Below are positions 1-64,000 of a stretch of DNA of 64,000 nt, one piece after another (the stretch's first letter is position 1; each line of letters starts with the position of its first letter). Both the position numbers and the translations under genes were made by a program. This DNA is from Albimonas marina. GTDB lineage: Bacteria; Pseudomonadota; Alphaproteobacteria; Rhodobacterales; Rhodobacteraceae. The stretch is taken from positions 558,001 through 622,000 of the forward strand of contig NZ_JARHUC010000003.1 of assembly GCF_029223255.1 (NCBI RefSeq), written 5' to 3'. A model generated the notes under the pieces. That model worked only from the letters and a program-made list of their open reading frames with translations, did not search any database and was not told the origin of the DNA.

Positions 1-183
1 AGATCAATGCGAGGGCCAGGCGATCGGGGCGCCGCGGCGGGGCGGAGGCGCCTGTCGGGCCCGGCGCCGTCGTCTCCGCCTCGTCGTCTCTGCGCATGTC
101 CGTTCCGCTCGCTTGCCGGTCGGCCGGTCGCCGTCCGGCCCATCAGTGACGCGAAGCGGAGCGGGAGGAAAGGGGGCGCGGGA

Positions 184-1140
184 TCAGGCGACGGGGTCGC
201 GGGCCTCGGGCGCGGCGGGTGCGGGGCGGGCGAGCGCCAGCGCCCGCCGCGCGAGGGGGACGACGACGGGCAGGGCCGTGGCGACCAGCACCAGCACGGC
301 GGGACGGCGGGCGGCGAGGTCGAGGTTCGCGGCCAGGATCCGGTCGGCGGGCAGGCCGGTTAGGAGCTGATACCAGGTCCACTCCACCCCCGCGGTCAGG
401 GCGGCGGCGAGGATGGCGACGCCGAGGATGCGCAGTTCGGGAAACCCGCGGCCGTCGAAGAGCCGATGCAGCATCAGCGCGGCGAAGAGGCCGAAGAGGA
501 AGGCGGGCTCTGCCACGTCCAGCTTCTCCTGCAGGGCGAAGTGGGCGAGGGCGAGCAGGGCGATGACGTAGGACAGGCGGTGCAGGCGGCGCCAGTTCGC
601 GCCCATGCGCCGGATCGCCCGGTCGAAGGAGGTCGCCGACAGCGCGCCGAGCGCCAGCAACGCGGTGAAGCCGATGGCGAGATAGAGGCGCTGCACGATC
701 TCGGAGGCGACGCGCAGCAGGTGGTACTGCTGCTCGACGATGTAGAGGCCGAAGTGGACGGCGGCGTAGGCGAAGGCGGTCAGGCCGATCAGGCGACGCA
801 CCTGGGCGAGCCGGCCCCAGCCGGTGATTAGGCGCAGCGGGGTCAGCGCCAGCGACGCGAGCAGGAAGCGCACGGCCCACAGGCCGGTCAGATGCTCCGC
901 CTGGTGGATCGGCTCGGCGCCGAGCGCGGCGGGACCGAAGACGCCGCCGAGCGCGAGCGCGAGCCAGAGGCCGGGAAGGATCGAGACGGCGAAGCAGGCG
1001 GCGCGCAGCGGCGAGAGGCGCCCGGCGCGGTCGCGCCAGGGCGACCACTCGAGCGCGGTCCGCCGCCAGCCCGCGGCCCGCGCCAGGGGAGGGGCGTTCC
1101 TCGCCTGGGGTCGGGGCGTCTGCGCGTCGGTCGGGGCCAT
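184..1140 (-). CDS. msrQ: Protein-methionine-sulfoxide reductase heme-binding subunit MsrQ
   Basis: Integral-membrane haem b protein that passes electrons from the quinone pool or a flavin to the periplasmic molybdoenzyme MsrP, which repairs oxidised methionine. The 318-residue product has at least six hydrophobic segments after a basic N-terminus of about 40 residues. Histidines typical of haem ligation in the ferric-reductase-like fold are visible in the motifs VHFGLYIV, LHRLSYV and LAHFALQEK. Family assignment is by overall sequence pattern. MsrP is normally encoded just upstream of MsrQ, but the 243 nt upstream of this gene and the divergent rpiA contain no msrP, so the partner must lie elsewhere or be absent. 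The 183 nt before the gene's 3' end hold nothing recognisable. Confidence 0.88.
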   Translation of the reverse strand: MAPTDAQTPRPQARNAPPLARAAGWRRTALEWSPWRDRAGRLSPLRAACFAVSILPGLWLALALGGVFGPAALGAEPIHQAEHLTGLWAVRFLLASLALTPLRLITGWGRLAQVRRLIGLTAFAYAAVHFGLYIVEQQYHLLRVASEIVQRLYLAIGFTALLALGALSATSFDRAIRRMGANWRRLHRLSYVIALLALAHFALQEKLDVAEPAFLFGLFAALMLHRLFDGRGFPELRILGVAILAAALTAGVEWTWYQLLTGLPADRILAANLDLAARRPAVLVLVATALPVVVPLARRALALARPAPAAPEARDPVA

Positions 1141-1383
1141 GTCGCCTCCTGCTCGGAGTTGGGTCCTGTCCTCCAGTTACGGCGGATATGGCCCGGGCGC
1201 CTCCCCGTTCACGAAAATGTCGGCGCGGCGGAGCGCGGGGGCGGAGCGGCGCGGCGCCTGTGGTTTCGGGCCGCGATCCGCGCTACATGGGCCGCGAGTC
1301 GGCGGCCCGTAGGGGGCCGCCCCCTCCTGCGTCGGCCGGGAGCCTCCCGGACCCGCGTCGGGGGCAGAGAACAGGAGGGCGCC

Positions 1384-2124
1384 ATGAGTCTCGACCGCTC
1401 GGAAATCGCCAAGCGGGCCGCCGCGAAGGCCGCCCTCGAGCTCGTCCAGGACGGGATGCGGCTGGGGCTGGGCACCGGCTCGACCGCCAAGTGGTTCGTC
1501 GACCTCCTGGGGGAGCGCGCCAAGGCCGAGGGGCTGGAGCTGACCTGCGTCGCCACCAGCCTGCGCACCGCGCGCCAGGCGGAGTCGGTGGGGCTGAAGG
1601 TGGTGACGCTGGACGAGACCGGCTGGCTCGACCTGACGGTCGACGGCGCGGACGAGTTCGATCCCGACCTGAACCTGATCAAGGGCGGCGGCGGCGCGCT
1701 GCTGCAGGAGAAGATCGTGGCCACCGCCTCGGACCACATGATCGTGATCGCCGACCAGGGCAAGCAGGTGGAGCACCTGGGCGCCTTCCCGCTGCCGGTG
1801 GAGATCGTGACCTTCGGCTGGGAGACGACCAAGGCCATCGTCGAGGAGACGCTGGAGGACATGGACGTCGCCGGCACGCTCACGACGCTGCGCATGGACG
1901 GCGACGAGCCCTACGTGACCGATTGCGGCAACTTCATCATCGACTGCCGGCTGAAGCGGATCGGCGACGCCGACGAGCTGGCCGCCCAGCTGAACGCCAT
2001 TCCCGGCGTGGTGGAGACGGGCCTGTTCATCGACATCTGCGACCGCGTGATCGTGGGCTACGAGGACGGCTCGGTCGAGGTGCTGGAGATCGAAGAGGAC
2101 GAGGAAGACGACGCGTTCGTCTGA
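1384..2124 (+). CDS. rpiA: Ribose-5-phosphate isomerase A
   Basis: Interconverts ribose 5-phosphate and ribulose 5-phosphate in the non-oxidative pentose phosphate pathway; cytoplasmic. The 246-residue product shows the family signatures GTGSTAKWF near residue 30, DGADEFD near 86 and the KGGGGALLQEKI loop near 99, which contains the catalytic region. The reading frame is open far upstream, but the start at 1384 is preceded by an AGGAGG-type ribosome binding site and gives the family's usual length. The C-terminus is a short, very acidic tail (EEDEEDD). gor follows 157 nt downstream on the same strand and may be co-transcribed. Confidence 0.96.
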   Translation: MSLDRSEIAKRAAAKAALELVQDGMRLGLGTGSTAKWFVDLLGERAKAEGLELTCVATSLRTARQAESVGLKVVTLDETGWLDLTVDGADEFDPDLNLIKGGGGALLQEKIVATASDHMIVIADQGKQVEHLGAFPLPVEIVTFGWETTKAIVEETLEDMDVAGTLTTLRMDGDEPYVTDCGNFIIDCRLKRIGDADELAAQLNAIPGVVETGLFIDICDRVIVGYEDGSVEVLEIEEDEEDDAFV

Positions 2125-2281
2125 CCGTCGCCCCTCGCGTCGGGTCCGGCAAGGCCGGACCTGACGCAAGGGCAGGCGCGTTTCGCCTCCGCAATGGCCC
2201 GGCGCCCATGGCGCCGGCGCGCCTGCGCGACTAAGTGTGGGCCGACAAGACGCGGCGGGCCTGCAGAGGGGGAAGAGGCGC

Positions 2282-3637
2282 ATGTCCCACGACTACGACC
2301 TGATCGTCATCGGCGCGGGCTCGGGCGGAGTGCGCGCGGCGCGGATGTCCGCGCAGGCCGGCGCGAAGGTCGCGATCGTCGAGGAATACCGCTACGGCGG
2401 CACCTGCGTGATCCGGGGCTGCGTGCCCAAGAAGCTGATGGTCTACGCCTCGTCCTTCGCCGAGAGCTTCGAGGACGCGAAGGGCTTCGGCTGGACGGTC
2501 GGCGAAAGCCGCTTCTCCTGGCCCGACTTCATGGCCGCCAAGGACGCCGAGATCGCCCGGCTGGAGGGGATCTATGCGCGCAACCTCGCCAACTCGGGGG
2601 TCGAGTTGCATCGCGCGCGCGGCGTGGTGACGGGGCCGCATTCGGTGCGCCTGAGCTCCCACGACAAGGATTTGACCGCCAAGCACATCCTGATCGCCAC
2701 CGGCGGCGCGCCCTTCGTGCCCGACGTGCCCGGCGCGTGCCACGCGATGACCTCGAACGAGCTGTTCGAACTGCCCGAGATGCCCAGGCGCGTGGTGATC
2801 GTCGGCGGCGGCTACATCGCCTGCGAATTCGCGGGCGTGCTGAACGGGCTGGGCGCGCATGTCACCCAGCTCTACCGCGGCAAGCGGATCCTGCGCGGCT
2901 TCGACGGCGAGGTCGCGGGCTTCGTGCAGGACGAGATGATCAAGAAGGGCGTCGTGATCCGGCTGGAGAGCGACGTCGCCGCCATCGAGGACCCGACCGA
3001 GACCGGCATGGTGGTCGAGTTGACCACCGGAGAGAAGATCGAGGCCGACGCCGTGCTCTACGCCACCGGGCGCCATCCCAACACCCGCGGGATCGGGCTG
3101 GAGGAGGCGGGCGTGACGCTGGGCGCGAAGGGGGAGGTCGTGGTCGACGAATACTCGCGCACCTCCGTCCCCTCGATCTGGGCGATCGGCGACGTGACCG
3201 ACCGCGTGGCGCTGACCCCGGTCGCGATCCGCGAAGGCGCGGCCTTCGCGCGTTCGGCCTTCGAGGGCGAGCTGACGGCGGCCGATCACGAGCTGATCCC
3301 CACCGCGGTCTTCACCCAGCCCGAGATCGGGACCTGCGGCATGACCGAGGAGGAGGCGCGCGCCTCGCATGACATCGAGGTCTACTCGGCCGCGTTCCGC
3401 CCGATGATCCACACGCTGTCGGGGCGCGACGAGCGGATGCTGATGAAGCTGCTGGTCGACAAGGCCACCCGCAAGGTGCTGGGCTGCCACGTGGTCGGCC
3501 ACGCGGCGGGCGAGATGATCCAGCTCGCCGGCATCGCCGTAAAGATGGGCGCCACGAAGGAGGACTTCGACCGCACGGTGGCGGTTCACCCCACCGCGGC
3601 CGAGGAGCTGGTGACCATGAAGACGCCGACGCGCTGA
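2282..3637 (+). CDS. gor: Glutathione-disulfide reductase
   Basis: NADPH-dependent flavoenzyme that keeps glutathione reduced in the cytoplasm. In the 451-residue product the FAD-binding GAGSGG lies at residues 11-16 and the redox-active disulfide is C42/C47 in GGTCVIRGCVPKK. The NADPH-binding GGGYIACEFA follows near residue 178, and the C-terminal VAVHPTAAEELV carries the active-site histidine that pairs with the other subunit. The inter-cysteine residues are VIRG rather than the VNVG of the enterobacterial enzyme; this variant is seen in alphaproteobacterial glutathione reductases. An in-frame upstream start exists, but 2282 follows a GGGGGAAGAGG-type binding site and starts right at the FAD fold. 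Confidence 0.94.
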   Translation: MSHDYDLIVIGAGSGGVRAARMSAQAGAKVAIVEEYRYGGTCVIRGCVPKKLMVYASSFAESFEDAKGFGWTVGESRFSWPDFMAAKDAEIARLEGIYARNLANSGVELHRARGVVTGPHSVRLSSHDKDLTAKHILIATGGAPFVPDVPGACHAMTSNELFELPEMPRRVVIVGGGYIACEFAGVLNGLGAHVTQLYRGKRILRGFDGEVAGFVQDEMIKKGVVIRLESDVAAIEDPTETGMVVELTTGEKIEADAVLYATGRHPNTRGIGLEEAGVTLGAKGEVVVDEYSRTSVPSIWAIGDVTDRVALTPVAIREGAAFARSAFEGELTAADHELIPTAVFTQPEIGTCGMTEEEARASHDIEVYSAAFRPMIHTLSGRDERMLMKLLVDKATRKVLGCHVVGHAAGEMIQLAGIAVKMGATKEDFDRTVAVHPTAAEELVTMKTPTR

Positions 3638-3740
3638 GCGCGCGGCGCTCCACCCAGGCGCGAAGCGTTTCGTCGGCGCGCCCGGTCTGCTAAACGACGA
3701 ACCAACTGCACTGGAAATTTTCCGGGAGGACATCAGGGAC

Positions 3741-4931
3741 ATGCCCTTCTCCAACAACTCCGGCGGCCCGTGGGGCGGCGGGGGTCGAGACAGGAACTCG
3801 GGCGGCGGCGGAAACCGCGGCCCATGGGGCGGGGGCGGCGGCTCCGGCGGCGGCGGCGGCGGGGGCGATCAGGGCCCCGACATGGACGAACTGCTGCGGC
3901 AGGGCCGCGACCGCCTGAAGGTGATCTTCGGCGGCCAGAACGGCGGCGGCGGCGGTGGTCGCGGCGGCGGCTCGGGCCTGCCCGAAGGGATCGGGCGCGG
4001 CGGCTACGTGATCGCCGCGATCGCGCTGCTGGGCGCGTGGCTGGCGGCCTCGCTCTACACCGTCGACACCTCGGAGCAGTCGGTCGAGCTTCGCCTGGGC
4101 GAGTTCGCCTCGATCGGCGAGGAGGGCCTGAACATCGCGCCCTGGCCGATCTACACCTACGAGGTTCTGCCGGTGACGCGTGAGAACGTGATCAACATCG
4201 GCCAGAACACGCCGCGCACGGGCGCCAGCCGGCAGGCCGACGCGGGCCTGATCCTGACGGGCGACGAGAACATCGTCGACGTGGACTACCAGGTGGTCTG
4301 GAACATCTCGGATCCGGCCAAGTACCTGTTCAACCTGGCCGAGCCGGAAGCCACGATCCGCGCCGTCTCCGAGGCGGCGATGCGCGAGGTGATCGGCAAG
4401 TCGGAGCTGAGCCCGATCCTCAACCGCGACCGCGCGATCGTCAGCCAGGACGTGCAGGCGCTGATCCAGTCGACGCTCGACAGCTACGAGTCGGGCGTGA
4501 ACATCGTGCGCGTGAACTTCGACAAGGCCGACCCGCCGCGCGAGGTCATCGACGCGTTCCGCGACGTTCAGGCGGCCGGTCAGGACCGCGTGCGCTCCGA
4601 GAACCAAGCCGAAGCCTACGCCAACCGGGCGCTGGCCGAGGCGCGCGGCCAGTCCGCGCAGCTGGTGCAGGAGGCCGAGGCCTATGCGGCGCAGACCGTC
4701 AACGACGCGCGCGGCGACGCGGCGCGCTTCGAGTCGATCTACGAGGCCTATTCGGGCGCCAAGGACGTGACCCGCAAGCGCATGTACCTCGAGACGATGG
4801 AGAAGGTTCTGGGCGACCTCGACAAGCTGATCGTCAGCGACGGGATCGCGGGCGGCGAAGGCGGGCAGGGCATCGTGCCCTACCTGCCGCTCGACCAGCT
4901 GCAGCGCGGCCAGGCCGGGGGTACGAAGTGA
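3741..4931 (+). CDS. hflK: FtsH protease activity modulator HflK
   Basis: Membrane-anchored SPFH/band-7 protein. With HflC it forms a large periplasm-facing cage around the FtsH protease and modulates degradation of membrane proteins. The 396-residue product begins with about 80 residues of glycine- and asparagine-rich low complexity, then has one transmembrane helix (about residues 88-106) followed by the SPFH domain and an alanine/glutamate-rich coiled coil. A GGGAGGA ribosome binding site precedes the ATG. The stop codon overlaps the hflC start, so the two subunits are translationally coupled. Confidence 0.95.
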   Translation: MPFSNNSGGPWGGGGRDRNSGGGGNRGPWGGGGGSGGGGGGGDQGPDMDELLRQGRDRLKVIFGGQNGGGGGGRGGGSGLPEGIGRGGYVIAAIALLGAWLAASLYTVDTSEQSVELRLGEFASIGEEGLNIAPWPIYTYEVLPVTRENVINIGQNTPRTGASRQADAGLILTGDENIVDVDYQVVWNISDPAKYLFNLAEPEATIRAVSEAAMREVIGKSELSPILNRDRAIVSQDVQALIQSTLDSYESGVNIVRVNFDKADPPREVIDAFRDVQAAGQDRVRSENQAEAYANRALAEARGQSAQLVQEAEAYAAQTVNDARGDAARFESIYEAYSGAKDVTRKRMYLETMEKVLGDLDKLIVSDGIAGGEGGQGIVPYLPLDQLQRGQAGGTK

Positions 4932-5959
4932 TGAAGAAGCTTCCCATCCTGATCGCCGTCGTCGCCGTCGTCGTCTTCGTGCTGATCAACTCGATCTTCA
5001 TCGTCGACGAGCGGCAGCAGGCCCTGAAGCTCCAGTTCGGCCAGGTGGTCGGCAAGACCGAGGGCTACCGGGAGCCCGGGCTCTACTTCAAGATCCCGCT
5101 GATCCAGAACGTGGTCTATTATGAGGACCGCATCCTGCCGCTGGAAGGCGGCGAACTGGAGGTGACCCCGATCGACGACCGCCGCCTGGTGGTCGACGCC
5201 TTCGCCCGCTGGCGCATCACCGATCCGGTGCGCTTCCGCCAGGCCGTGACCAACGAGCTGAACGCCCTGCCGCGCCTGGAGCGCGTGCTGAACGCCTCGC
5301 TCCGCGAGGTGCTGGGTTCGGTCACCTCGGACACGATCCTGTCGGACGAGCGTTCGGAGCTGATGACCCGCATCCGCGACACCACGCGGGCGCAGTCGCT
5401 GAACCTGGGCGTGCAGATCGTCGACGTGCGTCTGCGCCGGGTGGACCTGCCCCAGCAGAACCTGCAGGCGACCTTCCAGCGGATGCAGGCCGAGCGCGAG
5501 CGCGAGGCCGCGGACGAGCGGGCCCGAGGCGAGGAGGCCGCGCAGCGGATCCGCGCCAACGCCGACCGCCAGGCGATCGAGCTGGTCTCGGAAGCGCGGC
5601 GGGAGTCCGAGGTGATCCGCGGTCAGGCCGATGGCGAGCGCAACCGGATCTTCGCCGCGGCCTACGGCAAGGACGAGGAGTTCTTCGCCTTCTACCGCTC
5701 CCTGCGGGCCTACGAGACGGCGCTGAAGGGGAACAACTCGTCCATCGTGCTGACGCCGGACAGCGAGTTCTTCCGCTACTTCACCGAGGGCGAGCTGACC
5801 GAGGCGCTGCAGGAGGCCGCGGACGCCCGGGCCGCCGGGTCCGAGGCGGCGACGGAGGCCGGTTCCGACGCGGCCCCGGCGCAGTCCGGGTCGGCCGCGG
5901 CCCCGGCGCCCGCCGCCCCGTCCGCGACGGGCGGGAGCCAGGCGCCGGCCGCGGACTGA
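4931..5959 (+). CDS. hflC: Protease modulator HflC
   Basis: Partner of HflK in the FtsH-regulating membrane complex. The product has an N-terminal transmembrane helix (about residues 3-22), an SPFH domain and the charged ERERE coiled-coil region, and ends in a tail of about 45 residues made almost only of alanine, serine, glycine and proline. The ATG at 4931 shares one base with the hflK stop (TGATG). A GTG at 4928, one codon earlier, is an alternative start in the same frame. A DUF2065 gene follows, as in many Rhodobacterales, but the DegP-type protease usually next in line is not here. Confidence 0.94.
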   Translation: MKKLPILIAVVAVVVFVLINSIFIVDERQQALKLQFGQVVGKTEGYREPGLYFKIPLIQNVVYYEDRILPLEGGELEVTPIDDRRLVVDAFARWRITDPVRFRQAVTNELNALPRLERVLNASLREVLGSVTSDTILSDERSELMTRIRDTTRAQSLNLGVQIVDVRLRRVDLPQQNLQATFQRMQAEREREAADERARGEEAAQRIRANADRQAIELVSEARRESEVIRGQADGERNRIFAAAYGKDEEFFAFYRSLRAYETALKGNNSSIVLTPDSEFFRYFTEGELTEALQEAADARAAGSEAATEAGSDAAPAQSGSAAAPAPAAPSATGGSQAPAAD

Positions 5960-5980
5960 GGCCTTTCCAGACCTGAACCG

Positions 5981-6010
5981 ACCGGCGGCGCGAACCCTCG
6001 CGCCGCCGGT
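5981..6010 (+). terminator. Hairpin downstream of hflC
   Basis: A perfect 13-bp stem (5981-5993 with 5998-6010) and a 4-nt loop ACCC lie 22 nt after the hflC stop. The sequence after it, TCTCGTTTCGG, is only weakly T-rich. It may be a leaky terminator or a 3' stabiliser that lowers expression of the DUF2065 gene relative to hflKC. Confidence 0.5.
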
Positions 6011-6074
6011 TCTCGTTTCGGCCCGCCCGCTCGGGGCGAGGCCCGCTCCCTCGAGGCTGGGGACGTCGTCCGCC

Positions 6075-6257
6075 ATGCGTGATCTTCTGTTCGCCCTCGG
6101 CGCGATCCTCGCGGTCGAAGGGCTTCTGCTCGCCATCTCTCCGGCGCGTCTCGAGACGTTGCTGGAAATGATGCGGGACTGGGGGCCGGAGCGGCTGCGC
6201 TACGCGGGGCTCGGCTGCGCGACACTGGGCACCGTGATCCTGCTGCTGGTGCACTGA
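6075..6257 (+). CDS. DUF2065 family small membrane protein
   Basis: A 60-residue protein made of two hydrophobic helices (about residues 4-22 and 42-59) joined by a charged stretch (LEMMRDWGPERLR). Length, helix layout and position immediately after hflKC match the DUF2065 family, whose function is unknown. It is probably an inner-membrane protein expressed with the HflKC complex. It is separated from hflC by 115 nt containing a strong hairpin. Confidence 0.85.
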   Translation: MRDLLFALGAILAVEGLLLAISPARLETLLEMMRDWGPERLRYAGLGCATLGTVILLLVH

Positions 6258-6275
6258 ACGCCCCGGAGCAGGGGC
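6254..6275. terminator. Short hairpin between convergent genes
   Basis: An 8-bp stem, AACGCCCC paired with GGGGCGTT, and a 6-nt loop sit exactly between the convergent DUF2065 gene and the SARP-like regulator, overlapping the DUF2065 stop codon. There is no long T-run on either strand, so a terminator role is an inference from position. Confidence 0.4.
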
Positions 6276-6283
6276 GTTGGGGG

Positions 6284-8344
6284 TCAGGCAGTCTCGGCGG
6301 TGGCGAAGGCGAGGGGGGCCATCAGCGCCTCGGTCCGCTCGGCGTCCGCGAAGGGATGCGCCATGCGCACCGCGTCGGGCGAGATCCGGGCGAGGATCTT
6401 CGCCACCGGATCGAGGGCGCGGGCCATCTCCTCCCGACGGCCCAGGGCCTCGAGGCAGGCGGCCTTCAGGAGGCGCGTCTGGGCCCAGTCCGGACGCAGG
6501 GCGAGCGCGCGGTCGGTGCATTCCAGCGCCCCCTCGACGTCGCCGATGGCGAAGCGGGCGAGCGCGGGGGCGCGGATCCAGGCGGCGGCCTCGGCCGCGC
6601 CGGGCGCGGCGGCGAGGGCGCGCGCAGCCCAGTCCCCCGCCTCCACCGCGTCGCCGGAGAGGGCGAGCAGGCGCGCCATCTCGCCGATCGCGGGGGCGAA
6701 GCCCGGGGCGATGGTGAGCGCGCGGAGCTGGTGGGCGCGCGCGCTGTCGGGGTCGAGCATCAGCGAGGCGGCGATGCCCAGCACGTGCTGGGGCCAGGGA
6801 TCGCCGGGCGCGCGGCGCAGGGCGCGCAGCGCAAGCTCCCGGCCCCGGAACAGCGCCTCTCGCGGGCCGTCGCTCCAGCCCGACCAGCATTCCTCGAGGT
6901 TGGAGAGCGCGAGGACGCAGAGCTCGGCGGCGTCGGCCTCGCCGGTGCGGGCTAGGGGCTCGAGCAGGGCGCGCGCCTTCTCGGCCGCGCGGGGGCCGCC
7001 GTGCATCACCAGGCCGCGCGCCCGCATCAGGCGGGGCCAGGGGCGGGAGGCGCTGCAGGCGTCGTCGAGGGCGAGGGCGGCGCGGGTCTCCAGCTCGGTG
7101 AGGTCTGCGCAGATCGCGCCGGCGAGGGCGCGGCCGAGGCCGACGGCGGTCGAAAGCTCTCCGTCCGCGGCGAGGGCGAGGCGGCGCGCGGCGACGGCGG
7201 CGGCGTCGCCCATGCGGGTGGCGGCGACGATTTCGGCCGCGGTCTCCTCGCCCATCTCGACGCGCAGGGTGACCGCGTAGTCGGCGGCGTTCGCGAGGTC
7301 GGCGATCTTGATGCCCGAGGCTTCCAGCGCCGCGGCGCCGCGCACGCGCATCCAGCTGACGCGGGCGAGCTGTTCGAGCGCGGCCTCGGCAGCGGCGGCG
7401 GCGAGCATGCTTTCCGGGCACTGGCCCAGGCAGGGGGCGAGGGCGACGAGGGGGCGGTCGTCGGGTTCGGGCTGGCGGGCGGCGCGCTCGGGCGCGAACT
7501 CGCCCTGGGGCGCGGCGCCGGAGACGCGCGCCGGGCGGAGCGGGGGCAGGAGCGAGTCGAGGTCGATCTCGGGCGGACCGCCCATCTCCTGCTCGAACAG
7601 GGCCTTGCAGGTCTCCACCGCGCGGCGGGCCTGGGGGATGCGACCGGCGGCGACGTGGATGCGCACCAGCGAGGCGTGCACGTCCTCCTGCAGGCTGTCG
7701 ATGTCGAGCAGCTTGCGCGCGGCGGCGGCGGCGCGGTCGAGGCGCCCGGCGCTCTCGTCGAGCAGCATCAGGCGCAGGAGGCCGTCGCCCACGGCGGCCT
7801 CGATCTGGGAGTTGCGCGCGGCGACCCAGTCCTGAAAGGCGGCCTCGGGCACCGCGAGGGGCGACAGCAGGGGGCCGCCGTAGACGTCGATCAGGGCCGA
7901 GAGGCCCGCCGTCTCACGCGAGGCATAGGCGGCTTCGACCTGTTCGAGGTCGGTCAGGACCGAGCCGGGAAGAAGCGCGATCTGGCCGCCGGGCGTCTCG
8001 ATCACCCGCTCGAACAGCGGTCCCATCGCGCGCTTCATGCGCCGCAGCTCCTGGCGCAGCGAGGCGCGGCCCTGGTCGGGGGAGCCCTGGGACCACAAAA
8101 GGTCGACGAGCACGTCGCGGGTCGCCGTGCGCCCCGGCTGCATCGAGAGATAGGCGAGCACGGCCATGCCCTTGGCGCCCAGGCCGGTCAGCGCCGCGCC
8201 GTCGGGATGCCGCGCGAGGGCCGCGCCCAGCAGACGCAGCTCCATCGCGGGTCCGGTCGCGCCGATCTTCGCCCGTCGCATCTCCATCGCGGCGTTTCCG
8301 CCCCTGTCATTGGCCGGCGTTCCGCCCGCGCCGCCACGCATCAT
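6284..8344 (-). CDS. SARP/BTAD-type transcriptional regulator with TPR-like repeats
   Basis: The N-terminal part of this 686-residue protein matches the winged-helix plus bacterial transcriptional activator (BTAD) arrangement of SARP regulators: MELRLLG leads into a winged helix with ATRDVLVDLLWSQ and ASLRQELRRMKR, followed by a BTAD region with repeated helical hairpins. The second half contains a probable adenylate-cyclase-regulator-like stretch and alanine-rich TPR-like repeats (for example GDVEGALECTDRALALRP). It therefore probably binds DNA near the N-terminus and senses a partner through the repeats; the target genes are unknown. The start at 8344 is preceded by GGAAGG at good spacing; 8287 and 8245 are later in-frame alternatives. 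It is divergent from an M3 peptidase gene, 292 nt away. Confidence 0.75.
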   Translation of the reverse strand: MMRGGAGGTPANDRGGNAAMEMRRAKIGATGPAMELRLLGAALARHPDGAALTGLGAKGMAVLAYLSMQPGRTATRDVLVDLLWSQGSPDQGRASLRQELRRMKRAMGPLFERVIETPGGQIALLPGSVLTDLEQVEAAYASRETAGLSALIDVYGGPLLSPLAVPEAAFQDWVAARNSQIEAAVGDGLLRLMLLDESAGRLDRAAAAARKLLDIDSLQEDVHASLVRIHVAAGRIPQARRAVETCKALFEQEMGGPPEIDLDSLLPPLRPARVSGAAPQGEFAPERAARQPEPDDRPLVALAPCLGQCPESMLAAAAAEAALEQLARVSWMRVRGAAALEASGIKIADLANAADYAVTLRVEMGEETAAEIVAATRMGDAAAVAARRLALAADGELSTAVGLGRALAGAICADLTELETRAALALDDACSASRPWPRLMRARGLVMHGGPRAAEKARALLEPLARTGEADAAELCVLALSNLEECWSGWSDGPREALFRGRELALRALRRAPGDPWPQHVLGIAASLMLDPDSARAHQLRALTIAPGFAPAIGEMARLLALSGDAVEAGDWAARALAAAPGAAEAAAWIRAPALARFAIGDVEGALECTDRALALRPDWAQTRLLKAACLEALGRREEMARALDPVAKILARISPDAVRMAHPFADAERTEALMAPLAFATAETA

Positions 8345-8636
8345 GGCCGCACCTTCCCCGTCGGCGCGGCGGGCCTCTGCGCAGGCCGGCCGCCTTCGTT
8401 CTCGTTTCTGTTCCAAAGGCCCACGCGTCGATCCCCCTCGATCGTCGCGCGGCCCCTCTCCCGGCGCCGTCGCTGGCGGCATCGCCTTCGCCCTGATATG
8501 TCGAACGAAAGGCGCGCGCCGCAGCGCCTCCAAGACCTTCCGCGCGCCGCAGGCCCTTGGCAAGGGGCAAGCGGCCGCCTCGACTCGCCGCGCCGCGGGA
8601 TCGGGACGCCGCGCGGGCCGCCCACCGGGAGCCGTG

Positions 8637-10697
8637 ATGACCCACGAAACCGCCGACCCCTCCGTCAACGCGCCGATTGCGCTGGATGCGCCGAGCGCCG
8701 ATCCCTACGGACTGCCGCCCTTCGCCGCGGCCACGCCGCAGGCGATCCGCGACGCGTTCGCGAGAGCGCTGGCCGATCACAAGTCCGAGATCGCGGCGAT
8801 CCGCGATTCGGAGGCCGCGCCGGATTTCGACAACACCATCGCCGCGCTCGAATCCGCGGGCCGCGGCCTGGGGCGGGTGGCGACGGTGTTCTACACGCTG
8901 GCCTCCACCTGCTCGGACGACGCGATCCGGGAGCTGGAACGCGAGATGGCGCCGGTGATGTCGCGTCACTGGTCGGCCGTCTCGATGGATCCCAAGCTCG
9001 CCGCCCGCGTGGACGCCGTGCCCGAGGACGGGCTGACGCCCGAGCAGGCGCGCGTGCTGTTCCTGTGGCGGCAGGGCTACGAGCGCTCGGGCGCGCGACT
9101 GGACGAGGCCGGTCGGTCGCGGCTGGCGGAGATCATGGAGGAGCTCTCGAAGCTCGCCACCCAGTTCTCCCAGAACGTTCTGGCCGACGAGAGCGGCTGG
9201 TTCATGGAGCTGACGGCCGCGGATATCGAGGACCTGCCCGAGAGCCTGGTCGCCTCGGCCGCGCGGGCGGCGAAGGACCGGGGCAAGGAGGGGCACGTGG
9301 TGACGCTGGCCCGCTCCTCGGTCGAGCCGTTCCTGAAGCTCGCGCCGCGGCGGGACCTGCGCGAGCGGGCCTGGCGGGCCTGGGTTTCGCGCGGGGCCAA
9401 CGGCGGGGAGACGGACAACCGCGAGATCATCGCGCGCATCGTGGCGCTGCGGATCGAGCGGGCGAACCTGCTGGGCTATCCGACCTTCGCCGAGTTCAAG
9501 CTGGCGCCGGAGATGGCGAAGACGCCGGACGCGGTGCGCGAGCTGCTGATGCGGGTCTGGGGACCGGCCAAGGCCAAGGCCGAGGCGGAGGCCGCGCGAC
9601 TGGCCGAGGTCGCGGCCGAGGCGGGCGCCAATCCCGAGATCGAGGCCTGGGACTGGCGCTACTGGTCGGAGAAGACCCGGGCGCGCGACCACGCGCTGTC
9701 GGAGGCGGAGCTGAAGCCCTACTTCCCGCTGTCGGGCATGATCGAGGCCGCGTTCGATTGCGCCGGGCGCCTGTTCGGGCTGGAGTTTCGGGAGGTGGAG
9801 GGCCTGGCCCTGCACCATCCCGACGCGCGCGCCTGGGAGGTGACGCGCGGCGGGGAGCCGGTGGCGCTGTTCGTGGGCGACTATTTCGCCCGGCCCTCCA
9901 AGCGCTCGGGCGCATGGATGAGCCAGATGGTGGGGCAGGAGGATTTCGACCCCGCCGTCGGCCGGGTGCGGCCGGTGATCCTGAACGTGATGAACTTCGC
10001 GCAGGGGGAGGAGGAGACGCTGCTCTCCTTCGACGACGCGCGCACGCTGTTCCACGAGTTCGGGCATGCGCTGCACGGCATGCTGTCGGACGTGACCTAT
10101 CCGTCGGTGGCGGGGACGTCGGTGGCGCGGGACTTCGTGGAGCTGCCCTCGCAGCTCTACGAGCACTGGCTGGAGACGCCGGAGGTGTTGACCAAGCACG
10201 CGCGGCACTACCGGACAGGGGAGCCGATCCCGGCGGCGCTGATGGAGAAGATGCTGGCGGCGCGCAACTTCGGGCAGGGCTTCGCGACGGTGGAATACCT
10301 GGCCTCGGCGCTGACCGATCACGAGATGCACCGGCTGACCTCGGCCGACGGGTTCGACGCCTCGGCGTTCGAGGCGGGGGTGCTGGAGCGGCTGGGGATG
10401 CCGCGGGGGATCGTGTCGCGCCACGCCGCGCCGCATTTCCTGCACGTGTTCTCGGGCGACGGCTATTCGGCGGGCTACTACAGCTACATGTGGTCCGAGG
10501 TGATGGACGCCGACGCCTTCGCGGCCTTCGAAGAGGCGGGCGACGTGTTCGACGCGGCGACGGCGAAGCGGCTGGCGGACGACATCCTGACCAAGGGCGG
10601 CAGCCGCGATCCGATGGAGGAATGGCTGGCCTTCCGCGGGCGGGAGCCGGACCCGGCGGCGATGATCCGCGGTCGCGGGCTGGACGACGCGGCCTGA
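8637..10697 (+). CDS. M3 family oligopeptidase (Dcp/PrlC type)
   Basis: Cytoplasmic zinc metallopeptidase that cleaves short peptides, acting after the main proteases. The 686-residue length is normal for the oligopeptidase A/dipeptidyl carboxypeptidase group. The zinc motif H473-E-F-G-H477 (LFHEFGHALHGML) is intact, and the downstream glutamate helix and the GDGYSAGYYSYMWSEV motif near residue 613 are those of M3 enzymes. The frame is open well upstream, but 8637 gives the usual N-terminus and follows a GGGAG-like site. Whether it is oligopeptidase A or dipeptidyl carboxypeptidase cannot be told from sequence alone. Confidence 0.92.
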   Translation: MTHETADPSVNAPIALDAPSADPYGLPPFAAATPQAIRDAFARALADHKSEIAAIRDSEAAPDFDNTIAALESAGRGLGRVATVFYTLASTCSDDAIRELEREMAPVMSRHWSAVSMDPKLAARVDAVPEDGLTPEQARVLFLWRQGYERSGARLDEAGRSRLAEIMEELSKLATQFSQNVLADESGWFMELTAADIEDLPESLVASAARAAKDRGKEGHVVTLARSSVEPFLKLAPRRDLRERAWRAWVSRGANGGETDNREIIARIVALRIERANLLGYPTFAEFKLAPEMAKTPDAVRELLMRVWGPAKAKAEAEAARLAEVAAEAGANPEIEAWDWRYWSEKTRARDHALSEAELKPYFPLSGMIEAAFDCAGRLFGLEFREVEGLALHHPDARAWEVTRGGEPVALFVGDYFARPSKRSGAWMSQMVGQEDFDPAVGRVRPVILNVMNFAQGEEETLLSFDDARTLFHEFGHALHGMLSDVTYPSVAGTSVARDFVELPSQLYEHWLETPEVLTKHARHYRTGEPIPAALMEKMLAARNFGQGFATVEYLASALTDHEMHRLTSADGFDASAFEAGVLERLGMPRGIVSRHAAPHFLHVFSGDGYSAGYYSYMWSEVMDADAFAAFEEAGDVFDAATAKRLADDILTKGGSRDPMEEWLAFRGREPDPAAMIRGRGLDDAA

Positions 10698-10718
10698 GCA
10701 GGCGCCGCATCGACGGAG

Positions 10719-10743
10719 AAGGGGGCCAGTCGGCCCCCTTTTT
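10719..10743 (+). terminator. Rho-independent terminator of the M3 peptidase gene
   Basis: A 9-bp stem AAGGGGGCC/GGCCCCCTT with loop AGTC is followed by a T5 run, 22 nt after the stop codon. This is a classic intrinsic terminator. Confidence 0.85.
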
Positions 10744-10841
10744 CATGCGCGCGCGTCCGAGGCGTTCGGCGGGGACGGTCGGGCGGGGCGAGGGCGGCGC
10801 GCAGCGCCGCACGAGGGCCGTCCCGACCGCTCCGAAGCGCC

Positions 10842-11456
10842 TCAGGCGGGCTGGTCGAGGATCGAGAAGCGGCTGCGGTCGCCCAGCGCGAAGCGGCGCA
10901 GGACGGCGGGGTAGAGCCGATGCTCCTGCCGCAGGACCCGGGCGGCGAGCGCGTCCGGATCGTCGGAGGGCAGGACCGGCACCACCGCCTGGCCGAGGAT
11001 GGGGCCGAGGTCGAGCTCTCCCGTCACCTCGTGGACGGTGCAGCCGTGGACGGCGCAGCCGGCCTCGATGGCGCGGGCGTGGGTATGCAGGCCAGGGAAG
11101 AGGGGCAGCAGCGAGGGGTGGATGTTGAGCATCCGGCCCGCGTGGCCCGAGACGAACTCCGGCGTCAGCACGCGCATGAACCCGGCGAGGCAGATCAGGT
11201 CCGGGCGCGCGGCGGCGAGGGCGGCGTTCAGCTCCGCCTCGAAGGCGTGGCGGTCGCCCTTGTGGGGGCGGTGGTCGACGACCGCGGTGTCGACGCCGCG
11301 GGCGGCGGCCTTGGCCAGGCCGCCGGCGTCGGCGCGGTTCGACAGGACCAGCGCCGGTTCGCAGGGATGGTCGGGGTCGGCCATGTCGGCCAGCAGCGAC
11401 TCCATGTTGGAGCCGCCGCCGGAGATCAGGATCGCGACGCGGACCTTCGCGCTCAC
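10842..11456 (-). CDS. purN: Phosphoribosylglycinamide formyltransferase
   Basis: Transfers the formyl group of 10-formyl-THF to GAR, the third step of purine synthesis. The 204-residue product has the N-terminal [15 protein letters not shown] phosphate-binding loop, the [13 protein letters not shown] segment, and the catalytic [12 protein letters not shown] motif with the active-site Asn and His, followed by [17 protein letters not shown]. Translation starts at a GTG whose last two bases overlap the purM stop (GTGA), so it is coupled to purM. Confidence 0.95.
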
Positions 11457-12496
11457 GCGAGCGTCCCGGTGTAGGAGACGCCCTCGCCCTCGGCGATCTC
11501 GCCGAGGCGGAAGACGGTCTCGCCCTCCTCGGTCAGCAGGGCGGAGAGCGCCTCGGCCCGGTCGGGTGCGACGACGATGCAGAGGCCGATCCCGCAGTTG
11601 AAGACGCGCAGCAGCTCCGCCTCCTCCAGGCCGCCGGCGTCGCGAAGCCAGGCGAAGACGGGGGGCAGGGTCCATGCGGCGAGGTCGAGGCGGGCGCCGA
11701 GGCCCTCGGGCAGCACGCGGGGCAGGTTCTCGGTCAGTCCGCCGCCGGTGATGTGGGCGAAGCCGCGCACCCCGCCCGCGCGGAAGGCGGCGAGCGCCGG
11801 GCGCACGTAGATGCGGGTGGGGGTCAGCAGCGCCTCGCCGAGGGTCCCTTCGGAAAAGGGGCTCCCGGACTCCCAGGTCAGGCCGGCGTGGTCGGCGACG
11901 CGGCGCACGAGCGAGAAGCCGTTGGAGTGGACGCCGTCGGAGGCGAGGCCGAGCACGACGTCGCCGGGCTGGGCCTGCGCGGGAAGGGTCTGGCCGCGCT
12001 CGGCCGCGCCGACGGCGAAGCCGGCGAGGTCGAAGTCGCCGGCGGCGTACATGCCGGGCATCTCGGCCGTCTCGCCCCCGATCAGGGCGCAGCCGGCGGT
12101 GCGGCAGCCGGCGGCGATGCCCTCGACCACGCGGGCGGCCTCGTCGACCGACAGTTTGCCGGTGGCGAAGTAGTCGAGGAAGAACAGCGGCTCGGCGCCC
12201 TGGCAGATCAGGTCGTTGACGCACATGGCCACCAGGTCGACGCCCACGCCGTCGAGATGGCCGGTGTCGATGGCGATGCGCAGCTTGGTGCCCACGCCGT
12301 CGGTCGCCGCGACCAGGACCGGGTCCTGGAAGCCGGCGGCCTTGAGGTCGAACAGGCCGCCGAAGCCGCCGAGCGCGTCGGCGACGCCGGGGCGGCGGGT
12401 GGAGGCGGCGGCCGGACCGATGCGTTTGACCAGCGCGTCGCCCGCGTCGATGTCCACGCCCGCGTCGCGATAGGTGAGGCCGTTGCGGAGGGTCAT
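11453..12496 (-). CDS. purM: Phosphoribosylformylglycinamidine cyclo-ligase
   Basis: AIR synthetase: ATP-dependent ring closure of FGAM, the fifth step of purine synthesis. The 347-residue product has the family N-terminus ([17 protein letters not shown]), the VGTKLRIA segment, the [11 protein letters not shown] motif and the [12 protein letters not shown] motif. It is first in a two-gene operon with purN, and the two genes overlap by 4 nt. This purM-purN pairing is widespread in proteobacteria. Confidence 0.96.
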
Positions 12497-12572
12497 GGCG
12501 GCTTCCTCGACTCCCGTTGCGTCGGCGCCCGTTTAGCGTGGCGCGCGAGGCGAGGAAAGCCGGCGATGGGCC

Positions 12573-13880
12573 TCAGGCGGGCAGGGAGGCCGCCTCGCGG
12601 AAGGCGAGGCAGGCGTTGACCCCTCCGAACCCGAAGGCGTTGGAGAGCGCGGCGCGGATCGGGCGGGTCACCGGGCCCTCGGTCGCGAGGGTCCAGGCCT
12701 GCGCGGCGGGCTCGGGGGCGGAGAGATTCGCGGCCGGCGGGATCGTCCGGCGGCGCAGGATCTCGACCGTGATGGCGGCCTCGATGGCGCCGGCGGCGCC
12801 CAGGAGGTGGCCGGTGTTGGCCTTGGTGGCGGTGACGGCGAGGTCCTTGCCGCGGTTGGGCAGGGCGGCGGCGATGGCGGCGAGCTCGGCCGCGTCGCCC
12901 ACGGGCGTCGAGGTGGAGTGGGCGTTCACGTAGTCGACGTCGGCGGGCGCGAGGCCGGCCATGGCCATCGCCTTCTCCATCGCCGCGCGGGGGCCGTGCC
13001 CGTCCGCGTGGCCGGCGGTGAGCTGGTAGGCGTCGGCCGAGGCGCCGTGGCCGGCGAGGACGGCGAGAGGCGTCGCGCCCCGGGCGCGGGCGTGGGACAG
13101 GGTCTCGATCACCAGCGCCGCCGCGCCCTCGGACAGGACGAAGCCGGCGCGGGCCTGGTCGAGGGGGCGGGAGGCCTCTTCCGGGCGGTCGTTGAACTCG
13201 GTGGCGAGCGCCCGCGCGGCGCAGAAGCCGCCGATGGAGATCGGGTCCACGCAGGCGTCGGCGCCGCCGACGAGGGCCACGTCCGCCTCGCCCGAACGGA
13301 TCAGCCGCATGCCGTCGGCGATGGCCTGGGCGGAGGCGGCGCAGGCGGTGGTCGGCGCGCCGATGGGGCCGGTGAAGCCGTGTCGGATCGAGATCCAGCC
13401 GGCGGCGAGGTTGGGCAGGAACGAGGGAACGACGAAGGGCGAGAGGCGGCGGGGCCCGCGGGCGCGGATCGTCTCCATCGCGCCGGTCATCGCGGGCACG
13501 CCGCCGACCCCGGTTCCGACGATCGTGGCGGTGCGGGCCAGGGGCTCGGCCGCGTCGGGCGCCCAGCCGGCCTGGGCCAGCGCCTGGGCGGCCGCGGCGA
13601 CGGCGTAGACGATGAACAGGTCCATCTTGCGCAGGTCCTTGCCGTCGACGTGGTCGAGCGGGTCGAACCCGTCGGGCTCGCCCTTGCCGGGGACGAGGCC
13701 GGCGATGCGGGCGGGGTAGTCGGAGACGTCGAAGCGGTCGTTCGCGCGGATGCCGCTGCGCCGCGCCATCAGCGCGCGCCAGGTCGCCTCGATCCCCACG
13801 CCGAGCGGGGAGACGGCGCCGAGGCCGGTGACCACGATCGGGTCGGAGGGATCGGGCGGGGTCAGGGGAGCGGGGGACAT
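12573..13880 (-). CDS. FabF-like beta-ketoacyl-ACP synthase, second copy
   Basis: Condensing enzyme of the thiolase fold. The 435-residue product keeps the full Cys-His-His triad: C180 (TTACAASAQA), H321 (VNAHSTSTPVGD) and H358 (KANTGHLLGAAGAIEA). It differs from the housekeeping FabF encoded at 19775: AHSTSTP replaces AHGTSTP and the nucleophile context is CAAS rather than CSTG. It lies outside the fab cluster, just downstream of a marR gene and preceded by a palindromic operator, so it probably serves a regulated or secondary acyl-chain pathway. Activity is supported by the intact triad; the substrate is unknown. Confidence 0.88.
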   Translation of the reverse strand: MSPAPLTPPDPSDPIVVTGLGAVSPLGVGIEATWRALMARRSGIRANDRFDVSDYPARIAGLVPGKGEPDGFDPLDHVDGKDLRKMDLFIVYAVAAAAQALAQAGWAPDAAEPLARTATIVGTGVGGVPAMTGAMETIRARGPRRLSPFVVPSFLPNLAAGWISIRHGFTGPIGAPTTACAASAQAIADGMRLIRSGEADVALVGGADACVDPISIGGFCAARALATEFNDRPEEASRPLDQARAGFVLSEGAAALVIETLSHARARGATPLAVLAGHGASADAYQLTAGHADGHGPRAAMEKAMAMAGLAPADVDYVNAHSTSTPVGDAAELAAIAAALPNRGKDLAVTATKANTGHLLGAAGAIEAAITVEILRRRTIPPAANLSAPEPAAQAWTLATEGPVTRPIRAALSNAFGFGGVNACLAFREAASLPA

Positions 13881-13890
13881 GGCGGCCTCA

Positions 13891-13936
13891 TTCGTGCAGA
13901 TGCACGGTGTATATGCACGAAATGGGACCGCGACAA
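13891..13936 (-). promoter_or_regulatory. Probable MarR operator overlapping the promoter of the FabF-like gene
   Basis: Read on the minus strand, TTGTCG (13936-13931), a 17-nt spacer and TATACA (13913-13908) form a plausible sigma-70 promoter about 28 nt before the start codon. Three half-sites of TGCACG type overlap the -10 region: CGTGCA-GA-TGCACG (13893-13906) and the outer pair TTCGTGCA (13891-13898)/TGCACGAA (13914-13921). Half-sites covering a -10 box are typical of MarR-family repression, and a marR gene lies directly upstream. The link to that regulator is inferred. Confidence 0.55.
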
Positions 13937-14033
13937 GGGCGCGACGGTCGGGGCGGGGACAGGGAGGCGAAGCCGAGCGCGGCCGAAGGGGGCTCGACGC
14001 CCCCTGAGGACGGCTGCTGCGGGACGCCCGCGG

Positions 14034-14447
14034 TCAGGGCCGGGTCAGCAGGTCCAACATGTGGAGGAAGGCGTCGGGGTCCGCGTCGCCGAGGCGGGCG
14101 CGGATCTCGTCCTGGGCCTCGGCCCAGAGGGGCATGAGGCGGTCGAGAAGCGCCTCGCCCGCGGGCGTCAGGGCGCAGCGGCGGGCGTTGCCGGCCCCGG
14201 AGGTCTTGCGCGCCAGGCCCTTGCGCTCGAGCAGGTCGAGATTGCGCGACAGCGTGGTGCGGTCCATCGCGATGCGCTCGGCATGTTCGGAGAGCGTGCG
14301 CTCGGCCTGTTCGCGGATCGAGCCCATCACCGAGAACTGCGCCAGCGTCACGCCATGCTCGCGCAGGCGCGCGTCATAGCGACGGGTCAGGGCGCGGGCC
14401 GCGCGGATCGTCGAGAGGACGAGGCAGGTGGAGAGCGGGGTCGACAT
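14034..14447 (-). CDS. MarR family transcriptional regulator
   Basis: A 137-residue winged-helix regulator. The hallmark segments are present: a helix leading into LAQFSVMGSI, the recognition region IAMDRTTLSRNLDLLERKGLA (about residues 58-78) and the wing ending in CALTPAGEALLDRL. The effector is unknown. It precedes the FabF-like gene by 153 nt on the same strand, and the intervening DNA holds repeated TGCACG half-sites over a promoter, so that gene is the most likely target. The gene sits just downstream of the rplI terminator. Confidence 0.9.
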   Translation of the reverse strand: MSTPLSTCLVLSTIRAARALTRRYDARLREHGVTLAQFSVMGSIREQAERTLSEHAERIAMDRTTLSRNLDLLERKGLARKTSGAGNARRCALTPAGEALLDRLMPLWAEAQDEIRARLGDADPDAFLHMLDLLTRP

Positions 14448-14511
14448 GCTTCCGGCTAGCCTTGCGCGCGGAACGGATCAAGAGCCGCGAGGGCGCAAGG
14501 GCGGGGCGCGG

Positions 14512-14547
14512 AACGAAAAGCGCCCGCGGCGTGTCCGCCGCGGGCGC
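14512..14547 (-). terminator. Rho-independent terminator of the rpsF-rpsR-rplI operon
   Basis: A perfect 12-bp GC stem (14520-14531 with 14536-14547) and loop TGTC is followed on the minus strand by TTTTCGTT. It lies 34 nt after the rplI stop. Confidence 0.88.
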
Positions 14548-14580
14548 AGGAGGATTCGGCTGCGACCGGATCCCTGGATC

Positions 14581-15186
14581 TCAGAGACGATCGTCCTCGT
14601 CCGAGCCGCGGGGATCGGAGAGCAGGCCCTCGGCCTCCTCGTCGTCCTCGAACAGCTCCTGGATGTCGAACTCCGCGGCCGCCTCTTCTTCGGCGCGGGC
14701 CTCCTGGATGGTCTTGCCGGTGGCCTGGAGCTCCGCTTCCTCGTTCGAGCGCGCGACGTTGATCGTCACGGTCGCCGAGACCTCCGGGTGGAGGACGATG
14801 CGGATGTCGTGCAGGCCGAGCTCCTTGACGGGCTTGTCCAGCGACACCTGGCGCTTGTCGACCGAGAAGCCGCCCTCGGTCGCCGCGTCCGCGACGTCGC
14901 GCGGGGTCACGGAGCCGTAGAGGGCGCCCATCTCGGAAGCCGAGCGGATGATGACGAAGGACTGGCCGTCGAGCTTGTCGGCGACGGTCTGCGCTTCGGC
15001 CTTGAGCTCGAGGTTGCGGGCCTCGAGCTGGGCGCGCTGGGCCTCGAACTGGGCCAGGTTGGCCTTCGTCGCCCGCAGGGCCTTGCCCTGGGGGAGAAGG
15101 AAGTTGCGGCCGTAGCCGGGCTTCACGGTGACGACGTCACCCATCTGGCCCAGCTTTTCGACGCGCTCGAGAAGAACGACTTCCAT
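14581..15186 (-). CDS. rplI: 50S ribosomal protein L9
   Basis: Binds 23S rRNA at the base of the L1 stalk. The N-terminal domain is canonical ([21 protein letters not shown], then [13 protein letters not shown]), with the long connecting helix and the C-terminal domain after it. At 201 residues it is about 50 longer than the E. coli protein because of a strongly acidic C-terminal tail ([21 protein letters not shown]), an extension also seen in related alphaproteobacteria. It is the last gene of the S6-S18-L9 operon and ends in a strong terminator. Confidence 0.97.
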
Positions 15187-15197
15187 CGGTCTGCTCC

Positions 15198-15425
15198 TCA
15201 GTTGATCGCGTACGGCAGCAGGGCGAGGAAGCGCGAACGCTTGATGGCCTTGGCCAGCTCACGCTGCTTCTTCGCCGAGACGGCGGTGATGCGGGAGGGG
15301 ACGATCTTGCCGCGCTCGGAGATGTAGCGCTGCAGGAGCTTCACGTCCTTGTAGTCGATCTTCGGCGCGTTCTCGCCCGAGAACGGGCAGGTCTTGCGAC
15401 GACGGAAGAAGGGCTTGCGAGCCAT
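15198..15425 (-). CDS. rpsR: 30S ribosomal protein S18
   Basis: A 75-residue basic protein that pairs with S6 on the small-subunit platform. The family core [18 protein letters not shown] and [20 protein letters not shown] is intact, and the N-terminus [12 protein letters not shown] is typical. It lies between rpsF and rplI with 21-nt and 11-nt gaps, in the conserved order. Confidence 0.97.
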
Positions 15426-15446
15426 GGTCTATCTCTCCTCTGCCGA

Positions 15447-15836
15447 TCAGTCGCGACGCGGACCGCGCGGGCCGCGATCCCGGCCGCCGCGGCCGCCGCG
15501 ATCGTCGCGCGAGTTCTTGGCCTGGATCACGGCCGACGGACCTTCCTCGTGCTCCTCGACCTTGACGGTCAGGACGCGCAGGACGTCGTCGTGCAGGCGC
15601 ATCAGGCGCTCCATCTCCATGACCGCGGCCGAGGGGCTGTCGGTCTTGAGGAAGGCGTAGTGGCCCTTGCGGTTCTTGTTGATCTTGTAGGCGAGAGTCC
15701 GCACGCCCCAGTATTCGGAGCCCTGGACGTCGCCGCCGTTGTCCTTGAGAACCTGGCCGAAGTGCTCGATCAGCCCCTCGGCCTGCGCGTTGGAAAGATC
15801 CTGACGCGCGATGAAGACGTGCTCGTAGAGCGCCAT
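15447..15836 (-). CDS. rpsF: 30S ribosomal protein S6
   Basis: A 129-residue small-subunit protein that binds S18. The pattern MALYEHVFIARQDLS followed by WGVRTLAYKINKNRKGHYAFL is diagnostic. The C-terminus after residue 105 is a charged Arg/Gly/Asp-rich tail (DDRGGRGGRDRGPRGPRRD). It is the first gene of the operon; an AAAGGATG-type binding site precedes the start, and a hairpin 34-61 nt upstream may be a leader element. Confidence 0.97.
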   Translation of the reverse strand: MALYEHVFIARQDLSNAQAEGLIEHFGQVLKDNGGDVQGSEYWGVRTLAYKINKNRKGHYAFLKTDSPSAAVMEMERLMRLHDDVLRVLTVKVEEHEEGPSAVIQAKNSRDDRGGRGGRDRGPRGPRRD

Positions 15837-15870
15837 CTGGTCATCCTTTGTCGTGTCGGCGCTTCAAAAT

Positions 15871-15897
15871 GCGGGGGCGAAGCCTTCCGAAGCCCGC
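15871..15897 (-). promoter_or_regulatory. Leader hairpin upstream of rpsF
   Basis: The DNA just before rpsF folds into a hairpin closed by GCGGG/CCCGC with inner CTTCGGAAG-type pairing. S6:S18 autoregulation through a leader hairpin is known in several bacterial phyla, so this is a candidate site, but the diagnostic bulged motif was not clearly seen. Confidence 0.25.
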
Positions 15898-15980
15898 ATA
15901 CGAGAGGCGCGACGGCATCCGTTTTCGGAAGGAAGCGCGCGTATGGCGGATTTCGCCGCCAAACGCAAGCCTCGACCGAG

Positions 15981-17198
15981 TCAGAGGAGACCGGGATCGT
16001 CGTCGTAGGGCCAGGGGCCGTCGGGATCGGGCTCGGCGTCCTGGACGCGCACCGTCACGTGAACCTTGTCCCGGCCGATCTCGTTCCGGATAATGTAGTC
16101 GAAGCCGGCGCGGCCCGAGAAGCCTTCCTCCGGGGTGAAGACGACCTCATCGTCGATCAGTTCGACGGTCCCGTGCTCGGCGTTCTTCACCTTGACGAAC
16201 TCGATGCCGAGATCGGCCAGGTAGGCGTCGTTCGCCAGCAGCTTCGCCACGTCGACGGTCCGCGACTCTTCGTAGGCGGTCTTGAAGGTGTCGTCCAAGC
16301 CGATGGGCCGGCCGTCCACGCGATGCCGCTCGCCCGAGCTGTCGACGAAGATCTCGATGTCGGTGAACACGAAGGTCGACACGTCGTCGAACTCGTACTC
16401 GTCGTAGGTGAACGTGGTGATGTAGGTCAGCGCGCCGATGTCGTCGTAGATCAGCTCGTAGTCGTCGGGGACGACGCTGGCGACGACCTTGTCCACGCCG
16501 GCGCCGCCGTCGATCGTCGAGCCGTCGAGCGTCCACCAGGAGCGGAAGGTGTCGTCGCCGCGTCCGCCCTTCAGCATGCCGGCGGCTTCGAAGAGGTCGT
16601 CCCCTGCGCCGCCCTTGACCAGAGCGTAGTCGCCGCCGATGCGCAGCACGTCGTCGCCGCCCCCGCCGTAGACTTCGGCGGTGTATTCCGTGACGGAGTG
16701 GAGGTCGACCACGTCGTCGCCCCGGCCGGCATGGACGGTCGCGGCCCATGCGTCGCTTTCCAGGCGGTCGGCGCCGCGGCCGAGTTTCGCCACCAGCGCT
16801 CCGGCGCCGAGGAGGTCATGGATCACCTCGTCCGCGCCGCGGCCGGAATCGATCCAGATGTTGCCACGCTCCGTGTACTCGATCTCATCCGCGAGCTGGT
16901 CGGGATTCTGGTCGCCGACGATGGTGACGCCTGCGCCGTCGGGCAGATCGGCCACGGCCACGTCGCGGTCGTCGAAGCGCAGGATCTCGACCTCGAAGTA
17001 GCGGGCGTATGTGATGCCCGAGAGGCTCTCGATCCAGCCGGAGCCGCCGGTGAAGGCGGTGCTGTCCCCATCGACGAGGAGCACGTCAATGCCGTCGCCG
17101 CCGATGAAGCGGCCATTTTCGTCGTCGGAGGCGAGCTCGAAGATGTCGTCGCCGTCCGTGCCGAACGTGACGAGGCCGCGTGTGACAATGCCGGTCAT
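15981..17198 (-). CDS. RTX (haemolysin-type calcium-binding repeat) protein with cadherin-like C-terminal domain
   Basis: The 405-residue product contains at least nine degenerate nonapeptide repeats of the GGxGxDxUx type between about residues 10 and 230 (GTDGDDIFEL, GGDGIDVLL, GRGDDVVDL, GGGGDDVLRI, GGAGDDLFEA, GGRGDDTFRS). Such repeats fold into calcium-bound beta rolls in proteins secreted by type I systems. A terminal domain of about 95 residues (from GLDDTFKTAYEESRTVDV to HVTVRVQD) resembles cadherin-like/VCBS surface modules. There is no Sec signal peptide, which fits type I export, but no ABC exporter or HlyD gene is nearby. The start at 17198 is chosen because the repeats begin there; the open frame further upstream has non-coding character. 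No enzymatic domain is visible. Confidence 0.82.
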   Translation of the reverse strand: MTGIVTRGLVTFGTDGDDIFELASDDENGRFIGGDGIDVLLVDGDSTAFTGGSGWIESLSGITYARYFEVEILRFDDRDVAVADLPDGAGVTIVGDQNPDQLADEIEYTERGNIWIDSGRGADEVIHDLLGAGALVAKLGRGADRLESDAWAATVHAGRGDDVVDLHSVTEYTAEVYGGGGDDVLRIGGDYALVKGGAGDDLFEAAGMLKGGRGDDTFRSWWTLDGSTIDGGAGVDKVVASVVPDDYELIYDDIGALTYITTFTYDEYEFDDVSTFVFTDIEIFVDSSGERHRVDGRPIGLDDTFKTAYEESRTVDVAKLLANDAYLADLGIEFVKVKNAEHGTVELIDDEVVFTPEEGFSGRAGFDYIIRNEIGRDKVHVTVRVQDAEPDPDGPWPYDDDPGLL

Positions 17199-17547
17199 GA
17201 AAAGGGGTCCTTCGATGCGGGCGGGCACGCCCGATGGGATAATCGCCTCCTGATAGCAGATCCTGGCAGGGCGCGACAGGCGCCGCCGGGCGGACGGTGC
17301 GGGATGGGTCTCCACGACGTGGAGGAGTCGACCCGGCCGGATGCGTTCCTCGGCGACCCCGGACGACGCCGTGGATTTCGCGAGCCGCCGATGCAGGGCC
17401 GGCCGGCGGACGGAATCGGCGGGACGCCGGAGCCGCCGCGCACGGCGAGCCAAGGCGTGCGGCGCGCCGGCGCCCATGTGCCGGCCGGTTGCGGACGGCA
17501 GGGGACGGCGGTAGAGCGGGGCCGAGACAGCGAAGGGAGGATCTCGC
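17199..17547. other. Divergent intergenic region between the RTX gene and fabD
   Basis: 349 nt between two divergent starts. A candidate fabD promoter is the only element recognised here. No small gene with convincing codon use was seen. Confidence 0.5.
17489..17517 (+). promoter_or_regulatory. Candidate fabD promoter
   Basis: TTGCGG (17489-17494), a 17-nt spacer and TAGAGC (17512-17517) lie about 30 nt before the GTG start of fabD. Spacing is ideal, but both boxes are imperfect. Confidence 0.4.
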
Positions 17548-18486
17548 GTGCGCGCATTCGTGTTCCCGGGGCAGGGCGCCCAGGCGGTGGGCATGGGCAA
17601 GGCCCTGGCCGAGGCCTATCCGGCGGCGGCCGCCGTGTTCGAGGAGGTCGACGACGCGCTGGGCGAGAAGCTGAGCGCGGTGATCTGGGAGGGGCCGGCC
17701 GAGGCGCTGACCCTGACCGCCAACACCCAGCCGGCGCTGTTCGCGACCTCGATCGCGGCGATGCGGGCGCTGGAGGCGGAGGGGGTCTCGATCTCCGACG
17801 CGGCGTTCGTGGCGGGGCACTCGCTGGGCGAGTACTCGGCGCTGTGCGCGGCGGGCGCGCTGCAGGTGGGCGAGGCGGCGAAGCTGCTGCGCCTGCGCGG
17901 CGAGGCGATGCAGGCGGCCTGCGCGCCGGGCGTCGGCGCGATGGCGGCGATCCTGGGCCTGGGCCTCGAGGGCGCACGCCAGGCCGCGGCCGAGGCCGCC
18001 CAGGGCGAGGTCTGCGAGGCGGCCAATGACAACGAGCCGACGCAGGTGGTGATCTCGGGTCACAAGGCGGCGGTGGAGCGGGCGATCGAGGGGTGCAAGG
18101 CGCTCGGCGCCAAGCGCGGCATGCTGCTGCCGGTGAGCGCGCCGTTCCATTGCGCGCTGATGCAGCCCGCGGCCGACAAGATGGCGGAGGCGCTGGCCTC
18201 GGTCGAGATCAAGGCGCCGGCGGTGCCGGTGGTCTCGAACGTCAAGGCCGAGGGCGTCTCGGACCCCGACGAGATCCGGAAGCTGCTGGTGGAGCAGGTG
18301 ACCGGCGCGGTGCGCTGGCGCGAGGACGTGCTGTGGATGCAGTCCCAGGGCGTGACCGAGCTGGTGGAGATCGGCGCGGGCAAGGTGCTGTGCGGGCTCG
18401 CGCGGCGCATCGACAAGGGGCTGGCGGCGAAGGCCGTGAACGGGCCCGAGGACGCGAAGGCCGTGGCGGCCGAGATCAAGGGGTGA
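17548..18486 (+). CDS. fabD: Malonyl-CoA:ACP transacylase
   Basis: Loads malonyl groups onto acyl carrier protein for fatty-acid elongation. The 312-residue product opens with the family signature FVFPGQGAQAVGMGKAL; the nucleophile is S92 in GHSLGEYSAL and the partner His is in VSAPFHCALM. The start is a GTG with an AAGGGAGG binding site 8 nt upstream. It is the first gene of fabD-fabG, followed by acpP and fabF. The stop codon nearly abuts fabG. Confidence 0.97.
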   Translation: MRAFVFPGQGAQAVGMGKALAEAYPAAAAVFEEVDDALGEKLSAVIWEGPAEALTLTANTQPALFATSIAAMRALEAEGVSISDAAFVAGHSLGEYSALCAAGALQVGEAAKLLRLRGEAMQAACAPGVGAMAAILGLGLEGARQAAAEAAQGEVCEAANDNEPTQVVISGHKAAVERAIEGCKALGAKRGMLLPVSAPFHCALMQPAADKMAEALASVEIKAPAVPVVSNVKAEGVSDPDEIRKLLVEQVTGAVRWREDVLWMQSQGVTELVEIGAGKVLCGLARRIDKGLAAKAVNGPEDAKAVAAEIKG

Positions 18487-18491
18487 GCGGG

Positions 18492-19229
18492 ATGTTCGAT
18501 CTGACCGGCAAGCGGGCGCTGGTGACCGGCGCCTCGGGCGGCATCGGGGGCGAGGTGGCGCGCGCGCTGCACGCGCAGGGCGCGACGGTGGCCCTGTCGG
18601 GCACCCGCACCGAGCCGCTGGAGGCGCTGGCGGCCGAGCTGGGCGAGCGGGCGTTCGTGACGCCCTGCAACCTGGGCGACGCGGCCGCGGTCGAGGCGCT
18701 GCCGAAGGCGGCGGCCGAGGCGATGGGCGGCGTCGACATCCTGGTGAACAACGCCGGCGTCACCCGCGACCAGCTGTTCATGCGCATGTCGGACGAGGAT
18801 TTCGAGACCGTCCTGCAGATCAACCTGTTGGCGGCCTTCCGCCTGTCGCGCGGCGTGCTGCGCGGGATGATGAAGGCGCGCTGGGGGCGCATCATCTCGG
18901 TCACCTCGATCGTGGGCGTGACGGGCAATCCGGGGCAGGGGAACTACGCCGCCTCGAAGGCCGGGCTGATCGGCATGTCCAAGAGCCTGGCGGGCGAGGT
19001 CGCGGGCCGCGGCATCACCGTGAACTGCATCGCGCCGGGCTTCATCGAGACGGCGATGACCGCCAAGCTGGCGGACGCGCAGAAGGAGAAGCTGCTGGGC
19101 GGCATCCCCGCCGGGCGCATGGGCACGGCGCAGGAAATCGCGGCCGCCGCGGTCTATCTCGCCTCGTCCGAGGCCGGCTACACGACGGGCGCGACCTTGC
19201 ACGTCAACGGCGGGATGGCGATGATCTGA
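18492..19229 (+). CDS. fabG: 3-oxoacyl-ACP reductase
   Basis: NADPH-dependent reductase of the elongation cycle. The 245-residue SDR has TGASGGIG (residues 12-19), NNAG (86-89) and the catalytic S139, Y152 and K156 (YAASK). The ATG lies 5 nt after the fabD stop; a GTG at 18483 overlapping that stop is an alternative start giving three extra residues. The region between fabG and acpP (196 nt) appears to contain a separate promoter for acpP. Confidence 0.96.
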   Translation: MFDLTGKRALVTGASGGIGGEVARALHAQGATVALSGTRTEPLEALAAELGERAFVTPCNLGDAAAVEALPKAAAEAMGGVDILVNNAGVTRDQLFMRMSDEDFETVLQINLLAAFRLSRGVLRGMMKARWGRIISVTSIVGVTGNPGQGNYAASKAGLIGMSKSLAGEVAGRGITVNCIAPGFIETAMTAKLADAQKEKLLGGIPAGRMGTAQEIAAAAVYLASSEAGYTTGATLHVNGGMAMI

Positions 19230-19266
19230 CCGCCCGGGGCGGCGGCGAAAGGGGGGCGATTCAATG

Positions 19267-19294
19267 TTGCCACCCCCGGAGGCTATGATATAGC
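19267..19294 (+). promoter_or_regulatory. Candidate acpP promoter
   Basis: TTGCCA (19267-19272), a 16-nt spacer and TATAGC (19289-19294) stand in one of the few AT-richer stretches here, leaving a leader of about 125 nt before acpP. An independent promoter would fit the high demand for acyl carrier protein. Confidence 0.4.
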
Positions 19295-19425
19295 CGCCCC
19301 ACACGCGGCGGACCGGACGCTCCGGCCCGTCGGACAGGTTTCCGCCCCGTGGCGCAGGCGCCGCGGGACGCGATCGAGAGACGACAGGCCCGTGAACTGG
19401 GGCCAAGAGAAGTGAGGATTCTCGC

Positions 19426-19665
19426 ATGAGCGACATCGCCGAGCGCGTTAAGAAGATCGTGGTCGAGCACCTGTCCGTCGAAGAGGACAAGGTCACCGAG
19501 AGCGCCAGCTTCATCGACGATCTGGGCGCCGACTCGCTGGACACCGTCGAGCTGGTCATGGCTTTCGAGGAAGAGTTCGGGATCGAGATCCCCGACGACG
19601 CCGCCGAGACCATCCAGACGGTCGGCGACGCCGTGAAGTTCATCTCCGAGAACGCCGAGAGCTGA
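19426..19665 (+). CDS. acpP: Acyl carrier protein
   Basis: A 79-residue acidic four-helix carrier of growing fatty-acyl chains. The phosphopantetheine attachment serine is S37 in [20 protein letters not shown]. The protein is nearly colinear with E. coli AcpP. It lies between fabG and fabF, the standard arrangement. Confidence 0.98.
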
Positions 19666-19774
19666 TCGGATCGCTCCCGAGCCGATGACGGTTTCGGGAG
19701 CGTCGCTTGCACAGGGCGTCGGGGCGCGGTTAGGGTCGCGCCCGGAACCTCAGAATTCAGGGATGGAGCAGCGC

Positions 19775-21037
19775 GTGAGGCGGGTCGTCGTCACCGGCTT
19801 GGGCTTGCTGACGCCGCTTGGCTGCGGCGTCGAGGAGACCTGGTCGCGTCTGGTCGCCGGAAAATCCGGCGCAGGAAAGATCAAGTATTTCGATGCCAGC
19901 CACCTGCCGGCGCAGATCGCGTGCGAAATCCCCTTGGGCGACGGGTCCGACGGGACCTGGAACCCGGACGACTGGGTGCCCGCGAAGGATCGCCGCAAGG
20001 TCGACCGCTTCATCACCTACGCGCTGACCGCGGCCGAGCAGGCCGTGCGGGACGCGGACTGGATGCCCGAGGACGAGGCCGAGCGGAAGCGCACCGGCGT
20101 TCTGATCGGGTCGGGAATCGGCGGCGTCGAGAGCATCGCCGAAGCCGCCATCACGTTGAAGGAAAAGGGTCCGCGCCGGATCTCGCCCTTCTTCATCCCG
20201 GGCGCGCTGATCAACCTGTGCTCCGGCCAGGTGTCGATCAAGTACGGCTTCAAGGGCCCCAACCACGCGGTGGTGACGGCCTGTTCGACCGGCGCGCACG
20301 CCATCGGCGACGCGGCCCGGCTGATCCGCTACGGCGACGCCGACGTGATGATCGCCGGCGGCTCCGAGAGCCCGGTCTGCGAGATCGGGGTCGCGGGCTT
20401 CTGCGCCTGCAAGGCGCTGTCGACCGGCTTCAACGACACGCCCGAGAAGGCCTCGCGCCCCTATGACAAGGATCGCGACGGCTTCGTCATGGGCGAGGGC
20501 GCCGGCATCGTCGTGCTCGAGGAATACGAGCACGCCAAGGCCCGCGGCGCGAAGATCTACGCCGAGGTGCTCGGCTACGGCCTGTCGGGCGACGCCTATC
20601 ACATCACCTCGCCGTCGCCGGACGGGGACGGGGGCTTCCGCTCCATGTCCGCGGCGCTGGAGAACGCGGGGCTGACGGCGGCCGACATCGATTACGTCAA
20701 CGCGCACGGCACCTCGACGCCGCTGGGCGACGAGATCGAGCTGGGCGCGGTGACCCGCCTGCTGGGCGAGCATGCCTCGAAGGTGACGATGAGCTCGACC
20801 AAGTCGGCGATCGGCCACCTGCTGGGCGCCGCCGGCGCGGTCGAGGCGATCTTCTGCGCGCTGGCGATCCGCGACCAGGTCGCGCCGCCGACGCTGAACC
20901 TCGACAATCCGTCGGTGGAGACCCCGATCGACCTCGCCCCCGGCGAGGCGCGCAAGCGCGAGATCAAGGTCGCGCTGTCCAACTCCTTCGGGTTCGGCGG
21001 CACCAACGCGTCGCTGATCCTGGGCCGACTGGACTGA
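19775..21037 (+). CDS. fabF: Beta-ketoacyl-ACP synthase II
   Basis: Housekeeping condensing enzyme of fatty-acid elongation. From the chosen GTG the product is 420 residues and begins with the canonical RRVVVTGLGLLTPLG. The catalytic triad is C170 (VVTACSTGAHAIG), H311 (VNAHGTSTPLGD) and H348 (KSAIGHLLGAAGAVEA). The GTG at 19775 is preceded by GGAG at 6-nt spacing; an ATG at 19763 in the same frame would add four residues and lacks a good binding site. It follows acpP and is 7 nt from mltG. Confidence 0.95.
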   Translation: MRRVVVTGLGLLTPLGCGVEETWSRLVAGKSGAGKIKYFDASHLPAQIACEIPLGDGSDGTWNPDDWVPAKDRRKVDRFITYALTAAEQAVRDADWMPEDEAERKRTGVLIGSGIGGVESIAEAAITLKEKGPRRISPFFIPGALINLCSGQVSIKYGFKGPNHAVVTACSTGAHAIGDAARLIRYGDADVMIAGGSESPVCEIGVAGFCACKALSTGFNDTPEKASRPYDKDRDGFVMGEGAGIVVLEEYEHAKARGAKIYAEVLGYGLSGDAYHITSPSPDGDGGFRSMSAALENAGLTAADIDYVNAHGTSTPLGDEIELGAVTRLLGEHASKVTMSSTKSAIGHLLGAAGAVEAIFCALAIRDQVAPPTLNLDNPSVETPIDLAPGEARKREIKVALSNSFGFGGTNASLILGRLD

Positions 21038-21044
21038 GCGAGGC

Positions 21045-22043
21045 ATGCGCCACGTCGCGGCCAACGCGCTGACGATCTTCATTGTCCTGGGCCTGATCCT
21101 CGCGGGGGTCATCGCCTGGGGCTTCAATCAGTGGACCGGCGAGGGCCCCGCGCAGGAGCCCGTGCAGGTCATGGTGCCCAAGGGCGCCAACCTGACCCGA
21201 ACCTCGCAGATCCTGGAAGAGGCGGGCGTCATCACCGACGCGCGCATCTTCCGGCTGGGCGCGCGCTACGAGAAGCTGGGCTCGCGCCTGCAGGCGGGCG
21301 AGTTCCTGATGCCGGCCGGGATCTCGATGCACGACGCGCTGGTCTGCGTGGTCGACCAGACCACCTGCGAGCGGGTGACCTACCGGATCACCGTCGTCGA
21401 AGGCTCGACCGTGTGGCAGGTGATCGAGCAGGTGAAGGCCATGGACGTGCTGACCGGCGAGATCGCCGAGATGCCGGCCGAAGGCACGCTGGCCCCCGAG
21501 ACCTACCAGGTGAACCGCGGCGACACCCGCCAGGGCCTGATCACCCGGATGCAGGCGGAGCAGTCGCGCATCCTGGACGAGGCCTGGGCGAACCGGGCGG
21601 ACGATCTGCCGATCTCGAACAAGGCCGAGGCGCTGATCCTCGCCTCGCTGATCGAGAAGGAGACCGGCGTGCCCGAGGAACGCGGCGAGGTCGCCTCGGT
21701 CTTCGAGAACCGGCTGAAGCGGCGCATGAAGCTGCAGACCGATCCGGCGGTGATCTATGGCGTGACCGAGGGCAAGGCGCCGCTGGGCCGCGGGCTGCGG
21801 CGCAGCGAGCTGGACAAGCCGACGCCCTGGAACACCTACGTGATCCCCGGCCTGCCGGAGACGCCGATCGCCAACCCCGGGCGCGCCTCGATCGAGGCGG
21901 CGGTCAACCCTGGGGAAACCGACTTCCTGTATTTCGTGGCGGACGGCACCGGTGGACACGCCTTCGCCCGGACGCTGGTGGAGCACAACCGGAACGTCGC
22001 CCGGTGGCGGCAGATCGAACGGCAGCGCAGCTCCAGCGACTGA
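21045..22043 (+). CDS. mltG: Endolytic murein transglycosylase MltG
   Basis: Inner-membrane lytic transglycosylase (YceG family) that cuts nascent glycan strands and is thought to act as a terminase for peptidoglycan synthesis. The 332-residue product has one N-terminal transmembrane helix (about residues 8-26), a LysM-like region and the catalytic domain with E204 in ILASLIEKETG, followed by LQTDPAVIYG and the NTYVIPGLPETPIANPG signature. It is close behind fabF and probably in the same transcript. The next operon is the GTA. Confidence 0.94.
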   Translation: MRHVAANALTIFIVLGLILAGVIAWGFNQWTGEGPAQEPVQVMVPKGANLTRTSQILEEAGVITDARIFRLGARYEKLGSRLQAGEFLMPAGISMHDALVCVVDQTTCERVTYRITVVEGSTVWQVIEQVKAMDVLTGEIAEMPAEGTLAPETYQVNRGDTRQGLITRMQAEQSRILDEAWANRADDLPISNKAEALILASLIEKETGVPEERGEVASVFENRLKRRMKLQTDPAVIYGVTEGKAPLGRGLRRSELDKPTPWNTYVIPGLPETPIANPGRASIEAAVNPGETDFLYFVADGTGGHAFARTLVEHNRNVARWRQIERQRSSSD

Positions 22044-22078
22044 GACCTGCGCGGGTCTCGCAACCTGGAATTTAGTCG

Positions 22079-22107
22079 TTGACATGGCGAACGCTCTCTG
22101 ATAGAAA
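22079..22107 (+). promoter_or_regulatory. Strong candidate promoter of the GTA operon
   Basis: A consensus -35 TTGACA (22079-22084), a 17-nt spacer and -10 TAGAAA (22102-22107), with transcription likely from about 22114. This is the best sigma-70-like match noticed in the window and the only evident promoter for the 15-kb GTA cluster. Confidence 0.65.
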
Positions 22108-22136
22108 AAGAGCACGCTGGGACAAGCAGGCGAACA

Positions 22137-22169
22137 GGGCTCCCGACCGATCGGTCGCGGGGCCCTTTT
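22137..22169 (+). terminator. Intrinsic-terminator-like hairpin in the GTA leader
   Basis: A hairpin of 12 base pairs with one bulge and loop GATC (22137-22143 and 22144-22148 pairing with 22153-22157 and 22159-22165) is followed by TTTT at 22166-22169. It lies between the promoter at 22079 and the g1 start at 22206. It could end mltG transcripts, or act as an attenuator that stops GTA transcripts early. Confidence 0.65.
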
Positions 22170-22205
22170 CGTTGCGGGCGGCTCAGGGTCGGCGAGGGAG
22201 ACCCT

Positions 22206-22538
22206 ATGGACCGCGACGACGACGTGCCCGACGTGCTGGGCGATCTCCAGTCCGCGCATCGCATCTACCTGACGCTTCACGGAGTGCTCCTGAAGCGGAT
22301 CGATCAACTCGTCTCGGCGATGGCCGCGGAGGAGGTGGGCGGCGACAAGGAGGCGACGAAGGCCCTGGCCGACGACGTCTCGCGCCTGCAGGGCGCCTTG
22401 GTGCAGCTTTGCAAATACGAGGATCGACTTGCCGCCGAAATCGAACAGCGGGAAGGACGGGCGGCCGGGGACCTGGACCTCGACGCCGCCCGGCGGGAGA
22501 TCCTGGGCGAGCTGGCTCGCCTCGCTGAGCGAGGATGA
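22206..22538 (+). CDS. GTA g1, small terminase-like protein
   Basis: A 110-residue mostly helical, charged protein in the place of GTA g1, just upstream of the terminase large subunit. In R. capsulatus, g1 acts as the small terminase of headful, non-specific packaging. No DNA-binding motif can be named; identity rests on position, size and general similarity (DVLGDLQSAHRIYLTLHG start, coiled-coil-like C-terminal half). Its last 110 nt overlap the g2 frame. Confidence 0.75.
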   Translation: MDRDDDVPDVLGDLQSAHRIYLTLHGVLLKRIDQLVSAMAAEEVGGDKEATKALADDVSRLQGALVQLCKYEDRLAAEIEQREGRAAGDLDLDAARREILGELARLAERG

Positions 22539-23817
22539 GCGGCAGGGCTTCGTCGAGGGGCTGAGCGACGAGGCGGCGGCGGCGCTGCGCTGGACCTTCG
22601 AGGTCTGGCGCCTGGCGGGGCACCAGGCGCCGCCGCCGGGCCGGTGGCGGTCCTGGGTGATCCTGGGCGGCCGCGGCGCGGGCAAGACGCGGGCCGGGGC
22701 CGAATGGGTCCGCGCCCTGGTCGAAGGGGGGACGCCGCTGGCGCCGGGCGCACGCTCGCGCGTGGCGCTGGTGGGGGAAACCTTCGACCAGGTCCGCGAG
22801 GTGATGATCGAGGGGCCCTCGGGGATCCGGGCCTGCTCGCCGCCCGACCGGCGGCCGGAGTGGATCGCGACCCGGCGCTTGCTGCGCTGGCAGAACGGGG
22901 CGGAGGCGCTGGCGTTCTCGGCCGGGCAGCCGGAGGCGCTGCGGGGGCCGCAGTTCGACGCGGCCTGGTGCGACGAGCTCGCCAAGTGGCCGCGCGGGGC
23001 GGCGACCTGGGCGAACCTGGGCCTGTGCCTTCGGCTGGGGGAGGCGCCGCAGGCGCTGGTGACCACCACGCCGCGGAGGACGCCCCTGCTGAAGCGGCTG
23101 CTGGCGGCGGAGGACACGGTGGTCACGCGCGCGCCGACCGAGGCGAACGCGGCCAACCTGGCGCCGGAGTTCCTGGAAGCGATGGAGCGCGAGTTCGGCG
23201 CGACCAGCTTCGCCCGGCAGGAGCTGGGCGGGGAGCTGCTGGAGGACGTCGAGGGCGCGCTGTGGACATGCGCGCTGCTGGAGAAGCAGAGGGTGCGCCA
23301 GGCGCCGCCCCTGGTCCGCATCGTGGTGGCGGTCGATCCGGCGACGACCTCGGGCAAGTCGGCGGACAGCTGCGGGATCGTGGTGGCCGGACTGTGCGCG
23401 GAGGACGGGATCTACGTGCTCGCGGACCTGACGGTCCAGGGGGCCGCGCCGCTCGACTGGGCGCGGCGGGCGGTGGACGCCTTCCACCAATGGCAGGCCG
23501 ACAGGATCGTGGCCGAGGTGAACCAGAGCGGCGAGATGGTCGAGGCGCTGGTGCGCCAGATCGATCCCGACGTGAGCTACGCGGGCGTCTCCGCCTCGCG
23601 CGGGAAGCTCGCGCGCGCGGAGCCGATCGCGATGGCCTACGAGCGCGGGCAGGTCCGGCATGTCGGCGCCTTTCCGGAGCTGGAGGACGAGATGTGCGCC
23701 TTCGGCCCGGCGCGCGATCCGCGCGAAGGCAGCCCCGATCGGGTCGACGCCCTGGTCTGGGCGGTGAGCGAGCTGCGCCGCGGCGTGACGCAGACGCCCC
23801 GCGTGCGCCAGCTGTAG
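22429..23817 (+). CDS. GTA g2, terminase large subunit
   Basis: ATPase/nuclease motor that fills GTA heads with host DNA. The Walker A motif is GGRGAGKT (residues 80-87) and the Walker B motif is FDAAWCDELAKW with D182/E183. The RNase-H-like nuclease half begins at VVAVDPATTSG and ends with RVDALVWAVSEL. The frame has no ATG or GTG before the Walker A region; a TTG at 22429 with GAGG 6 nt upstream is the only well-placed start, giving 462 residues and a 110-nt overlap with g1. The start is therefore less certain than the rest. Confidence 0.93.
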   Translation: MPPKSNSGKDGRPGTWTSTPPGGRSWASWLASLSEDERQGFVEGLSDEAAAALRWTFEVWRLAGHQAPPPGRWRSWVILGGRGAGKTRAGAEWVRALVEGGTPLAPGARSRVALVGETFDQVREVMIEGPSGIRACSPPDRRPEWIATRRLLRWQNGAEALAFSAGQPEALRGPQFDAAWCDELAKWPRGAATWANLGLCLRLGEAPQALVTTTPRRTPLLKRLLAAEDTVVTRAPTEANAANLAPEFLEAMEREFGATSFARQELGGELLEDVEGALWTCALLEKQRVRQAPPLVRIVVAVDPATTSGKSADSCGIVVAGLCAEDGIYVLADLTVQGAAPLDWARRAVDAFHQWQADRIVAEVNQSGEMVEALVRQIDPDVSYAGVSASRGKLARAEPIAMAYERGQVRHVGAFPELEDEMCAFGPARDPREGSPDRVDALVWAVSELRRGVTQTPRVRQL

Positions 23818-23864
23818 GCGCGCGGACGCGTCGGTCTCTGGCAGACAAGCATGGGAGAAGGCCG

Positions 23865-25061
23865 ATGGCTTTCAATTGGTTGCGAAGCGCGGCCGAGATC
23901 TCGCCCGAGCGCCGCTCGGCGCGGCCGGCGGAGGCCAAGGCCTCGGCCGTGGGGGCGGCGGTGGCCTGGGCGACGACCGGGCGGGCGGCCTGGTCGCCGC
24001 GGGATACGGTCAGCCTGGCGCGCAACGGCTTCGCGCGGAACGTGATCGGCTTTCGCTGCGTGCGGATGCTGGCCGAAGCGGCCGCGGCGGTTCCGATGAT
24101 CCTCTCCGACGGGGAGCGTCGGCTGGACCTGCACCCGGTCGCCAGGCTCCTGGAGCGGCCCAATCCCGGGCAGGTCCGCGCGGCGTTTCTGGAGAGCGTC
24201 TACGGGCACCTGCTGCTGTCGGGCGACGCCTTCGTGGAGGCGGCTGGAATGCTCGCGTCCGGCCTGCCGGCGGAGCTCTACGCGCTTCGTCCGGACCGGA
24301 TGAAAGCGATACCCGGGACCGACGGGTGGCCGGAGGCCTACGAGTACGCGGTCGGCGGCAAAAAGCTCCGGTTCGAAATGAGTTCCGAGGCGCAGCCGAT
24401 CCTGCACCTGAAGACGTTCCATCCGCTGGACGACCACTACGGGATGTCTCCGATGGAGGCGGCCTCGGCGTCCGTGGACATTCACAACGCGGCCGGCGCC
24501 TGGTCGAAGGCGCTGCTGGACAACGCCGCACGCCCGTCGGGCGCGATCGTCTACCGGGCGGCCGACGGCGGCACGATGACCGAGAACCAGTACCGTCGCC
24601 TGGTCGAGGAGCTGGAGGACAACCACCAGGGCGCCCGCAACGCCGGCCGTCCGATGCTGCTGGAAGGCGGGCTCGACTGGAAGCCGATGGGGTTCAGCCC
24701 CTCGGACATGGAGTTCCTGCAGACCAAGACGGCGGCGGCGCGCGACATCGCCATCGCCTTCGGCGTGCCGCCGATGTTGCTGGGTATCCCGGGCGACGCG
24801 ACCTACGCCAACTACCAGGAGGCCAACCGGGCCTTCTATCGGCAGACGGTGCTGCCGCTGGTGAGCAAGGTGGCGGCGGGCCTCGCGGCCTGGCTCGCGG
24901 CGCAGGCGGGGGAGGCGATCGTGCTGAAGCCCGACCTCGATGCGCTGCCGGCCCTGGCGCCGGAGCGCGAAGCGTTGTGGCGACGGGTGTCCGAGGCCGA
25001 TTTCCTGAGCGAGGACGAGAAGCGGGCCATGCTGGGGCTGCCCGCGGGCGGGTCGCGATGA
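23865..25061 (+). CDS. GTA g3, portal protein
   Basis: A 398-residue HK97-type phage portal, the dodecameric gate through which DNA enters and leaves the head. Family hallmarks are visible: a GFARNVIGFRCVRMLAEAAAAVPM stretch in the N-terminal third, HPVARLLERPNP, and toward the C-terminus the conserved DIAIAFGVPPMLLG and ATYANYQEANRAFY. A GGGAGAAGG site precedes the ATG at 23865. The stop overlaps the next start (ATGA). Confidence 0.95.
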   Translation: MAFNWLRSAAEISPERRSARPAEAKASAVGAAVAWATTGRAAWSPRDTVSLARNGFARNVIGFRCVRMLAEAAAAVPMILSDGERRLDLHPVARLLERPNPGQVRAAFLESVYGHLLLSGDAFVEAAGMLASGLPAELYALRPDRMKAIPGTDGWPEAYEYAVGGKKLRFEMSSEAQPILHLKTFHPLDDHYGMSPMEAASASVDIHNAAGAWSKALLDNAARPSGAIVYRAADGGTMTENQYRRLVEELEDNHQGARNAGRPMLLEGGLDWKPMGFSPSDMEFLQTKTAAARDIAIAFGVPPMLLGIPGDATYANYQEANRAFYRQTVLPLVSKVAAGLAAWLAAQAGEAIVLKPDLDALPALAPEREALWRRVSEADFLSEDEKRAMLGLPAGGSR

Positions 25062-25315
25062 ACCGGAGTTCGCTGCGGTCCCAGGGGTCCGGGTCCCGAT
25101 ACCTCTACGAACCGTTCGACAGCGCCCATGCGCGCATCGAAGCGCTGGAGAGGGTGCTGGACGAACGCTGGGCGGCGCTGGAGCTTTCGCTCAAGAAGAT
25201 CGACGAAACGGTTGATCGGCTTGAGAAACGCCTCTGGGTCGCGGTGTTCGGCGTGGCCACGGCAATGGTCGGCCAGGTCGCCTCGGTCCTGTTCGAGGGC
25301 CGGTTTCATCCCTGA
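25058..25315 (+). CDS. GTA g3.5-like small membrane protein
   Basis: An 85-residue protein with a predicted coiled coil (about residues 23-62, IEALERVLDERW to IDETVDRLEKRLW) followed by one hydrophobic helix (VAVFGVATAMVGQVASVLF). It overlaps the portal stop by 4 nt and precedes the protease, the position of the small gene g3.5 in R. capsulatus. Its function is unknown; the shape suggests a membrane-anchored helper rather than a capsid part. Confidence 0.7.
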   Translation: MNRSSLRSQGSGSRYLYEPFDSAHARIEALERVLDERWAALELSLKKIDETVDRLEKRLWVAVFGVATAMVGQVASVLFEGRFHP

Positions 25316-25328
25316 GAGGGGTTCCGAG

Positions 25329-25895
25329 ATGTGTTACGGAGCGAACTCCGGCCGACAAGCGACTGGCCTGGAGACGAAATTCGTCGCCTTCGATCAGGTC
25401 GCCACGGTGGCGGACGATGGCCGGATCGAGGGCTACGCCTCTTTGTTCGGCGTCGCCGACGCCTCGGGCGACGTGGTCGAGGACGGCGCCTTCGCGGCCA
25501 GCCTGCGCCGGATGCGGGAGGCGGGACGCTCGGTGAAGCTGCTGTGGCAGCACGATCCGGGCGAGCCGATCGGCGTCTGGGACCTGGTGCGCGAGGACGA
25601 GCGGGGCCTCCGGGTCTCGGGGCGTCTGATGACGGAGGTGCGGCGCGGCGCGGAGGCGCTGGCGCTGCTGCGGGCGGGCGCGGTGGACGGGCTGTCCATC
25701 GGCTATCGCGCGGTGAAGGCGGGTCGGACGCCCCAGGGCGGCCGGGCGCTGCTGGAGGTGGAGCTGTGGGAGGTGTCGCTGGTGACCTTCCCGATGCTCC
25801 CCGAGGCGCGCGCGTCGGCGGCCGGGACCGACGCGGAGGAGGATGCGTTCGAGGCCGCGCTGGCCGAGGCGCTGAGCGAGGCGCGGGGCCGCTAG
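25329..25895 (+). CDS. GTA g4, HK97-type prohead protease
   Basis: A 188-residue serine protease (U35/S78 type) that matures the capsid by removing the N-terminal scaffold part of g5. Characteristic segments are GRIEGYASLFGVADASGDVVEDGAF, the catalytic His region LLWQHDPGEPIGVW, and GAVDGLSIGYRAVKAG with the catalytic Ser, followed by LWEVSLVTFPMLPEA. An earlier in-frame start exists, but 25329 has a GAGAGGGG-like site and removes non-family sequence. Confidence 0.93.
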   Translation: MCYGANSGRQATGLETKFVAFDQVATVADDGRIEGYASLFGVADASGDVVEDGAFAASLRRMREAGRSVKLLWQHDPGEPIGVWDLVREDERGLRVSGRLMTEVRRGAEALALLRAGAVDGLSIGYRAVKAGRTPQGGRALLEVELWEVSLVTFPMLPEARASAAGTDAEEDAFEAALAEALSEARGR

Positions 25896-25946
25896 AGCGG
25901 CGTATCGCGGCGAACCTGACGGTCTATGGATGAAGGAATATCCAGG

Positions 25947-27110
25947 ATGAAGGACATGGGCCACGGCCTCGAGGCCAAGTCGGCGGTTGCAGGATTTCTC
26001 AAGGAATTCGGCGCCTTTCAGGATGAAGTGAAGGCGCGCATGCGCGCCCAGGACGACCGGCTGGAGCAGATCGACCGCAAGGCCGCCTCGGTCGGCGCGC
26101 GTCCCGTGCTGAGCCGCGCCTCGGACGCCGAGGCGCCTCATCGCAAGGCGCTGGCGGCCTATCTGCGCACCGGCGACGACGACGCGCTGCGCGGCGTTCA
26201 GATCGAACGCAAGGGCCTGTCGACGGCGGTCAACGCCGAGGGCGGCTACCTGGTCGATCCGCAGACCGCGGCGCGCATCCAGGGGGTGCTGACGGGCGCG
26301 GGCTCGATCCGCTCGATCGCCAACGTGGTGCAGGTGGAGTCGAACGCCTTCGACGTGCTGGTCGATCACGAGGACTTCGGCCACGGCTGGTCCTCGGAGG
26401 CCGGGCCGGTGGCGGAGAGCTCGACCCCGACCATCGAGCGGGTCTCGATCCCGCTGCATGAGCTGTCGGCCCTGCCGAAGGCCTCGCAGCGGCTGCTGGA
26501 CGACAGCGCCTTCGACATCGAGGGGTGGCTCGCCGACCGCATCGCGGACAAGTTCGCCCGCGCCGAGAGCGATGCGTTCGTGAACGGCGACGGCGGCGAC
26601 CAGCCGACCGGCATCCTCGACTACGCCTCCGTCGCGGCAGGGACCGGCGCGTGGGGGCAACTCGAGCACGTGGTGACGGGGCAGGCGGGCGACTTCAACG
26701 CGCTGAACCCGGCCGACGCCATCGTCGACCTGGTCTATTCGCTGGGCGCCCGCTACCGCGCCAAGGCGAGCTTCGTGATGAACTCGAAGACCGCCGGCGC
26801 GGTGCGCAAGATGAAGGACGCGGACGGCCGCTTCCTGTGGTCGGACGGGCTGGCGGCGAGCGAGCCGGCGCGGCTGATGGGTTATCCGGTGCTGATCTGC
26901 GAGGACATGCCGGACATCGCCGCCGACAGCCGCTCGATCGCCTTCGGCGACTTCGCGGCCGGCTACACGATCGCCGAGCGGCCGGACCTGCGGGTGCTGC
27001 GCGATCCGTTCTCGGCCAAGCCGCACGTCCTGTTCTACGCCACCAAGCGCGTGGGCGGGGACGTGACCGACTTCTCGGCGATCAAGCTGCTGAAGTTCTC
27101 GGCCTCCTGA
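25947..27110 (+). CDS. GTA g5, major capsid protein
   Basis: A 387-residue HK97-fold capsid protein. The first 110 or so residues are helical and charged (scaffold-like delta domain), then the mature shell domain begins near the GLSTAVNAEGGYLVDPQTAARI motif. The conserved tail GDFAAGYTIAERPDLRVLRDPF and FYATKRVGGDVTDFSAIKLLKFS closes the fold. ATG 25947 has AAGGA 9 nt upstream; 25926 is a weaker in-frame alternative. It is followed by a structured 206-nt gap. Confidence 0.96.
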   Translation: MKDMGHGLEAKSAVAGFLKEFGAFQDEVKARMRAQDDRLEQIDRKAASVGARPVLSRASDAEAPHRKALAAYLRTGDDDALRGVQIERKGLSTAVNAEGGYLVDPQTAARIQGVLTGAGSIRSIANVVQVESNAFDVLVDHEDFGHGWSSEAGPVAESSTPTIERVSIPLHELSALPKASQRLLDDSAFDIEGWLADRIADKFARAESDAFVNGDGGDQPTGILDYASVAAGTGAWGQLEHVVTGQAGDFNALNPADAIVDLVYSLGARYRAKASFVMNSKTAGAVRKMKDADGRFLWSDGLAASEPARLMGYPVLICEDMPDIAADSRSIAFGDFAAGYTIAERPDLRVLRDPFSAKPHVLFYATKRVGGDVTDFSAIKLLKFSAS

Positions 27111-27157
27111 GGCCGATGAACCGCGACCCGGACTGCTGACCCGGGCCGTGGCGGCCT

Positions 27158-27243
27158 GGTCCCCATGGGGACCGGGCCGGACGCCTTCGCGCTCCACGTC
27201 CGCGACCTGCTTCCCCACGTGACCGGGCCTGCGCGAAGGCGTC
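27158..27243 (+). other. Structured non-coding gap after the capsid gene
   Basis: The 206-nt space between the capsid gene and the next gene holds a perfect 16-nt palindrome centred on CCATGG (27158-27173) and a 13-bp inverted repeat GACGCCTTCGCGC at 27180-27192 and 27231-27243 with a 38-nt loop. Elsewhere in the cluster genes overlap or nearly touch, so this gap stands out. It could stabilise the capsid mRNA or reduce read-through; no T-run follows, so it is not a simple terminator. Confidence 0.5.
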
Positions 27244-27316
27244 GCTTCTCCTGAGAATTCAAAGTGGTCGCGGCTGCGCCTGAGACGGCGTCGTCGCCTG
27301 CGGCGAGGGCGGGACC

Positions 27317-27607
27317 ATGAGCGAATATGTGACCAAGGCGCCGAGCGAAGAGCGGCCCTTCGCCGTTCTCTATGCCGAGCTCGCCCCGGGCGAGACGGTC
27401 ACCGAGGACCTGGGGTGGACGGTCGTCCCCGACGAGATGGACGCGATGGCGCTGTCGGTTGCGTCTTCCACCCAGGCCGGCGCCACGGCGACGGCGGTGC
27501 TGACGGGCGGTCGGCCCGGTCACCTCTACCACGTCGCGAACCGGGTGCGCACGAGCGATGCGCGGGTGCTGACCCGCGGCCTGCTGGTGCGCGTGACGGC
27601 CGGTTGA
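27317..27607 (+). CDS. Small phage-type structural protein, possibly fibre-tail adaptor or decoration protein
   Basis: A 96-residue protein between capsid and adaptor, a position empty in the R. capsulatus cluster. Its pattern, a tryptophan-containing strand after GETVTEDLGW, then QAGATATAVLTGGRPGHLYHVANRVRTSDAR and a closing LLVRVTAG, looks like a small immunoglobulin-like beta sandwich. It resembles phage proteins annotated as fibre-tail adaptors (TATVWLSGGTAG-type core), which often sit near the capsid genes. Function is inferred from this resemblance only. Codon use matches the neighbours. Confidence 0.7.
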   Translation: MSEYVTKAPSEERPFAVLYAELAPGETVTEDLGWTVVPDEMDAMALSVASSTQAGATATAVLTGGRPGHLYHVANRVRTSDARVLTRGLLVRVTAG

Positions 27608-27619
27608 GGAGGATCGACG

Positions 27620-28195
27620 ATGCTGAGCGAACTGGAGCCGGCCCCCTGGGCGCCGATCCCCCTGGCGGAGCTCGCCGCCCATCTGCGTCTGCCCGAGGGC
27701 CTGGAGGAGCAGGAGCGAGGCGCGCTTGAGCTCTATGCCCGGGCCGCGGGCGCGGCCGTGGAAGGCATGACGGGCAAGGCGCTGATCTCGCGGAAATTCA
27801 CCTGGACGGTGACGCGCTGGCGGGATGCCTTCTCGGCGCCTCTGCCGATCGCGCCGGTGTCCTGGATAGACGCAGTGACGATGCTGGACGCCGAGGGCGG
27901 GTGGCAGGCCGCGGACCCCTCCACCTACGTGCTGGTTCCCTCCGCGCATCGTCCGCGGATCGAGGGGGCGCGGGGCCGGGCGCTGCCCGCGGTTCCGGTG
28001 GGCGGACGCATCGAGGTCGAGCTGACGGCGGGCTTCGGAGAGGACTGGAACGCGATCCCCGCCGATCTTCGCCAGGCGGTGATGTTGCTGGCGGCGCAGT
28101 ACTACGAGCAACGCCAGGTGACTGCGGATCCCGTGCGCGAGGCGCCCTATGGCGTCGAGGCGCTGGTGGCGCGTCACCGGGAGATCCGGCTGTGA
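27620..28195 (+). CDS. GTA g6, head-tail connector (adaptor) protein
   Basis: A 191-residue protein of the phiE125 gp8/HK97 gp6-like connector family, which docks under the portal. It has the helical N-terminal LAELAAHLRLPEGLEEQERGALELYARAAG core typical of these adaptors and ends with IPADLRQAVMLLAAQYYEQR, another conserved connector segment. It overlaps g7 by 4 nt (GTGA). Confidence 0.9.
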   Translation: MLSELEPAPWAPIPLAELAAHLRLPEGLEEQERGALELYARAAGAAVEGMTGKALISRKFTWTVTRWRDAFSAPLPIAPVSWIDAVTMLDAEGGWQAADPSTYVLVPSAHRPRIEGARGRALPAVPVGGRIEVELTAGFGEDWNAIPADLRQAVMLLAAQYYEQRQVTADPVREAPYGVEALVARHREIRL

Positions 28196-28545
28196 GGCCC
28201 CACCAGCCCTTCGCGCCGCTGCTGAACCGCAAGCTGGCGCTGGAGGAGGAGAGCCGCAGCCCCGACGGCGCGGGCGGCTGGACCCGCGCGTGGGTGAAGG
28301 TGACCAGCCTGTGGGCGTCGCTCGAGGCGCGGTCCGCAAGCGAGGGCGAGGATCGGGGGCGCGAGCGGGCGCAGGTGCGCTGGCGGATCCTGGTGCGCGC
28401 GACGCCGGTGGGTTCGGCATTTCGGCCGCGCGCGGACCAGCGGTTCCGCGAGGGCGACCGCGCCTTCCGCATCACCGGGGTGGCGGAGGCCGATCCCCGG
28501 GGCCGGTTCCTGTTCTGCTGGGCCGAAGAGGAGGCGTTGCAATGA
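28192..28545 (+). CDS. GTA g7, head closure (stopper) protein
   Basis: A 117-residue SPP1 gp16/HK97 gp7-like head-tail joining protein that seals the filled head. Typical features are the N-terminal LNRKLALEEESRSPDGAGGWTRAWVKVTSLWASLEA and the closing VGSAFRPRADQRFREGDRAFRITGVAEAD region. The GTG start overlaps the g6 stop and the stop overlaps the g8 start (ATGA), so translation is coupled on both sides. Confidence 0.9.
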   Translation: MRPHQPFAPLLNRKLALEEESRSPDGAGGWTRAWVKVTSLWASLEARSASEGEDRGRERAQVRWRILVRATPVGSAFRPRADQRFREGDRAFRITGVAEADPRGRFLFCWAEEEALQ

Positions 28546-28958
28546 GTTATGGCGCATCCTTCGCCTTGCAGGAGGCGGTCTATTCGGTCCTGACCGGGTC
28601 CGCGGCGCTGAGCGCGCTCGTCGGGGAGCGGATCTACGACGCCGCGCCGCATTCGGACGCGCCGGATGCGACGGCGGGGGTGTTCGTGACGCTCGGCGAC
28701 GAGCGGGTCTCGAACTGGTCCGCGCAGGGATTGTCCGGCGCGATCCATGACTTCTCGGTGACGGTTCACGGATCGGACGAAGGGTTCGCCGCCGCCAAGG
28801 TGGCGGCCGAAGCGGTGAGCGCGGCGGTCTTGGGACCGCTGCCGCCGCTGTCGCAGGGGCGCGTGGCGACGGCGGATTTCCGCGGCGCCCGCGCGCGGCG
28901 CGAGAGGGCCGGCGGGCGCGCCATCGAGCTGCGGTTTCGCTTCAGGATCGAAGCATAA
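28542..28958 (+). CDS. GTA g8, DUF3168 tail terminator
   Basis: A 138-residue DUF3168-family protein, which caps the tail tube at the head end. The diagnostic parts are ALQEAVYSVLTGSAALSALVGERIYDAAP, then VFVTLGDERVSNW and the HDFSVTVHG strand, with an Arg-rich GGRAIELRFRFRIEA end. It overlaps g7 by 4 nt. Confidence 0.92.
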   Translation: MSYGASFALQEAVYSVLTGSAALSALVGERIYDAAPHSDAPDATAGVFVTLGDERVSNWSAQGLSGAIHDFSVTVHGSDEGFAAAKVAAEAVSAAVLGPLPPLSQGRVATADFRGARARRERAGGRAIELRFRFRIEA

Positions 28959-28979
28959 AGGTAGGAGAGGGCGCGGGAA

Positions 28980-29387
28980 ATGGCGGCTCAGAGCGGTAAG
29001 GACCTGCTGCTGAAGGTGGACACCGGAAGCGGCTACGCGACGGTCGCGGGGCTTCGCGCCACGCGCATCGCCTTCAATGCGCAGACGGTGGACGTCACGC
29101 ATGTCGGCTCGGCGGGACGGTGGCGGCAGCTGCTGGCGGGGGCGGGGCTGCGCTCGGCCTCGATCTCGGGCTCGGGCGTGTTCCTGGACGAGGCGACCGA
29201 CGCGACGCTGCGCCAGGCCTTCTTCGACGGCGCCGCGCCCGACTTCCAGGTGGTGGTGCCGGACTTCGGCACGCTGGAGGGGACCTTCCAGATCACCGCG
29301 CTGGAGTATTCCGGCCAGCACGACGGCGAGGCGGTCTACGAGATCTCGCTCGCCTCGTCCGGCGCGCTGAGCTTCGCGGCGGCCTGA
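28980..29387 (+). CDS. GTA g9, major tail tube protein
   Basis: A 135-residue TP901-1-type major tail protein. The start MAAQSGKDLLLKVDTGSGYATVAGLRATRIAFN and the VDVTHVGSAGRWRQLLAGAGLRSASISGSGVF stretch are the family pattern; stacked hexameric rings form the tube. The gene lies 21 nt after g8. Confidence 0.94.
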   Translation: MAAQSGKDLLLKVDTGSGYATVAGLRATRIAFNAQTVDVTHVGSAGRWRQLLAGAGLRSASISGSGVFLDEATDATLRQAFFDGAAPDFQVVVPDFGTLEGTFQITALEYSGQHDGEAVYEISLASSGALSFAAA

Positions 29388-29388
29388 G

Positions 29389-29712
29389 ATGGTCAACGCG
29401 GCGCGGGGAGAGGCGGAGGTCGTCGTCGAGGGCGAGCGACGCGCGATGCGGCTGACGCTGGGCGCGCTGGCGGAGCTGGAAGGGCGGCTGGACGCGAAGG
29501 GGCTGGCCGGGCTGGTCGCACGCTTCGAGGGCGGCGACTTCGGCGCGGGCGACCTGGTGGCGCTGCTGGGCGCGGGACTGCGTGGCGGAGGCCTGGCGGT
29601 GTCGGACGAACAGGTGGCGCGCATGAGCTTCGAGGGGGGCGCGGGCGGCGCGGCGCGGGCGGCGGCGCGCCTGCTCGCCGCGACCTTCGCCCCCCTGGGC
29701 GAGAACGGCTGA
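29389..29712 (+). CDS. GTA g10, tail assembly chaperone-like protein
   Basis: A 107-residue protein of the GTA tail-chaperone (TAC-1) family. It has the typical EVVVEGERRAMRLTLGALAELEGRLDAKGLAGLVARF core. It begins 1 nt after the g9 stop and precedes g10.1; such proteins coat the tape measure during tail assembly. Confidence 0.88.
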   Translation: MVNAARGEAEVVVEGERRAMRLTLGALAELEGRLDAKGLAGLVARFEGGDFGAGDLVALLGAGLRGGGLAVSDEQVARMSFEGGAGGAARAAARLLAATFAPLGENG

Positions 29713-29715
29713 GCG

Positions 29716-29913
29716 ATGGACTGGCCGGCGATGATGCGCTTCGGCCTGGGGATCCTGCGGATGACGCCGCGGGACTTCTGGGAGATGACCCCGCGCGAAT
29801 TCCTCGCGGCCTCGGAGCCCTTTCTGGGCGACGAGGCCGCGCCGATGGGGCGCGCGGAGCTGAAGGCGCTGCGGGCGCGGTTCCCTGACGTGACGCGGGA
29901 GGCGGACGGATGA
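29716..29913 (+). CDS. GTA g10.1, phage tail assembly chaperone
   Basis: A 65-residue protein with the conserved tail-chaperone motif LRMTPRDFWEMTPREFLAA. In R. capsulatus the equivalent small gene follows g10 and precedes the tape measure. The ATG of g11 overlaps its stop (ATGA). No frameshift fusion with g10 is apparent; the two are separate genes. Confidence 0.88.
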   Translation: MDWPAMMRFGLGILRMTPRDFWEMTPREFLAASEPFLGDEAAPMGRAELKALRARFPDVTREADG

Positions 29914-30569
29914 GCGACGACATGGACGGCGACCTTTCCGGCGCGCTGCGCGAGTTCGGCGCGGCGGGCGAAGAGGCGCAGGGCCTGGCGCAGAGCGTCG
30001 CCGAGGAGATGGCCCGGCTGCGCGGCGAGATGCGCGAGACCTCGCGCGAGGCGCAGGGGCTGGCGGGGGCGATCTCGGGATCCTTGCGCTCGGCGTTCGA
30101 CCGGATGGTCACCGGCGGCGCCGGGGCCTCGGACGTGTTGCGGCGGCTGGGGTCGGACCTGGCGGGACGGACGTTCGACGCGGCGATCCGGCCGGTGCAC
30201 GGCGCGCTGAGCTCGGCGCTGACCTCGGGGATCTCGGGGCTGCTTGCCGGGATCTCGCCGTTCGCGGCGGGGGGCGCGTTCTCCGGCGGTCGCCTGCGGG
30301 CCTTCGCGGGCGGAGGCGTGGTGGACGGTCCGACGCTGTTCGGGATGCGGGGCGGCGCGGGGCTGATGGGCGAGGCGGGGCCGGAGGCGATCATGCCCCT
30401 GCAGCGCGGCGCCGACGGGCGGCTGGGCGTCGCGGCAGGCGGAGGCGGGCGGGCGGTGAACGTGACGGTCAACGTCTCGACCCCCGACGTCGCAGGCTTC
30501 GACAAGTCCCGCAGCCAGGTCGGCGCGCAGGTGGCGCGCGCGGTTCGGCTGGGGATGCGCAACGGCTGA
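29910..30569 (+). CDS. GTA g11, tail tape measure protein
   Basis: A 219-residue protein: a helical N-terminal half rich in Glu/Ala/Gln, then a glycine/alanine hydrophobic stretch (ALTSGISGLLAGISPFAAGGAF), and the widely conserved GPTLFGMRGGAGLMGEAGPEAIMPLQRGADGRLGV end of tape measure proteins. The short length matches the short tails of GTAs. It overlaps g10.1 by 4 nt. Confidence 0.92.
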   Translation: MSDDMDGDLSGALREFGAAGEEAQGLAQSVAEEMARLRGEMRETSREAQGLAGAISGSLRSAFDRMVTGGAGASDVLRRLGSDLAGRTFDAAIRPVHGALSSALTSGISGLLAGISPFAAGGAFSGGRLRAFAGGGVVDGPTLFGMRGGAGLMGEAGPEAIMPLQRGADGRLGVAAGGGGRAVNVTVNVSTPDVAGFDKSRSQVGAQVARAVRLGMRNG

Positions 30570-30604
30570 CGGCGAGCGGCGAGGCGCGCAGACAGGAGGC
30601 GGCG

Positions 30605-31237
30605 ATGGCCTTTCATGAAGTGAGATTTCCCGATGCGCTGTCGGTCGGTTCGACCGGCGGCCCGATGCGGCGCACGGAGATCGTGACGCTGGCGAACGGC
30701 TACGAGCAGCGGAACACGAACTGGGCCGAGTCGCGTCGCAGCTACGATGCGGGCGTCGGCGTCTCGAGCCTGGACGACCTCGAGGAGGTCGTGGCCTTCT
30801 TCGAGGCGCGGCGCGGGCAGCTGCATGGCTTCCGCTGGAAGGACTGGCTGGACTTCAAGTCCTGCGCGCCCTCGCAGACGCCCTCGGCGAGCGACCAGCA
30901 GATCGGGACGGGGGATGGAAGCACCACCACGTTCCAGCTGATCAAGAGCTACGAGGCGGCGGTGAACCCCTACGTGCGCACGATCCAAAAGCCGGTGACG
31001 GGGAGCACGAAGGTCGCCGTCGACGGAGTGGAGCAGGTTCCGGCCGCGGATTTCGTCGTGGCCGACGCGACGGGGGAGATCAGCTTCACGGTCGCGCCGA
31101 CCGCCGGGCAGGCGATCACGGCTGGGTTCGAGTTCGACGTGCCGGTGCGCTTCGACACCGACCGGATCGTGTGGAGCCTGACGGCGCTGCAGGCGGGAGA
31201 GATCCCCTCGATCCCCGTGGTCGAGGTGCGGGTCTGA
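30605..31237 (+). CDS. GTA g12, DUF2460 distal tail protein
   Basis: A 210-residue protein of the DUF2460 family (distal tail/Dit-like). The conserved start MAFHEVRFPDALSVGSTGGP and FEARRGQLHGFRWKDWLDFKS are clear, as is RIVWSLTALQAGEIPSIPVVEVRV at the end. It links the tail tube to the baseplate hub. The stop shares one base with the g13 start (TGATG). Confidence 0.94.
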   Translation: MAFHEVRFPDALSVGSTGGPMRRTEIVTLANGYEQRNTNWAESRRSYDAGVGVSSLDDLEEVVAFFEARRGQLHGFRWKDWLDFKSCAPSQTPSASDQQIGTGDGSTTTFQLIKSYEAAVNPYVRTIQKPVTGSTKVAVDGVEQVPAADFVVADATGEISFTVAPTAGQAITAGFEFDVPVRFDTDRIVWSLTALQAGEIPSIPVVEVRV

Positions 31238-32130
31238 TGCGCGCGCTGGAACCCGAGATCGCCGAGCTGCTGGGGCAGGAGGCGACGACGCTCTGCCGCT
31301 GCTGGGTGGTGAAGCGCGCCGACGGGGTGGAGCTGGGCTTCACCGATCACGACCTGCCGTTGCGGTTCGCCGGCGTCGATTTCGAGCCGGAGACGGGGTT
31401 CGAGGGCACCGAGGTCGAGAGCTCGCTGGGGCTGGCGGTCGACAACCAGGAGACGGTGGGCGCCCTGCGGTCCGACGCGATCCGGGAGGCGGATATCGTG
31501 CGGGGGCTCTACGACGGCGCGGAGGTGACGCGCTGGGTCGTGGATTTCACCGACGTCGCGCGGCGCGTGAAGCTCTCGGTCGGGGTGGTCGGCGAGATCC
31601 GGCGCGGAGACCTGGCCTTCGAGCTGGAGATCCTGGGGCGCTCGGAGGTGTTGAACCGGCCGTTGGGGCGGGTGTTCCAACGCTCCTGCGACGCCGAGCT
31701 GGGCGATGCGCGCTGCGGGGTGGCGCTGGAGGGCGAGTTCCGCAAGAGCGGCGAGGTGCAGGCGGTGCAGGACGCACGCCGCTTCACCGTCGCGGGGAAC
31801 GCGGCCGACCGGCCTGCAGGGTGGTTCGATCACGGCAAAGTCGAGTGGACCTCGGGCGCCAACGATGGGCAGGTCGTTTCGGTTCGGCGCTTCTATGCGC
31901 AGGCCGGGCAGATGGTGGTGGACCTGTGGAACACGCCCTCGGCCCCGATCCAGGCGGGGGATGAGCTGCGCTTGGTGGCGGGGTGCGACAAGACCGCGTC
32001 CACTTGCAAGGCGAAGTTCAGCAATTTCCTCAGCTTCCGAGGCTTTCCTCTGATGCCGGGGGAAGACTGGGCCACGGCCTATCCGCGCGCGGACGAGGTG
32101 CATGACGGCGGGTCGCTGTTCAATGGGTGA
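31237..32130 (+). CDS. GTA g13, DUF2163 baseplate hub protein
   Basis: A 297-residue DUF2163 protein. The conserved N-terminal LCRCWVVKRADGVELGFTDHDLPLRFAGVDFEPETGF is followed by the LNRPLGRVFQRSCDAELGDARCGV segment, and the C-terminal CKAKFSNFLSFRGFPLMPGEDW is typical, with several cysteines kept. In R. capsulatus the protein is an iron-sulfur-type baseplate hub component. It overlaps g14 by 8 nt. Confidence 0.93.
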   Translation: MRALEPEIAELLGQEATTLCRCWVVKRADGVELGFTDHDLPLRFAGVDFEPETGFEGTEVESSLGLAVDNQETVGALRSDAIREADIVRGLYDGAEVTRWVVDFTDVARRVKLSVGVVGEIRRGDLAFELEILGRSEVLNRPLGRVFQRSCDAELGDARCGVALEGEFRKSGEVQAVQDARRFTVAGNAADRPAGWFDHGKVEWTSGANDGQVVSVRRFYAQAGQMVVDLWNTPSAPIQAGDELRLVAGCDKTASTCKAKFSNFLSFRGFPLMPGEDWATAYPRADEVHDGGSLFNG

Positions 32131-32581
32131 CGCACGGCGGGCCGAGGCGCGGCGCGCGGCGATCGTCGCGGCGGCGCGCGGCTGGCTGGGGACGCCGTAT
32201 CGTCATCAGGCGAGCGCGCGCGGGGCGGGCGCCGATTGCCTCGGCCTGGTGCGGGGCGTCTGGCGCGAGGTGATCGGGCCGGAGCCGGAGACGCCGCCCG
32301 CCTATACGCCCGAGTGGCTCGAGGTCAGCCGGGAAGAGCGTCTGTTCGAGGCCTGCGAGCGGCTGATGCGGCGGATCCCGCCGGGCGAGGCGCAGGCAGG
32401 CGACGTGCTGCTGTTCCGTATGCGCGCGCGCGGCCCGGCAAAGCACCTCGGCATCCTGGTCGAGACGGGGGGCGACGAGCCCCGGATGATCCACGCCTAT
32501 TCGGGGCGCGGGGTCGTGGGGTCCTCGCTCGGGCCTTCCTGGCAGCGGCGCATCGCGGCGGCCTTCAGCTTTCCGGAGTGA
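32123..32581 (+). CDS. GTA g14, NlpC/P60 cell-wall peptidase
   Basis: A 152-residue cysteine peptidase of the NlpC/P60 fold. The probable catalytic Cys is C39 in GAGADCLGLVRGVW, the His is H108 in AKHLGILVE, and HAYSG follows at about residue 124. It likely opens peptidoglycan when the particle enters a recipient. The start 32123 is inside the g13 end; an upstream in-frame start at 32102 would add 7 residues. Confidence 0.93.
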   Translation: MGDARRAEARRAAIVAAARGWLGTPYRHQASARGAGADCLGLVRGVWREVIGPEPETPPAYTPEWLEVSREERLFEACERLMRRIPPGEAQAGDVLLFRMRARGPAKHLGILVETGGDEPRMIHAYSGRGVVGSSLGPSWQRRIAAAFSFPE

Positions 32582-32584
32582 TCC

Positions 32585-35500
32585 ATGGCGACTTTGGTAC
32601 TGGCCGCCGCGGGCGCCGCCGTGGGCGGCGCCGTCGGGGGCGGCATCGCCGGCGTCAGCGCGGTTGCGCTGGGGCAGGCCGCGGGCGCGGTCGTCGGCGG
32701 GCTGATCGATCAGAAGATCCTGGGCGGCGGCGGCCGCGCGGTGGAGCGGGGGCGCGCCTCGACCCTGCGGGTGCAGGCGGCGAACGAGGGCGCGCCGATC
32801 GCGCGCGTCTATGGCCGGATGCGCGTGGCGGGCCAGGTGATCTGGTCGACCCGCTTCAAGGAGCATGTGAACCGCGAGGAGCATGGCGGGAAGGGCGGCG
32901 GCGGCGGCACGACCGTCACCGAATACGCCTACACCATCAGCTTCGCGGTCGCCCTGTGCGAGGGGCCGATCACGCGCATCGGGCGGATCTGGGCCGACGG
33001 CCGGCAGATCAACGCGGATTCGCTGAACTGGCGTCTTCATCGCGGGACCGAGGGGCAGGGGCCCGATCCCGCGATCGAGGCGGTGGAAGGCGAGGGGAAC
33101 ACGCCCGCCTACCGCGGCCTCGCCTACATGGTGTTCGAGGACGTGCCCCTCGGCCAGTTCGGGAACCGCGTGCCGCAAATCAGCGTCGAGGTGTTCCGGC
33201 GGCCGAAGACCCCGGCCTCGGTCGAGGTGGGCGAGGAGGGGGAGCTTCGCCTCCACAAGCTGGTCAAGGGCGTGACGATGATCCCCGGGTCGGGGGAATT
33301 CGTGCTCGAGACCGAGCCGGTGCGGGAGATCATCGGCGAGGGGCAGGAAAAGTTCCTGAACCTCAACGCCTGGTCCGACAAGACCGATGCCGTGGTGGCG
33401 CTGGACCAGCTGCTGGACGAGCTGCCGGAGCTGGAGACGATCTCGGTCGTGGTCAGCTGGTTCGGCGACGACCTGCGCTGCGCCCAGTGCCAGGTGAGGC
33501 CGGGCGTCGAGTACGCGGACAAGGTGACCGCGCCTCATGTCTGGACCGTCGGCGGCGAGGCTCGGGCGGACGCGTACCTGGTCGGGCGCGACGGCGAGGG
33601 GCGGCCGATCTACGGGGGCACCCCCTCGGACGGGTCGGTGGTGCGCTATCTCCAGGAGCTGAAGGCGCGCGGCCTTCGGGTGCTGTTCTATCCCTTCATC
33701 TTGATGGATGTGGCGCCGGGCAACGGCAAACCGGATCCGTGGGGGGGCGCCGAGCAGGCGGCCTATCCCTGGCGAGGGCGGATCACGCAGTCGGTCGCGG
33801 CGGGTCAGCCGGGCTCTCCGGATCAGACGGCGGCGGCGGCGGCGGAGGTCGACGCGTTCTTCGGGGATGCGCAGCCGGGCGAGTTCACGTCCGCGGGCGA
33901 CACGGTGCTCTTCTCCGGCGCAGGAGCGCATCGCTATCGGCGGTTCATCCTGCACTATGCGCATCTGTGCGCGCTGGCGGGGGGCGTCGATGCGTTCTGC
34001 ATCGGCTCGGAGATGCGCAGCCTGACGCAGGTGCGCTCGGCCAAGACCGTCTATCCGGCGGTCGAGCGGCTGAAGGCGCTGGCGGGCGACGTGCGCGCGG
34101 TGCTGGGGGACGGGACGAAGATCGGCTATGCGGCCGACTGGTCGGAGTATTTCGGGCACAATCCGGGCGACGGTTCGGGAGATCGGATCTTCCACCTGGA
34201 TCCGCTGTGGGCCGACCGGGACGTCGATTTCATCGGGATCGACTACTACGCGCCGCTGACCGACTGGCGGGACGGCTTCGACCATCTGGACGCGGAGCTC
34301 GCGCCCACGATCTACGATCTCGACTACCTCGCCTCGCGTTTCGAGGCAGGCGAGAACTACGACTGGTACTATGCGTCGGATGCGGATCGGACGGCGCAGA
34401 TCCGCACGCCCATCGACGACTGGTATGGCGAACCCTGGGTCTGGCGCGCCAAGGACATCAAGAGCTGGTGGTCGAACGTCCACTTCGACCGGATCGACGG
34501 CGTCCGGCAGGCCGAGAGAACGGACTGGACGCCGCGCTCGAAGCCGGTGTGGCTGACGGAGATCGGTTGCGGCGCCGTCGACAAGGGGACCAACCAGCCC
34601 AACGTCTTCGTGGATCCGAAGAGTTCGGAGAACGGGCTGCCGCATTTCTCCTCCGGCCTGCGGGACGACCTGATCCAGCGTCGGATGCTCCAGGCGATGC
34701 AGTTGCACTGGGGGCGGTCTGCGAACAATCCCTGGTCCAGCCGCTACAACGGGCGGATGCTGGACCTGTCCAACGTCCATGTGTGGACCTGGGACGCGCG
34801 GCCGTGGCCGACGTTTCCGGCACGCTCGGACCTGTGGTCGGACGGCTCGAACTACGAGTACGGGCACTGGCTGAACGGGCGCGTGGCGTCCGCCTCGCTG
34901 GACCGGGTGGTGGCGGAGATCTGCGCCGAGGCCGGGTTGACCGACATCGACGTGACCGGGCTGCATGCGCTGATGGACGGGTTCGTCCAGCAGGCCACGC
35001 AGTCGCCGCGCGCGGCGTTGCAGGCGCTGATGATCGCCTTCGGCTTCGACGCCTATGAGACGGCGGGGACGCTGCGCTTCGTGATGCGCGGTATGCAGGA
35101 AGCGGTGGAGATCGATCCCGAGACGGTGGTCGAGGACGGCGCCGGCGCGGCCCGCGACGTCGAGCGCGTGCGTGCGCCGACGGGCGCGGCGCTGCGGGAG
35201 GTTCGGGTGGGCTACCTGCGCACCGAAGCCTCCTACCAGGCGGGCGCCGCCGAGGTGATCAACCCCGACGGCGCGGCCGTGGGGGTCGAGGGCTCGGAGC
35301 TGCCGATCGCGATGAGCCGGGGACGGGCGGTGGAGATCGCCGATCGCTGGGCGCGGGAAAGCACGGTGGCGCGCGAGACGATCGGCTTCGCGGTTCCGGG
35401 CTCGCGGCTCGATCTCGAGCCGGGCGACGTGGTTCGCCTGGGGCCGGCGGGCGAGCCGGAGTATCGGGTGGATCGCATCGTCGAGGGCGTCGCGCGCTCG

Positions 35501-36532
35501 ATCGAAGGCACGCGGATCGAGCCGTCGGTCTACCAGCTGGGCGCGCGTCCCTTCGGCGAGGACCCCGAAGCGCCGCTCGACACGCGGCCCGGCGCCGGGG
35601 TTCCCGGCTATCGTCTGATGGACGTGCCCTGGGCGGTGTTCGGGGGCGACGAGGACAACGGCTTCGCCGCGGTCTGGTCGACTCCGTGGCCCGGGACGGT
35701 GGCCGTCTACTCCTCGGATCGCGACGACGACTATACGGCGGAGGCGGCGACGACGCGGCCGTCGACGGTCGCGAAGCTGCTGACGCCGCTGCCGGCGTCC
35801 CAGCCCTGGCGCTGGACGCGGGGGGTGACGATCCAGGTGCAGATGATCTCGGGCACGTTGTCGAGCGCGGACGAGCTGGCGGTGCTGAACGGGGCGAACC
35901 TCGCGGCGCTGAGCTCTCCGCTCGGCGGGTGGGAGGTGCTGCAGTTCCGCGAGGCGAAGCTGATCTCGCCGGGGATCTACGAGCTGTCGGGTTTTCTGAG
36001 GGGAACCTGCGGGACCGAGCCGGTGATCGGCGATCCGACGCCGGCCGGGGCCGTGCTGGTGATGCTGAACCAGCGGTTGATCGGGATCGATCTGGGGCTG
36101 GAGGCGCTGGAGCTGGAGCGGCACTACCGCATCGGGCCCGCGGCCGACCAGCCAGGGGACGACAGCTTCGCGCACGCGACCTGGACCTGGAACGGGGCGG
36201 CGCTGAAGCCCTTCGCGCCGGTTCGGATCTCGGCCGTGCGGGCGCCGGGGGGCGAGGTGAAGGTGACCTGGACCCGTCGCGGGCGGTTGGACATCGACCT
36301 CTGGCCGGCGAGCGAGACGCCGCTGTTCGAAGAGACCGAGGCCTACCGGGTCCGCGTCCGCTCGACCGGCGGATCGGTCGTGCGGCAGGTGCAGGTGAGT
36401 TCGCCGGAGTTCACCTACACGACCGCGATGCAGTCCGCGGACGGAGTGCCGGGCGCCGCTACCTTCGAGATCGCGCAGATGTCGGCCGCCGTCGGCGCCG
36501 GCCACTATGGGAAGGTGACCTTCGATGGCTGA
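32585..36532 (+). CDS. GTA g15, large tail tip/host-interaction protein
   Basis: A 1315-residue protein (megatron). The N-terminal 45 residues are a hydrophobic Ala/Gly stretch typical of phage tail tip lysis-type proteins. Next comes a domain with EYAYTISFAVALCEGPITRIGRIWADGR, then a GTA TIM-barrel-like domain at about residues 430-745 (from FCIGSEMRSLT to NVHVWTWDARPWP), a Phage-tail_3-like region, and C-terminal beta-rich modules. In the R. capsulatus particle this protein sits at the baseplate tip and may interact with the host envelope. Confidence 0.95.
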   Translation: MATLVLAAAGAAVGGAVGGGIAGVSAVALGQAAGAVVGGLIDQKILGGGGRAVERGRASTLRVQAANEGAPIARVYGRMRVAGQVIWSTRFKEHVNREEHGGKGGGGGTTVTEYAYTISFAVALCEGPITRIGRIWADGRQINADSLNWRLHRGTEGQGPDPAIEAVEGEGNTPAYRGLAYMVFEDVPLGQFGNRVPQISVEVFRRPKTPASVEVGEEGELRLHKLVKGVTMIPGSGEFVLETEPVREIIGEGQEKFLNLNAWSDKTDAVVALDQLLDELPELETISVVVSWFGDDLRCAQCQVRPGVEYADKVTAPHVWTVGGEARADAYLVGRDGEGRPIYGGTPSDGSVVRYLQELKARGLRVLFYPFILMDVAPGNGKPDPWGGAEQAAYPWRGRITQSVAAGQPGSPDQTAAAAAEVDAFFGDAQPGEFTSAGDTVLFSGAGAHRYRRFILHYAHLCALAGGVDAFCIGSEMRSLTQVRSAKTVYPAVERLKALAGDVRAVLGDGTKIGYAADWSEYFGHNPGDGSGDRIFHLDPLWADRDVDFIGIDYYAPLTDWRDGFDHLDAELAPTIYDLDYLASRFEAGENYDWYYASDADRTAQIRTPIDDWYGEPWVWRAKDIKSWWSNVHFDRIDGVRQAERTDWTPRSKPVWLTEIGCGAVDKGTNQPNVFVDPKSSENGLPHFSSGLRDDLIQRRMLQAMQLHWGRSANNPWSSRYNGRMLDLSNVHVWTWDARPWPTFPARSDLWSDGSNYEYGHWLNGRVASASLDRVVAEICAEAGLTDIDVTGLHALMDGFVQQATQSPRAALQALMIAFGFDAYETAGTLRFVMRGMQEAVEIDPETVVEDGAGAARDVERVRAPTGAALREVRVGYLRTEASYQAGAAEVINPDGAAVGVEGSELPIAMSRGRAVEIADRWARESTVARETIGFAVPGSRLDLEPGDVVRLGPAGEPEYRVDRIVEGVARSIEGTRIEPSVYQLGARPFGEDPEAPLDTRPGAGVPGYRLMDVPWAVFGGDEDNGFAAVWSTPWPGTVAVYSSDRDDDYTAEAATTRPSTVAKLLTPLPASQPWRWTRGVTIQVQMISGTLSSADELAVLNGANLAALSSPLGGWEVLQFREAKLISPGIYELSGFLRGTCGTEPVIGDPTPAGAVLVMLNQRLIGIDLGLEALELERHYRIGPAADQPGDDSFAHATWTWNGAALKPFAPVRISAVRAPGGEVKVTWTRRGRLDIDLWPASETPLFEETEAYRVRVRSTGGSVVRQVQVSSPEFTYTTAMQSADGVPGAATFEIAQMSAAVGAGHYGKVTFDG

Positions 36533-37223
36533 GACCGCCAACCTCGATCTGCCGCTGCTGTCCGACAGCCAGGCGCGCAAGCATATCACGGTCAACGAGG
36601 CGCTGACCCGCCTTGACCACCTGGTGATGATGGCCGCGATCAGCCGCACGCTGGCGACGCCTCCGGTCTCGCCGGCGGACGGGAACCGCTACATCGTGCC
36701 TACGGGGGCGAGCGGCGCCTGGGCCGGGCGGACCTCGGACGTCGCGATCTTCGTCAACGGCGGCTGGGACTTCATCACGCCCCTGACCGGCTGGCGCGCC
36801 TATGTCGAAGACGAGGCGGCGGAGGTCGTGCACGCCGCCGGGGTGTGGAGCGTGCTGACCCTGCCGGCCGCGCCGTCGGGCGCGATCACGGTGGTCGAGT
36901 TCGAGCATCAACTGAGCGCAGGCGGCGCGCAGTCCACGACGGGGCAGATTCCGGCGGGGTCGCTGGTGCTGGGCGTGACGGCGCGGGTGCAGCAGGCGAT
37001 CACCGGGGCGGCCGGCTGGTCGCTCGGCGTCGTCGAGGCCGAGACCCGTTATGGCGAGGGTCTGGCGGTGGGCGCGGGCGCAGGGATCGTCTCGGTCACG
37101 GGGGCGCCCCTGGCCTATTCGTCCAGCGTCGCGCTGCGGCTGACGCCGGAGGGCGGGAATTTCACAGGCGGCCGTGTGAAATTCAATATTCACCGACTGA
37201 CCTTCGCCGCTCCGCCGGCGTGA
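36525..37223 (+). CDS. DUF2793 domain protein at the end of the GTA cluster
   Basis: A 232-residue protein. The N-terminal half is a DUF2793 domain (TANLDLPLLSDSQARKHITVNEALTRLDHLV, then GNRYIVPTGASGAWAG and GWDFITPLTGWRAYVEDE). The C-terminal half is a beta-rich extension with VVEFEHQLSAGGAQSTTGQIPAGSLVLGVTARV. Genes of this family follow g15 in R. capsulatus and relatives and are thought to encode tail fibre or accessory parts. The start overlaps the g15 stop by 8 nt. Confidence 0.9.
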   Translation: MAETANLDLPLLSDSQARKHITVNEALTRLDHLVMMAAISRTLATPPVSPADGNRYIVPTGASGAWAGRTSDVAIFVNGGWDFITPLTGWRAYVEDEAAEVVHAAGVWSVLTLPAAPSGAITVVEFEHQLSAGGAQSTTGQIPAGSLVLGVTARVQQAITGAAGWSLGVVEAETRYGEGLAVGAGAGIVSVTGAPLAYSSSVALRLTPEGGNFTGGRVKFNIHRLTFAAPPA

Positions 37224-37350
37224 AGCGGGGCAGGGATTGCGTGACCGATGTCTTCACAATTGGTCATGACGCCTTGGCTTGAAACGCCGGATGGGGCAAC
37301 GATCTCCCTTAAGGCGCGCAATCCGCGCGCGGCCCCGAGGGAGGACCGCC

Positions 37351-38154
37351 ATGTCCGTGGCCCCGAAGGAAGAGGCCCTTGCGAAGCTGGACCCCGTGTG
37401 GTCCCGCATTCGCGACGAGGCCCGTGAGATGGTGGACGACGAGCCGCTGATCGGCAGCCTCGTCCACGCCACCGTGCTGCATCACGACAGTTTCGAAGAT
37501 GCGCTGAGCTATCGCATCGCCCAGAAGCTGGCCGCCCCGGACCTGTCGGCGTTGATCCTGCAGGACGTGGCGCGTGACGTGATCCGTCAGGACAAGTCGA
37601 TCGGCGCCGCGGCGCGGGCGGACGTGGTCGCGGTCTATGAGCGCGACCCCGCCTGCCATCGCTATGTTCAGCCGCTGTTGTTCTTCAAAGGCTATCTGGC
37701 GATCCAGAGCTATCGGGTCGCGCACTGGCTGTGGATGAACGGGCGGCAGGACCTGGCGCTGTTCATCCAGATGCGCGCCTCGGAAGTCTTCGCGATCGAC
37801 ATCCATCCCAACGCCCGCGTGGGCCGCGGGATCATGATCGACCACGGGCATTCGGTGGTGATCGGCGAGACGGCGGTGCTGGGCGACAACTGCTCGCTGC
37901 TGCACGGCGTGACGCTGGGCGGCACCGGCAAGGAGGATGGCGACCGCCATCCCAAGGTCGGGCACGGGGTGCTGATCGGCGCGGGCGCGAAGATCCTGGG
38001 CAACATCCAGATCGGACATTGCAGCCGCATCGCGGCCGGTTCGGTGGTGCTCCACGACGTGCCGCCCTGCAAGACCGTCGCCGGCGTGCCGGCGAAGGTC
38101 GTGGGCGACGCGGGCTGCGCTCAGCCCTCGCTGAGCATGGACCAGATCATGTGA
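37351..38154 (+). CDS. cysE: Serine O-acetyltransferase
   Basis: First step of cysteine synthesis: acetyl-CoA plus L-serine gives O-acetylserine. The 267-residue enzyme has the N-terminal helical domain (WSRIRDEAREMVDDEPLIGSLVHATVLHH) and a left-handed beta-helix with the signature MIDHGHSVVIGETAVLGDNCSLLHGVTLGGTG, including the catalytic Asp/His. A GGGAGGA binding site fixes the start. It is not part of the GTA but borders it, and is followed by a strong terminator. Confidence 0.96.
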   Translation: MSVAPKEEALAKLDPVWSRIRDEAREMVDDEPLIGSLVHATVLHHDSFEDALSYRIAQKLAAPDLSALILQDVARDVIRQDKSIGAAARADVVAVYERDPACHRYVQPLLFFKGYLAIQSYRVAHWLWMNGRQDLALFIQMRASEVFAIDIHPNARVGRGIMIDHGHSVVIGETAVLGDNCSLLHGVTLGGTGKEDGDRHPKVGHGVLIGAGAKILGNIQIGHCSRIAAGSVVLHDVPPCKTVAGVPAKVVGDAGCAQPSLSMDQIM

Positions 38155-38187
38155 GAACGCCGCCGCTTCTGCGGGCGGAATGAAGAA

Positions 38188-38221
38188 GGGCGCGGAGGCT
38201 GATGCCTCCGCGCCCTTTTTT
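38188..38221 (+). terminator. Rho-independent terminator of cysE
   Basis: A perfect 12-bp stem GGGCGCGGAGGC/GCCTCCGCGCCC with loop TGAT is followed by T6. On the other strand the tail is TTCTTC, so it may also help to end the pdh operon arriving from the right. Confidence 0.92.
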
Positions 38222-38238
38222 CATGTTCGGCCCTCGGC

Positions 38239-39570
38239 TCAGGCGAGCAGGGCCATCGGGTTCTCGAGGTTGGTCTTCACCGCCTCGAGGAACTGGGCGC
38301 CCAGCGCGCCGTCGATCACCCGGTGGTCGACCGAGAGGGTCACGGACATCACCGTGGCCACCTTGATCTCGCCGTCCGCTCCCACGACCGGCTTCTTCAC
38401 GCCCGCGCCGACCGCAAGGATCGAGCCGTGGGGCGGGTTGATCACCGCGTCGAAGTTCTCGATCCCGTACATCCCGAGGTTCGAGATCGCGAAGCTGCCG
38501 CCCTGGTATTCCTGCGGCTGCAGCTTGCGGTCGCGCGCCTTGCCGGCGAGCGTCTTCATCTCGGCCGAGATCGCCGAGAGCGACTTCGTGTCGGAGCCGC
38601 GCAGCACCGGCGTGATCAGGCCGCCGTCGATGGCCACTGCGACCGCCACGTCGGCGCGCGAGAACTTCAGGATCCGGTCGCCGGCCCAGACCGCGTTGCA
38701 GTCGGGAACCTGGATCAGGGCCGCCGCGCAGGCCTTGATGACGAAGTCGTTGACCGAGAGCTTCACGCCGCGCTTCTCGAGCGCGCCGTTCAGCTCTGCC
38801 CGGAACGCCATCAGCGCATCCAGCTCGATGTCCCGCCGCAGGTAGAAATGCGGGATCGTCGACTTCGCCTCGGTGAGGCGCGCGGCGATCGTCTTGCGCA
38901 TCCCGTCGAGCTTGACCTCCTCGAACTCCACGTCGCCGTAGAGCTTCTTCACGGCATCGGCGGAGGCCGGCTCGGCCTTGGCGACGGGAGCGACGGCGGC
39001 CGGGGCCTTGTCCTCGGCCTTCGCCGCGGGGGCGGCGGCCTCGGGCTTCGCGTTCTCGACGTCGGCCTTCACGATCCGGCCCTTCGGCCCGGACCCCTTC
39101 ACCTTCGTCAGGTCGAGCCCCTTCTCCTTCGCGATCCGCCGCGCGAGCGGGGAGGCGAAGATCCGCTCGCCGTCGGCGGTCGACGGCGCGGCGGGGGCAG
39201 GGGTCTCGGCCGCCTTCGGCTCAGGCGCGGCAGAGGCGGCGGAGGGCTTTTCGCCCTCGCTCTCGGCCGGGGCGGGCTTGGCCTCGGGCTTGGCGGAGGC
39301 GGCCTCGTCGACCGCCGAGGCGTCCTCGCCCTCCTCGAGCAGGACGGCGATGGGGGTGTTCACCTTCACCCCCTCCGTGCCCTCGGCGATCAGCAGCTTG
39401 CCGATCACGCCCTCGTCGACGGCCTCGAACTCCATCGTGGCCTTGTCGGTCTCGATCTCCGCGATCACGTCGCCGGAGCTGACCGTGTCGCCTTCCTTGA
39501 CCGTCCACTTGGCCAGCGTGCCCTCCTCCATCGTGGGGGACAGCGCGGGCATCAGGATCTGGATGGACAT
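38239..39570 (-). CDS. pdhC: Pyruvate dehydrogenase E2, dihydrolipoamide acetyltransferase
   Basis: Core subunit of the pyruvate dehydrogenase complex. The 443-residue protein has one N-terminal lipoyl domain with the lipoylated K43 ([11 protein letters not shown]), an Ala/Pro/Glu-rich linker, a peripheral subunit-binding domain ([29 protein letters not shown]), a second linker, and the catalytic domain with [11 protein letters not shown] near the end (H416 and D420). It is the last gene of pdhA-pdhB-pdhC, 12 nt after pdhB. Confidence 0.96.
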
Positions 39571-39582
39571 CTCCCTCCCCCC

Positions 39583-40995
39583 TCAGCGGTAGCAGACGGA
39601 CTTCACGGCCTCGACCACCTCGGCGGTGGTGACGAGGGCGTGTCGTTCCAGGTTGGCCGCGTAGGGCATCGGCACGTCCTTGCCGGTGCAGTTCAGGACC
39701 GGGGCGTCGAGGTAGTCGAACGCCTCCTTCATCAGCGTCGCCGAGATGTGGCTGCCGATGGAGGCGACGGGCCACCCCTCCTCGACCGTCACGCAACGGT
39801 TGGTCTTCATGACCGAGCGCACGACCGTGTCCGTGTCCATCGGGCGCAGGCTGCGCAGGTCGACGACCTCGGCCTCGATCCCCTCGCCCGCGAGCGCCTC
39901 GGCGGCCTCCAGCGCGTAGGTCATGCCGATGCCGAAGCTCACGATCGTCACGTCCGTGCCCTTGCGCCAGATCCGCGCCTTGCCCAGCGGCACGGTCAGA
40001 TCCTCGACCTCGGGCACGTCGAAGCTGCGGCCGTAGAGGATCTCGTTCTCCAGGAACACCACCGGGTTGGGGTCGCGGATCGCCGACTTCAGCAGGCCCT
40101 TGGCGTCGGCGGCCGAGTAGGGCTGCACGACCTTCAGGCCGGGGATCTGCGCATACCAGGCCGCGTAGTCCTGGCTGTGCTGGGCCCCCACGCGGGCCGC
40201 GGCGCCGTTGGGGCCGCGGAACACGATCGGGCAGCCCATCTGGCCGCCGGACATATACAACGTCTTGGCCGCCGAGTTGATGATCTGGTCGATCGCCTGC
40301 ATGGCGAAGTTGAAGGTCATGAACTCGACGATGGGACGCAGGCCGGCGAAGGCCGCGCCCACGCCCAGGCCGGCGAAGCCATGCTCGGTGATCGGGGTGT
40401 CGATCACCCGCTTGGCGCCGAACTCGTCCAGCAGGCCCTGGGTGATCTTGTAGGCGCCCTGGTACTCGGCCACCTCCTCGCCCATCACGAAGACGTCGCC
40501 GTCGGCGCGCATCTCCTCGGCCATCGCGTCGCGCAGGGCCTCGCGCACCGTCTGCTTCTTCATCGGCGCGTCTTCGGGCCAGTCGAGCTCCAGCTCGGCC
40601 ATCGGCGCGCCGGGCTTGGCGGCGGCGGGGACGGTGGCGTGGGGCGCATCCTCCAGCGCCTTGGGCGCCTCGGGCGTGTCCGACGCCTCATCCTTCGGCT
40701 CGGTCTTCGCCGCGGGCGCCTCGGCGGCCCCTTCGGCGGCGGAGGCGTCCTCCCCCTCCTCCAGAAGCACCATGATGGGCGTATTGACCTTCACGCCCTC
40801 CGTGCCTTCCTCGATCAGGATCTTGCCGACGACGCCTTCGTCGACGGCCTCGAACTCCATCGTCGCCTTGTCGGTCTCGATCTCCGCGATCACGTCGCCG
40901 GAGGAGACCTTGTCCCCCTCCTTGACGTTCCACTTCGAGAGCGTCCCCTCCTCCATGGTGGGGGAGAGCGCGGGCATCAGGATCTGAATCGCCAT
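39583..40995 (-). CDS. pdhB: Pyruvate dehydrogenase E1 beta with N-terminal lipoyl domain
   Basis: E1 beta subunit of the complex, 470 residues. Residues 1-80 form a lipoyl domain nearly identical to the one in pdhC (modified K43 in [11 protein letters not shown]), joined by an Ala/Glu/Pro linker to the transketolase-like beta domain ([35 protein letters not shown] to the C-terminus). A lipoyl-bearing E1 beta is a known alphaproteobacterial arrangement. It lies 11 nt downstream of pdhA. Confidence 0.96.
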
Positions 40996-41006
40996 TCTTC
41001 CCCTCC

Positions 41007-41993
41007 TCAGGCGTACACGTCGGTCCAGAGCTCTTCGAGCGCGGGCTCGGGGCTCTCCTGGGCGAAGTCGGCGGACTTGTTGACGATGCCGCGGACCTCC
41101 TTGTCGATGGCCTTCAGCTCCTCGTCCGTGGCGTCGCCGCCCATCGTCAGCAGCTCGCGCACATGCTCGATCGGGTCGCGGGTCTCGCGCATCTTCTGCA
41201 CTTCCTCGCGGGTCCGGTATTTCGCCGGGTCCGACATCGAGTGGCCGCGGTAGCGGTAGGTGTTCATCTCGAGGATGTAGGGGCCCTTGCCCGCGCGGCA
41301 GATGTCGGCCGCCTTCACGCAGGCGTCGCGCACCGCCAGCACGTCCATGCCGTCCACCGCCTCGCCCTCGATCCCGAAGGCCGCGCCGCGGGTGTAGAGC
41401 GCGGGGGAGGAGCTGGCGCGCTTCAGGCTGGTGCCCATCGCGTACTGGTTGTTCTCGATGACGAAGATCACCGGCAGATGCCACAGCGAGGCCATGTTGA
41501 AGGTCTCGTAGACCTGGCCCTGGTTCGCCGCGCCGTCGCCGAAATAGGTGAAGGTGACGTTGTCGTTGCCGCGATACTTGTTCGCGAAGGCCAGCCCCGC
41601 GCCAAGAGGGACGTTCGCGCCGACGATGCCGTGACCGCCGTAGAACTCCTTCTCCTTGGAGAACATGTGCATCGAGCCGCCCTTGCCCTTGGAGTATCCC
41701 CCCTCGCGCCCGGTCAGCTCGGCCATCACCCCGTCGGGATCCATCCCGCAGGCCAGCATGTGGCCATGGTCGCGGTAGGTGGTGATGCGCTGGTCGCCCT
41801 CCTTGGCGGCGGCCTCGGCCCCGACCACCACGGCCTCCTGGCCGATGTAGAGGTGGCAGAACCCGCCGATCAGGCCCATGCCGTAGAGCTGGCCCGCCTT
41901 CTCCTCGAAGCGGCGGATGAGCAGCATGTCGCGATAATACGCGAGCAGCTCCTCCTTGGACGCATTGGGCTTCTTTCGCCGCGTGGCGGCCAT
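41007..41993 (-). CDS. pdhA: Pyruvate dehydrogenase E1 alpha
   Basis: Thiamine-diphosphate-dependent decarboxylase subunit, 328 residues. The ThDP motif is [31 protein letters not shown], and the phosphorylation-loop-like [16 protein letters not shown] follows. The N-terminus is the usual [39 protein letters not shown]. It is the first gene of the operon; the 245 nt before it have a GGGAGGA binding site next to the start and presumably the promoter, where only a small 5+5 inverted repeat AACCG/CGGTT (42085-42099) was noticed. Confidence 0.97.
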
Positions 41994-42238
41994 GGCGTCG
42001 TCCTCCCTGGTGTGGGCCCGGATCGTTCACGATGTCCCGGCTTTTCTAGCCTCGCACCATAGCGTCTGCACGCCAATACCGAGCAACCGAATTGCGGTTT
42101 TCTTGGGGGAAAGGGAAGTTTCGTGCGTCCCGAGGCCGAAGGCGCCGCAGCGAAATCATGTGGTTGCCATACCATCGGACGCGATTTCGCCGCCGCCAGC
42201 CTCCGCGAGGCTCGCGCGAACGCTCCGGCGCGACGGGG

Positions 42239-42541
42239 TCAGCGGATCACGATCTCGTCGGGGCGGGCGTAGCCCAGGATCCGGCGGGCGCGTTCATCGA
42301 GCAGGTCGAGGTCGAGATAGCGGTCCGACAGGCGGCGGGTCAGGTTCTCCATCCGCCGGCGCTCGGCCTTCAGCTCGGCCAGGTTCGCCTCCAGCGTGGT
42401 CTGCTCGCGCGCCAGGCGCACCTGCTCGACCAGGCCCGTGTCGCCCTGCAGCGCCGAATATCCGAAGTAGCTGGTGGCCCCGACCACGAAGAAGCCGAAG
42501 GCCGCGGCCACGATCCGTCGCGATGCGCCGCTCTCGCTCAT
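42239..42541 (-). CDS. FtsB/DivIC-type septum formation initiator
   Basis: A 100-residue single-pass membrane protein: short cytoplasmic N-terminus, one transmembrane helix (about residues 9-28, IVAAAFGFFVVGATSYFGYSAL) and a periplasmic leucine/glutamate coiled coil (about 38-80), then DLLDERARRILGYARPDEIVI. This is the pattern of the septum formation initiator family, which joins FtsL and FtsQ in the divisome. Its place between eno and pdhA is standard in alphaproteobacteria. Confidence 0.88.
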   Translation of the reverse strand: MSESGASRRIVAAAFGFFVVGATSYFGYSALQGDTGLVEQVRLAREQTTLEANLAELKAERRRMENLTRRLSDRYLDLDLLDERARRILGYARPDEIVIR

Positions 42542-42720
42542 GTCGTCCCGCCTGCCTGATCCGGCGTCCCCGCTGACCGCCACACGGCGGCCGGGGACCT
42601 GACTCCGCACAATGCCGCAGCCATGTCGATTTGAAAAGAGTCTTTGTGCACGCGGGCTTGTCGGCCCGCGCTCAGACGCCGTGTCGACGTCGGACCTGCA
42701 CGCGCCCGAGGCGCGCCGGC

Positions 42721-42975
42721 TCAGACCCCGTGGGCGCTGACGTAGAAGAGGATCGCCGCGGCCGCCGCCAGGATCGCCACGTGGCGCGCCCGCAGCTGTC
42801 CGCCGAGGGACGATCCGCCCACCCGCGAATAGGCCTTCAGCGGGGGCGGGCGATGATGCGCCTCCTCTCGCGCGGTGGCGCCGGTGGAGAAGAAACGCGT
42901 CCGCCCGTCCGTCGCGGAGCGCGACGCGGCGCCCGAGTCGGTGGGGCGCAGGAAATTTCGGGAAGGACTGACCAT
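42721..42975 (-). CDS. Hypothetical small membrane protein
   Basis: An 84-residue open frame, Arg- and Ser-rich for the first 60 residues with one C-terminal hydrophobic helix (about 66-82, ARHVAILAAAAAILFYVSAHGV). Not recognised. It lies between eno and the FtsB-like gene on the same strand, behind the eno terminator. A tail-anchored topology is likely. Codon use in the last third is typical of the genome, but the first part has a weaker third-position bias, so it may be shorter than drawn or not expressed. Confidence 0.45.
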   Translation of the reverse strand: MVSPSRNFLRPTDSGAASRSATDGRTRFFSTGATAREEAHHRPPPLKAYSRVGGSSLGGQLRARHVAILAAAAAILFYVSAHGV

Positions 42976-43111
42976 GACTGGGCCGATACCCCATCGCGGT
43001 TGTCCGCCCGCTTAACGACGCATGCAGATTCCGTATATCTTCATGACCAAAGCGCCCTCCGACCGCCATTCCACGCCGAAAGACGTCAGGGACTCAAGGG
43101 CCTGGCTCGCA

Positions 43112-43162
43112 GCGAGAAAAAAACGTTTGCGCCGTCGAATCCGGGCCCGGATCCGACGGCGC
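43112..43162 (-). terminator. Rho-independent terminator downstream of eno
   Basis: A long GC-rich hairpin (43129-43145 with 43146-43162, one internal mismatch) is followed on the minus strand by AAACG and then T7. It is 69 nt after the eno stop; a second GC-rich hairpin lies between. Confidence 0.75.
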
Positions 43163-43230
43163 GATGCTCGGCGCAATATTTCGGGCGCGACCGGCCGGGC
43201 CCGAAGGCCCGCGCCGGCCGGCGGCCCTCC

Positions 43231-45013
<1,783 letters not shown>

Positions 45014-45134
45014 GGGCGGGCGGTCTTCTCCGGGCCGTCCTGGGCCCCGTGAAACGGGTCGGGGCCGCGGTCGGGTGCGGTGATAACGGATGCGCGAGGC
45101 CGGGTCAAAGCGGCGACGCGTCCTTCGGCGACGC

Positions 45135-46058
45135 TCAGAGCCGGTCGTCGGGCGCGGGCCGCGGGGCGTCCGCCGCCGGCGCGCCCGCCGCCGCCTTCTC
45201 CTCGGCGCGGATCTCGTCCCAGATCGCGTCCATCTCGGCCAGCCCCGCCTCCTCCGGCCGCCGGCCGCGGGCGGCGAGCCGGCGCTCCACCTCCCGGAAC
45301 CGCCGTTCGAACTTGGCGTTGGTGCGCCGGATCGCGTGCTCGGGCTCGACCTTGAGATGCCGCGCGAGGTTGGCGAGCACGAAGGCGAGGTCCCCGAACT
45401 CCGCCTCCACCTCGTCGGCGGTCAGCGTCTCGTGCGCCTCGGCGAGCTCCCCCGCCTCCTCCACCACCTTGGCCATCACGCCCGTCAGGTCCGGCCAGTC
45501 GAAGCCCACCCGCGCCGCGCGCGCCTGCAGCTTCACCGCCCGCGTCAGCGCCGGCAACCCCAGCGCCACCCCGTCCAGCGCCGAGGCCCCGGCCGGTTCG
45601 ACCTTGCCCTTCGCCGCCCGCTCCTCGGCCTTCATCCGCTCCCAGTCGCCGGGGCGCAGCTCGCGCACCAGGCCGGTCTCGTCGCCGAAGACATGGGGGT
45701 GGCGGCGCAGCATCTTGTCCGAGACGGCGCGCGCCACGTCGTCGAAGTCGAAATGGCCCGCCTCGTCGGCCATCTGCGCGTGGTAGACGACCTGCAGCAG
45801 CAGGTCCCCCAGCTCGTCCTTCAGGTCTTCCATGTCGTTCCGCTCGATGGCGTCGGCGACCTCGTAGGCCTCCTCCACCGTATACTTGGCGATCGAGGCG
45901 AAGTCCTGGTCGCGGTCCCAGGGGCAGCCGTCGGGGGCGCGCAGGCGGCGCATGATCTCGCGCAGGCGCTCCAGCGCGCCGGCGGGGTCGCGCACCAGCG
46001 CGTCGGAGGCCTCTCGGCCCGCGTCTGCGGTCCGGCGGGGGGAGGGGGCGTCGGTCAT
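45135..46058 (-). CDS. mazG: Nucleoside triphosphate pyrophosphohydrolase MazG
   Basis: Housecleaning enzyme that hydrolyses NTPs to NMPs. The 307-residue protein has two MazG-like all-alpha domains; the catalytic first one contains the GCPWDRDQDF segment and the EExxE-type EEAYEVADAIERNDMEDLKDELGDLLLQVVYHAQMADE motif. The second contains VVEEAGELAEAHE with EFGDLAFVLANLARHL. A long N-terminal extension precedes REIMRRLRAP. Confidence 0.94.
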   Translation of the reverse strand: MTDAPSPRRTADAGREASDALVRDPAGALERLREIMRRLRAPDGCPWDRDQDFASIAKYTVEEAYEVADAIERNDMEDLKDELGDLLLQVVYHAQMADEAGHFDFDDVARAVSDKMLRRHPHVFGDETGLVRELRPGDWERMKAEERAAKGKVEPAGASALDGVALGLPALTRAVKLQARAARVGFDWPDLTGVMAKVVEEAGELAEAHETLTADEVEAEFGDLAFVLANLARHLKVEPEHAIRRTNAKFERRFREVERRLAARGRRPEEAGLAEMDAIWDEIRAEEKAAAGAPAADAPRPAPDDRL

Positions 46059-46166
46059 CGGCGTCTCCGGCGGCGGGGGCGGCGGCGGGGGCGGGGCGGT
46101 CGGGCATCGGGGTAGCGCGGCGGGGCGGTCGGGGACAAGGCGGCAGGGCGCCCGCCCTCGCCGCCC

Positions 46167-47114
46167 TCAGAGGTCGAGCGCGATCACCCCCCGCCCGCGC
46201 GACACGCAGGGGATGAAGCGCCGCGCCTGCGCCATGGGCGACAGCGCCTGGTCGCGGTGGATCGCCTCGCCCGCCAGCAGGCCGCATTCGCAGGTCCCGC
46301 AGACCCCGTTCTCGCAGGCCGCGTTCAGCGCCACCCCCGCCTCCCGCAGCGCGTCGAGCGCCGAGCGATCGGCCGGCACCGTCACCTCGCGCCCGTCGCG
46401 CAGGCGGATCGCGAAGGGGGCGGGCGGGGCGCCGTCGTCGAGGGGCTGGAACGCCTCGCTCGCGACCGAGCCCTCGGGCCACCCCTGCGCCGCCTCCGCC
46501 ACCGCCGCCATGAACCCCGGCGGGCCGCAATGCATCAGCCGCCCGTCCGGGGGCGGATCGGCCAGCAGGGCGGCGAGGGTGCGGCGCGCCGCCTCCGCGC
46601 CCGCGTCGTGCAGGGTCACGCGCGCGGCGGGCAGGACGGCCGCGATCTCGTGGCGGAGCGGCGCCTCGGCGCGGTCGCGCACGAAATGATGCAGCCGCCA
46701 TTCCGCCCCCTGCGCCTCCAGCGCCCGGGCCATGGCGATCAGCGGCGTCGCCCCGATCCCCCCCGCCAGCAGCAGCGCCGGCCCCTCGCCCGGCGGGATC
46801 GCGAAATGGTTGCGCGGGGCCGAGACGGGGACGAGGTCGCCGACCGCCAGCCCCTCGTGCACCCAGGCCGAGCCGCCGCGCCCCTGCGCCTCCCGCTTCA
46901 CCGCGATGACATATCGGCCTGTCTCGGCGGGATCCCCGATCAGCGAGTACTGGCGCACCCCTCCGAAGGGCAGGTGCACGTCGACATGGGCGCCGGGGGC
47001 GAAGCCGGGCAGGGTGGGCCGGCGGGGGTGGGCGAACTCCACGATCCGCACTTCGCCCGGCCCGTCGCGCAGGGCCGCGACCTCCAGCTTCATGATCAGG
47101 CGGGGCGCGGCCAT
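46167..47114 (-). CDS. PDR/VanB-family flavin reductase with 2Fe-2S domain
   Basis: A 315-residue oxidoreductase of the phthalate dioxygenase reductase class. Order of domains: FMN/FAD-binding barrel (RQYSLIGDPAETGRYVIAVKRE, about residues 54-76), NAD-binding domain (GIGATPLIAMARALE, about 119-133; MHCGPPGFM) and a C-terminal plant-type 2Fe-2S domain with CENGVCGTCECGLL and a fourth Cys in FIPCVSRG. It receives electrons from NADH and passes them through the cluster to a partner. The gene begins 5 nt after the MOSC gene, so that protein may be the partner. Confidence 0.9.
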   Translation of the reverse strand: MAAPRLIMKLEVAALRDGPGEVRIVEFAHPRRPTLPGFAPGAHVDVHLPFGGVRQYSLIGDPAETGRYVIAVKREAQGRGGSAWVHEGLAVGDLVPVSAPRNHFAIPPGEGPALLLAGGIGATPLIAMARALEAQGAEWRLHHFVRDRAEAPLRHEIAAVLPAARVTLHDAGAEAARRTLAALLADPPPDGRLMHCGPPGFMAAVAEAAQGWPEGSVASEAFQPLDDGAPPAPFAIRLRDGREVTVPADRSALDALREAGVALNAACENGVCGTCECGLLAGEAIHRDQALSPMAQARRFIPCVSRGRGVIALDL

Positions 47115-47119
47115 GGCGC

Positions 47120-47611
47120 TCAGCCGTCCAGCGGCAGGATCGGGTCGCCGGGGCGGATGATCCCGCCCGTCTCGATCGCGCAGTTGAGGCCCGAGCGGTT
47201 GAGAAGCGCGTCGTGCAGATCCGGCATCCCCATCAGCTCCTCGAAATAGCGGCAGGGGAAGTTCAGGCGATGGGCGCGCAGCACCGTCTCGCCCACCCGA
47301 AATCGCTTTCCGACCAGGTGGTTGAGCGGCACGCCCCGGGTGGTCAGGTTGCGCCGGTGATCCTCGGGCGCAAGCGTGGCGCGAAAGCCGGGGACGCGCG
47401 GCTCGCCGGCCGCCAGCGCCTCCAGAACCTCCATCTCGATCAGCGTCACCTCGCGCACGTCGGGCTTGGGCGAATAGGTTCCGGTTCCGAGGTAATAGCG
47501 GTCGCCGACGATGCCGCGGCCGGCGACCAGCTCGGCCTCGTCCAGCGCCTCCATCTCGTAGGCGGCGGCGGGGGCGACGTGGATGTGCAGCAGCTCGCCC
47601 GACCAGCTCAT
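47120..47611 (-). CDS. MOSC domain protein
   Basis: A 163-residue single-domain MOSC protein; MOSC domains bind molybdenum cofactor and reduce N-hydroxylated compounds in the YiiM/mARC group. Family features are GIVGDRYYLGTGTYSP, VTLIEMEVLEAL, EDHRRNLTTRGVPLNHLVGKRFRVGETVLRA and the Cys in LNFPCRYFEEL. The ATG at 47611 removes an Arg-rich upstream frame of non-coding character. The next gene, a 2Fe-2S flavin reductase, is 5 nt away, together resembling a split version of fused MOSC-ferredoxin proteins such as YcbX. Confidence 0.9.
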   Translation of the reverse strand: MSWSGELLHIHVAPAAAYEMEALDEAELVAGRGIVGDRYYLGTGTYSPKPDVREVTLIEMEVLEALAAGEPRVPGFRATLAPEDHRRNLTTRGVPLNHLVGKRFRVGETVLRAHRLNFPCRYFEELMGMPDLHDALLNRSGLNCAIETGGIIRPGDPILPLDG

Positions 47612-47788
47612 GCGCGGTCCGGGCGGGCGGAGGAGGGGGCGGGCGGGCGCGGCATCGGGGCGGCTCCTGTGCAGGGTCTTGGCCGGGCGCAGTCTGCCGC
47701 GCCCGCGGCGCGGGCGAAAGATGCGGCGTGCGGGGGCTGTCAAAGGCGGGCGCAGAACTCCCATGCGACTGAAATCCCGAGCGAAAAC

Positions 47789-47822
47789 GAAAAACGCCCG
47801 CTCCGGATCCGGAGCGGGCGTT
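47789..47822 (-). terminator. Rho-independent terminator of rplY
   Basis: A long perfect palindrome (47793-47822, centred on GGATCC) is followed on the minus strand by TTTTTCGTTTTC. It lies 32 nt downstream of the rplY stop. Confidence 0.88.
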
Positions 47823-47853
47823 CCTGTTCGCAAGCCGTGCGGCGCGTCGAGGA

Positions 47854-48483
47854 TCACTCCTCGGCGGCGGCCTCCTCGGCCTCGCCCTCGGCCTCCTCGG
47901 CCTCCGCGGCGCGCAGGCCGGAGGGGGCGGAGATGTTGGCCAGCACGAAGTCGCGGTCCTTGATCACCGGCGTCACGCCCTTGGGCAGCTCGACGTCGGA
48001 GATGTGGATCACGTCGCCGAAGCTCTTGCCCGTCAGGTCGACGGTGATGTGATCGGGGATCGAGCCCGCGACCACGTTCAGCTCGACCTCGGAGCGCACC
48101 ACGGTCAGCACGCCGCCCTTCTTCAGGCCCGGCGAGGCCTCCTGGTTCACGTAGTCGACGTGGACGAAGAGGTTCACGCGCGACTTCTCGGTCAGGCGCA
48201 GGAAGTCGACGTGGGTGGGCAGGTCGCGCACCACGTCGCGCTGCACGGCGCGGCAGATCACGCGGTTGTCCGCGCCGTCCACCTTGACGTTGAACAGCGT
48301 GCTCAGGAAGCGGCCGGCCTTCAGGCGCTTGAGCAGCTCGTTGTGCTTGACGTTGATGGTGACGGGGTCCTGCCCGCCGCCATAGATCACGCCCGGAACC
48401 AGTCCTTCGCGCCGCGCGGCACGGGCAGCCCCTTTGCCCGTGCCGGAGCGGGCGGTGGCCTCGAGAACGGGAAGTTCGGCCAT
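47854..48483 (-). CDS. rplY: 50S ribosomal protein L25/general stress protein Ctc
   Basis: Binds 5S rRNA. The 209-residue CTC-type protein has the L25 core ([28 protein letters not shown], then [23 protein letters not shown]), the TL5 C-terminal beta domain ([25 protein letters not shown]) and an acidic Ala/Glu tail. The start ATG has a TTGGAG site upstream. The peptidyl-tRNA hydrolase gene that often follows rplY is not here; a MOSC gene follows instead. Confidence 0.96.
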
Positions 48484-49118
48484 CGTCGACTCCAATTCAT
48501 AAGATGTGGCGCGAGGGGCCGATCCCCCCGCATCCTCCGCGGGCGCCTCCAGGGGTGTCGTCGCCGCGGACGCGCGCCTATACGCCGAAACCGGCCCGAG
48601 GGAAAGACCCGACGCGCCCGGCGAGGGCCTGGGGTCGGGCGGAGAGGGGCCGGGCGAATAGATCGGACCGGATGAGGAATTCTCCCCGCGCGCGCCGCCC
48701 GGAGGGGCCAAGCAGGCCGTGGATTAAATCAACTCGGTTGAAGAAATCCCTGCCGGTCGAGACGCCCCTCGACCCCCCTTCGCTCGCCTCGCGTCGGGAC
48801 GCCGCGCGCCGACGCGCCTTCCGGCAGGACGGCGCCCCGCTGCCGCTCGCGGCGCCACCGCCCGACCCCCTTCCTCCCGCGCGCCGGCGAGAGACCTCCG
48901 CCCCGCGCGCCCCGGCCGGGACGCGCCGCGGGCGGAGCCTCCGCCACCGGCGCGCGGGTCGACGCGGCGCCTGCCTGCGCGGCGCTCGGACCGGCCTGCG
49001 GATCGCTCGCCTGGCGGAAAAGCCGGGCCCCCGCGCCCGCATCGGCGGCGCGCTCTTGCCCCGCGCGCCCACCCGCGCTTTACAAGAGGGAGCGAGCGAC
49101 AAGGGAGGGCCGCCAGCC
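48484..49118. other. Divergent intergenic region between rplY and lutA
   Basis: 635 nt of GC-rich sequence with no gene supported by codon use; short open frames here are Arg/Pro-rich. An AT-richer island around 48716-48752 (ATTAAATCAACTCGGTTGAAG) may belong to the rplY promoter, and a candidate lut promoter lies at 49056. No terminator or riboswitch was recognised. Confidence 0.5.
49056..49084 (+). promoter_or_regulatory. Candidate lutABC promoter
   Basis: TTGCCC (49056-49061), a 17-nt spacer and TTTACA (49079-49084), 35 nt before the lutA start and followed by an AAGGGAGGG binding site. Both boxes are imperfect. Confidence 0.3.
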
Positions 49119-49895
49119 ATGACCGGATCCGAGGGCGACAAGCCCCGCGTGGCGCTGCTGGCCACCTGCCTGGTGGACCTGTTCCGACCCTCGGTCGGCT
49201 TCGCGGCCGCCAAGCTGCTGGAGGACGCGGGCTGCGACGTGCGGGTGCCCCCGAACCAGACCTGCTGCGGCCAGCCGGCCTGGAACTCGGGCGACGAACG
49301 CGCCGCCCGCCGCCTCGCCCGCCGGGTGATCGAGGATTTCGAGGAGTACGACGCGGTGGTGGTCCCCTCGGGCTCCTGCGCGGCGACCGTGGTCAAGGAC
49401 TACCCCCAGATGTTCCGCCCCGGCGACCGCTGGCGCGCCCGGGCCGAGGCGCTGGCCGCCAAGACCTTCGAGATCACCCAGTTCCTGCGCGACGTGCTGA
49501 ACGTCGCGGCCACCGACGGGCGCGCGCCCGAGGGGCCGGTGACCTATCACGACAGCTGCTCGGGCCTGCGCAGCCTCGGCGTCAAGGCCCAGCCCCGCGC
49601 CCTGCTGGGCGCGATCGAGGGGCTGGAGCTGCGCGAGCTGCCCGAGGCCGAGGTCTGCTGCGGCTTCGGCGGCACGTTCTGCGTGAAATACCCCGAGATC
49701 TCGGACCGCATGGTCGGCGACAAGGCCCGCCACGCTGAGGCGACCGGCGCCGGCACGATCCTGGCGGGCGACCTCGGCTGCCTGATGAACATCGCCGGCA
49801 AGATGAGCCGCGAGGGCCGCCCCGTGAAGGCCCGCCACGTGGTCGAGGTGCTGGCCGGGATGACCGACCTGCCCGCCATCGGAGAGAGCCGATGA
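49119..49895 (+). CDS. lutA: Lactate utilisation protein A, (Fe-S)-binding oxidoreductase
   Basis: Part of the LutABC L-lactate oxidation complex. The 258-residue protein has two CCG-type cysteine-rich domains typical of GlcF/heterodisulfide-reductase subunit D-like proteins: NQTCCGQPAWNSG near residue 46 and EVCCGFGGTFCVKYPEIS near 184, plus YHDSCSGLRSLG. The start at 49119 follows AAGGGAGGG; longer in-frame versions begin in Arg/Pro-rich sequence. The stop overlaps lutB (ATGA). Confidence 0.94.
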   Translation: MTGSEGDKPRVALLATCLVDLFRPSVGFAAAKLLEDAGCDVRVPPNQTCCGQPAWNSGDERAARRLARRVIEDFEEYDAVVVPSGSCAATVVKDYPQMFRPGDRWRARAEALAAKTFEITQFLRDVLNVAATDGRAPEGPVTYHDSCSGLRSLGVKAQPRALLGAIEGLELRELPEAEVCCGFGGTFCVKYPEISDRMVGDKARHAEATGAGTILAGDLGCLMNIAGKMSREGRPVKARHVVEVLAGMTDLPAIGESR

Positions 49896-51337
49896 CCCAT
49901 CAGCCCACCACCCCCCGCTTCCGCGAGAACGTGCGCGCGGCGATGGCCGACGCGCCGCTGATGGAGCAGATGACCACCGCGCTCACCGGCTCGATGGCCC
50001 GTCGTGCCGGGGCCGCGGGGGCGGTGCCGGAGTTCGACCAGATCCGCGACGCCGGCCGCGACCTGAAGAACCACGTGCTCGAGCATCTCGACGTCTATCT
50101 CGAGACCTACGAGAAATCCGTGACCGACGCCGGCGGCCACGTGCACTGGGCCGAGACGGCGCAGGAGGCGCGCGAGATCATCCTCGAGATCTGCCGCAAG
50201 GCGGGGGCGAAGACGGTCAACAAGGGCAAGTCGATGATCTCGGAGGAGATCGGGCTCAACGACTACCTCGAAGAGAACGGGGTGAAGCCGGTCGAGACCG
50301 ATCTCGGCGAATACATCATCCAGCTCCGCAAGGAGACGCCCTCTCACATCATCGCCCCGGCGATGCACGTGAACGTCCCCCAGTGGCGCGAGGCGTTCCG
50401 GAAATTCCACCCGCACCTGCCCGAGGACCGGGACCTCGAGGGCCTCGACAAGCTGCTGCTGGAGGCCCGCGGCGAGCTGCGCCGCAAGTATTTCGAGGCC
50501 GAGGTCGGGATCACAGGCGCCAACATGCTGATCGCCGAGACCGGCCAGTCGGTGATCGTGACCAACGAGGGCAACGGGGACCTGTCGCAGTCGCTGGCCA
50601 AGGTCCACGTGGTCATCGCCTCGCTGGAGAAGATCGTGCCGACGCTGGAGGATGCGTCGACCGTGCTGCGCCTGCTGGCGCGCTCGGCCACGGGGCAGGA
50701 GATGTCGGTCTACACGACCTTCTCCTCCGGTCCCCGCCGGGCCGAGGATCCCGACGGGCCCGAGGAATACCACGTGGTGCTCCTCGACAACGGGCGCTCG
50801 GAGATGCTGGGCTCGGACTTCCAGGACATGCTGCGCTGCATCCGCTGCGGGGCCTGCATGAACCATTGCCCGGTCTACCGGGCGGTGGGGGGCCACGCCT
50901 ACGGCTGGGTCTATCCCGGCCCGATGGGCGCGGTGCTGACGCCGGCGCTGATCGGGGTGACGCAGGGCGGCAACCTGCCCAACGCCTCGACCTTCTGCGG
51001 GCGCTGCGAGGAAGTGTGCCCGATGCGCATCCCGCTGCCCAAGATGATGCGCCACTGGCGGGCGCGGGAGTTCGAGCGCAAGCTCTCGCCCAAGGGCGTG
51101 CGCAGGGGCCTGGGCGTCTGGGCCTGGGCGGCGCGTCGGCCGGGGCTCTACCGCGCGGGCGCCTCTCTGGCGGCGCGGGCGCTGCGGATGCTGGGGGCGG
51201 GCTCGATCCGCCGGCTGCCGATGGCGGGCGGGGCCTGGACCGCGACCCGCGACTTCCCCGCGCCCGAGGCCGGGGGGACCTTCATGGCCCGCTGGAACCC
51301 CGACGCCGAGGGTCGCCGCCGGGGGGGCGCGAAATGA
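49892..51337 (+). CDS. lutB: Lactate utilisation protein B, iron-sulfur subunit
   Basis: A 481-residue protein with an N-terminal LUD domain (KTVNKGKSMISEEIGLNDYLEENG, NMLIAETGQSVIVTNEGNGDLS) and a C-terminal ferredoxin-like part with two cysteine clusters: CIRCGACMNHCPVY and CGRCEEVCPMRIPLPKMMR. It is the electron-transfer core of the complex that oxidises L-lactate to pyruvate. It overlaps lutA and lutC by 4 nt on each side. Confidence 0.95.
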   Translation: MTHQPTTPRFRENVRAAMADAPLMEQMTTALTGSMARRAGAAGAVPEFDQIRDAGRDLKNHVLEHLDVYLETYEKSVTDAGGHVHWAETAQEAREIILEICRKAGAKTVNKGKSMISEEIGLNDYLEENGVKPVETDLGEYIIQLRKETPSHIIAPAMHVNVPQWREAFRKFHPHLPEDRDLEGLDKLLLEARGELRRKYFEAEVGITGANMLIAETGQSVIVTNEGNGDLSQSLAKVHVVIASLEKIVPTLEDASTVLRLLARSATGQEMSVYTTFSSGPRRAEDPDGPEEYHVVLLDNGRSEMLGSDFQDMLRCIRCGACMNHCPVYRAVGGHAYGWVYPGPMGAVLTPALIGVTQGGNLPNASTFCGRCEEVCPMRIPLPKMMRHWRAREFERKLSPKGVRRGLGVWAWAARRPGLYRAGASLAARALRMLGAGSIRRLPMAGGAWTATRDFPAPEAGGTFMARWNPDAEGRRRGGAK

Positions 51338-51996
51338 GCTCCCGGGTGCGCATCCTCGCCAACCTCCGCCGCCGGCTGGAGGAGGGGCGCCCGGCCGCCG
51401 AGCGGGCCGAGGGCGTGGCCGCCCGCCTGCGCCTCGCCGGCGCGCAGACCGCGCCGCGCCCCGCCGCCTCGCAGCTCGAGGGGGCCGAGGCGCTGGCCCG
51501 CTTCGAGGAGAAGCTGCGCGCGGTGGACGCGAGCGTCTCCCACGTCGCCTCCTTCGAGGCGTTGCCGGAGGCGCTGGCGAGCGAGCTGCGCGCGCGCAAC
51601 CTGCCGGCCGCGATCCGGATGGGCGAGGATGCCGAGCTCACGGGCCTCGACTGGTCGGGGCTGGAGGCGAGCCGCGGCCCGGGGCGGATCGAGGAGCCCG
51701 CCACTCTCTCCCGCGCGGTCTGCGGCGCGGCGGAGACGGGCACGGTGGCGCTGCGTTCGGGCCCCGAGAACCCGGTGACGCTGACCTTCCTGGGCGAGAC
51801 GCATTTCATCGTCCTGCGCCGCTCGGAGGTGGTCCCGGGCCTCGAGGAGCTGTGGGCCCGGGTGCGCCGCTCGGGCGCGCAGCCGCGCACGGTGAACCTG
51901 GTGACGGGCCCCAGCCGCTCGGCCGACATCGGCGGCGTCCTGCAGCTCGGCGCCCACGGCCCCGTCGCCGTCCACGTCTTCCTGGTCGACGCCTGA
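51334..51996 (+). CDS. lutC: Lactate utilisation protein C
   Basis: A 220-residue LUD-domain protein, the third subunit of the lactate oxidation complex. The signature LVTGPSRSADIGGVLQLGAHGPVAVHVFLVD ends the protein; TGTVALRSGPENPVTLTFLGETHFIVL is also typical. The usual GntR-type regulator and lactate permease are not adjacent. A long palindromic repeat begins right at its stop codon. Confidence 0.93.
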   Translation: MSSRVRILANLRRRLEEGRPAAERAEGVAARLRLAGAQTAPRPAASQLEGAEALARFEEKLRAVDASVSHVASFEALPEALASELRARNLPAAIRMGEDAELTGLDWSGLEASRGPGRIEEPATLSRAVCGAAETGTVALRSGPENPVTLTFLGETHFIVLRRSEVVPGLEELWARVRRSGAQPRTVNLVTGPSRSADIGGVLQLGAHGPVAVHVFLVDA

Positions 51997-52393
51997 AGCG
52001 CCGCGTCTCCCGTCGCGCCGGACGCAGCCTCCAGCCCGCGGCGCGCCCCACCCCCAACGCCCGGGGCAAAAGTCTCCTCCCTCGCAGACCGGGCGCCCAG
52101 GCGCGACGCCCGCACGGGTCGCGAAGCGCCTGTTCTCCGGAGCCGTCTCTCGCGGATGCCGACAAGAGCGAGTCGGGGGGAGGGGTCCAGGATCGCGAAG
52201 CGACCCCGCCTCTTGGCGGGGCTTGTCCTTGACCCCTCCCCCCGACTCGCTCAGGCATCGCAAGCGAGAGACGGATCCGGAGAACAGGCGCGGCCCTTGT
52301 TCTTTGGTGAGTCAGGAGCCCGCCGGAGGCCGCCGCACCCGCAAATCCGGGCGCGCCCGACCCCGCAGGCCCAAGCCCGCCCGCAGGGCGCCC
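51993..52393 (-). repeat. Nested palindromic repeat, copy 1 (about 400 bp, inverted relative to copy 2)
   Basis: The core (about 52124-52313) is an imperfect palindrome: a 22-bp arm 52166-52187 pairs with 52231-52252, an inner stem CCCCGCC/GGCGGGG closes the tip, and outer arms with CTCCGGA and CGTCTCTCGC flank it. In reverse complement it matches copy 2 almost base for base over the core, with only a few changes near the tip. Clear similarity continues on both sides, from the lutC stop to about 52393. It fills most of the 489-nt gap between lutC and the next gene; no transposase is associated. Confidence 0.88.
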
Positions 52394-52485
52394 ACGCGCC
52401 CCGCCGTCGCCGGGGCCTTGCCCGCTGCGCCGCCTTCGGGGCATCGTCTCGCGCGATCCCTCGCCCGCCCCGGAGCCCGCGCCCG

Positions 52486-53271
52486 ATGTCCCTCTCCCGC
52501 ATGTTCGCCCCCTCCGACCGCGCCCCGGCGCCGCGCGCCAGCGGTCCGGTGGACGTGGGCTGGCTGCTGACCGAGCCCGAGGCGGGCGTGGTGTTCTTCC
52601 CGCCGGAGCGGGTGCGCTCGGTCGAGATGAACCGGCGCCACGCCAAGTCCGCCTCGCGCTGCCCGGCGGTGATCAACCTCGAGAGCCGGTACTTCGTGAT
52701 CCGCTGCCCCTTCGACCTGGCGCTGCGGTTCGAGCGGGACAAGGACGGCCGCCCGGGCCTGCGCAACCTGATGGGCAACGCCAGCCCGGTGCGCCCCAAG
52801 AAGCTCAACAAGCACCTGCACGTGGTGGGCGAGGCGGAATGGCGCCATCCCGACCGGCCGACGGTGCAGATCAGCCTGCCGTACCTGTTCGTGGCCGACG
52901 AGCCGGTGTTCCTCACCCAGCTCTCGGCCTTCCTGCACTACCGCGCCGAGCCGCTGCCCGGCACCATCTTCGGCGGCCGTTTCCCGGTGCACGTCTGGCC
53001 GCGCCCGCTGATGTGGGCCTTCGAGTGGCACGACGTGACCAAGGACCTGGTGCTGCGCCGGGGCGAGCCCTGGTTCTACGTGCAATTCGAAACCGCCCCG
53101 CAGGAGCGCCCGGTGCGCCTGGTGGAGGCCGAGCACACCGAGGCGCTGAAGGCCTACGAGAAGCATGTCTCGGGGGCGGTGAACTACGTCAACCAGACCT
53201 TCTCGCTGTTCCAGCAGGCCGAGAAGGCGCGGCCCGAGCGGCTGCTGACCCCGGTCTCGCGCAAGGGCTGA
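52486..53271 (+). CDS. Protein of unknown function
   Basis: A 261-residue soluble-looking protein, not recognised. It has a Pro/Arg-rich start, then VDVGWLLTEPEAGVVFFPPERVRSVEMNRRHAKSASRCPAVINLESRYFVIRCPFDLALRFERDKDG, several Trp-rich strands (FPVHVWPRPLMWAFEWHDV, PWFYVQFETAPQ) and a helical end. There is no signal peptide or transmembrane segment. ATG 52486 follows GGAG at 10 nt; 52501 is an alternative. Codon use is normal for the genome, so the gene is likely real. With the following small gene it forms a pair enclosed by two inverted repeats of about 400 bp. Confidence 0.8.
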   Translation: MSLSRMFAPSDRAPAPRASGPVDVGWLLTEPEAGVVFFPPERVRSVEMNRRHAKSASRCPAVINLESRYFVIRCPFDLALRFERDKDGRPGLRNLMGNASPVRPKKLNKHLHVVGEAEWRHPDRPTVQISLPYLFVADEPVFLTQLSAFLHYRAEPLPGTIFGGRFPVHVWPRPLMWAFEWHDVTKDLVLRRGEPWFYVQFETAPQERPVRLVEAEHTEALKAYEKHVSGAVNYVNQTFSLFQQAEKARPERLLTPVSRKG

Positions 53272-53300
53272 CGCGGGGGCTGACGGGGGCGCGAAAGCGC

Positions 53301-53322
53301 TTGACCTCGACCATGGTCGAGG
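53301..53322 (+). promoter_or_regulatory. 18-bp perfect palindrome next to a TTGACC box
   Basis: CCTCGACCATGGTCGAGG (53305-53322) is a perfect palindrome that begins inside TTGACC (53301-53306), 87 nt before the next gene. A palindrome directly after a -35-like box resembles MerR/SoxR-family operators, but no convincing -10 box follows. It could also be a hairpin in the mRNA between the two genes. Confidence 0.35.
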
Positions 53323-53408
53323 ATGTCGGGTGGGCGACGACCGGCCGCGCGCGGCGGCCGGAGACCCGCATCCCGGCGCCCCCGCGCCGTCGCGCAGGAT
53401 GACCGACC

Positions 53409-53840
53409 ATGGCCCTGGACCTTCCCGATTTCGCCGAGGGCGGCGACGCCCAACTGGACGCCCCGCTCGACGCCCCCTTCGACGCGCTCTTCGAGGATGC
53501 GGCGCCGCGCCTGGCGCAGGCGCGCCTCGACCGGTTCGAGATGCCCGCGGCGGCGCGCGCCGAGTTCCTCGAAGCGGTGCGCGTCATCCACGCCGTCCTG
53601 CGCCGCCGACCCGGCTTCCTGCGCGACCTGCTGCTGGAGCGAACGCTGCCCGACGGGCGGGTGGAGATCGCCACGCTGGTGGAATGGGGGGCGACGGCCG
53701 ACCTCGCGGCGGCGAAGGTCGAGGCGGCGCGGGCGCAGGCGGCGGCGGGGATCGACCCGGCGGCGCTGATGGCGCGGCTGGGCGTGCAGGCGACGATCGC
53801 GAGCTTCGAGCCGGTGGAGGGGGGCGACGAGGGGCGCTGA
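53409..53840 (+). CDS. Small acidic protein of unknown function
   Basis: A 143-residue, Ala- and Asp/Glu-rich protein (MALDLPDFAEGGDAQLDAPLDAPFDALFED start; helical middle EFLEAVRVIHAVLRRRPGFLRDLLLERTLP), not recognised. Third-position GC bias supports this frame over the overlapping Arg-rich frames at 53323 and 53330. There is a weak binding site before the ATG. It lies 137 nt after the preceding unknown gene and ends 25 nt before repeat copy 2, so it may share that gene's transcript. Confidence 0.7.
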   Translation: MALDLPDFAEGGDAQLDAPLDAPFDALFEDAAPRLAQARLDRFEMPAAARAEFLEAVRVIHAVLRRRPGFLRDLLLERTLPDGRVEIATLVEWGATADLAAAKVEAARAQAAAGIDPAALMARLGVQATIASFEPVEGGDEGR

Positions 53841-53865
53841 TCCTCCGGCGGGCGGAGGGGGGCGG

Positions 53866-54268
53866 AGGCGCCCTGCGGGCGGGCTTGGGCCTGTGGGGTC
53901 GGGCGCGCCCGGATTTGCAGGTGTCGCTGCCTCCGGCGGGCTCCTGACTCACCAAAGAACAAGGGCCGCGCCTGTTCTCCGGATCCGTCTCTCGCTTGCG
54001 ATGCCTGAGCGAGTCGGGGGGAGGGGTCAAGGACAAGCCCCGCCAAAAGGCGGGGTCGCTTCGCGATCCCTGACCCCTCCCCCCGACTCGCTCTTGTCGG
54101 CATCCGCGAGAGACGGCTCCGGAGAACAGGCGCTTTGCGACCCGTGCGGCCGTCGCGCCGGGGCGCCCGGTCTGCAGGTGAGGGAGGCGGGGGCCACGGG
54201 AGATGGGGGTGGGGCGCGCCGCGGGCGGGGCGGTGCGTCCGGCGCAACGGGGGACGCGGCGCCTCAGG
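53866..54268 (+). repeat. Nested palindromic repeat, copy 2 (about 400 bp)
   Basis: The core (about 53945-54140) has a 23-bp perfect stem, 54007-54029 with 54071-54093, an inner tip CCCCGCC-AAAA-GGCGGGG, and outer arms of about 25 nt (CCTGTTCTCC... with ...GGAGAACAGG) with one mismatch. It occupies nearly all of the 434-nt space between the unknown gene ending at 53840 and the convergent metallopeptidase gene ending at 54275. It is the reverse complement of copy 1, so the two form large inverted repeats around 52394-53865. Confidence 0.88.
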
Positions 54269-54274
54269 CGGGCG

Positions 54275-55195
54275 TCAGGGCGCGCGGGCGAAGGTGTCGC
54301 AGGCGGCGATGGAGCCCTCGTTCCAGCCGCGGGCGAACCAGCTCTTGCGCTGCTGGGAGGTGCCGTGCTGGAAGCTCTCGGGGCGGACGCTGCGGCCGGC
54401 CTCGCGCTGGAGCGTGTCGTCGCCGATGCGCGAGGCGGCGTTCAGCGCCTCGTCCACGTCGCCCTCGTCGAGGCTGCCGAACTTCGCCTGCGCCTTCTGC
54501 GCCCAGACGCCGGCGAGGCAGTCGGCCATCAGCTCGACCTTCACCTGCACCGCGTTCGCCTCGGCCTGGCCGAGGCCCGCCTTCAGCCGCTGGGCGCGCT
54601 TGAGGACGCCGAGCTCGTTCTGCACGTGGTGGCCGACCTCGTGCGCGATCACGTAAGCCGCGGCGAAGTCGCCCCCCGCCCCGAGCCGCCGGTCGAGCGC
54701 GTCGAAGAAATCGGTGTCGAGATAGGCCTTCTCGTCGAGCGGGCAGTAGAACGGGCCGGAGGCGGCGCTCGCGCCCCCGCAGGCCGACTGCACCGCGCCC
54801 GAGAACAGCACCAGCTTCGGCGGCTCGTAGCGCCGGCCGAGCTCGTTGGAGAAGGCGTCGGCCCAGACCTCCTCGGTGTCCGCCAGCACCACCGAGGCGA
54901 ACTGGCCGCGGTCGCGGTCCTCCTGCGTCAGGGGGCCGGTGGAGGCGCCGGGCGCGCCGCCCTCGTACTGCGACCCCGCGAACAGCGAGACGCCCACGAA
55001 GATCAGGAAGATCACCCAGCCGGCCTTGGAGCGGGGCAGGGAGACGCCACGCCCCGAGCCGGAGCCGGGAAAGCCGCCCGGGAACCCGCCGGGCCGGCGC
55101 CCGAAGCCGCCGGGCAGGCCGAAGCCCCCGCGCGAGGGGGTCTGGCCCCGCCGGTCCTCGACGTTCGAGCTTCCGCGCCGTCCGCGCCACTGCAT
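54275..55195 (-). CDS. Neutral zinc metallopeptidase (YpfJ family)
   Basis: A 306-residue membrane-anchored metallopeptidase. It starts with a Gly/Arg/Pro-rich cytoplasmic tail (about 55 residues), has one transmembrane helix (about 59-74), then the catalytic domain with H185-E-V-G-H189 (YVIAHEVGHHVQNELG) and the family segments FCPLDEKAYLD-like FYCPLDEKAYLDTDFF and ELMADCLAGVWA, whose Glu may be the third ligand. It is probably periplasmic; no substrate is known. The start at 55195 is chosen because upstream sequence is antisense to pyc. Confidence 0.9.
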   Translation of the reverse strand: MQWRGRRGSSNVEDRRGQTPSRGGFGLPGGFGRRPGGFPGGFPGSGSGRGVSLPRSKAGWVIFLIFVGVSLFAGSQYEGGAPGASTGPLTQEDRDRGQFASVVLADTEEVWADAFSNELGRRYEPPKLVLFSGAVQSACGGASAASGPFYCPLDEKAYLDTDFFDALDRRLGAGGDFAAAYVIAHEVGHHVQNELGVLKRAQRLKAGLGQAEANAVQVKVELMADCLAGVWAQKAQAKFGSLDEGDVDEALNAASRIGDDTLQREAGRSVRPESFQHGTSQQRKSWFARGWNEGSIAACDTFARAP

Positions 55196-55405
55196 GGCGG
55201 TCTCCTCCTCGCCGCACGCCCCTCGCAGCCTAGATAGCGCGGGGAAGCCGCGGGTCCTCCCCCCGTCGGCGGCGGCGGGTCGCTTTCCCCGCGGGCGGCG
55301 GCGGGTCGCTTTCGCTGCGGCGCAGCGTAGGCCCTTGCCCCCGGTCAGACGCCTGTGGTTTCTATGATCGCACCTGTCCGCGCCCAAGCCGGAGCACGTC
55401 CCCCG

Positions 55406-58400
55406 ATGAAAGACTTCAAGAAGATCCTGGTCGCCAACCGGTCCGAGATCGCGATCCGCGTGATGCGGGCCGCCAACGAGCTGGGCAAGGCCACGGTCGC
55501 CGTCTACGCCGAGGAGGACAAGCTGGGCCTGCACCGCTTCAAGGCGGACGAGGCCTATCGCATCGGCGAGGGGCTGGGCCCGGTGGGCGCCTATCTCTCG
55601 ATCGACGAGATGATCCGGGTGGCGAAGCTGTCGGGCGCCGACGCGATCCATCCCGGCTACGGCCTGCTGTCGGAGAACCCGGCCCTGGTCGACGCCTGCG
55701 ACGCGGCCGGCATCGCCTTCATCGGCCCGACCGCGCGCGCCATGCGGATGCTGGGCGACAAGGCGAGCGCGCGCAACGCCGCCATCGCCGCGGGCGTGCC
55801 CGTGGTGCCCGCGACCGAGGTGCTGGGCGAGGACATGAAGGCCGTGCGCGCCATGGCCGACAAGGTCGGCTATCCGCTGATGCTGAAGGCCTCCTGGGGC
55901 GGCGGCGGGCGCGGCATGCGCCCGATCTTCGGCCCCGAGGAGCTGGAGGAGAAGGTGCGCGCCGGCCGGCGCGAAGCCGAGGCCGCCTTCGGCAACGGCG
56001 AGGGCTATCTCGAGCGGCTGATCCAGCGCGCGCGCCATGTCGAGGTGCAGGTGCTGGGCGACAGCCACGGCTCGATCCTGCACCTGTTCGAGCGCGACTG
56101 CACCGTGCAGCGGCGCAACCAGAAGGTCGTCGAGCGCGCGCCCGCCCCGTACCTGAGCGAAGAGCAGCGGGCCATGGTCTGCGAGCTGGCCCTGCGCATC
56201 GCGCGCCACGCCGGCTACGTGAACGCGGGAACCGTCGAGTTCCTGATGGACATGGACACGCAGGAGTTCTTCTTCATCGAGGTAAACCCGCGCATCCAGG
56301 TCGAGCATACCGTGACCGAGGAGGTCACCGGCATCGACCTGGTGAAGGCCCAGATCCGCATCGCCGAAGGCGCGACGGTGGCCGAGGCGACGGGCGTGCC
56401 CGGCCAGCACGCGGTGCAGCTGAACGGTCACGCCCTGCAGTGCCGCGTGACCACCGAGGACCCCACCAACAGCTTCATCCCCGACTACGGCCGCATCACC
56501 GCCTATCGCGGGGCCACGGGCTTCGGCATCCGGCTCGACGGGGGCACGGCCTATTCGGGGGCGGTGATCACCCGCTACTACGACTCGCTGCTCGAGAAGG
56601 TGACGGCCTGGGCGCCGCGGCCCGACGAGGCGATCAAGCGGCTGGACCGGGCGCTGCGCGAGTTCCGCATCCGCGGCGTGGCCACCAACATCGCCTTCGT
56701 CGAGAACCTGCTGAAGCACCCCAAGTTCCTCGACAGCTCCTACACCACCAAGTTCATCGACGAGACGCCGGAGCTGTTCGACTTTCCCGCCCGCCAGGAC
56801 CGCGCGACCAAGCTGCTGACCTGGGTGGCGGACGTGACGGTGAACGGGCATCCCGACACCGCCGGGCGGCCCAGGCCCCCCGCCCACGCCCGCAAGCCCA
56901 CGCCGCCCAAGGCGGTCGAGGGCGGCCCCGTGCCCGGCACGCGCGACCTGCTCGAGGCGCAGGGGCCCAAGGCCGTGGCGGACTGGATGCTGGGCGAGAC
57001 GCGCCTGCTGGTCACCGACACCACCATGCGCGACGGCCACCAGAGCCTGCTCGCCACCCGCATGCGCAGCTACGACATGATCCGCGCGGCGGAGGCCTAT
57101 TCGAAGAACCTGCCGGGGCTGTTCTCGGTCGAGTGCTGGGGGGGCGCGACCTTCGACGTCGCCTACCGGTTCCTCGACGAATGCCCCTGGCAGCGGCTGC
57201 GCGACCTGCGCGCGCGGATGCCCAACCTGATGACCCAGATGCTGCTGCGCGGGGCCAACGGGGTGGGGTATACGAATTATCCCGACAACGTGGTGCAGCG
57301 CTTCGTGCACCAGGCGGCGACCTCGGGCGTGGACGTGTTCCGGGTTTTCGACTCGCTCAACTGGGTCGAGAACATGCGCGTCGCGATGGACGCGGTGCTG
57401 GAGACGGGCAAGGTCCTGGAGGGGACCATCTGCTACACCGGCGACATCAACGACCCCGACCGCGCCAAGTACGACCTGAAGTACTACGTCGGCATGGCCA
57501 AGGAGCTTCAGGCCGCCGGCGTCCACGTGCTGGGGCTGAAAGACATGGCGGGGCTGCTGAAGCCCGCCGCCGCCGGGCCGCTGGTCCGCGCGCTGAAGGA
57601 GGAGACGGGGCTGCCCGTCCACTTCCACACCCACGACACCTCGGGCATCTCGGCGGCCACCGTGCTGGCGGCCGCGGCGGCGGGGGTCGACGCGGTGGAC
57701 GCGGCGATGGACTCGTTCTCCGGCCAGACCTCGCAGCCCTGCCTCGGCTCGATCGTCGAGGCGCTGCGCCATACCGAGCGCGACACGCTGCTGGAGCCCG
57801 CGCGCATCCGCGAGATGTCGGACTACTGGGAGCTGGTGCGCCTGCAGTACGCGGCCTTCGAGAGCGAGCTGAAGGCCGGCGCCTCGGAGGTCTACCTCCA
57901 CGAGATGCCAGGTGGGCAGTTCACCAACCTCAAGGCGCAGGCGCGCTCGATGGGGCTGGACGAGCGCTGGCACGAGGTCGCCAAGATGTATGCCGACGTC
58001 AACCGGATGTTCGGCGACATCGTGAAGGTGACGCCGTCCTCGAAAGTGGTGGGGGACATGGCGCTGACCATGGTCTCGGCCGGGCTGAGCGTGGACCAGG
58101 TGATGGACCCGAAGGTGGACGTGAGCTTCCCCGAGTCGGTGATCGGGATGCTGCGCGGCGACCTGGGCCAGCCGCCGGGGGGCTTCCCGAAGAAGCTGGT
58201 GAAGAAGGCGCTGAAGGGCGAGACGCCCGACGAGACGCGGCCCGGCGCGCGCATCCCGCCGGCGGATTTCGAGAAGATCCGCAAACAGGTCTCCGAGGAG
58301 CTCGACGGCGAGGAGATCGACGACGAGGACCTGTGCGGATACCTGATGTATCCCAAGGTCTTCACCGACTACATGAAGCGCCACGCCGACTTCGGCCCGG

Positions 58401-58852
58401 TGCGCGTGTTGCCCACGCCGACCTTCTTCTACGGCATGGAGGAGGGCGAGCAGATCGAGGTCGAGATGGAGCAGGGCAAGACCCTGCAGGTCGGCCTCTC
58501 GGCGATGACCGACACCGCCGAGGACGGCACGGTGAAGGTGTTCTTCGAGCTCAACGGCCAGCAGCGCATGATCACGGTGAAGAACCGCAAGGTCGCGGCG
58601 TCGGTCGAGGCGCGGCCGAAGGCCGACGCCGCCAACGCGGCCCATGTCGCGGCGCCGATGCCGGGCGTGGTGGCGTCCATCGCCGTCGAGGCCGGCAAGA
58701 AGGTGAAGGCCGGCGACATGCTGCTGACCATCGAGGCGATGAAGATGGAGACCGCGCTGCACGCCGAGCGGGAGGGGACCGTGAAGGCCGTCCACGTCTC
58801 GGCGGGGGCGCAGGTGGACGCCAAGGACCTGCTGGTCGAATACGAGAGCTGA
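55406..58852 (+). CDS. pyc: Pyruvate carboxylase
   Basis: Biotin enzyme that makes oxaloacetate from pyruvate and bicarbonate, the anaplerotic entry to the TCA cycle. The 1148-residue protein has the usual order: biotin carboxylase (about 1-460, ILVANRSEIAIRVMRAANE start, HVEVQVLGD, EVNPRIQVEHTVTEE), carboxyltransferase (about 530-830, TTMRDGHQSLLATRMR, FHTHDTSG), allosteric linker and biotin carrier domain with the biotinylated K1113 in EAMKMET. Upstream in-frame starts at 55355 and 55364 exist; 55406 has GGAG upstream and begins at the fold. Confidence 0.96.
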   Translation: MKDFKKILVANRSEIAIRVMRAANELGKATVAVYAEEDKLGLHRFKADEAYRIGEGLGPVGAYLSIDEMIRVAKLSGADAIHPGYGLLSENPALVDACDAAGIAFIGPTARAMRMLGDKASARNAAIAAGVPVVPATEVLGEDMKAVRAMADKVGYPLMLKASWGGGGRGMRPIFGPEELEEKVRAGRREAEAAFGNGEGYLERLIQRARHVEVQVLGDSHGSILHLFERDCTVQRRNQKVVERAPAPYLSEEQRAMVCELALRIARHAGYVNAGTVEFLMDMDTQEFFFIEVNPRIQVEHTVTEEVTGIDLVKAQIRIAEGATVAEATGVPGQHAVQLNGHALQCRVTTEDPTNSFIPDYGRITAYRGATGFGIRLDGGTAYSGAVITRYYDSLLEKVTAWAPRPDEAIKRLDRALREFRIRGVATNIAFVENLLKHPKFLDSSYTTKFIDETPELFDFPARQDRATKLLTWVADVTVNGHPDTAGRPRPPAHARKPTPPKAVEGGPVPGTRDLLEAQGPKAVADWMLGETRLLVTDTTMRDGHQSLLATRMRSYDMIRAAEAYSKNLPGLFSVECWGGATFDVAYRFLDECPWQRLRDLRARMPNLMTQMLLRGANGVGYTNYPDNVVQRFVHQAATSGVDVFRVFDSLNWVENMRVAMDAVLETGKVLEGTICYTGDINDPDRAKYDLKYYVGMAKELQAAGVHVLGLKDMAGLLKPAAAGPLVRALKEETGLPVHFHTHDTSGISAATVLAAAAAGVDAVDAAMDSFSGQTSQPCLGSIVEALRHTERDTLLEPARIREMSDYWELVRLQYAAFESELKAGASEVYLHEMPGGQFTNLKAQARSMGLDERWHEVAKMYADVNRMFGDIVKVTPSSKVVGDMALTMVSAGLSVDQVMDPKVDVSFPESVIGMLRGDLGQPPGGFPKKLVKKALKGETPDETRPGARIPPADFEKIRKQVSEELDGEEIDDEDLCGYLMYPKVFTDYMKRHADFGPVRVLPTPTFFYGMEEGEQIEVEMEQGKTLQVGLSAMTDTAEDGTVKVFFELNGQQRMITVKNRKVAASVEARPKADAANAAHVAAPMPGVVASIAVEAGKKVKAGDMLLTIEAMKMETALHAEREGTVKAVHVSAGAQVDAKDLLVEYES

Positions 58853-59343
58853 CGGGCGACCCGCCGCGGGGGGGGGCGCCGCGTCGGGGGGCCCGCCCGT
58901 GGGGGGCGTTCGGATCGCGGCGCGGGGCGGGTGCTGCGCATTCGGCGAGGGCCTCGCGAGGCGGGGCTCGCTCGGCTTGCGCGCTGCGCGCGGGGGCGCT
59001 TCGGGAACCCACCAAAGAACAGGGCCGCGCCTGTCCTTCGGATCCGTCCGTCGCTGAAGATGCCTGAGCGAGTCGGGGGGAGGGGTCAAGGACAAGCCCC
59101 GCGCGGGGCGCGGGGTCGCTTCGCGATCCCTGACCCCTCCCCCCGACTCGCTCTTCACGGCATCAGCGACGGACGGCTCCGAAGAACAGGCGCTCTCGGC
59201 GGAGCCTGCGGCGCGCGGGGGACTGGGGCGGGCGGCGGCGCCGGGGGGGCTTTGCGGAGCGCCTGGGGCTGGGCGGGGGCGGCGCGGGGCGCGGGGGGGC
59301 TTCGGCTCTGGCGCCGGGGGGCGGTTCGGGGTATCGGGCTGGC
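58853..59343. other. Intergenic region between pyc and the rsmC-like gene
   Basis: 491 nt. The middle is repeat copy 3; the flanks (58853-59008 and 59197-59343) are G-rich low-complexity sequence with no gene and no obvious promoter. Confidence 0.6.
59009..59196 (+). repeat. Nested palindromic repeat, copy 3 (core only, about 190 bp)
   Basis: Same architecture as copies 1 and 2: a perfect 23-bp stem 59066-59088 with 59131-59153, and outer arms ending CTGTCC.../...GAACAG. Compared with copy 2, several base pairs are changed on both arms at once: CTCCGG to CTTCGG and CGTCTCTCGC to CGTCCGTCGC, each with the matching change opposite, and the tip CCCCGCC/GGCGGGG to CCCCGCG/CGCGGGG. The longer flanks of copies 1 and 2 are absent here, which defines the core unit as about 59009-59196. 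Confidence 0.87.
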
Positions 59344-60393
59344 ATGGCCGAACCTGATCCCATGGAGCTGCTCGCCGACGCCTTCGACGGCGAGCCCTCG
59401 CCCTTCGGGCCGCGTGGACTGCTGGTCCTGCGCGCCCGTCCCTCCCGCCATTTCGCGCGCGACGCGCTGGTCTGCGAGCAGGGGCTCAAGCCCCTCCACG
59501 TCGGGCTGGAAGCGGAGGGGCGCGAGGTTCATGCGGCGCTGCCCGACGACCTCGGCGGCTTTCCCGCCGCCGCCGTCTGCCTGACCCGCTCGCGCGCCGA
59601 GAACCGCGCCAACCTGGACCGCGCCTGGGCGCGGACCGTCGAGGGCGGGCGGCTGCTGGTCGCCGGCGCCAAGACCGACGGGATCGAGAGCCTGCAGAAG
59701 GCCCTGCGCAAGGCGGGGCTGGAAGTGGAGGCGACCCCGCGCCGCCACGGCCGGGTGCTGTCGCTGATCCGCACGGGCGAGCCGCCCGCGATCTTCGCCG
59801 AATGGCGCGAGGAGGCCGCCGCCGCGCCCCGCGTCGAGGCGATGGGGCGCCGCTTCGTCACCGCGGCGGGCGTCTTCTCCTGGGACCGGGTCGATCCGGG
59901 CTCGGCGCTGCTGGCCGAGGCGCTGCCGGAGCTCAAGGGCGCGGTGGCCGACCTGGGCGCGGGCTGGGGGTATCTCTCGGCGAAGATTCTCGAATCGGCG
60001 GAGGTCGTCTCGCTCGACCTGGTGGAGGCGGAGCGGGTCTCGCTCGACTGCGCGCAGGCCAACCTGGACGACCCGCGGGCGCGTTTCCACTGGGCGGACG
60101 TGCGTGCCATGCCGCTCGCGCGCGCCTCTCACGACACGGTGGTGGCGAACCCGCCCTTCCATGACGGGCGCGAGGTCTCGCTGGCGCTGGGGACCGCCTT
60201 CCTGGAGGCGGGAGCGCGTCTGCTGAAGCCTTCCGGGCGGCTCTGGGTCGTCGCCAACCGCACCCTTCCGTACGAGCGGGTGCTGGAGCGGGCCTTCGTG
60301 GAATGGTCCGAGGTCGGGGGCGACCGGACCTACAAGCTGCTGTGCGGGGCGCGGCCCCGGCCGCCCGCGGGGCGCCCGCGCACGGGGCGGTGA
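59344..60393 (+). CDS. RsmC-type class I SAM-dependent rRNA methyltransferase
   Basis: A 349-residue protein with an N-terminal non-catalytic methyltransferase-like domain and a C-terminal catalytic one: SAM motif VADLGAGWGYLS (D203-G207 core) and catalytic NPPFHDG (N269-H273). This layout is that of RsmC, which makes m2G1207 in 16S rRNA. The C-terminal tail is Arg/Pro-rich. RsmC is the best fit, but a related RlmG-like activity cannot be excluded. Confidence 0.85.
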   Translation: MAEPDPMELLADAFDGEPSPFGPRGLLVLRARPSRHFARDALVCEQGLKPLHVGLEAEGREVHAALPDDLGGFPAAAVCLTRSRAENRANLDRAWARTVEGGRLLVAGAKTDGIESLQKALRKAGLEVEATPRRHGRVLSLIRTGEPPAIFAEWREEAAAAPRVEAMGRRFVTAAGVFSWDRVDPGSALLAEALPELKGAVADLGAGWGYLSAKILESAEVVSLDLVEAERVSLDCAQANLDDPRARFHWADVRAMPLARASHDTVVANPPFHDGREVSLALGTAFLEAGARLLKPSGRLWVVANRTLPYERVLERAFVEWSEVGGDRTYKLLCGARPRPPAGRPRTGR

Positions 60394-60481
60394 ACTCCGC
60401 CGACCTTGCGCCTCGGGCGCGGGCCGCGCATCGTGGGGCCGCGCCGCTTCCCTGATGCCGCCAAGGGGTGAAAATCCGCGC

Positions 60482-62518
60482 ATGAACCGCACGATCGCCC
60501 GGGCCTCCGGCCCGACCCTCGCGCGCCGCGCCGCGGCCTGCACGACCCTCGCCCTCGCGCTCTCCCTGGGCGGCTGCGGCCTGTTCGGGGAGCGCAAGGG
60601 CGACTTCCCGCCCCTCGAATTCGCCGAGCCCGAGAGCGCGGTGGAATACGAGGTGGAGCTGGTCGGCTCGCCCCGCGACGAGGCGACCTCGGCGCTGGAG
60701 GAATCGCTCTCGCTCTATCGCCGGCAGGAGGACGGGGCGCCCTCGCTCGCGATCCTGCGCCGGCGGGCGGAGCAGGACGTGGAGGCGACCAAGAAGATCC
60801 TGCGCAGCTTCGGCTACTACCGCCCCACGGTGAAGGTGGAGGTGGAGAAGACCGGCGAGGAGGCGCCCGCCGAGACGGCGCAGGCCGCGCCGGAGCGCCG
60901 CGAGCCGCAGCCCGTCCCCTCCTACACCTTCGGCCAGCTCTTCGGATCGGACGAGGACGAGGCGGCGGACCCGGCCGACGAGGATGGGACGCCCGGCGCG
61001 GAGCCCGCGGGCCCGCGGGAGACGGCGGTGGCGCGGGTGATCATCGATCCCGGCCCGGCCTTCCGCCTGACGCGTCACGAGTTCGTGGTGGTGGGCGATC
61101 CGAGCCGGCGTCGGAAGCTCGACCTGATGACGCCCGAGCAGGCGGGCTCCCCCGTCGGGCGGCGGGCGGACGCGGGCGAGATCCTGGCGGCCGAGGACAA
61201 GGCGGTGGCGGCGCTGCTCTACGACGGGCGGCCCTGGGCCAAGCTCCAGGGGCGGCGGGCGATCGCGGACATGGAGGCGGGGACCATCGAGATCGAGACC
61301 TCGGTCGATCCCGGGCCCTACGCCGAATACGGGGAGATCGAGGTCTCGGGGACCGACAAGGTCGTGCCCCAGCACATCCGCGGCTACCGCGACTTCCGCC
61401 ACGGGCGGCCGGTCGACCGGCGCGACCTGCGCCAGTACCAGTCGGACCTGATGGAGACGGAGCTGTTCGACTCGGTCATCGTGAAGGTGCCCGACCAGCC
61501 GCCCTCCGGCGCCTCGGGCGACGCGGTCCCGATCCTGGTGGACGTGGTCGAGGGGCCGCGCAACACCGCGACCGCCGGCCTGCGCTTCAACACCGACAGC
61601 GGCCCCGAGGCGCGCGCGGGCTACACCCAGCGCAACCTCTTCGGGCGCGGCGAGCGGGTGGACGTGACCGGCGTGCTGGGCCAGAGCGAGCAGAGCCTGA
61701 CGGTGGAGGGGCGCAAGCCCCAGTTCCTCCAGCGCCGCCAGACCCTGACCGGCTTCGCCCAGGCCCGCCACATCGAGGACAACGCCTACGACGAGACCGG
61801 CGCCACGCTGAGCGCGGGGCTCGAGCGCGAGCGCGCCCGCTACTGGACCTTCGGCGGCGGCGGGCTGGTCGAGTATTCCAACATCAACGACCAGCTCTAT
61901 TCCGAGGACGTGGTGCTGCTGGGCCTGCCGGCCTACGTGCGCTACGACGGCTCGGACGACCTGCTGAACCCGACCGAGGGGGTGCGGGCCGCGATCTACG
62001 GCACGCCCTACTACGCCTTCCGCGACCGGGGCGATTCCCAGTTCCTGCGCGCGGAGACCATCGTCTCGGGCTACCTGCCCATCGACGAGGAGCATCGCTA
62101 CGTGCTGGCAAGCCGGGGGCGGCTGGGCTCGATCTTCGCCGAGAACCTCAACGACGTGCCGCTGACCAAGCGGCTCTATTCCGGGGGCGGCGGCTCGGTG
62201 CGCGGCTACGGCGACCAGATGATCGGGCCGATCGACCGCAACAACGATCCCACCGGCGGACGCTCGGTCGTGGAGCTGAGCGTGGAGGCGCGCGCGCGGG
62301 TCTACGGCGACATCGGCGTGGTGGCCTTCGTGGACGCGGGCTCGGTCTCGACGGCGGTGGCGCCGGACTTCTCGGACGGGGTGCAGTACGCGGCCGGCGT
62401 CGGCGGGCGGTACTACTCGCCCGTGGGGCCGATCCGCTTCGACCTCGCCTTCCCGCTGAACGGGCGGAAGATCGACGACGCCTTCGGGTTCTATTTCTCC
62501 ATCGGACAGGCTTACTGA
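60482..62518 (+). CDS. tamA: Autotransporter assembly complex outer-membrane protein TamA
   Basis: A 678-residue BamA-superfamily protein that inserts outer-membrane proteins with TamB. After a basic N-terminus and a hydrophobic stretch ending LSLGGC (possible lipobox, C32), POTRA-like domains run to about residue 330 (RRAEQDVEATKKILRSFGYYRPTVKVEVE; VDRRDLRQYQSDLMETELFDSV). The 16-strand-barrel half follows, with the signature YSGGGGSVRGYGDQMIG and a terminal aromatic FYFSIGQAY. It is coupled to tamB by TGATG. Confidence 0.92.
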   Translation: MNRTIARASGPTLARRAAACTTLALALSLGGCGLFGERKGDFPPLEFAEPESAVEYEVELVGSPRDEATSALEESLSLYRRQEDGAPSLAILRRRAEQDVEATKKILRSFGYYRPTVKVEVEKTGEEAPAETAQAAPERREPQPVPSYTFGQLFGSDEDEAADPADEDGTPGAEPAGPRETAVARVIIDPGPAFRLTRHEFVVVGDPSRRRKLDLMTPEQAGSPVGRRADAGEILAAEDKAVAALLYDGRPWAKLQGRRAIADMEAGTIEIETSVDPGPYAEYGEIEVSGTDKVVPQHIRGYRDFRHGRPVDRRDLRQYQSDLMETELFDSVIVKVPDQPPSGASGDAVPILVDVVEGPRNTATAGLRFNTDSGPEARAGYTQRNLFGRGERVDVTGVLGQSEQSLTVEGRKPQFLQRRQTLTGFAQARHIEDNAYDETGATLSAGLERERARYWTFGGGGLVEYSNINDQLYSEDVVLLGLPAYVRYDGSDDLLNPTEGVRAAIYGTPYYAFRDRGDSQFLRAETIVSGYLPIDEEHRYVLASRGRLGSIFAENLNDVPLTKRLYSGGGGSVRGYGDQMIGPIDRNNDPTGGRSVVELSVEARARVYGDIGVVAFVDAGSVSTAVAPDFSDGVQYAAGVGGRYYSPVGPIRFDLAFPLNGRKIDDAFGFYFSIGQAY

Positions 62519-64000
62519 TGCGGCGTGCGATCCTGAGCCTCCTCGCGCCGCTGGCGCTGGCGGCCGCGATGCTGGCGGCCCAGCCGGCGGCGGCGCAGTT
62601 CTCGCTGCTGGGGCTGAAGAACGGGCTGGTGCAGTTCGTGCTGTCGCAGATCTCGGTCGAGGGCGAGTTCGAGATCACCGCCGACGGGGTCGAGGAGAAC
62701 GACGAGGGCCAGACCGAGCTGCGCGGCATCAAAATCGCCGACGGCGAGGGCGTGTGGTTCGAGGCGCAGAGCGCCTCGCTGCGCTGGAACGCGAGCCGGA
62801 TCCTGCGCGGCGAGGTCGAGATCTCGGACATCGCGCTGACGGGGATGCGGGTGCTGCGCACGCCGACGCCGCCGAAGGTGGAGGTGGTGGAGGATTCCGA
62901 GCTCGACCAGGCCGGGTTCGACCCGTTCGCCTGGCCGCGCTCCCCCATCACGGTGCGGGTCGAGAGCCTGCGCCTGGTCGACGCCTTCGTGGCCGAGGGG
63001 GTGTTCGCGCCGCAGTCGCTGGCCTTCGAGGCCACGGGATCCTTCCGCGACGAGGGGCAGATCCAGAGCCTGAAGCTCGACGTCGTGCGCACCGACGACG
63101 TGGAGGGGAACATCGCGCTGGAATACGTGCGCGACTTCTCGGACGAGAGCCTGAAGCTGGCGCTGAACGCCAAGGAGGCGCCGGGCGGGCTGGTGGCGGT
63201 GATGGGCGGGCTGCCCAACACCTCGGCCAGCTTCGTGACCCTCGACGCCTCTGGCCCGCTGGTGGACTGGAAGCTGGAGCTCGCCGCCGAGGTCGAGCAG
63301 GTGATCCGCGTCGACGGCAACGCGGTGATCGACGCGCAGGCGCCGGTGGCGGTGGACGCGGCGCTGGCGCTGGTTCCGGGGCCGGAGCTGTCGGAGCAGG
63401 CGCGCACGGCGCTGGGGGATCGGGCGATCCTCGACCTGTCGGTGCGCGAGGACGACGAGGGCGTGGTGCGGATCCAGACCGGCTCCTTCGCCTCGCCCTC
63501 GATCCAGGCCTCGGCCATCGGCACCTACCGGCGCGAGACGGGGGAGATGGATTTCGACCTGCGGCTGGCCGCCGGCGCGGTGATGTCGGAGGTGGCCGAG
63601 GGGGTCGACTTCGAGGCCGTCGGCTTCGACGGCGCGCTGAAGGGCGTGCCGGATGATTTCACCGCCTCGGGCGCGCTGACCCTGCGGGGGCTCGCGACCC
63701 AGCCCGCCGACATCGGCTCGGCGGCGCTGGAGGTGGCGGCGACGGTGCGCGGGCAGGAGCTGGAGGTGACCGCCGACGGCGACGCGACGGGCGTGCGGCT
63801 GGACCGGCTGGGGCCGGAGATCATGGGCGACACGAAGCTCGACGTCCGCGCGGTCTGGGGGCTGGAGAGCCAGCAGGCGCGGCTCGAGACCCTGTCGATC
63901 GAAAGCCCGCTGCTGTCGGTCTCGGCTCAGGGGCAGGCGGACGTGGCGCAGCAGACGGCGGCGCTGGACTACGAGGTCTCGACGCCCGATCTCGCGCCGG
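62518..64000 (+). CDS. tamB: Translocation and assembly module protein TamB, truncated by the window end
   Basis: The first 494 residues of a large inner-membrane-anchored periplasmic protein of the TamB/AsmA-like family, with no stop in the window. The N-terminal hydrophobic segment (about residues 4-25) ends in an AAAQ-like site, followed by the typical beta-rich DUF490-type repeats (ITADGVEENDEGQTELRGIKIADGEGVWFEAQSASLRWN; LTLRGLATQP). Identification rests on the tamA-tamB operon, coupled start and repeat pattern. Confidence 0.9.
   Translation, partial: MRRAILSLLAPLALAAAMLAAQPAAAQFSLLGLKNGLVQFVLSQISVEGEFEITADGVEENDEGQTELRGIKIADGEGVWFEAQSASLRWNASRILRGEVEISDIALTGMRVLRTPTPPKVEVVEDSELDQAGFDPFAWPRSPITVRVESLRLVDAFVAEGVFAPQSLAFEATGSFRDEGQIQSLKLDVVRTDDVEGNIALEYVRDFSDESLKLALNAKEAPGGLVAVMGGLPNTSASFVTLDASGPLVDWKLELAAEVEQVIRVDGNAVIDAQAPVAVDAALALVPGPELSEQARTALGDRAILDLSVREDDEGVVRIQTGSFASPSIQASAIGTYRRETGEMDFDLRLAAGAVMSEVAEGVDFEAVGFDGALKGVPDDFTASGALTLRGLATQPADIGSAALEVAATVRGQELEVTADGDATGVRLDRLGPEIMGDTKLDVRAVWGLESQQARLETLSIESPLLSVSAQGQADVAQQTAALDYEVSTPDLAP

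What the first reader, a model, noticed from the sequence alone, without database searches (positions are those of the whole stretch)
51993..59196. Three copies of a long nested palindrome with compensating base changes
Seen in sequence: at about 52124-52313 (minus orientation), 53945-54140 and 59009-59196 the same ~190-nt unit occurs. It folds into a hairpin with a 22-23-bp inner stem, a short tip stem and a 25-28-nt outer stem. Between copy 2 and copy 3, at least three pairs in the outer stem and one in the tip stem change on both arms together (CTCCGG to CTTCGG, CGTCTCTCGC to CGTCCGTCGC, CCCCGCC to CCCCGCG, each matched opposite), while one-sided changes are few. That is what selection for a folded RNA or DNA form would give. 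All three copies lie between genes, each after the 3' end of at least one gene. Inference: a structured RNA, terminator or stabiliser, or a REP/MITE-like palindrome mobilised in trans.
Basis: partly seen in the sequence, partly recalled or inferred. Interest (0 to 1): 0.75.

Follow-up and report, generated by a model that had tools for sequence, protein, structure and literature searches.

The report
Self-overwriting hairpin repeats at gene ends
A long folded DNA hairpin is scattered about 137 times through this bacterium's genome, nearly always next to the ends of genes; its copies keep their shape but appear to keep overwriting each other's inner sequence, so the matched changes in its arms cannot simply be read as proof of a useful RNA.

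Summary
The nested hairpin occurs in 137 distinct copies in its own genome and 18 in 800 kb of a congener. A second congener and all 28 other relatives searched gave weak hits or none. No copy of 193 overlaps a called gene; 181 face at least one gene 3' end. Pairing is near-perfect, with many both-arm changes.

At sites shared by both species, DNA outside the element matches its ortholog best in 31 and 24 of 35 cases, the inner hairpin in 2 of 35. Eleven shared sites carry one identical inner arm in one species and eleven different arms in the other. Ectopic conversion between copies is the best account, so much of the covariation is inherited in blocks. Leftover wobbles favour one strand 208:11, and that strand carries a terminator-like tip.

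It works like a REPIN (a mobile REP-doublet hairpin), but no Y1/RAYT transposase or reverse transcriptase was found. Its apical junction recurs in few copies in other genera.

The parts
51997..52392 (+). Copy 1, whole element in the orientation of the wobble-supported strand; begins directly after the stop codon of the LUD-domain gene (51334-51996)
   Evidence: (ends); present at the same site in G001; no matching sequence at the syntenic place of G002
52126..52291 (+). Copy 1 core hairpin (outer arms 52126-52153 / 52264-52291)
   Evidence: I7
52166..52187 (+). Copy 1 inner-stem 5' arm (partner 52231-52252): variable, co-changing part
52186..52232 (+). Copy 1 apical three-way junction, reverse complement of the TCAAGG.CAAGC(hairpin)GGTCGC..GCGA.CCTTGA type
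52204..52221 (+). Copy 1 tip hairpin, followed by CTTGTCCTTG: terminator-like on the wobble-supported strand
   Evidence: same in copy 2, 54055-54038 minus; copy 3, 59115-59097 minus
52294..52311 (+). Copy 1 tail: near direct repeat of the 5' outer arm, so it can pair with the 3' outer arm instead; conserved TTGGTGAG
53867..54263 (-). Copy 2, whole element, between convergent genes; absent at the orthologous site of G001 (48 nt between the genes there against 434 nt here)
53968..54133 (-). Copy 2 core hairpin
   Evidence: (I8)
59027..59193 (-). Copy 3 core hairpin, between the pyruvate carboxylase gene and the methyltransferase gene; present at the same site in G001, not recognisable in G002
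   Evidence: (I5, I14)
59009..59026 (-). Copy 3 tail (linker CCACCAAAGAACAGGG on the + strand)

Best explanation
This is a REPIN-like interspersed hairpin family of one Rhodobacterales-type genus (unnamed here). It is non-coding, about 186 nt in its core and 340-420 nt with its mosaic arms, and it sits in intergenic space at gene 3' ends in either orientation. Shown: copy number, position, shape, one-strand wobble polarity, species-specific presence at some sites, and loss of most orthology inside the element at conserved sites. Inferred: (1) the family expanded before G000 and G001 split, after or apart from G002, as a non-autonomous hairpin copied in trans by an enzyme not identified here; (2) it survives where it breaks neither genes nor promoters; (3) the copies then exchange sequence with each other by ectopic gene conversion, most intensely at the inner stem and tip, plausibly because the extruded hairpin is cut or stalls replication there and is repaired from another copy; (4) because each repair tract spans the apex, both arms change together, giving near-perfect covariation without stepwise compensation; (5) the conserved outer stem, tail and apical junction are kept by selection on a single-stranded fold (ssDNA or an RNA of one strand). 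An effect on transcription ends or mRNA decay is possible but untested.
For: 137 distinct copies; 0 of 193 overlap a called gene by more than 30 nt; 76 convergent, 104 tandem, 12 divergent, 1 undetermined against 126/464/174 in background gaps of 60 nt or more (chi-square p about 2e-19). Sites compared with G001: 41, element in both 35, absent in 6; in 800 kb of contiguous G001 DNA, 11 of 14 shared. Outside the element the ortholog is the best match in 31/35 and 24/35; inside 2-4/35; inner stem plus tip mean percentile 0.515, other inside segments 0.33-0.44. One inner arm at 11 shared G000 sites faces 11 different arms in G001; conversely one G001 arm at 5 sites faces 5 different G000 arms. 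Inner stem 127 both-arm against 15 one-arm changes. Wobble polarity 208:11, or 69:10 without the two richest columns, same sign in all gene contexts. Arm motifs also occur away from any core, and one G001 site holds the arms without the hairpin. REPINs likewise have conserved ends, a spacer with common compensatory changes and hairpin folding (PMC3116915, passages).
Against: No transposase was identified: Y1_Tnp, RVT_1 and the TnpB zinc-ribbon family were absent. No target-site duplication was recognised by eye, and ends are fuzzy, with two 5' lengths. Most sites are shared by the two species, so recent movement is slight. Some orthology remains inside the element: percentiles of 0.33-0.44 outside the inner stem, and the linker/arm triple GCG is shared by 4 of 5 orthologs (Fisher p = 0.0005), so conversion is not wholesale. 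Rapid in-situ evolution in both species could also erase orthology, though it does not explain identical arms at 11 sites. The three-way pairing of tail and both outer arms and the terminator-like tip on the wobble-supported strand would suit a functional RNA.
Confidence: 0.56

Rival explanations
1. A domesticated structured RNA: the element is transcribed as a 3'-UTR and acts as a terminator, RNase barrier or bistable switch (3' outer arm pairing either with the 5' arm or with the tail); compensatory changes are selected.
For: 3'-end position; one-strand wobble polarity; on that same strand the tip hairpin plus CTTGTCCTTG scans as terminator-like in all three window copies (4 sites against 0.8 expected, 2 against 0.1); triple covariation of tail and both outer arms, A-T-A in 168 and G-C-G in 28 of 202 copies, with 6 others; outer-stem changes mostly C:G to T:A, with C.A as the commonest one-sided state; a related hairpin sits between the same two genes in three other genera.
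Against: Orientation to the tandem neighbour is nearly indifferent, 60 sense and 44 antisense (p = 0.14), and the polarity does not follow the local transcript. The T-stretch is short and broken, and none follows the whole hairpin. No sigma-70-type promoter-like site in the stretches scanned. No Rfam family reached its gathering score. Only a weak hit in congener G002.
Confidence: 0.25
2. Plain selection for pairing, without conversion: arms evolve quickly and independently at each site, and only paired states survive.
For: 47 and 33 distinct inner 5' arms in the two species with 4152 of 4246 inner cells Watson-Crick; orthologous and random distances are almost equal, as at saturation.
Against: Identical inner arms at 11 shared sites against 11 different ones in the sister species; 90 of 127 inner changes are C:G/G:C flips, which wobble steps cannot make; few one-arm states.
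Confidence: 0.11
3. Template switching within each hairpin copies one arm onto the other during replication, giving paired changes mutationally.
For: Described mechanism that can create and maintain hairpins, with multibase compensatory changes (PMC8794818, abstract and start of introduction); the inner stem nearest the apex is the best paired, while outer-stem mismatches persist (columns 33 and 41).
Against: It cannot spread one inner arm to many unlinked sites. It may still supply new arms, alongside conversion.
Confidence: 0.05
4. An ordinary MITE of a DDE transposon with terminal inverted repeats.
For: High copy number; element ends carry GGCGCC-type motifs; window copy 2 is species-specific.
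Against: No target duplication seen; ends variable and mosaic; neighbouring genes show no recurrent transposase: 242 of 273 neighbour proteins are singletons and the largest recurrent cluster, 5 members, starts like an ABC-transporter ATPase (read by eye).
Confidence: 0.03

Closest known systems
REPIN / REP elements (Pseudomonas, E. coli)
   Same: High copy number, extragenic, hairpin of conserved outer parts with a variable spacer in which compensatory changes are common (PMC3116915, passages); persists for long times (PMC8049555, passages)
   Different: No Y1/RAYT gene found in this genome; core 186 nt against a 71-bp distance between conserved 16-mers in GI REPINs; apical three-way junction and third complementary tail; contents turned over at fixed sites
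ERIC / IRU and other enterobacterial RU elements
   Same: Intergenic repeat units of 103-168 bp, described as MITE-like (PMC2759123, abstract start in listing)
   Different: Different taxon and size; not compared by alignment here
BIME / RIME-type mosaic elements
   Same: Modules (arms, hairpin) occur together or apart in intergenic space
   Different: Comparison recalled, not tested
Integron attC sites
   Same: Single-strand fold, conserved outer part, variable apex, 3' of genes (recalled)
   Different: Dispersed rather than arrayed; no integron integrase above cut-off

Membership tests
REP/REPIN | Many extragenic copies forming a hairpin with conserved ends and variable spacer | tested here: met
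REP/REPIN | Y1 tyrosine transposase (RAYT) in the genome | tested here: not met
   PF01797: 0 matches in a 99.64% complete genome; controls rang in 5 of 14
REP/REPIN | GTAG or CGTC tag next to the palindrome | tested here: inconclusive
   no such tag conserved at the palindrome edge on visual reading of the alignments; no formal test made
MITE | Terminal inverted repeats with target-site duplication | tested here: not met
   both end motifs found in 30 of 193 copies; no target duplication recognised by eye
Curated RNA family (Rfam 15) | Score above a family's gathering threshold | tested here: not met
   0 hits in the window; for copy 1 with a lax threshold all 25 hits, mostly miRNA hairpins, lie below their cut-offs
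Intrinsic terminator | GC hairpin followed by a T-run | tested here: inconclusive
   tip hairpin plus CTTGTCCTTG matches the scan's loose rule in all 3 window copies on the wobble-supported strand; no T-run after the whole hairpin; termination not tested
Integron attC | Integron integrase in the genome | tested here: not met
   no match over cut-off, best 80.5 bits against 265; matches below cut-off also rang in all 14 controls
Retroelement-mobilised RNA | Reverse transcriptase in the genome | tested here: not met
   PF00078: 0 matches; controls rang in 3 of 14
IS91-like Y2 transposition | Y2 transposase | tested here: inconclusive
   0 matches, but no control genome rang either

The most novel reading that the evidence does not exclude
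A transposase-free hairpin population that maintains itself by breaking: the extruded apex is cut or stalls replication and is repaired from another copy, so the family homogenises and reshuffles its centre at fixed sites and thereby generates textbook covariation by recombination alone.
Probability: 0.27. Interest if true: 0.78.

Novelty: new variant of a known kind. Interest (0 to 1): 0.55.

Why it matters
Paired changes in both arms are widely taken as strong evidence for a functional RNA. Here most inner-stem changes are paired, yet orthologous inner stems are hardly more alike than random ones, and identical arms recur at unlinked old sites. If that is recombination, repeated hairpins can imitate covariation and RNA-discovery pipelines need an orthology control. 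It also offers a REPIN-like population without its usual transposase, in which the question of how such repeats persist can be tested.

Tried and rejected
RAYT, reverse transcriptase, TnpB-like and integron integrase searches in the own genome: none found or none over cut-off; the Y2 search is uninformative. Target-site duplications and exact ends: none recognised by eye. Recurrent neighbour gene: none that looks like a transposase from its first residues. Plasmid and phage records: no match to copy 2 in either collection. Replication-strand orientation: copy orientation differs between contigs more than chance (8 of 20000 simulations), but neighbouring copies are not co-oriented beyond chance (68 of 124; 4937 of 20000 shuffles as high) and GC skew is too weak to tell; dropped. 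Literature on such an element in Rhodobacterales: listings seen for 7 of 7, 20 of 98 and 12 of 114 papers showed none by title and abstract start; terms for Rhodobacterales had 0 occurrences in PMC3733652 and PMC12306157 had one alphaproteobacterial passage on another organism. Searches were background listings.

Limits of the counts. Gene calls come from my own codon-model caller, checked only by eye on the window. The 40 G000 pieces used for background were chosen mostly between copies (2 cores in them), so they are not a random sample; the G001 pieces are two contiguous runs of 400 kb. The other G001 loci were chosen around its copies, so 35 of 41 shared sites is biased; 11 of 14 is not. 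The tip loop (columns 95-115) was left out of the wobble count because it is misaligned by gaps. Inner-stem pairing is near-perfect, not perfect: 117 of 193 copies have all 22 pairs Watson-Crick. In one search a regular expression mislabelled two shared sites as empty; one search corrected this. My note says 10 different arms; the rows show 11. The apical model R2 was built from 14 sequences, 4 of them from G002, G003 and G006 (one search confirms the origin), so its best hits there are partly by construction.

I had written that no T-run follows the hairpin; scans made for the check show a terminator-like tip, so I moved the best explanation from 0.60 to 0.56, the RNA rival from 0.20 to 0.25 and plain selection from 0.12 to 0.11.
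Full report
What is there. The three copies are real. Outward to inward each consists of an outer arm of 28-31 nt, an asymmetric bulge, a 22-bp inner stem and an apex. The apex is a three-way junction: TCAAGGACAAGCC, a tip hairpin, GGTCGC-loop-GCGATCCTTGA. On one side lies a conserved tail (CTCACCAAAGAACAGGG, or its complement). Beyond the 190-nt unit, copies carry arms (5' CAGGCGCC..., 3' ...CCCGCCCGCAGGGCGCC), so full units reach about 340-420 nt. Copies 1 and 2 form a 418-nt inverted repeat around two genes.

Copy number and range. A covariance model of the core (30 copies) found 150 scored matches in the own genome, its cap; 137 distinct copies remain after removing reverse echoes and overlaps. 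Congener G001 gave 85 matches, the cap; 65 distinct copies lie in the G001 DNA held, and 800 kb taken without regard to copies holds 18. Congener G002 gave one hit at E = 6e-4. Of the 28 other relatives, three gave weak hits (best E = 0.0019) and 25 none. A model of the apex alone, which includes sequences from G002, G003 and G006, matched 19 of 120 family genomes, own included, at E up to 0.001. Seven of the genomes not used in the model reached E below 1e-8. In ten chosen genomes it gave 1-12 hits each, 5 of them in G002. By eye, several of those hits sit on a different long hairpin preceded by a second one. In three genera (G051, G089, G112) one hit lies between the same two orthologous genes; I read these as aldehyde dehydrogenase and choline-dehydrogenase-like, and did not test that by a family search.

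Position. With a codon-model gene caller, 0 of 193 copies overlap a gene by more than 30 nt: 76 convergent, 60 tandem sense, 44 tandem antisense, 12 divergent, 1 undetermined; 181 face at least one 3' end. Background gaps of at least 60 nt: 126 convergent, 464 tandem, 174 divergent. The element follows gene 3' ends and avoids divergent promoter regions, with little regard to orientation.

Structure and strand. Over 30 copies, 99.2% of cells pair and 13 pairs change on both sides. Over 193 copies some inner pairs show four Watson-Crick types; column pair 79/138, for example, has GC 91, CG 73, AT 22, TA 2. Leftover wobbles are polar: A.C on the linker strand, which is G.U on the other strand, in 208 cells, against G.U on the linker strand in 11. 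Without columns 33 and 75 it is 69 to 10. The sign is the same for copies in every gene context. Among one-sided outer-stem differences between orthologs I count 21 to 3 (types; binomial p = 0.0003). Cells count copies, not independent events. One strand, not the duplex, therefore seems to be the folded form under constraint, and it is not simply the transcript of the neighbouring gene. On that strand the tip hairpin followed by CTTGTCCTTG scans as terminator-like in all three window copies, more often than in shuffles; no sigma-70-type promoter-like site was found in the two stretches scanned. The tail is a third copy of the outer-arm sequence: columns 9/35/182 read A-T-A in 168 and G-C-G in 28 of 202 copies. 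The 3' outer arm can therefore pair with either of two partners. In window copy 1 the minimum-energy fold prefers the main hairpin.

Orthology test. Of 41 G000 sites located in G001, 35 hold the element in both species and 6 do not; in contiguous G001 DNA it is 11 of 14. Window copies 1 and 3 are shared and copy 2 is absent from G001. None of the three is recognisable in G002. At the 35 shared sites, the DNA outside the element finds its ortholog as best match in 31 and 24 cases on the two sides. Inside, it does so in only 2-4; the inner stem plus tip has a mean percentile of 0.515, that is, no memory of the site, and the other inside segments 0.33-0.44, a weak one. Inner arm GAGCGACTCGCCCGCCGGGGTC stands at 11 of these sites (25 copies genome-wide) while the 11 G001 orthologs have 11 different arms. 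In the other direction, one G001 arm at 5 sites faces 5 different G000 arms. The same arm occurs in both species at only 1 of 35 sites, and tips reassort among inner arms. The outer stem keeps some memory: the G-C-G state is shared by 4 of 5 orthologs.

Mode of change. In inner stems of orthologs there are 127 both-arm Watson-Crick changes and 15 one-arm changes, and 90 of the 127 are C:G/G:C flips. In outer stems there are 36 both-arm Watson-Crick changes, 6 both-arm changes that are not Watson-Crick in both species, and 37 one-arm changes; 25 of the 36 are C:G/T:A. The outer stem thus looks like ordinary compensatory evolution through wobbles, while the inner stem looks like block replacement. 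Ectopic gene conversion centred on the apex explains the shared arms, the near-perfect pairing and the loss of orthology. Template switching (PMC8794818, abstract and start of introduction read) may add to it. Cutting of extruded palindromes by SbcCD-type nucleases is my inference from general knowledge; one search was read as a listing only.

Mosaic nature. One G001 site keeps the 5' arm and downstream parts but lacks the hairpin, with the junction near the direct repeat formed by outer arm and tail. This could be a deletion between direct repeats or an ancestral state. The arm motif CCCGCCCGCAGGGCGCC occurs 17 times near a core and 10 times elsewhere in 800 kb of G001, with 2 in the backwards control; the other arm motif is less clear there, 1 near, 7 elsewhere, 3 in the control.

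What it is. It works like a REPIN. It is not filed as one, because the defining RAYT was searched for and not found. No reverse transcriptase, integron integrase or TnpB-like protein was found above cut-off either. Function at transcription ends is plausible from position and from the terminator-like tip but untested. Genes around the window copies by Pfam: LUD-domain protein, two proteins without a family, zinc metallopeptidase, pyruvate carboxylase, methyltransferase.

Noticed in passing
window 51990-52406 and 53853-54270: Copies 1 and 2 make a long inverted repeat around two genes (52486-53271, 53409-53840), which could allow inversion of that segment.
   Followed up: partly
L230, L237, L257 (G051, G089, G112): A related hairpin with the same apical junction lies between the same two orthologous genes in three genera, with one R2 hit per genome in two of them; a candidate conserved cis-element.
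   Followed up: partly
own genome contigs C12, C17, C22: Element orientation is uneven between contigs (C17 15:4, C12 5:17, C22 7:0; 8 of 20000 simulations as uneven); unexplained.
   Followed up: partly
window 39298-39570 and 40723-40995: Direct repeat of 273 nt, 85% identical.
   Followed up: no
L104 and L110: Two copies share 621 nt at 92%, well beyond the element, together with a similar downstream gene.
   Followed up: no
L270, L303, L314, L322 (JAMOPI010000028.1): Several matches of a TCAAGG...CCTTGA palindrome on one contig of a Desulfofervidaceae MAG; perhaps an unrelated repeat family.
   Followed up: no
G000:C1:126743-127204 (L425) beside the copy at C1:127318: A tyrosine-recombinase-like gene next to one copy; only one such case was noticed.
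   Followed up: no
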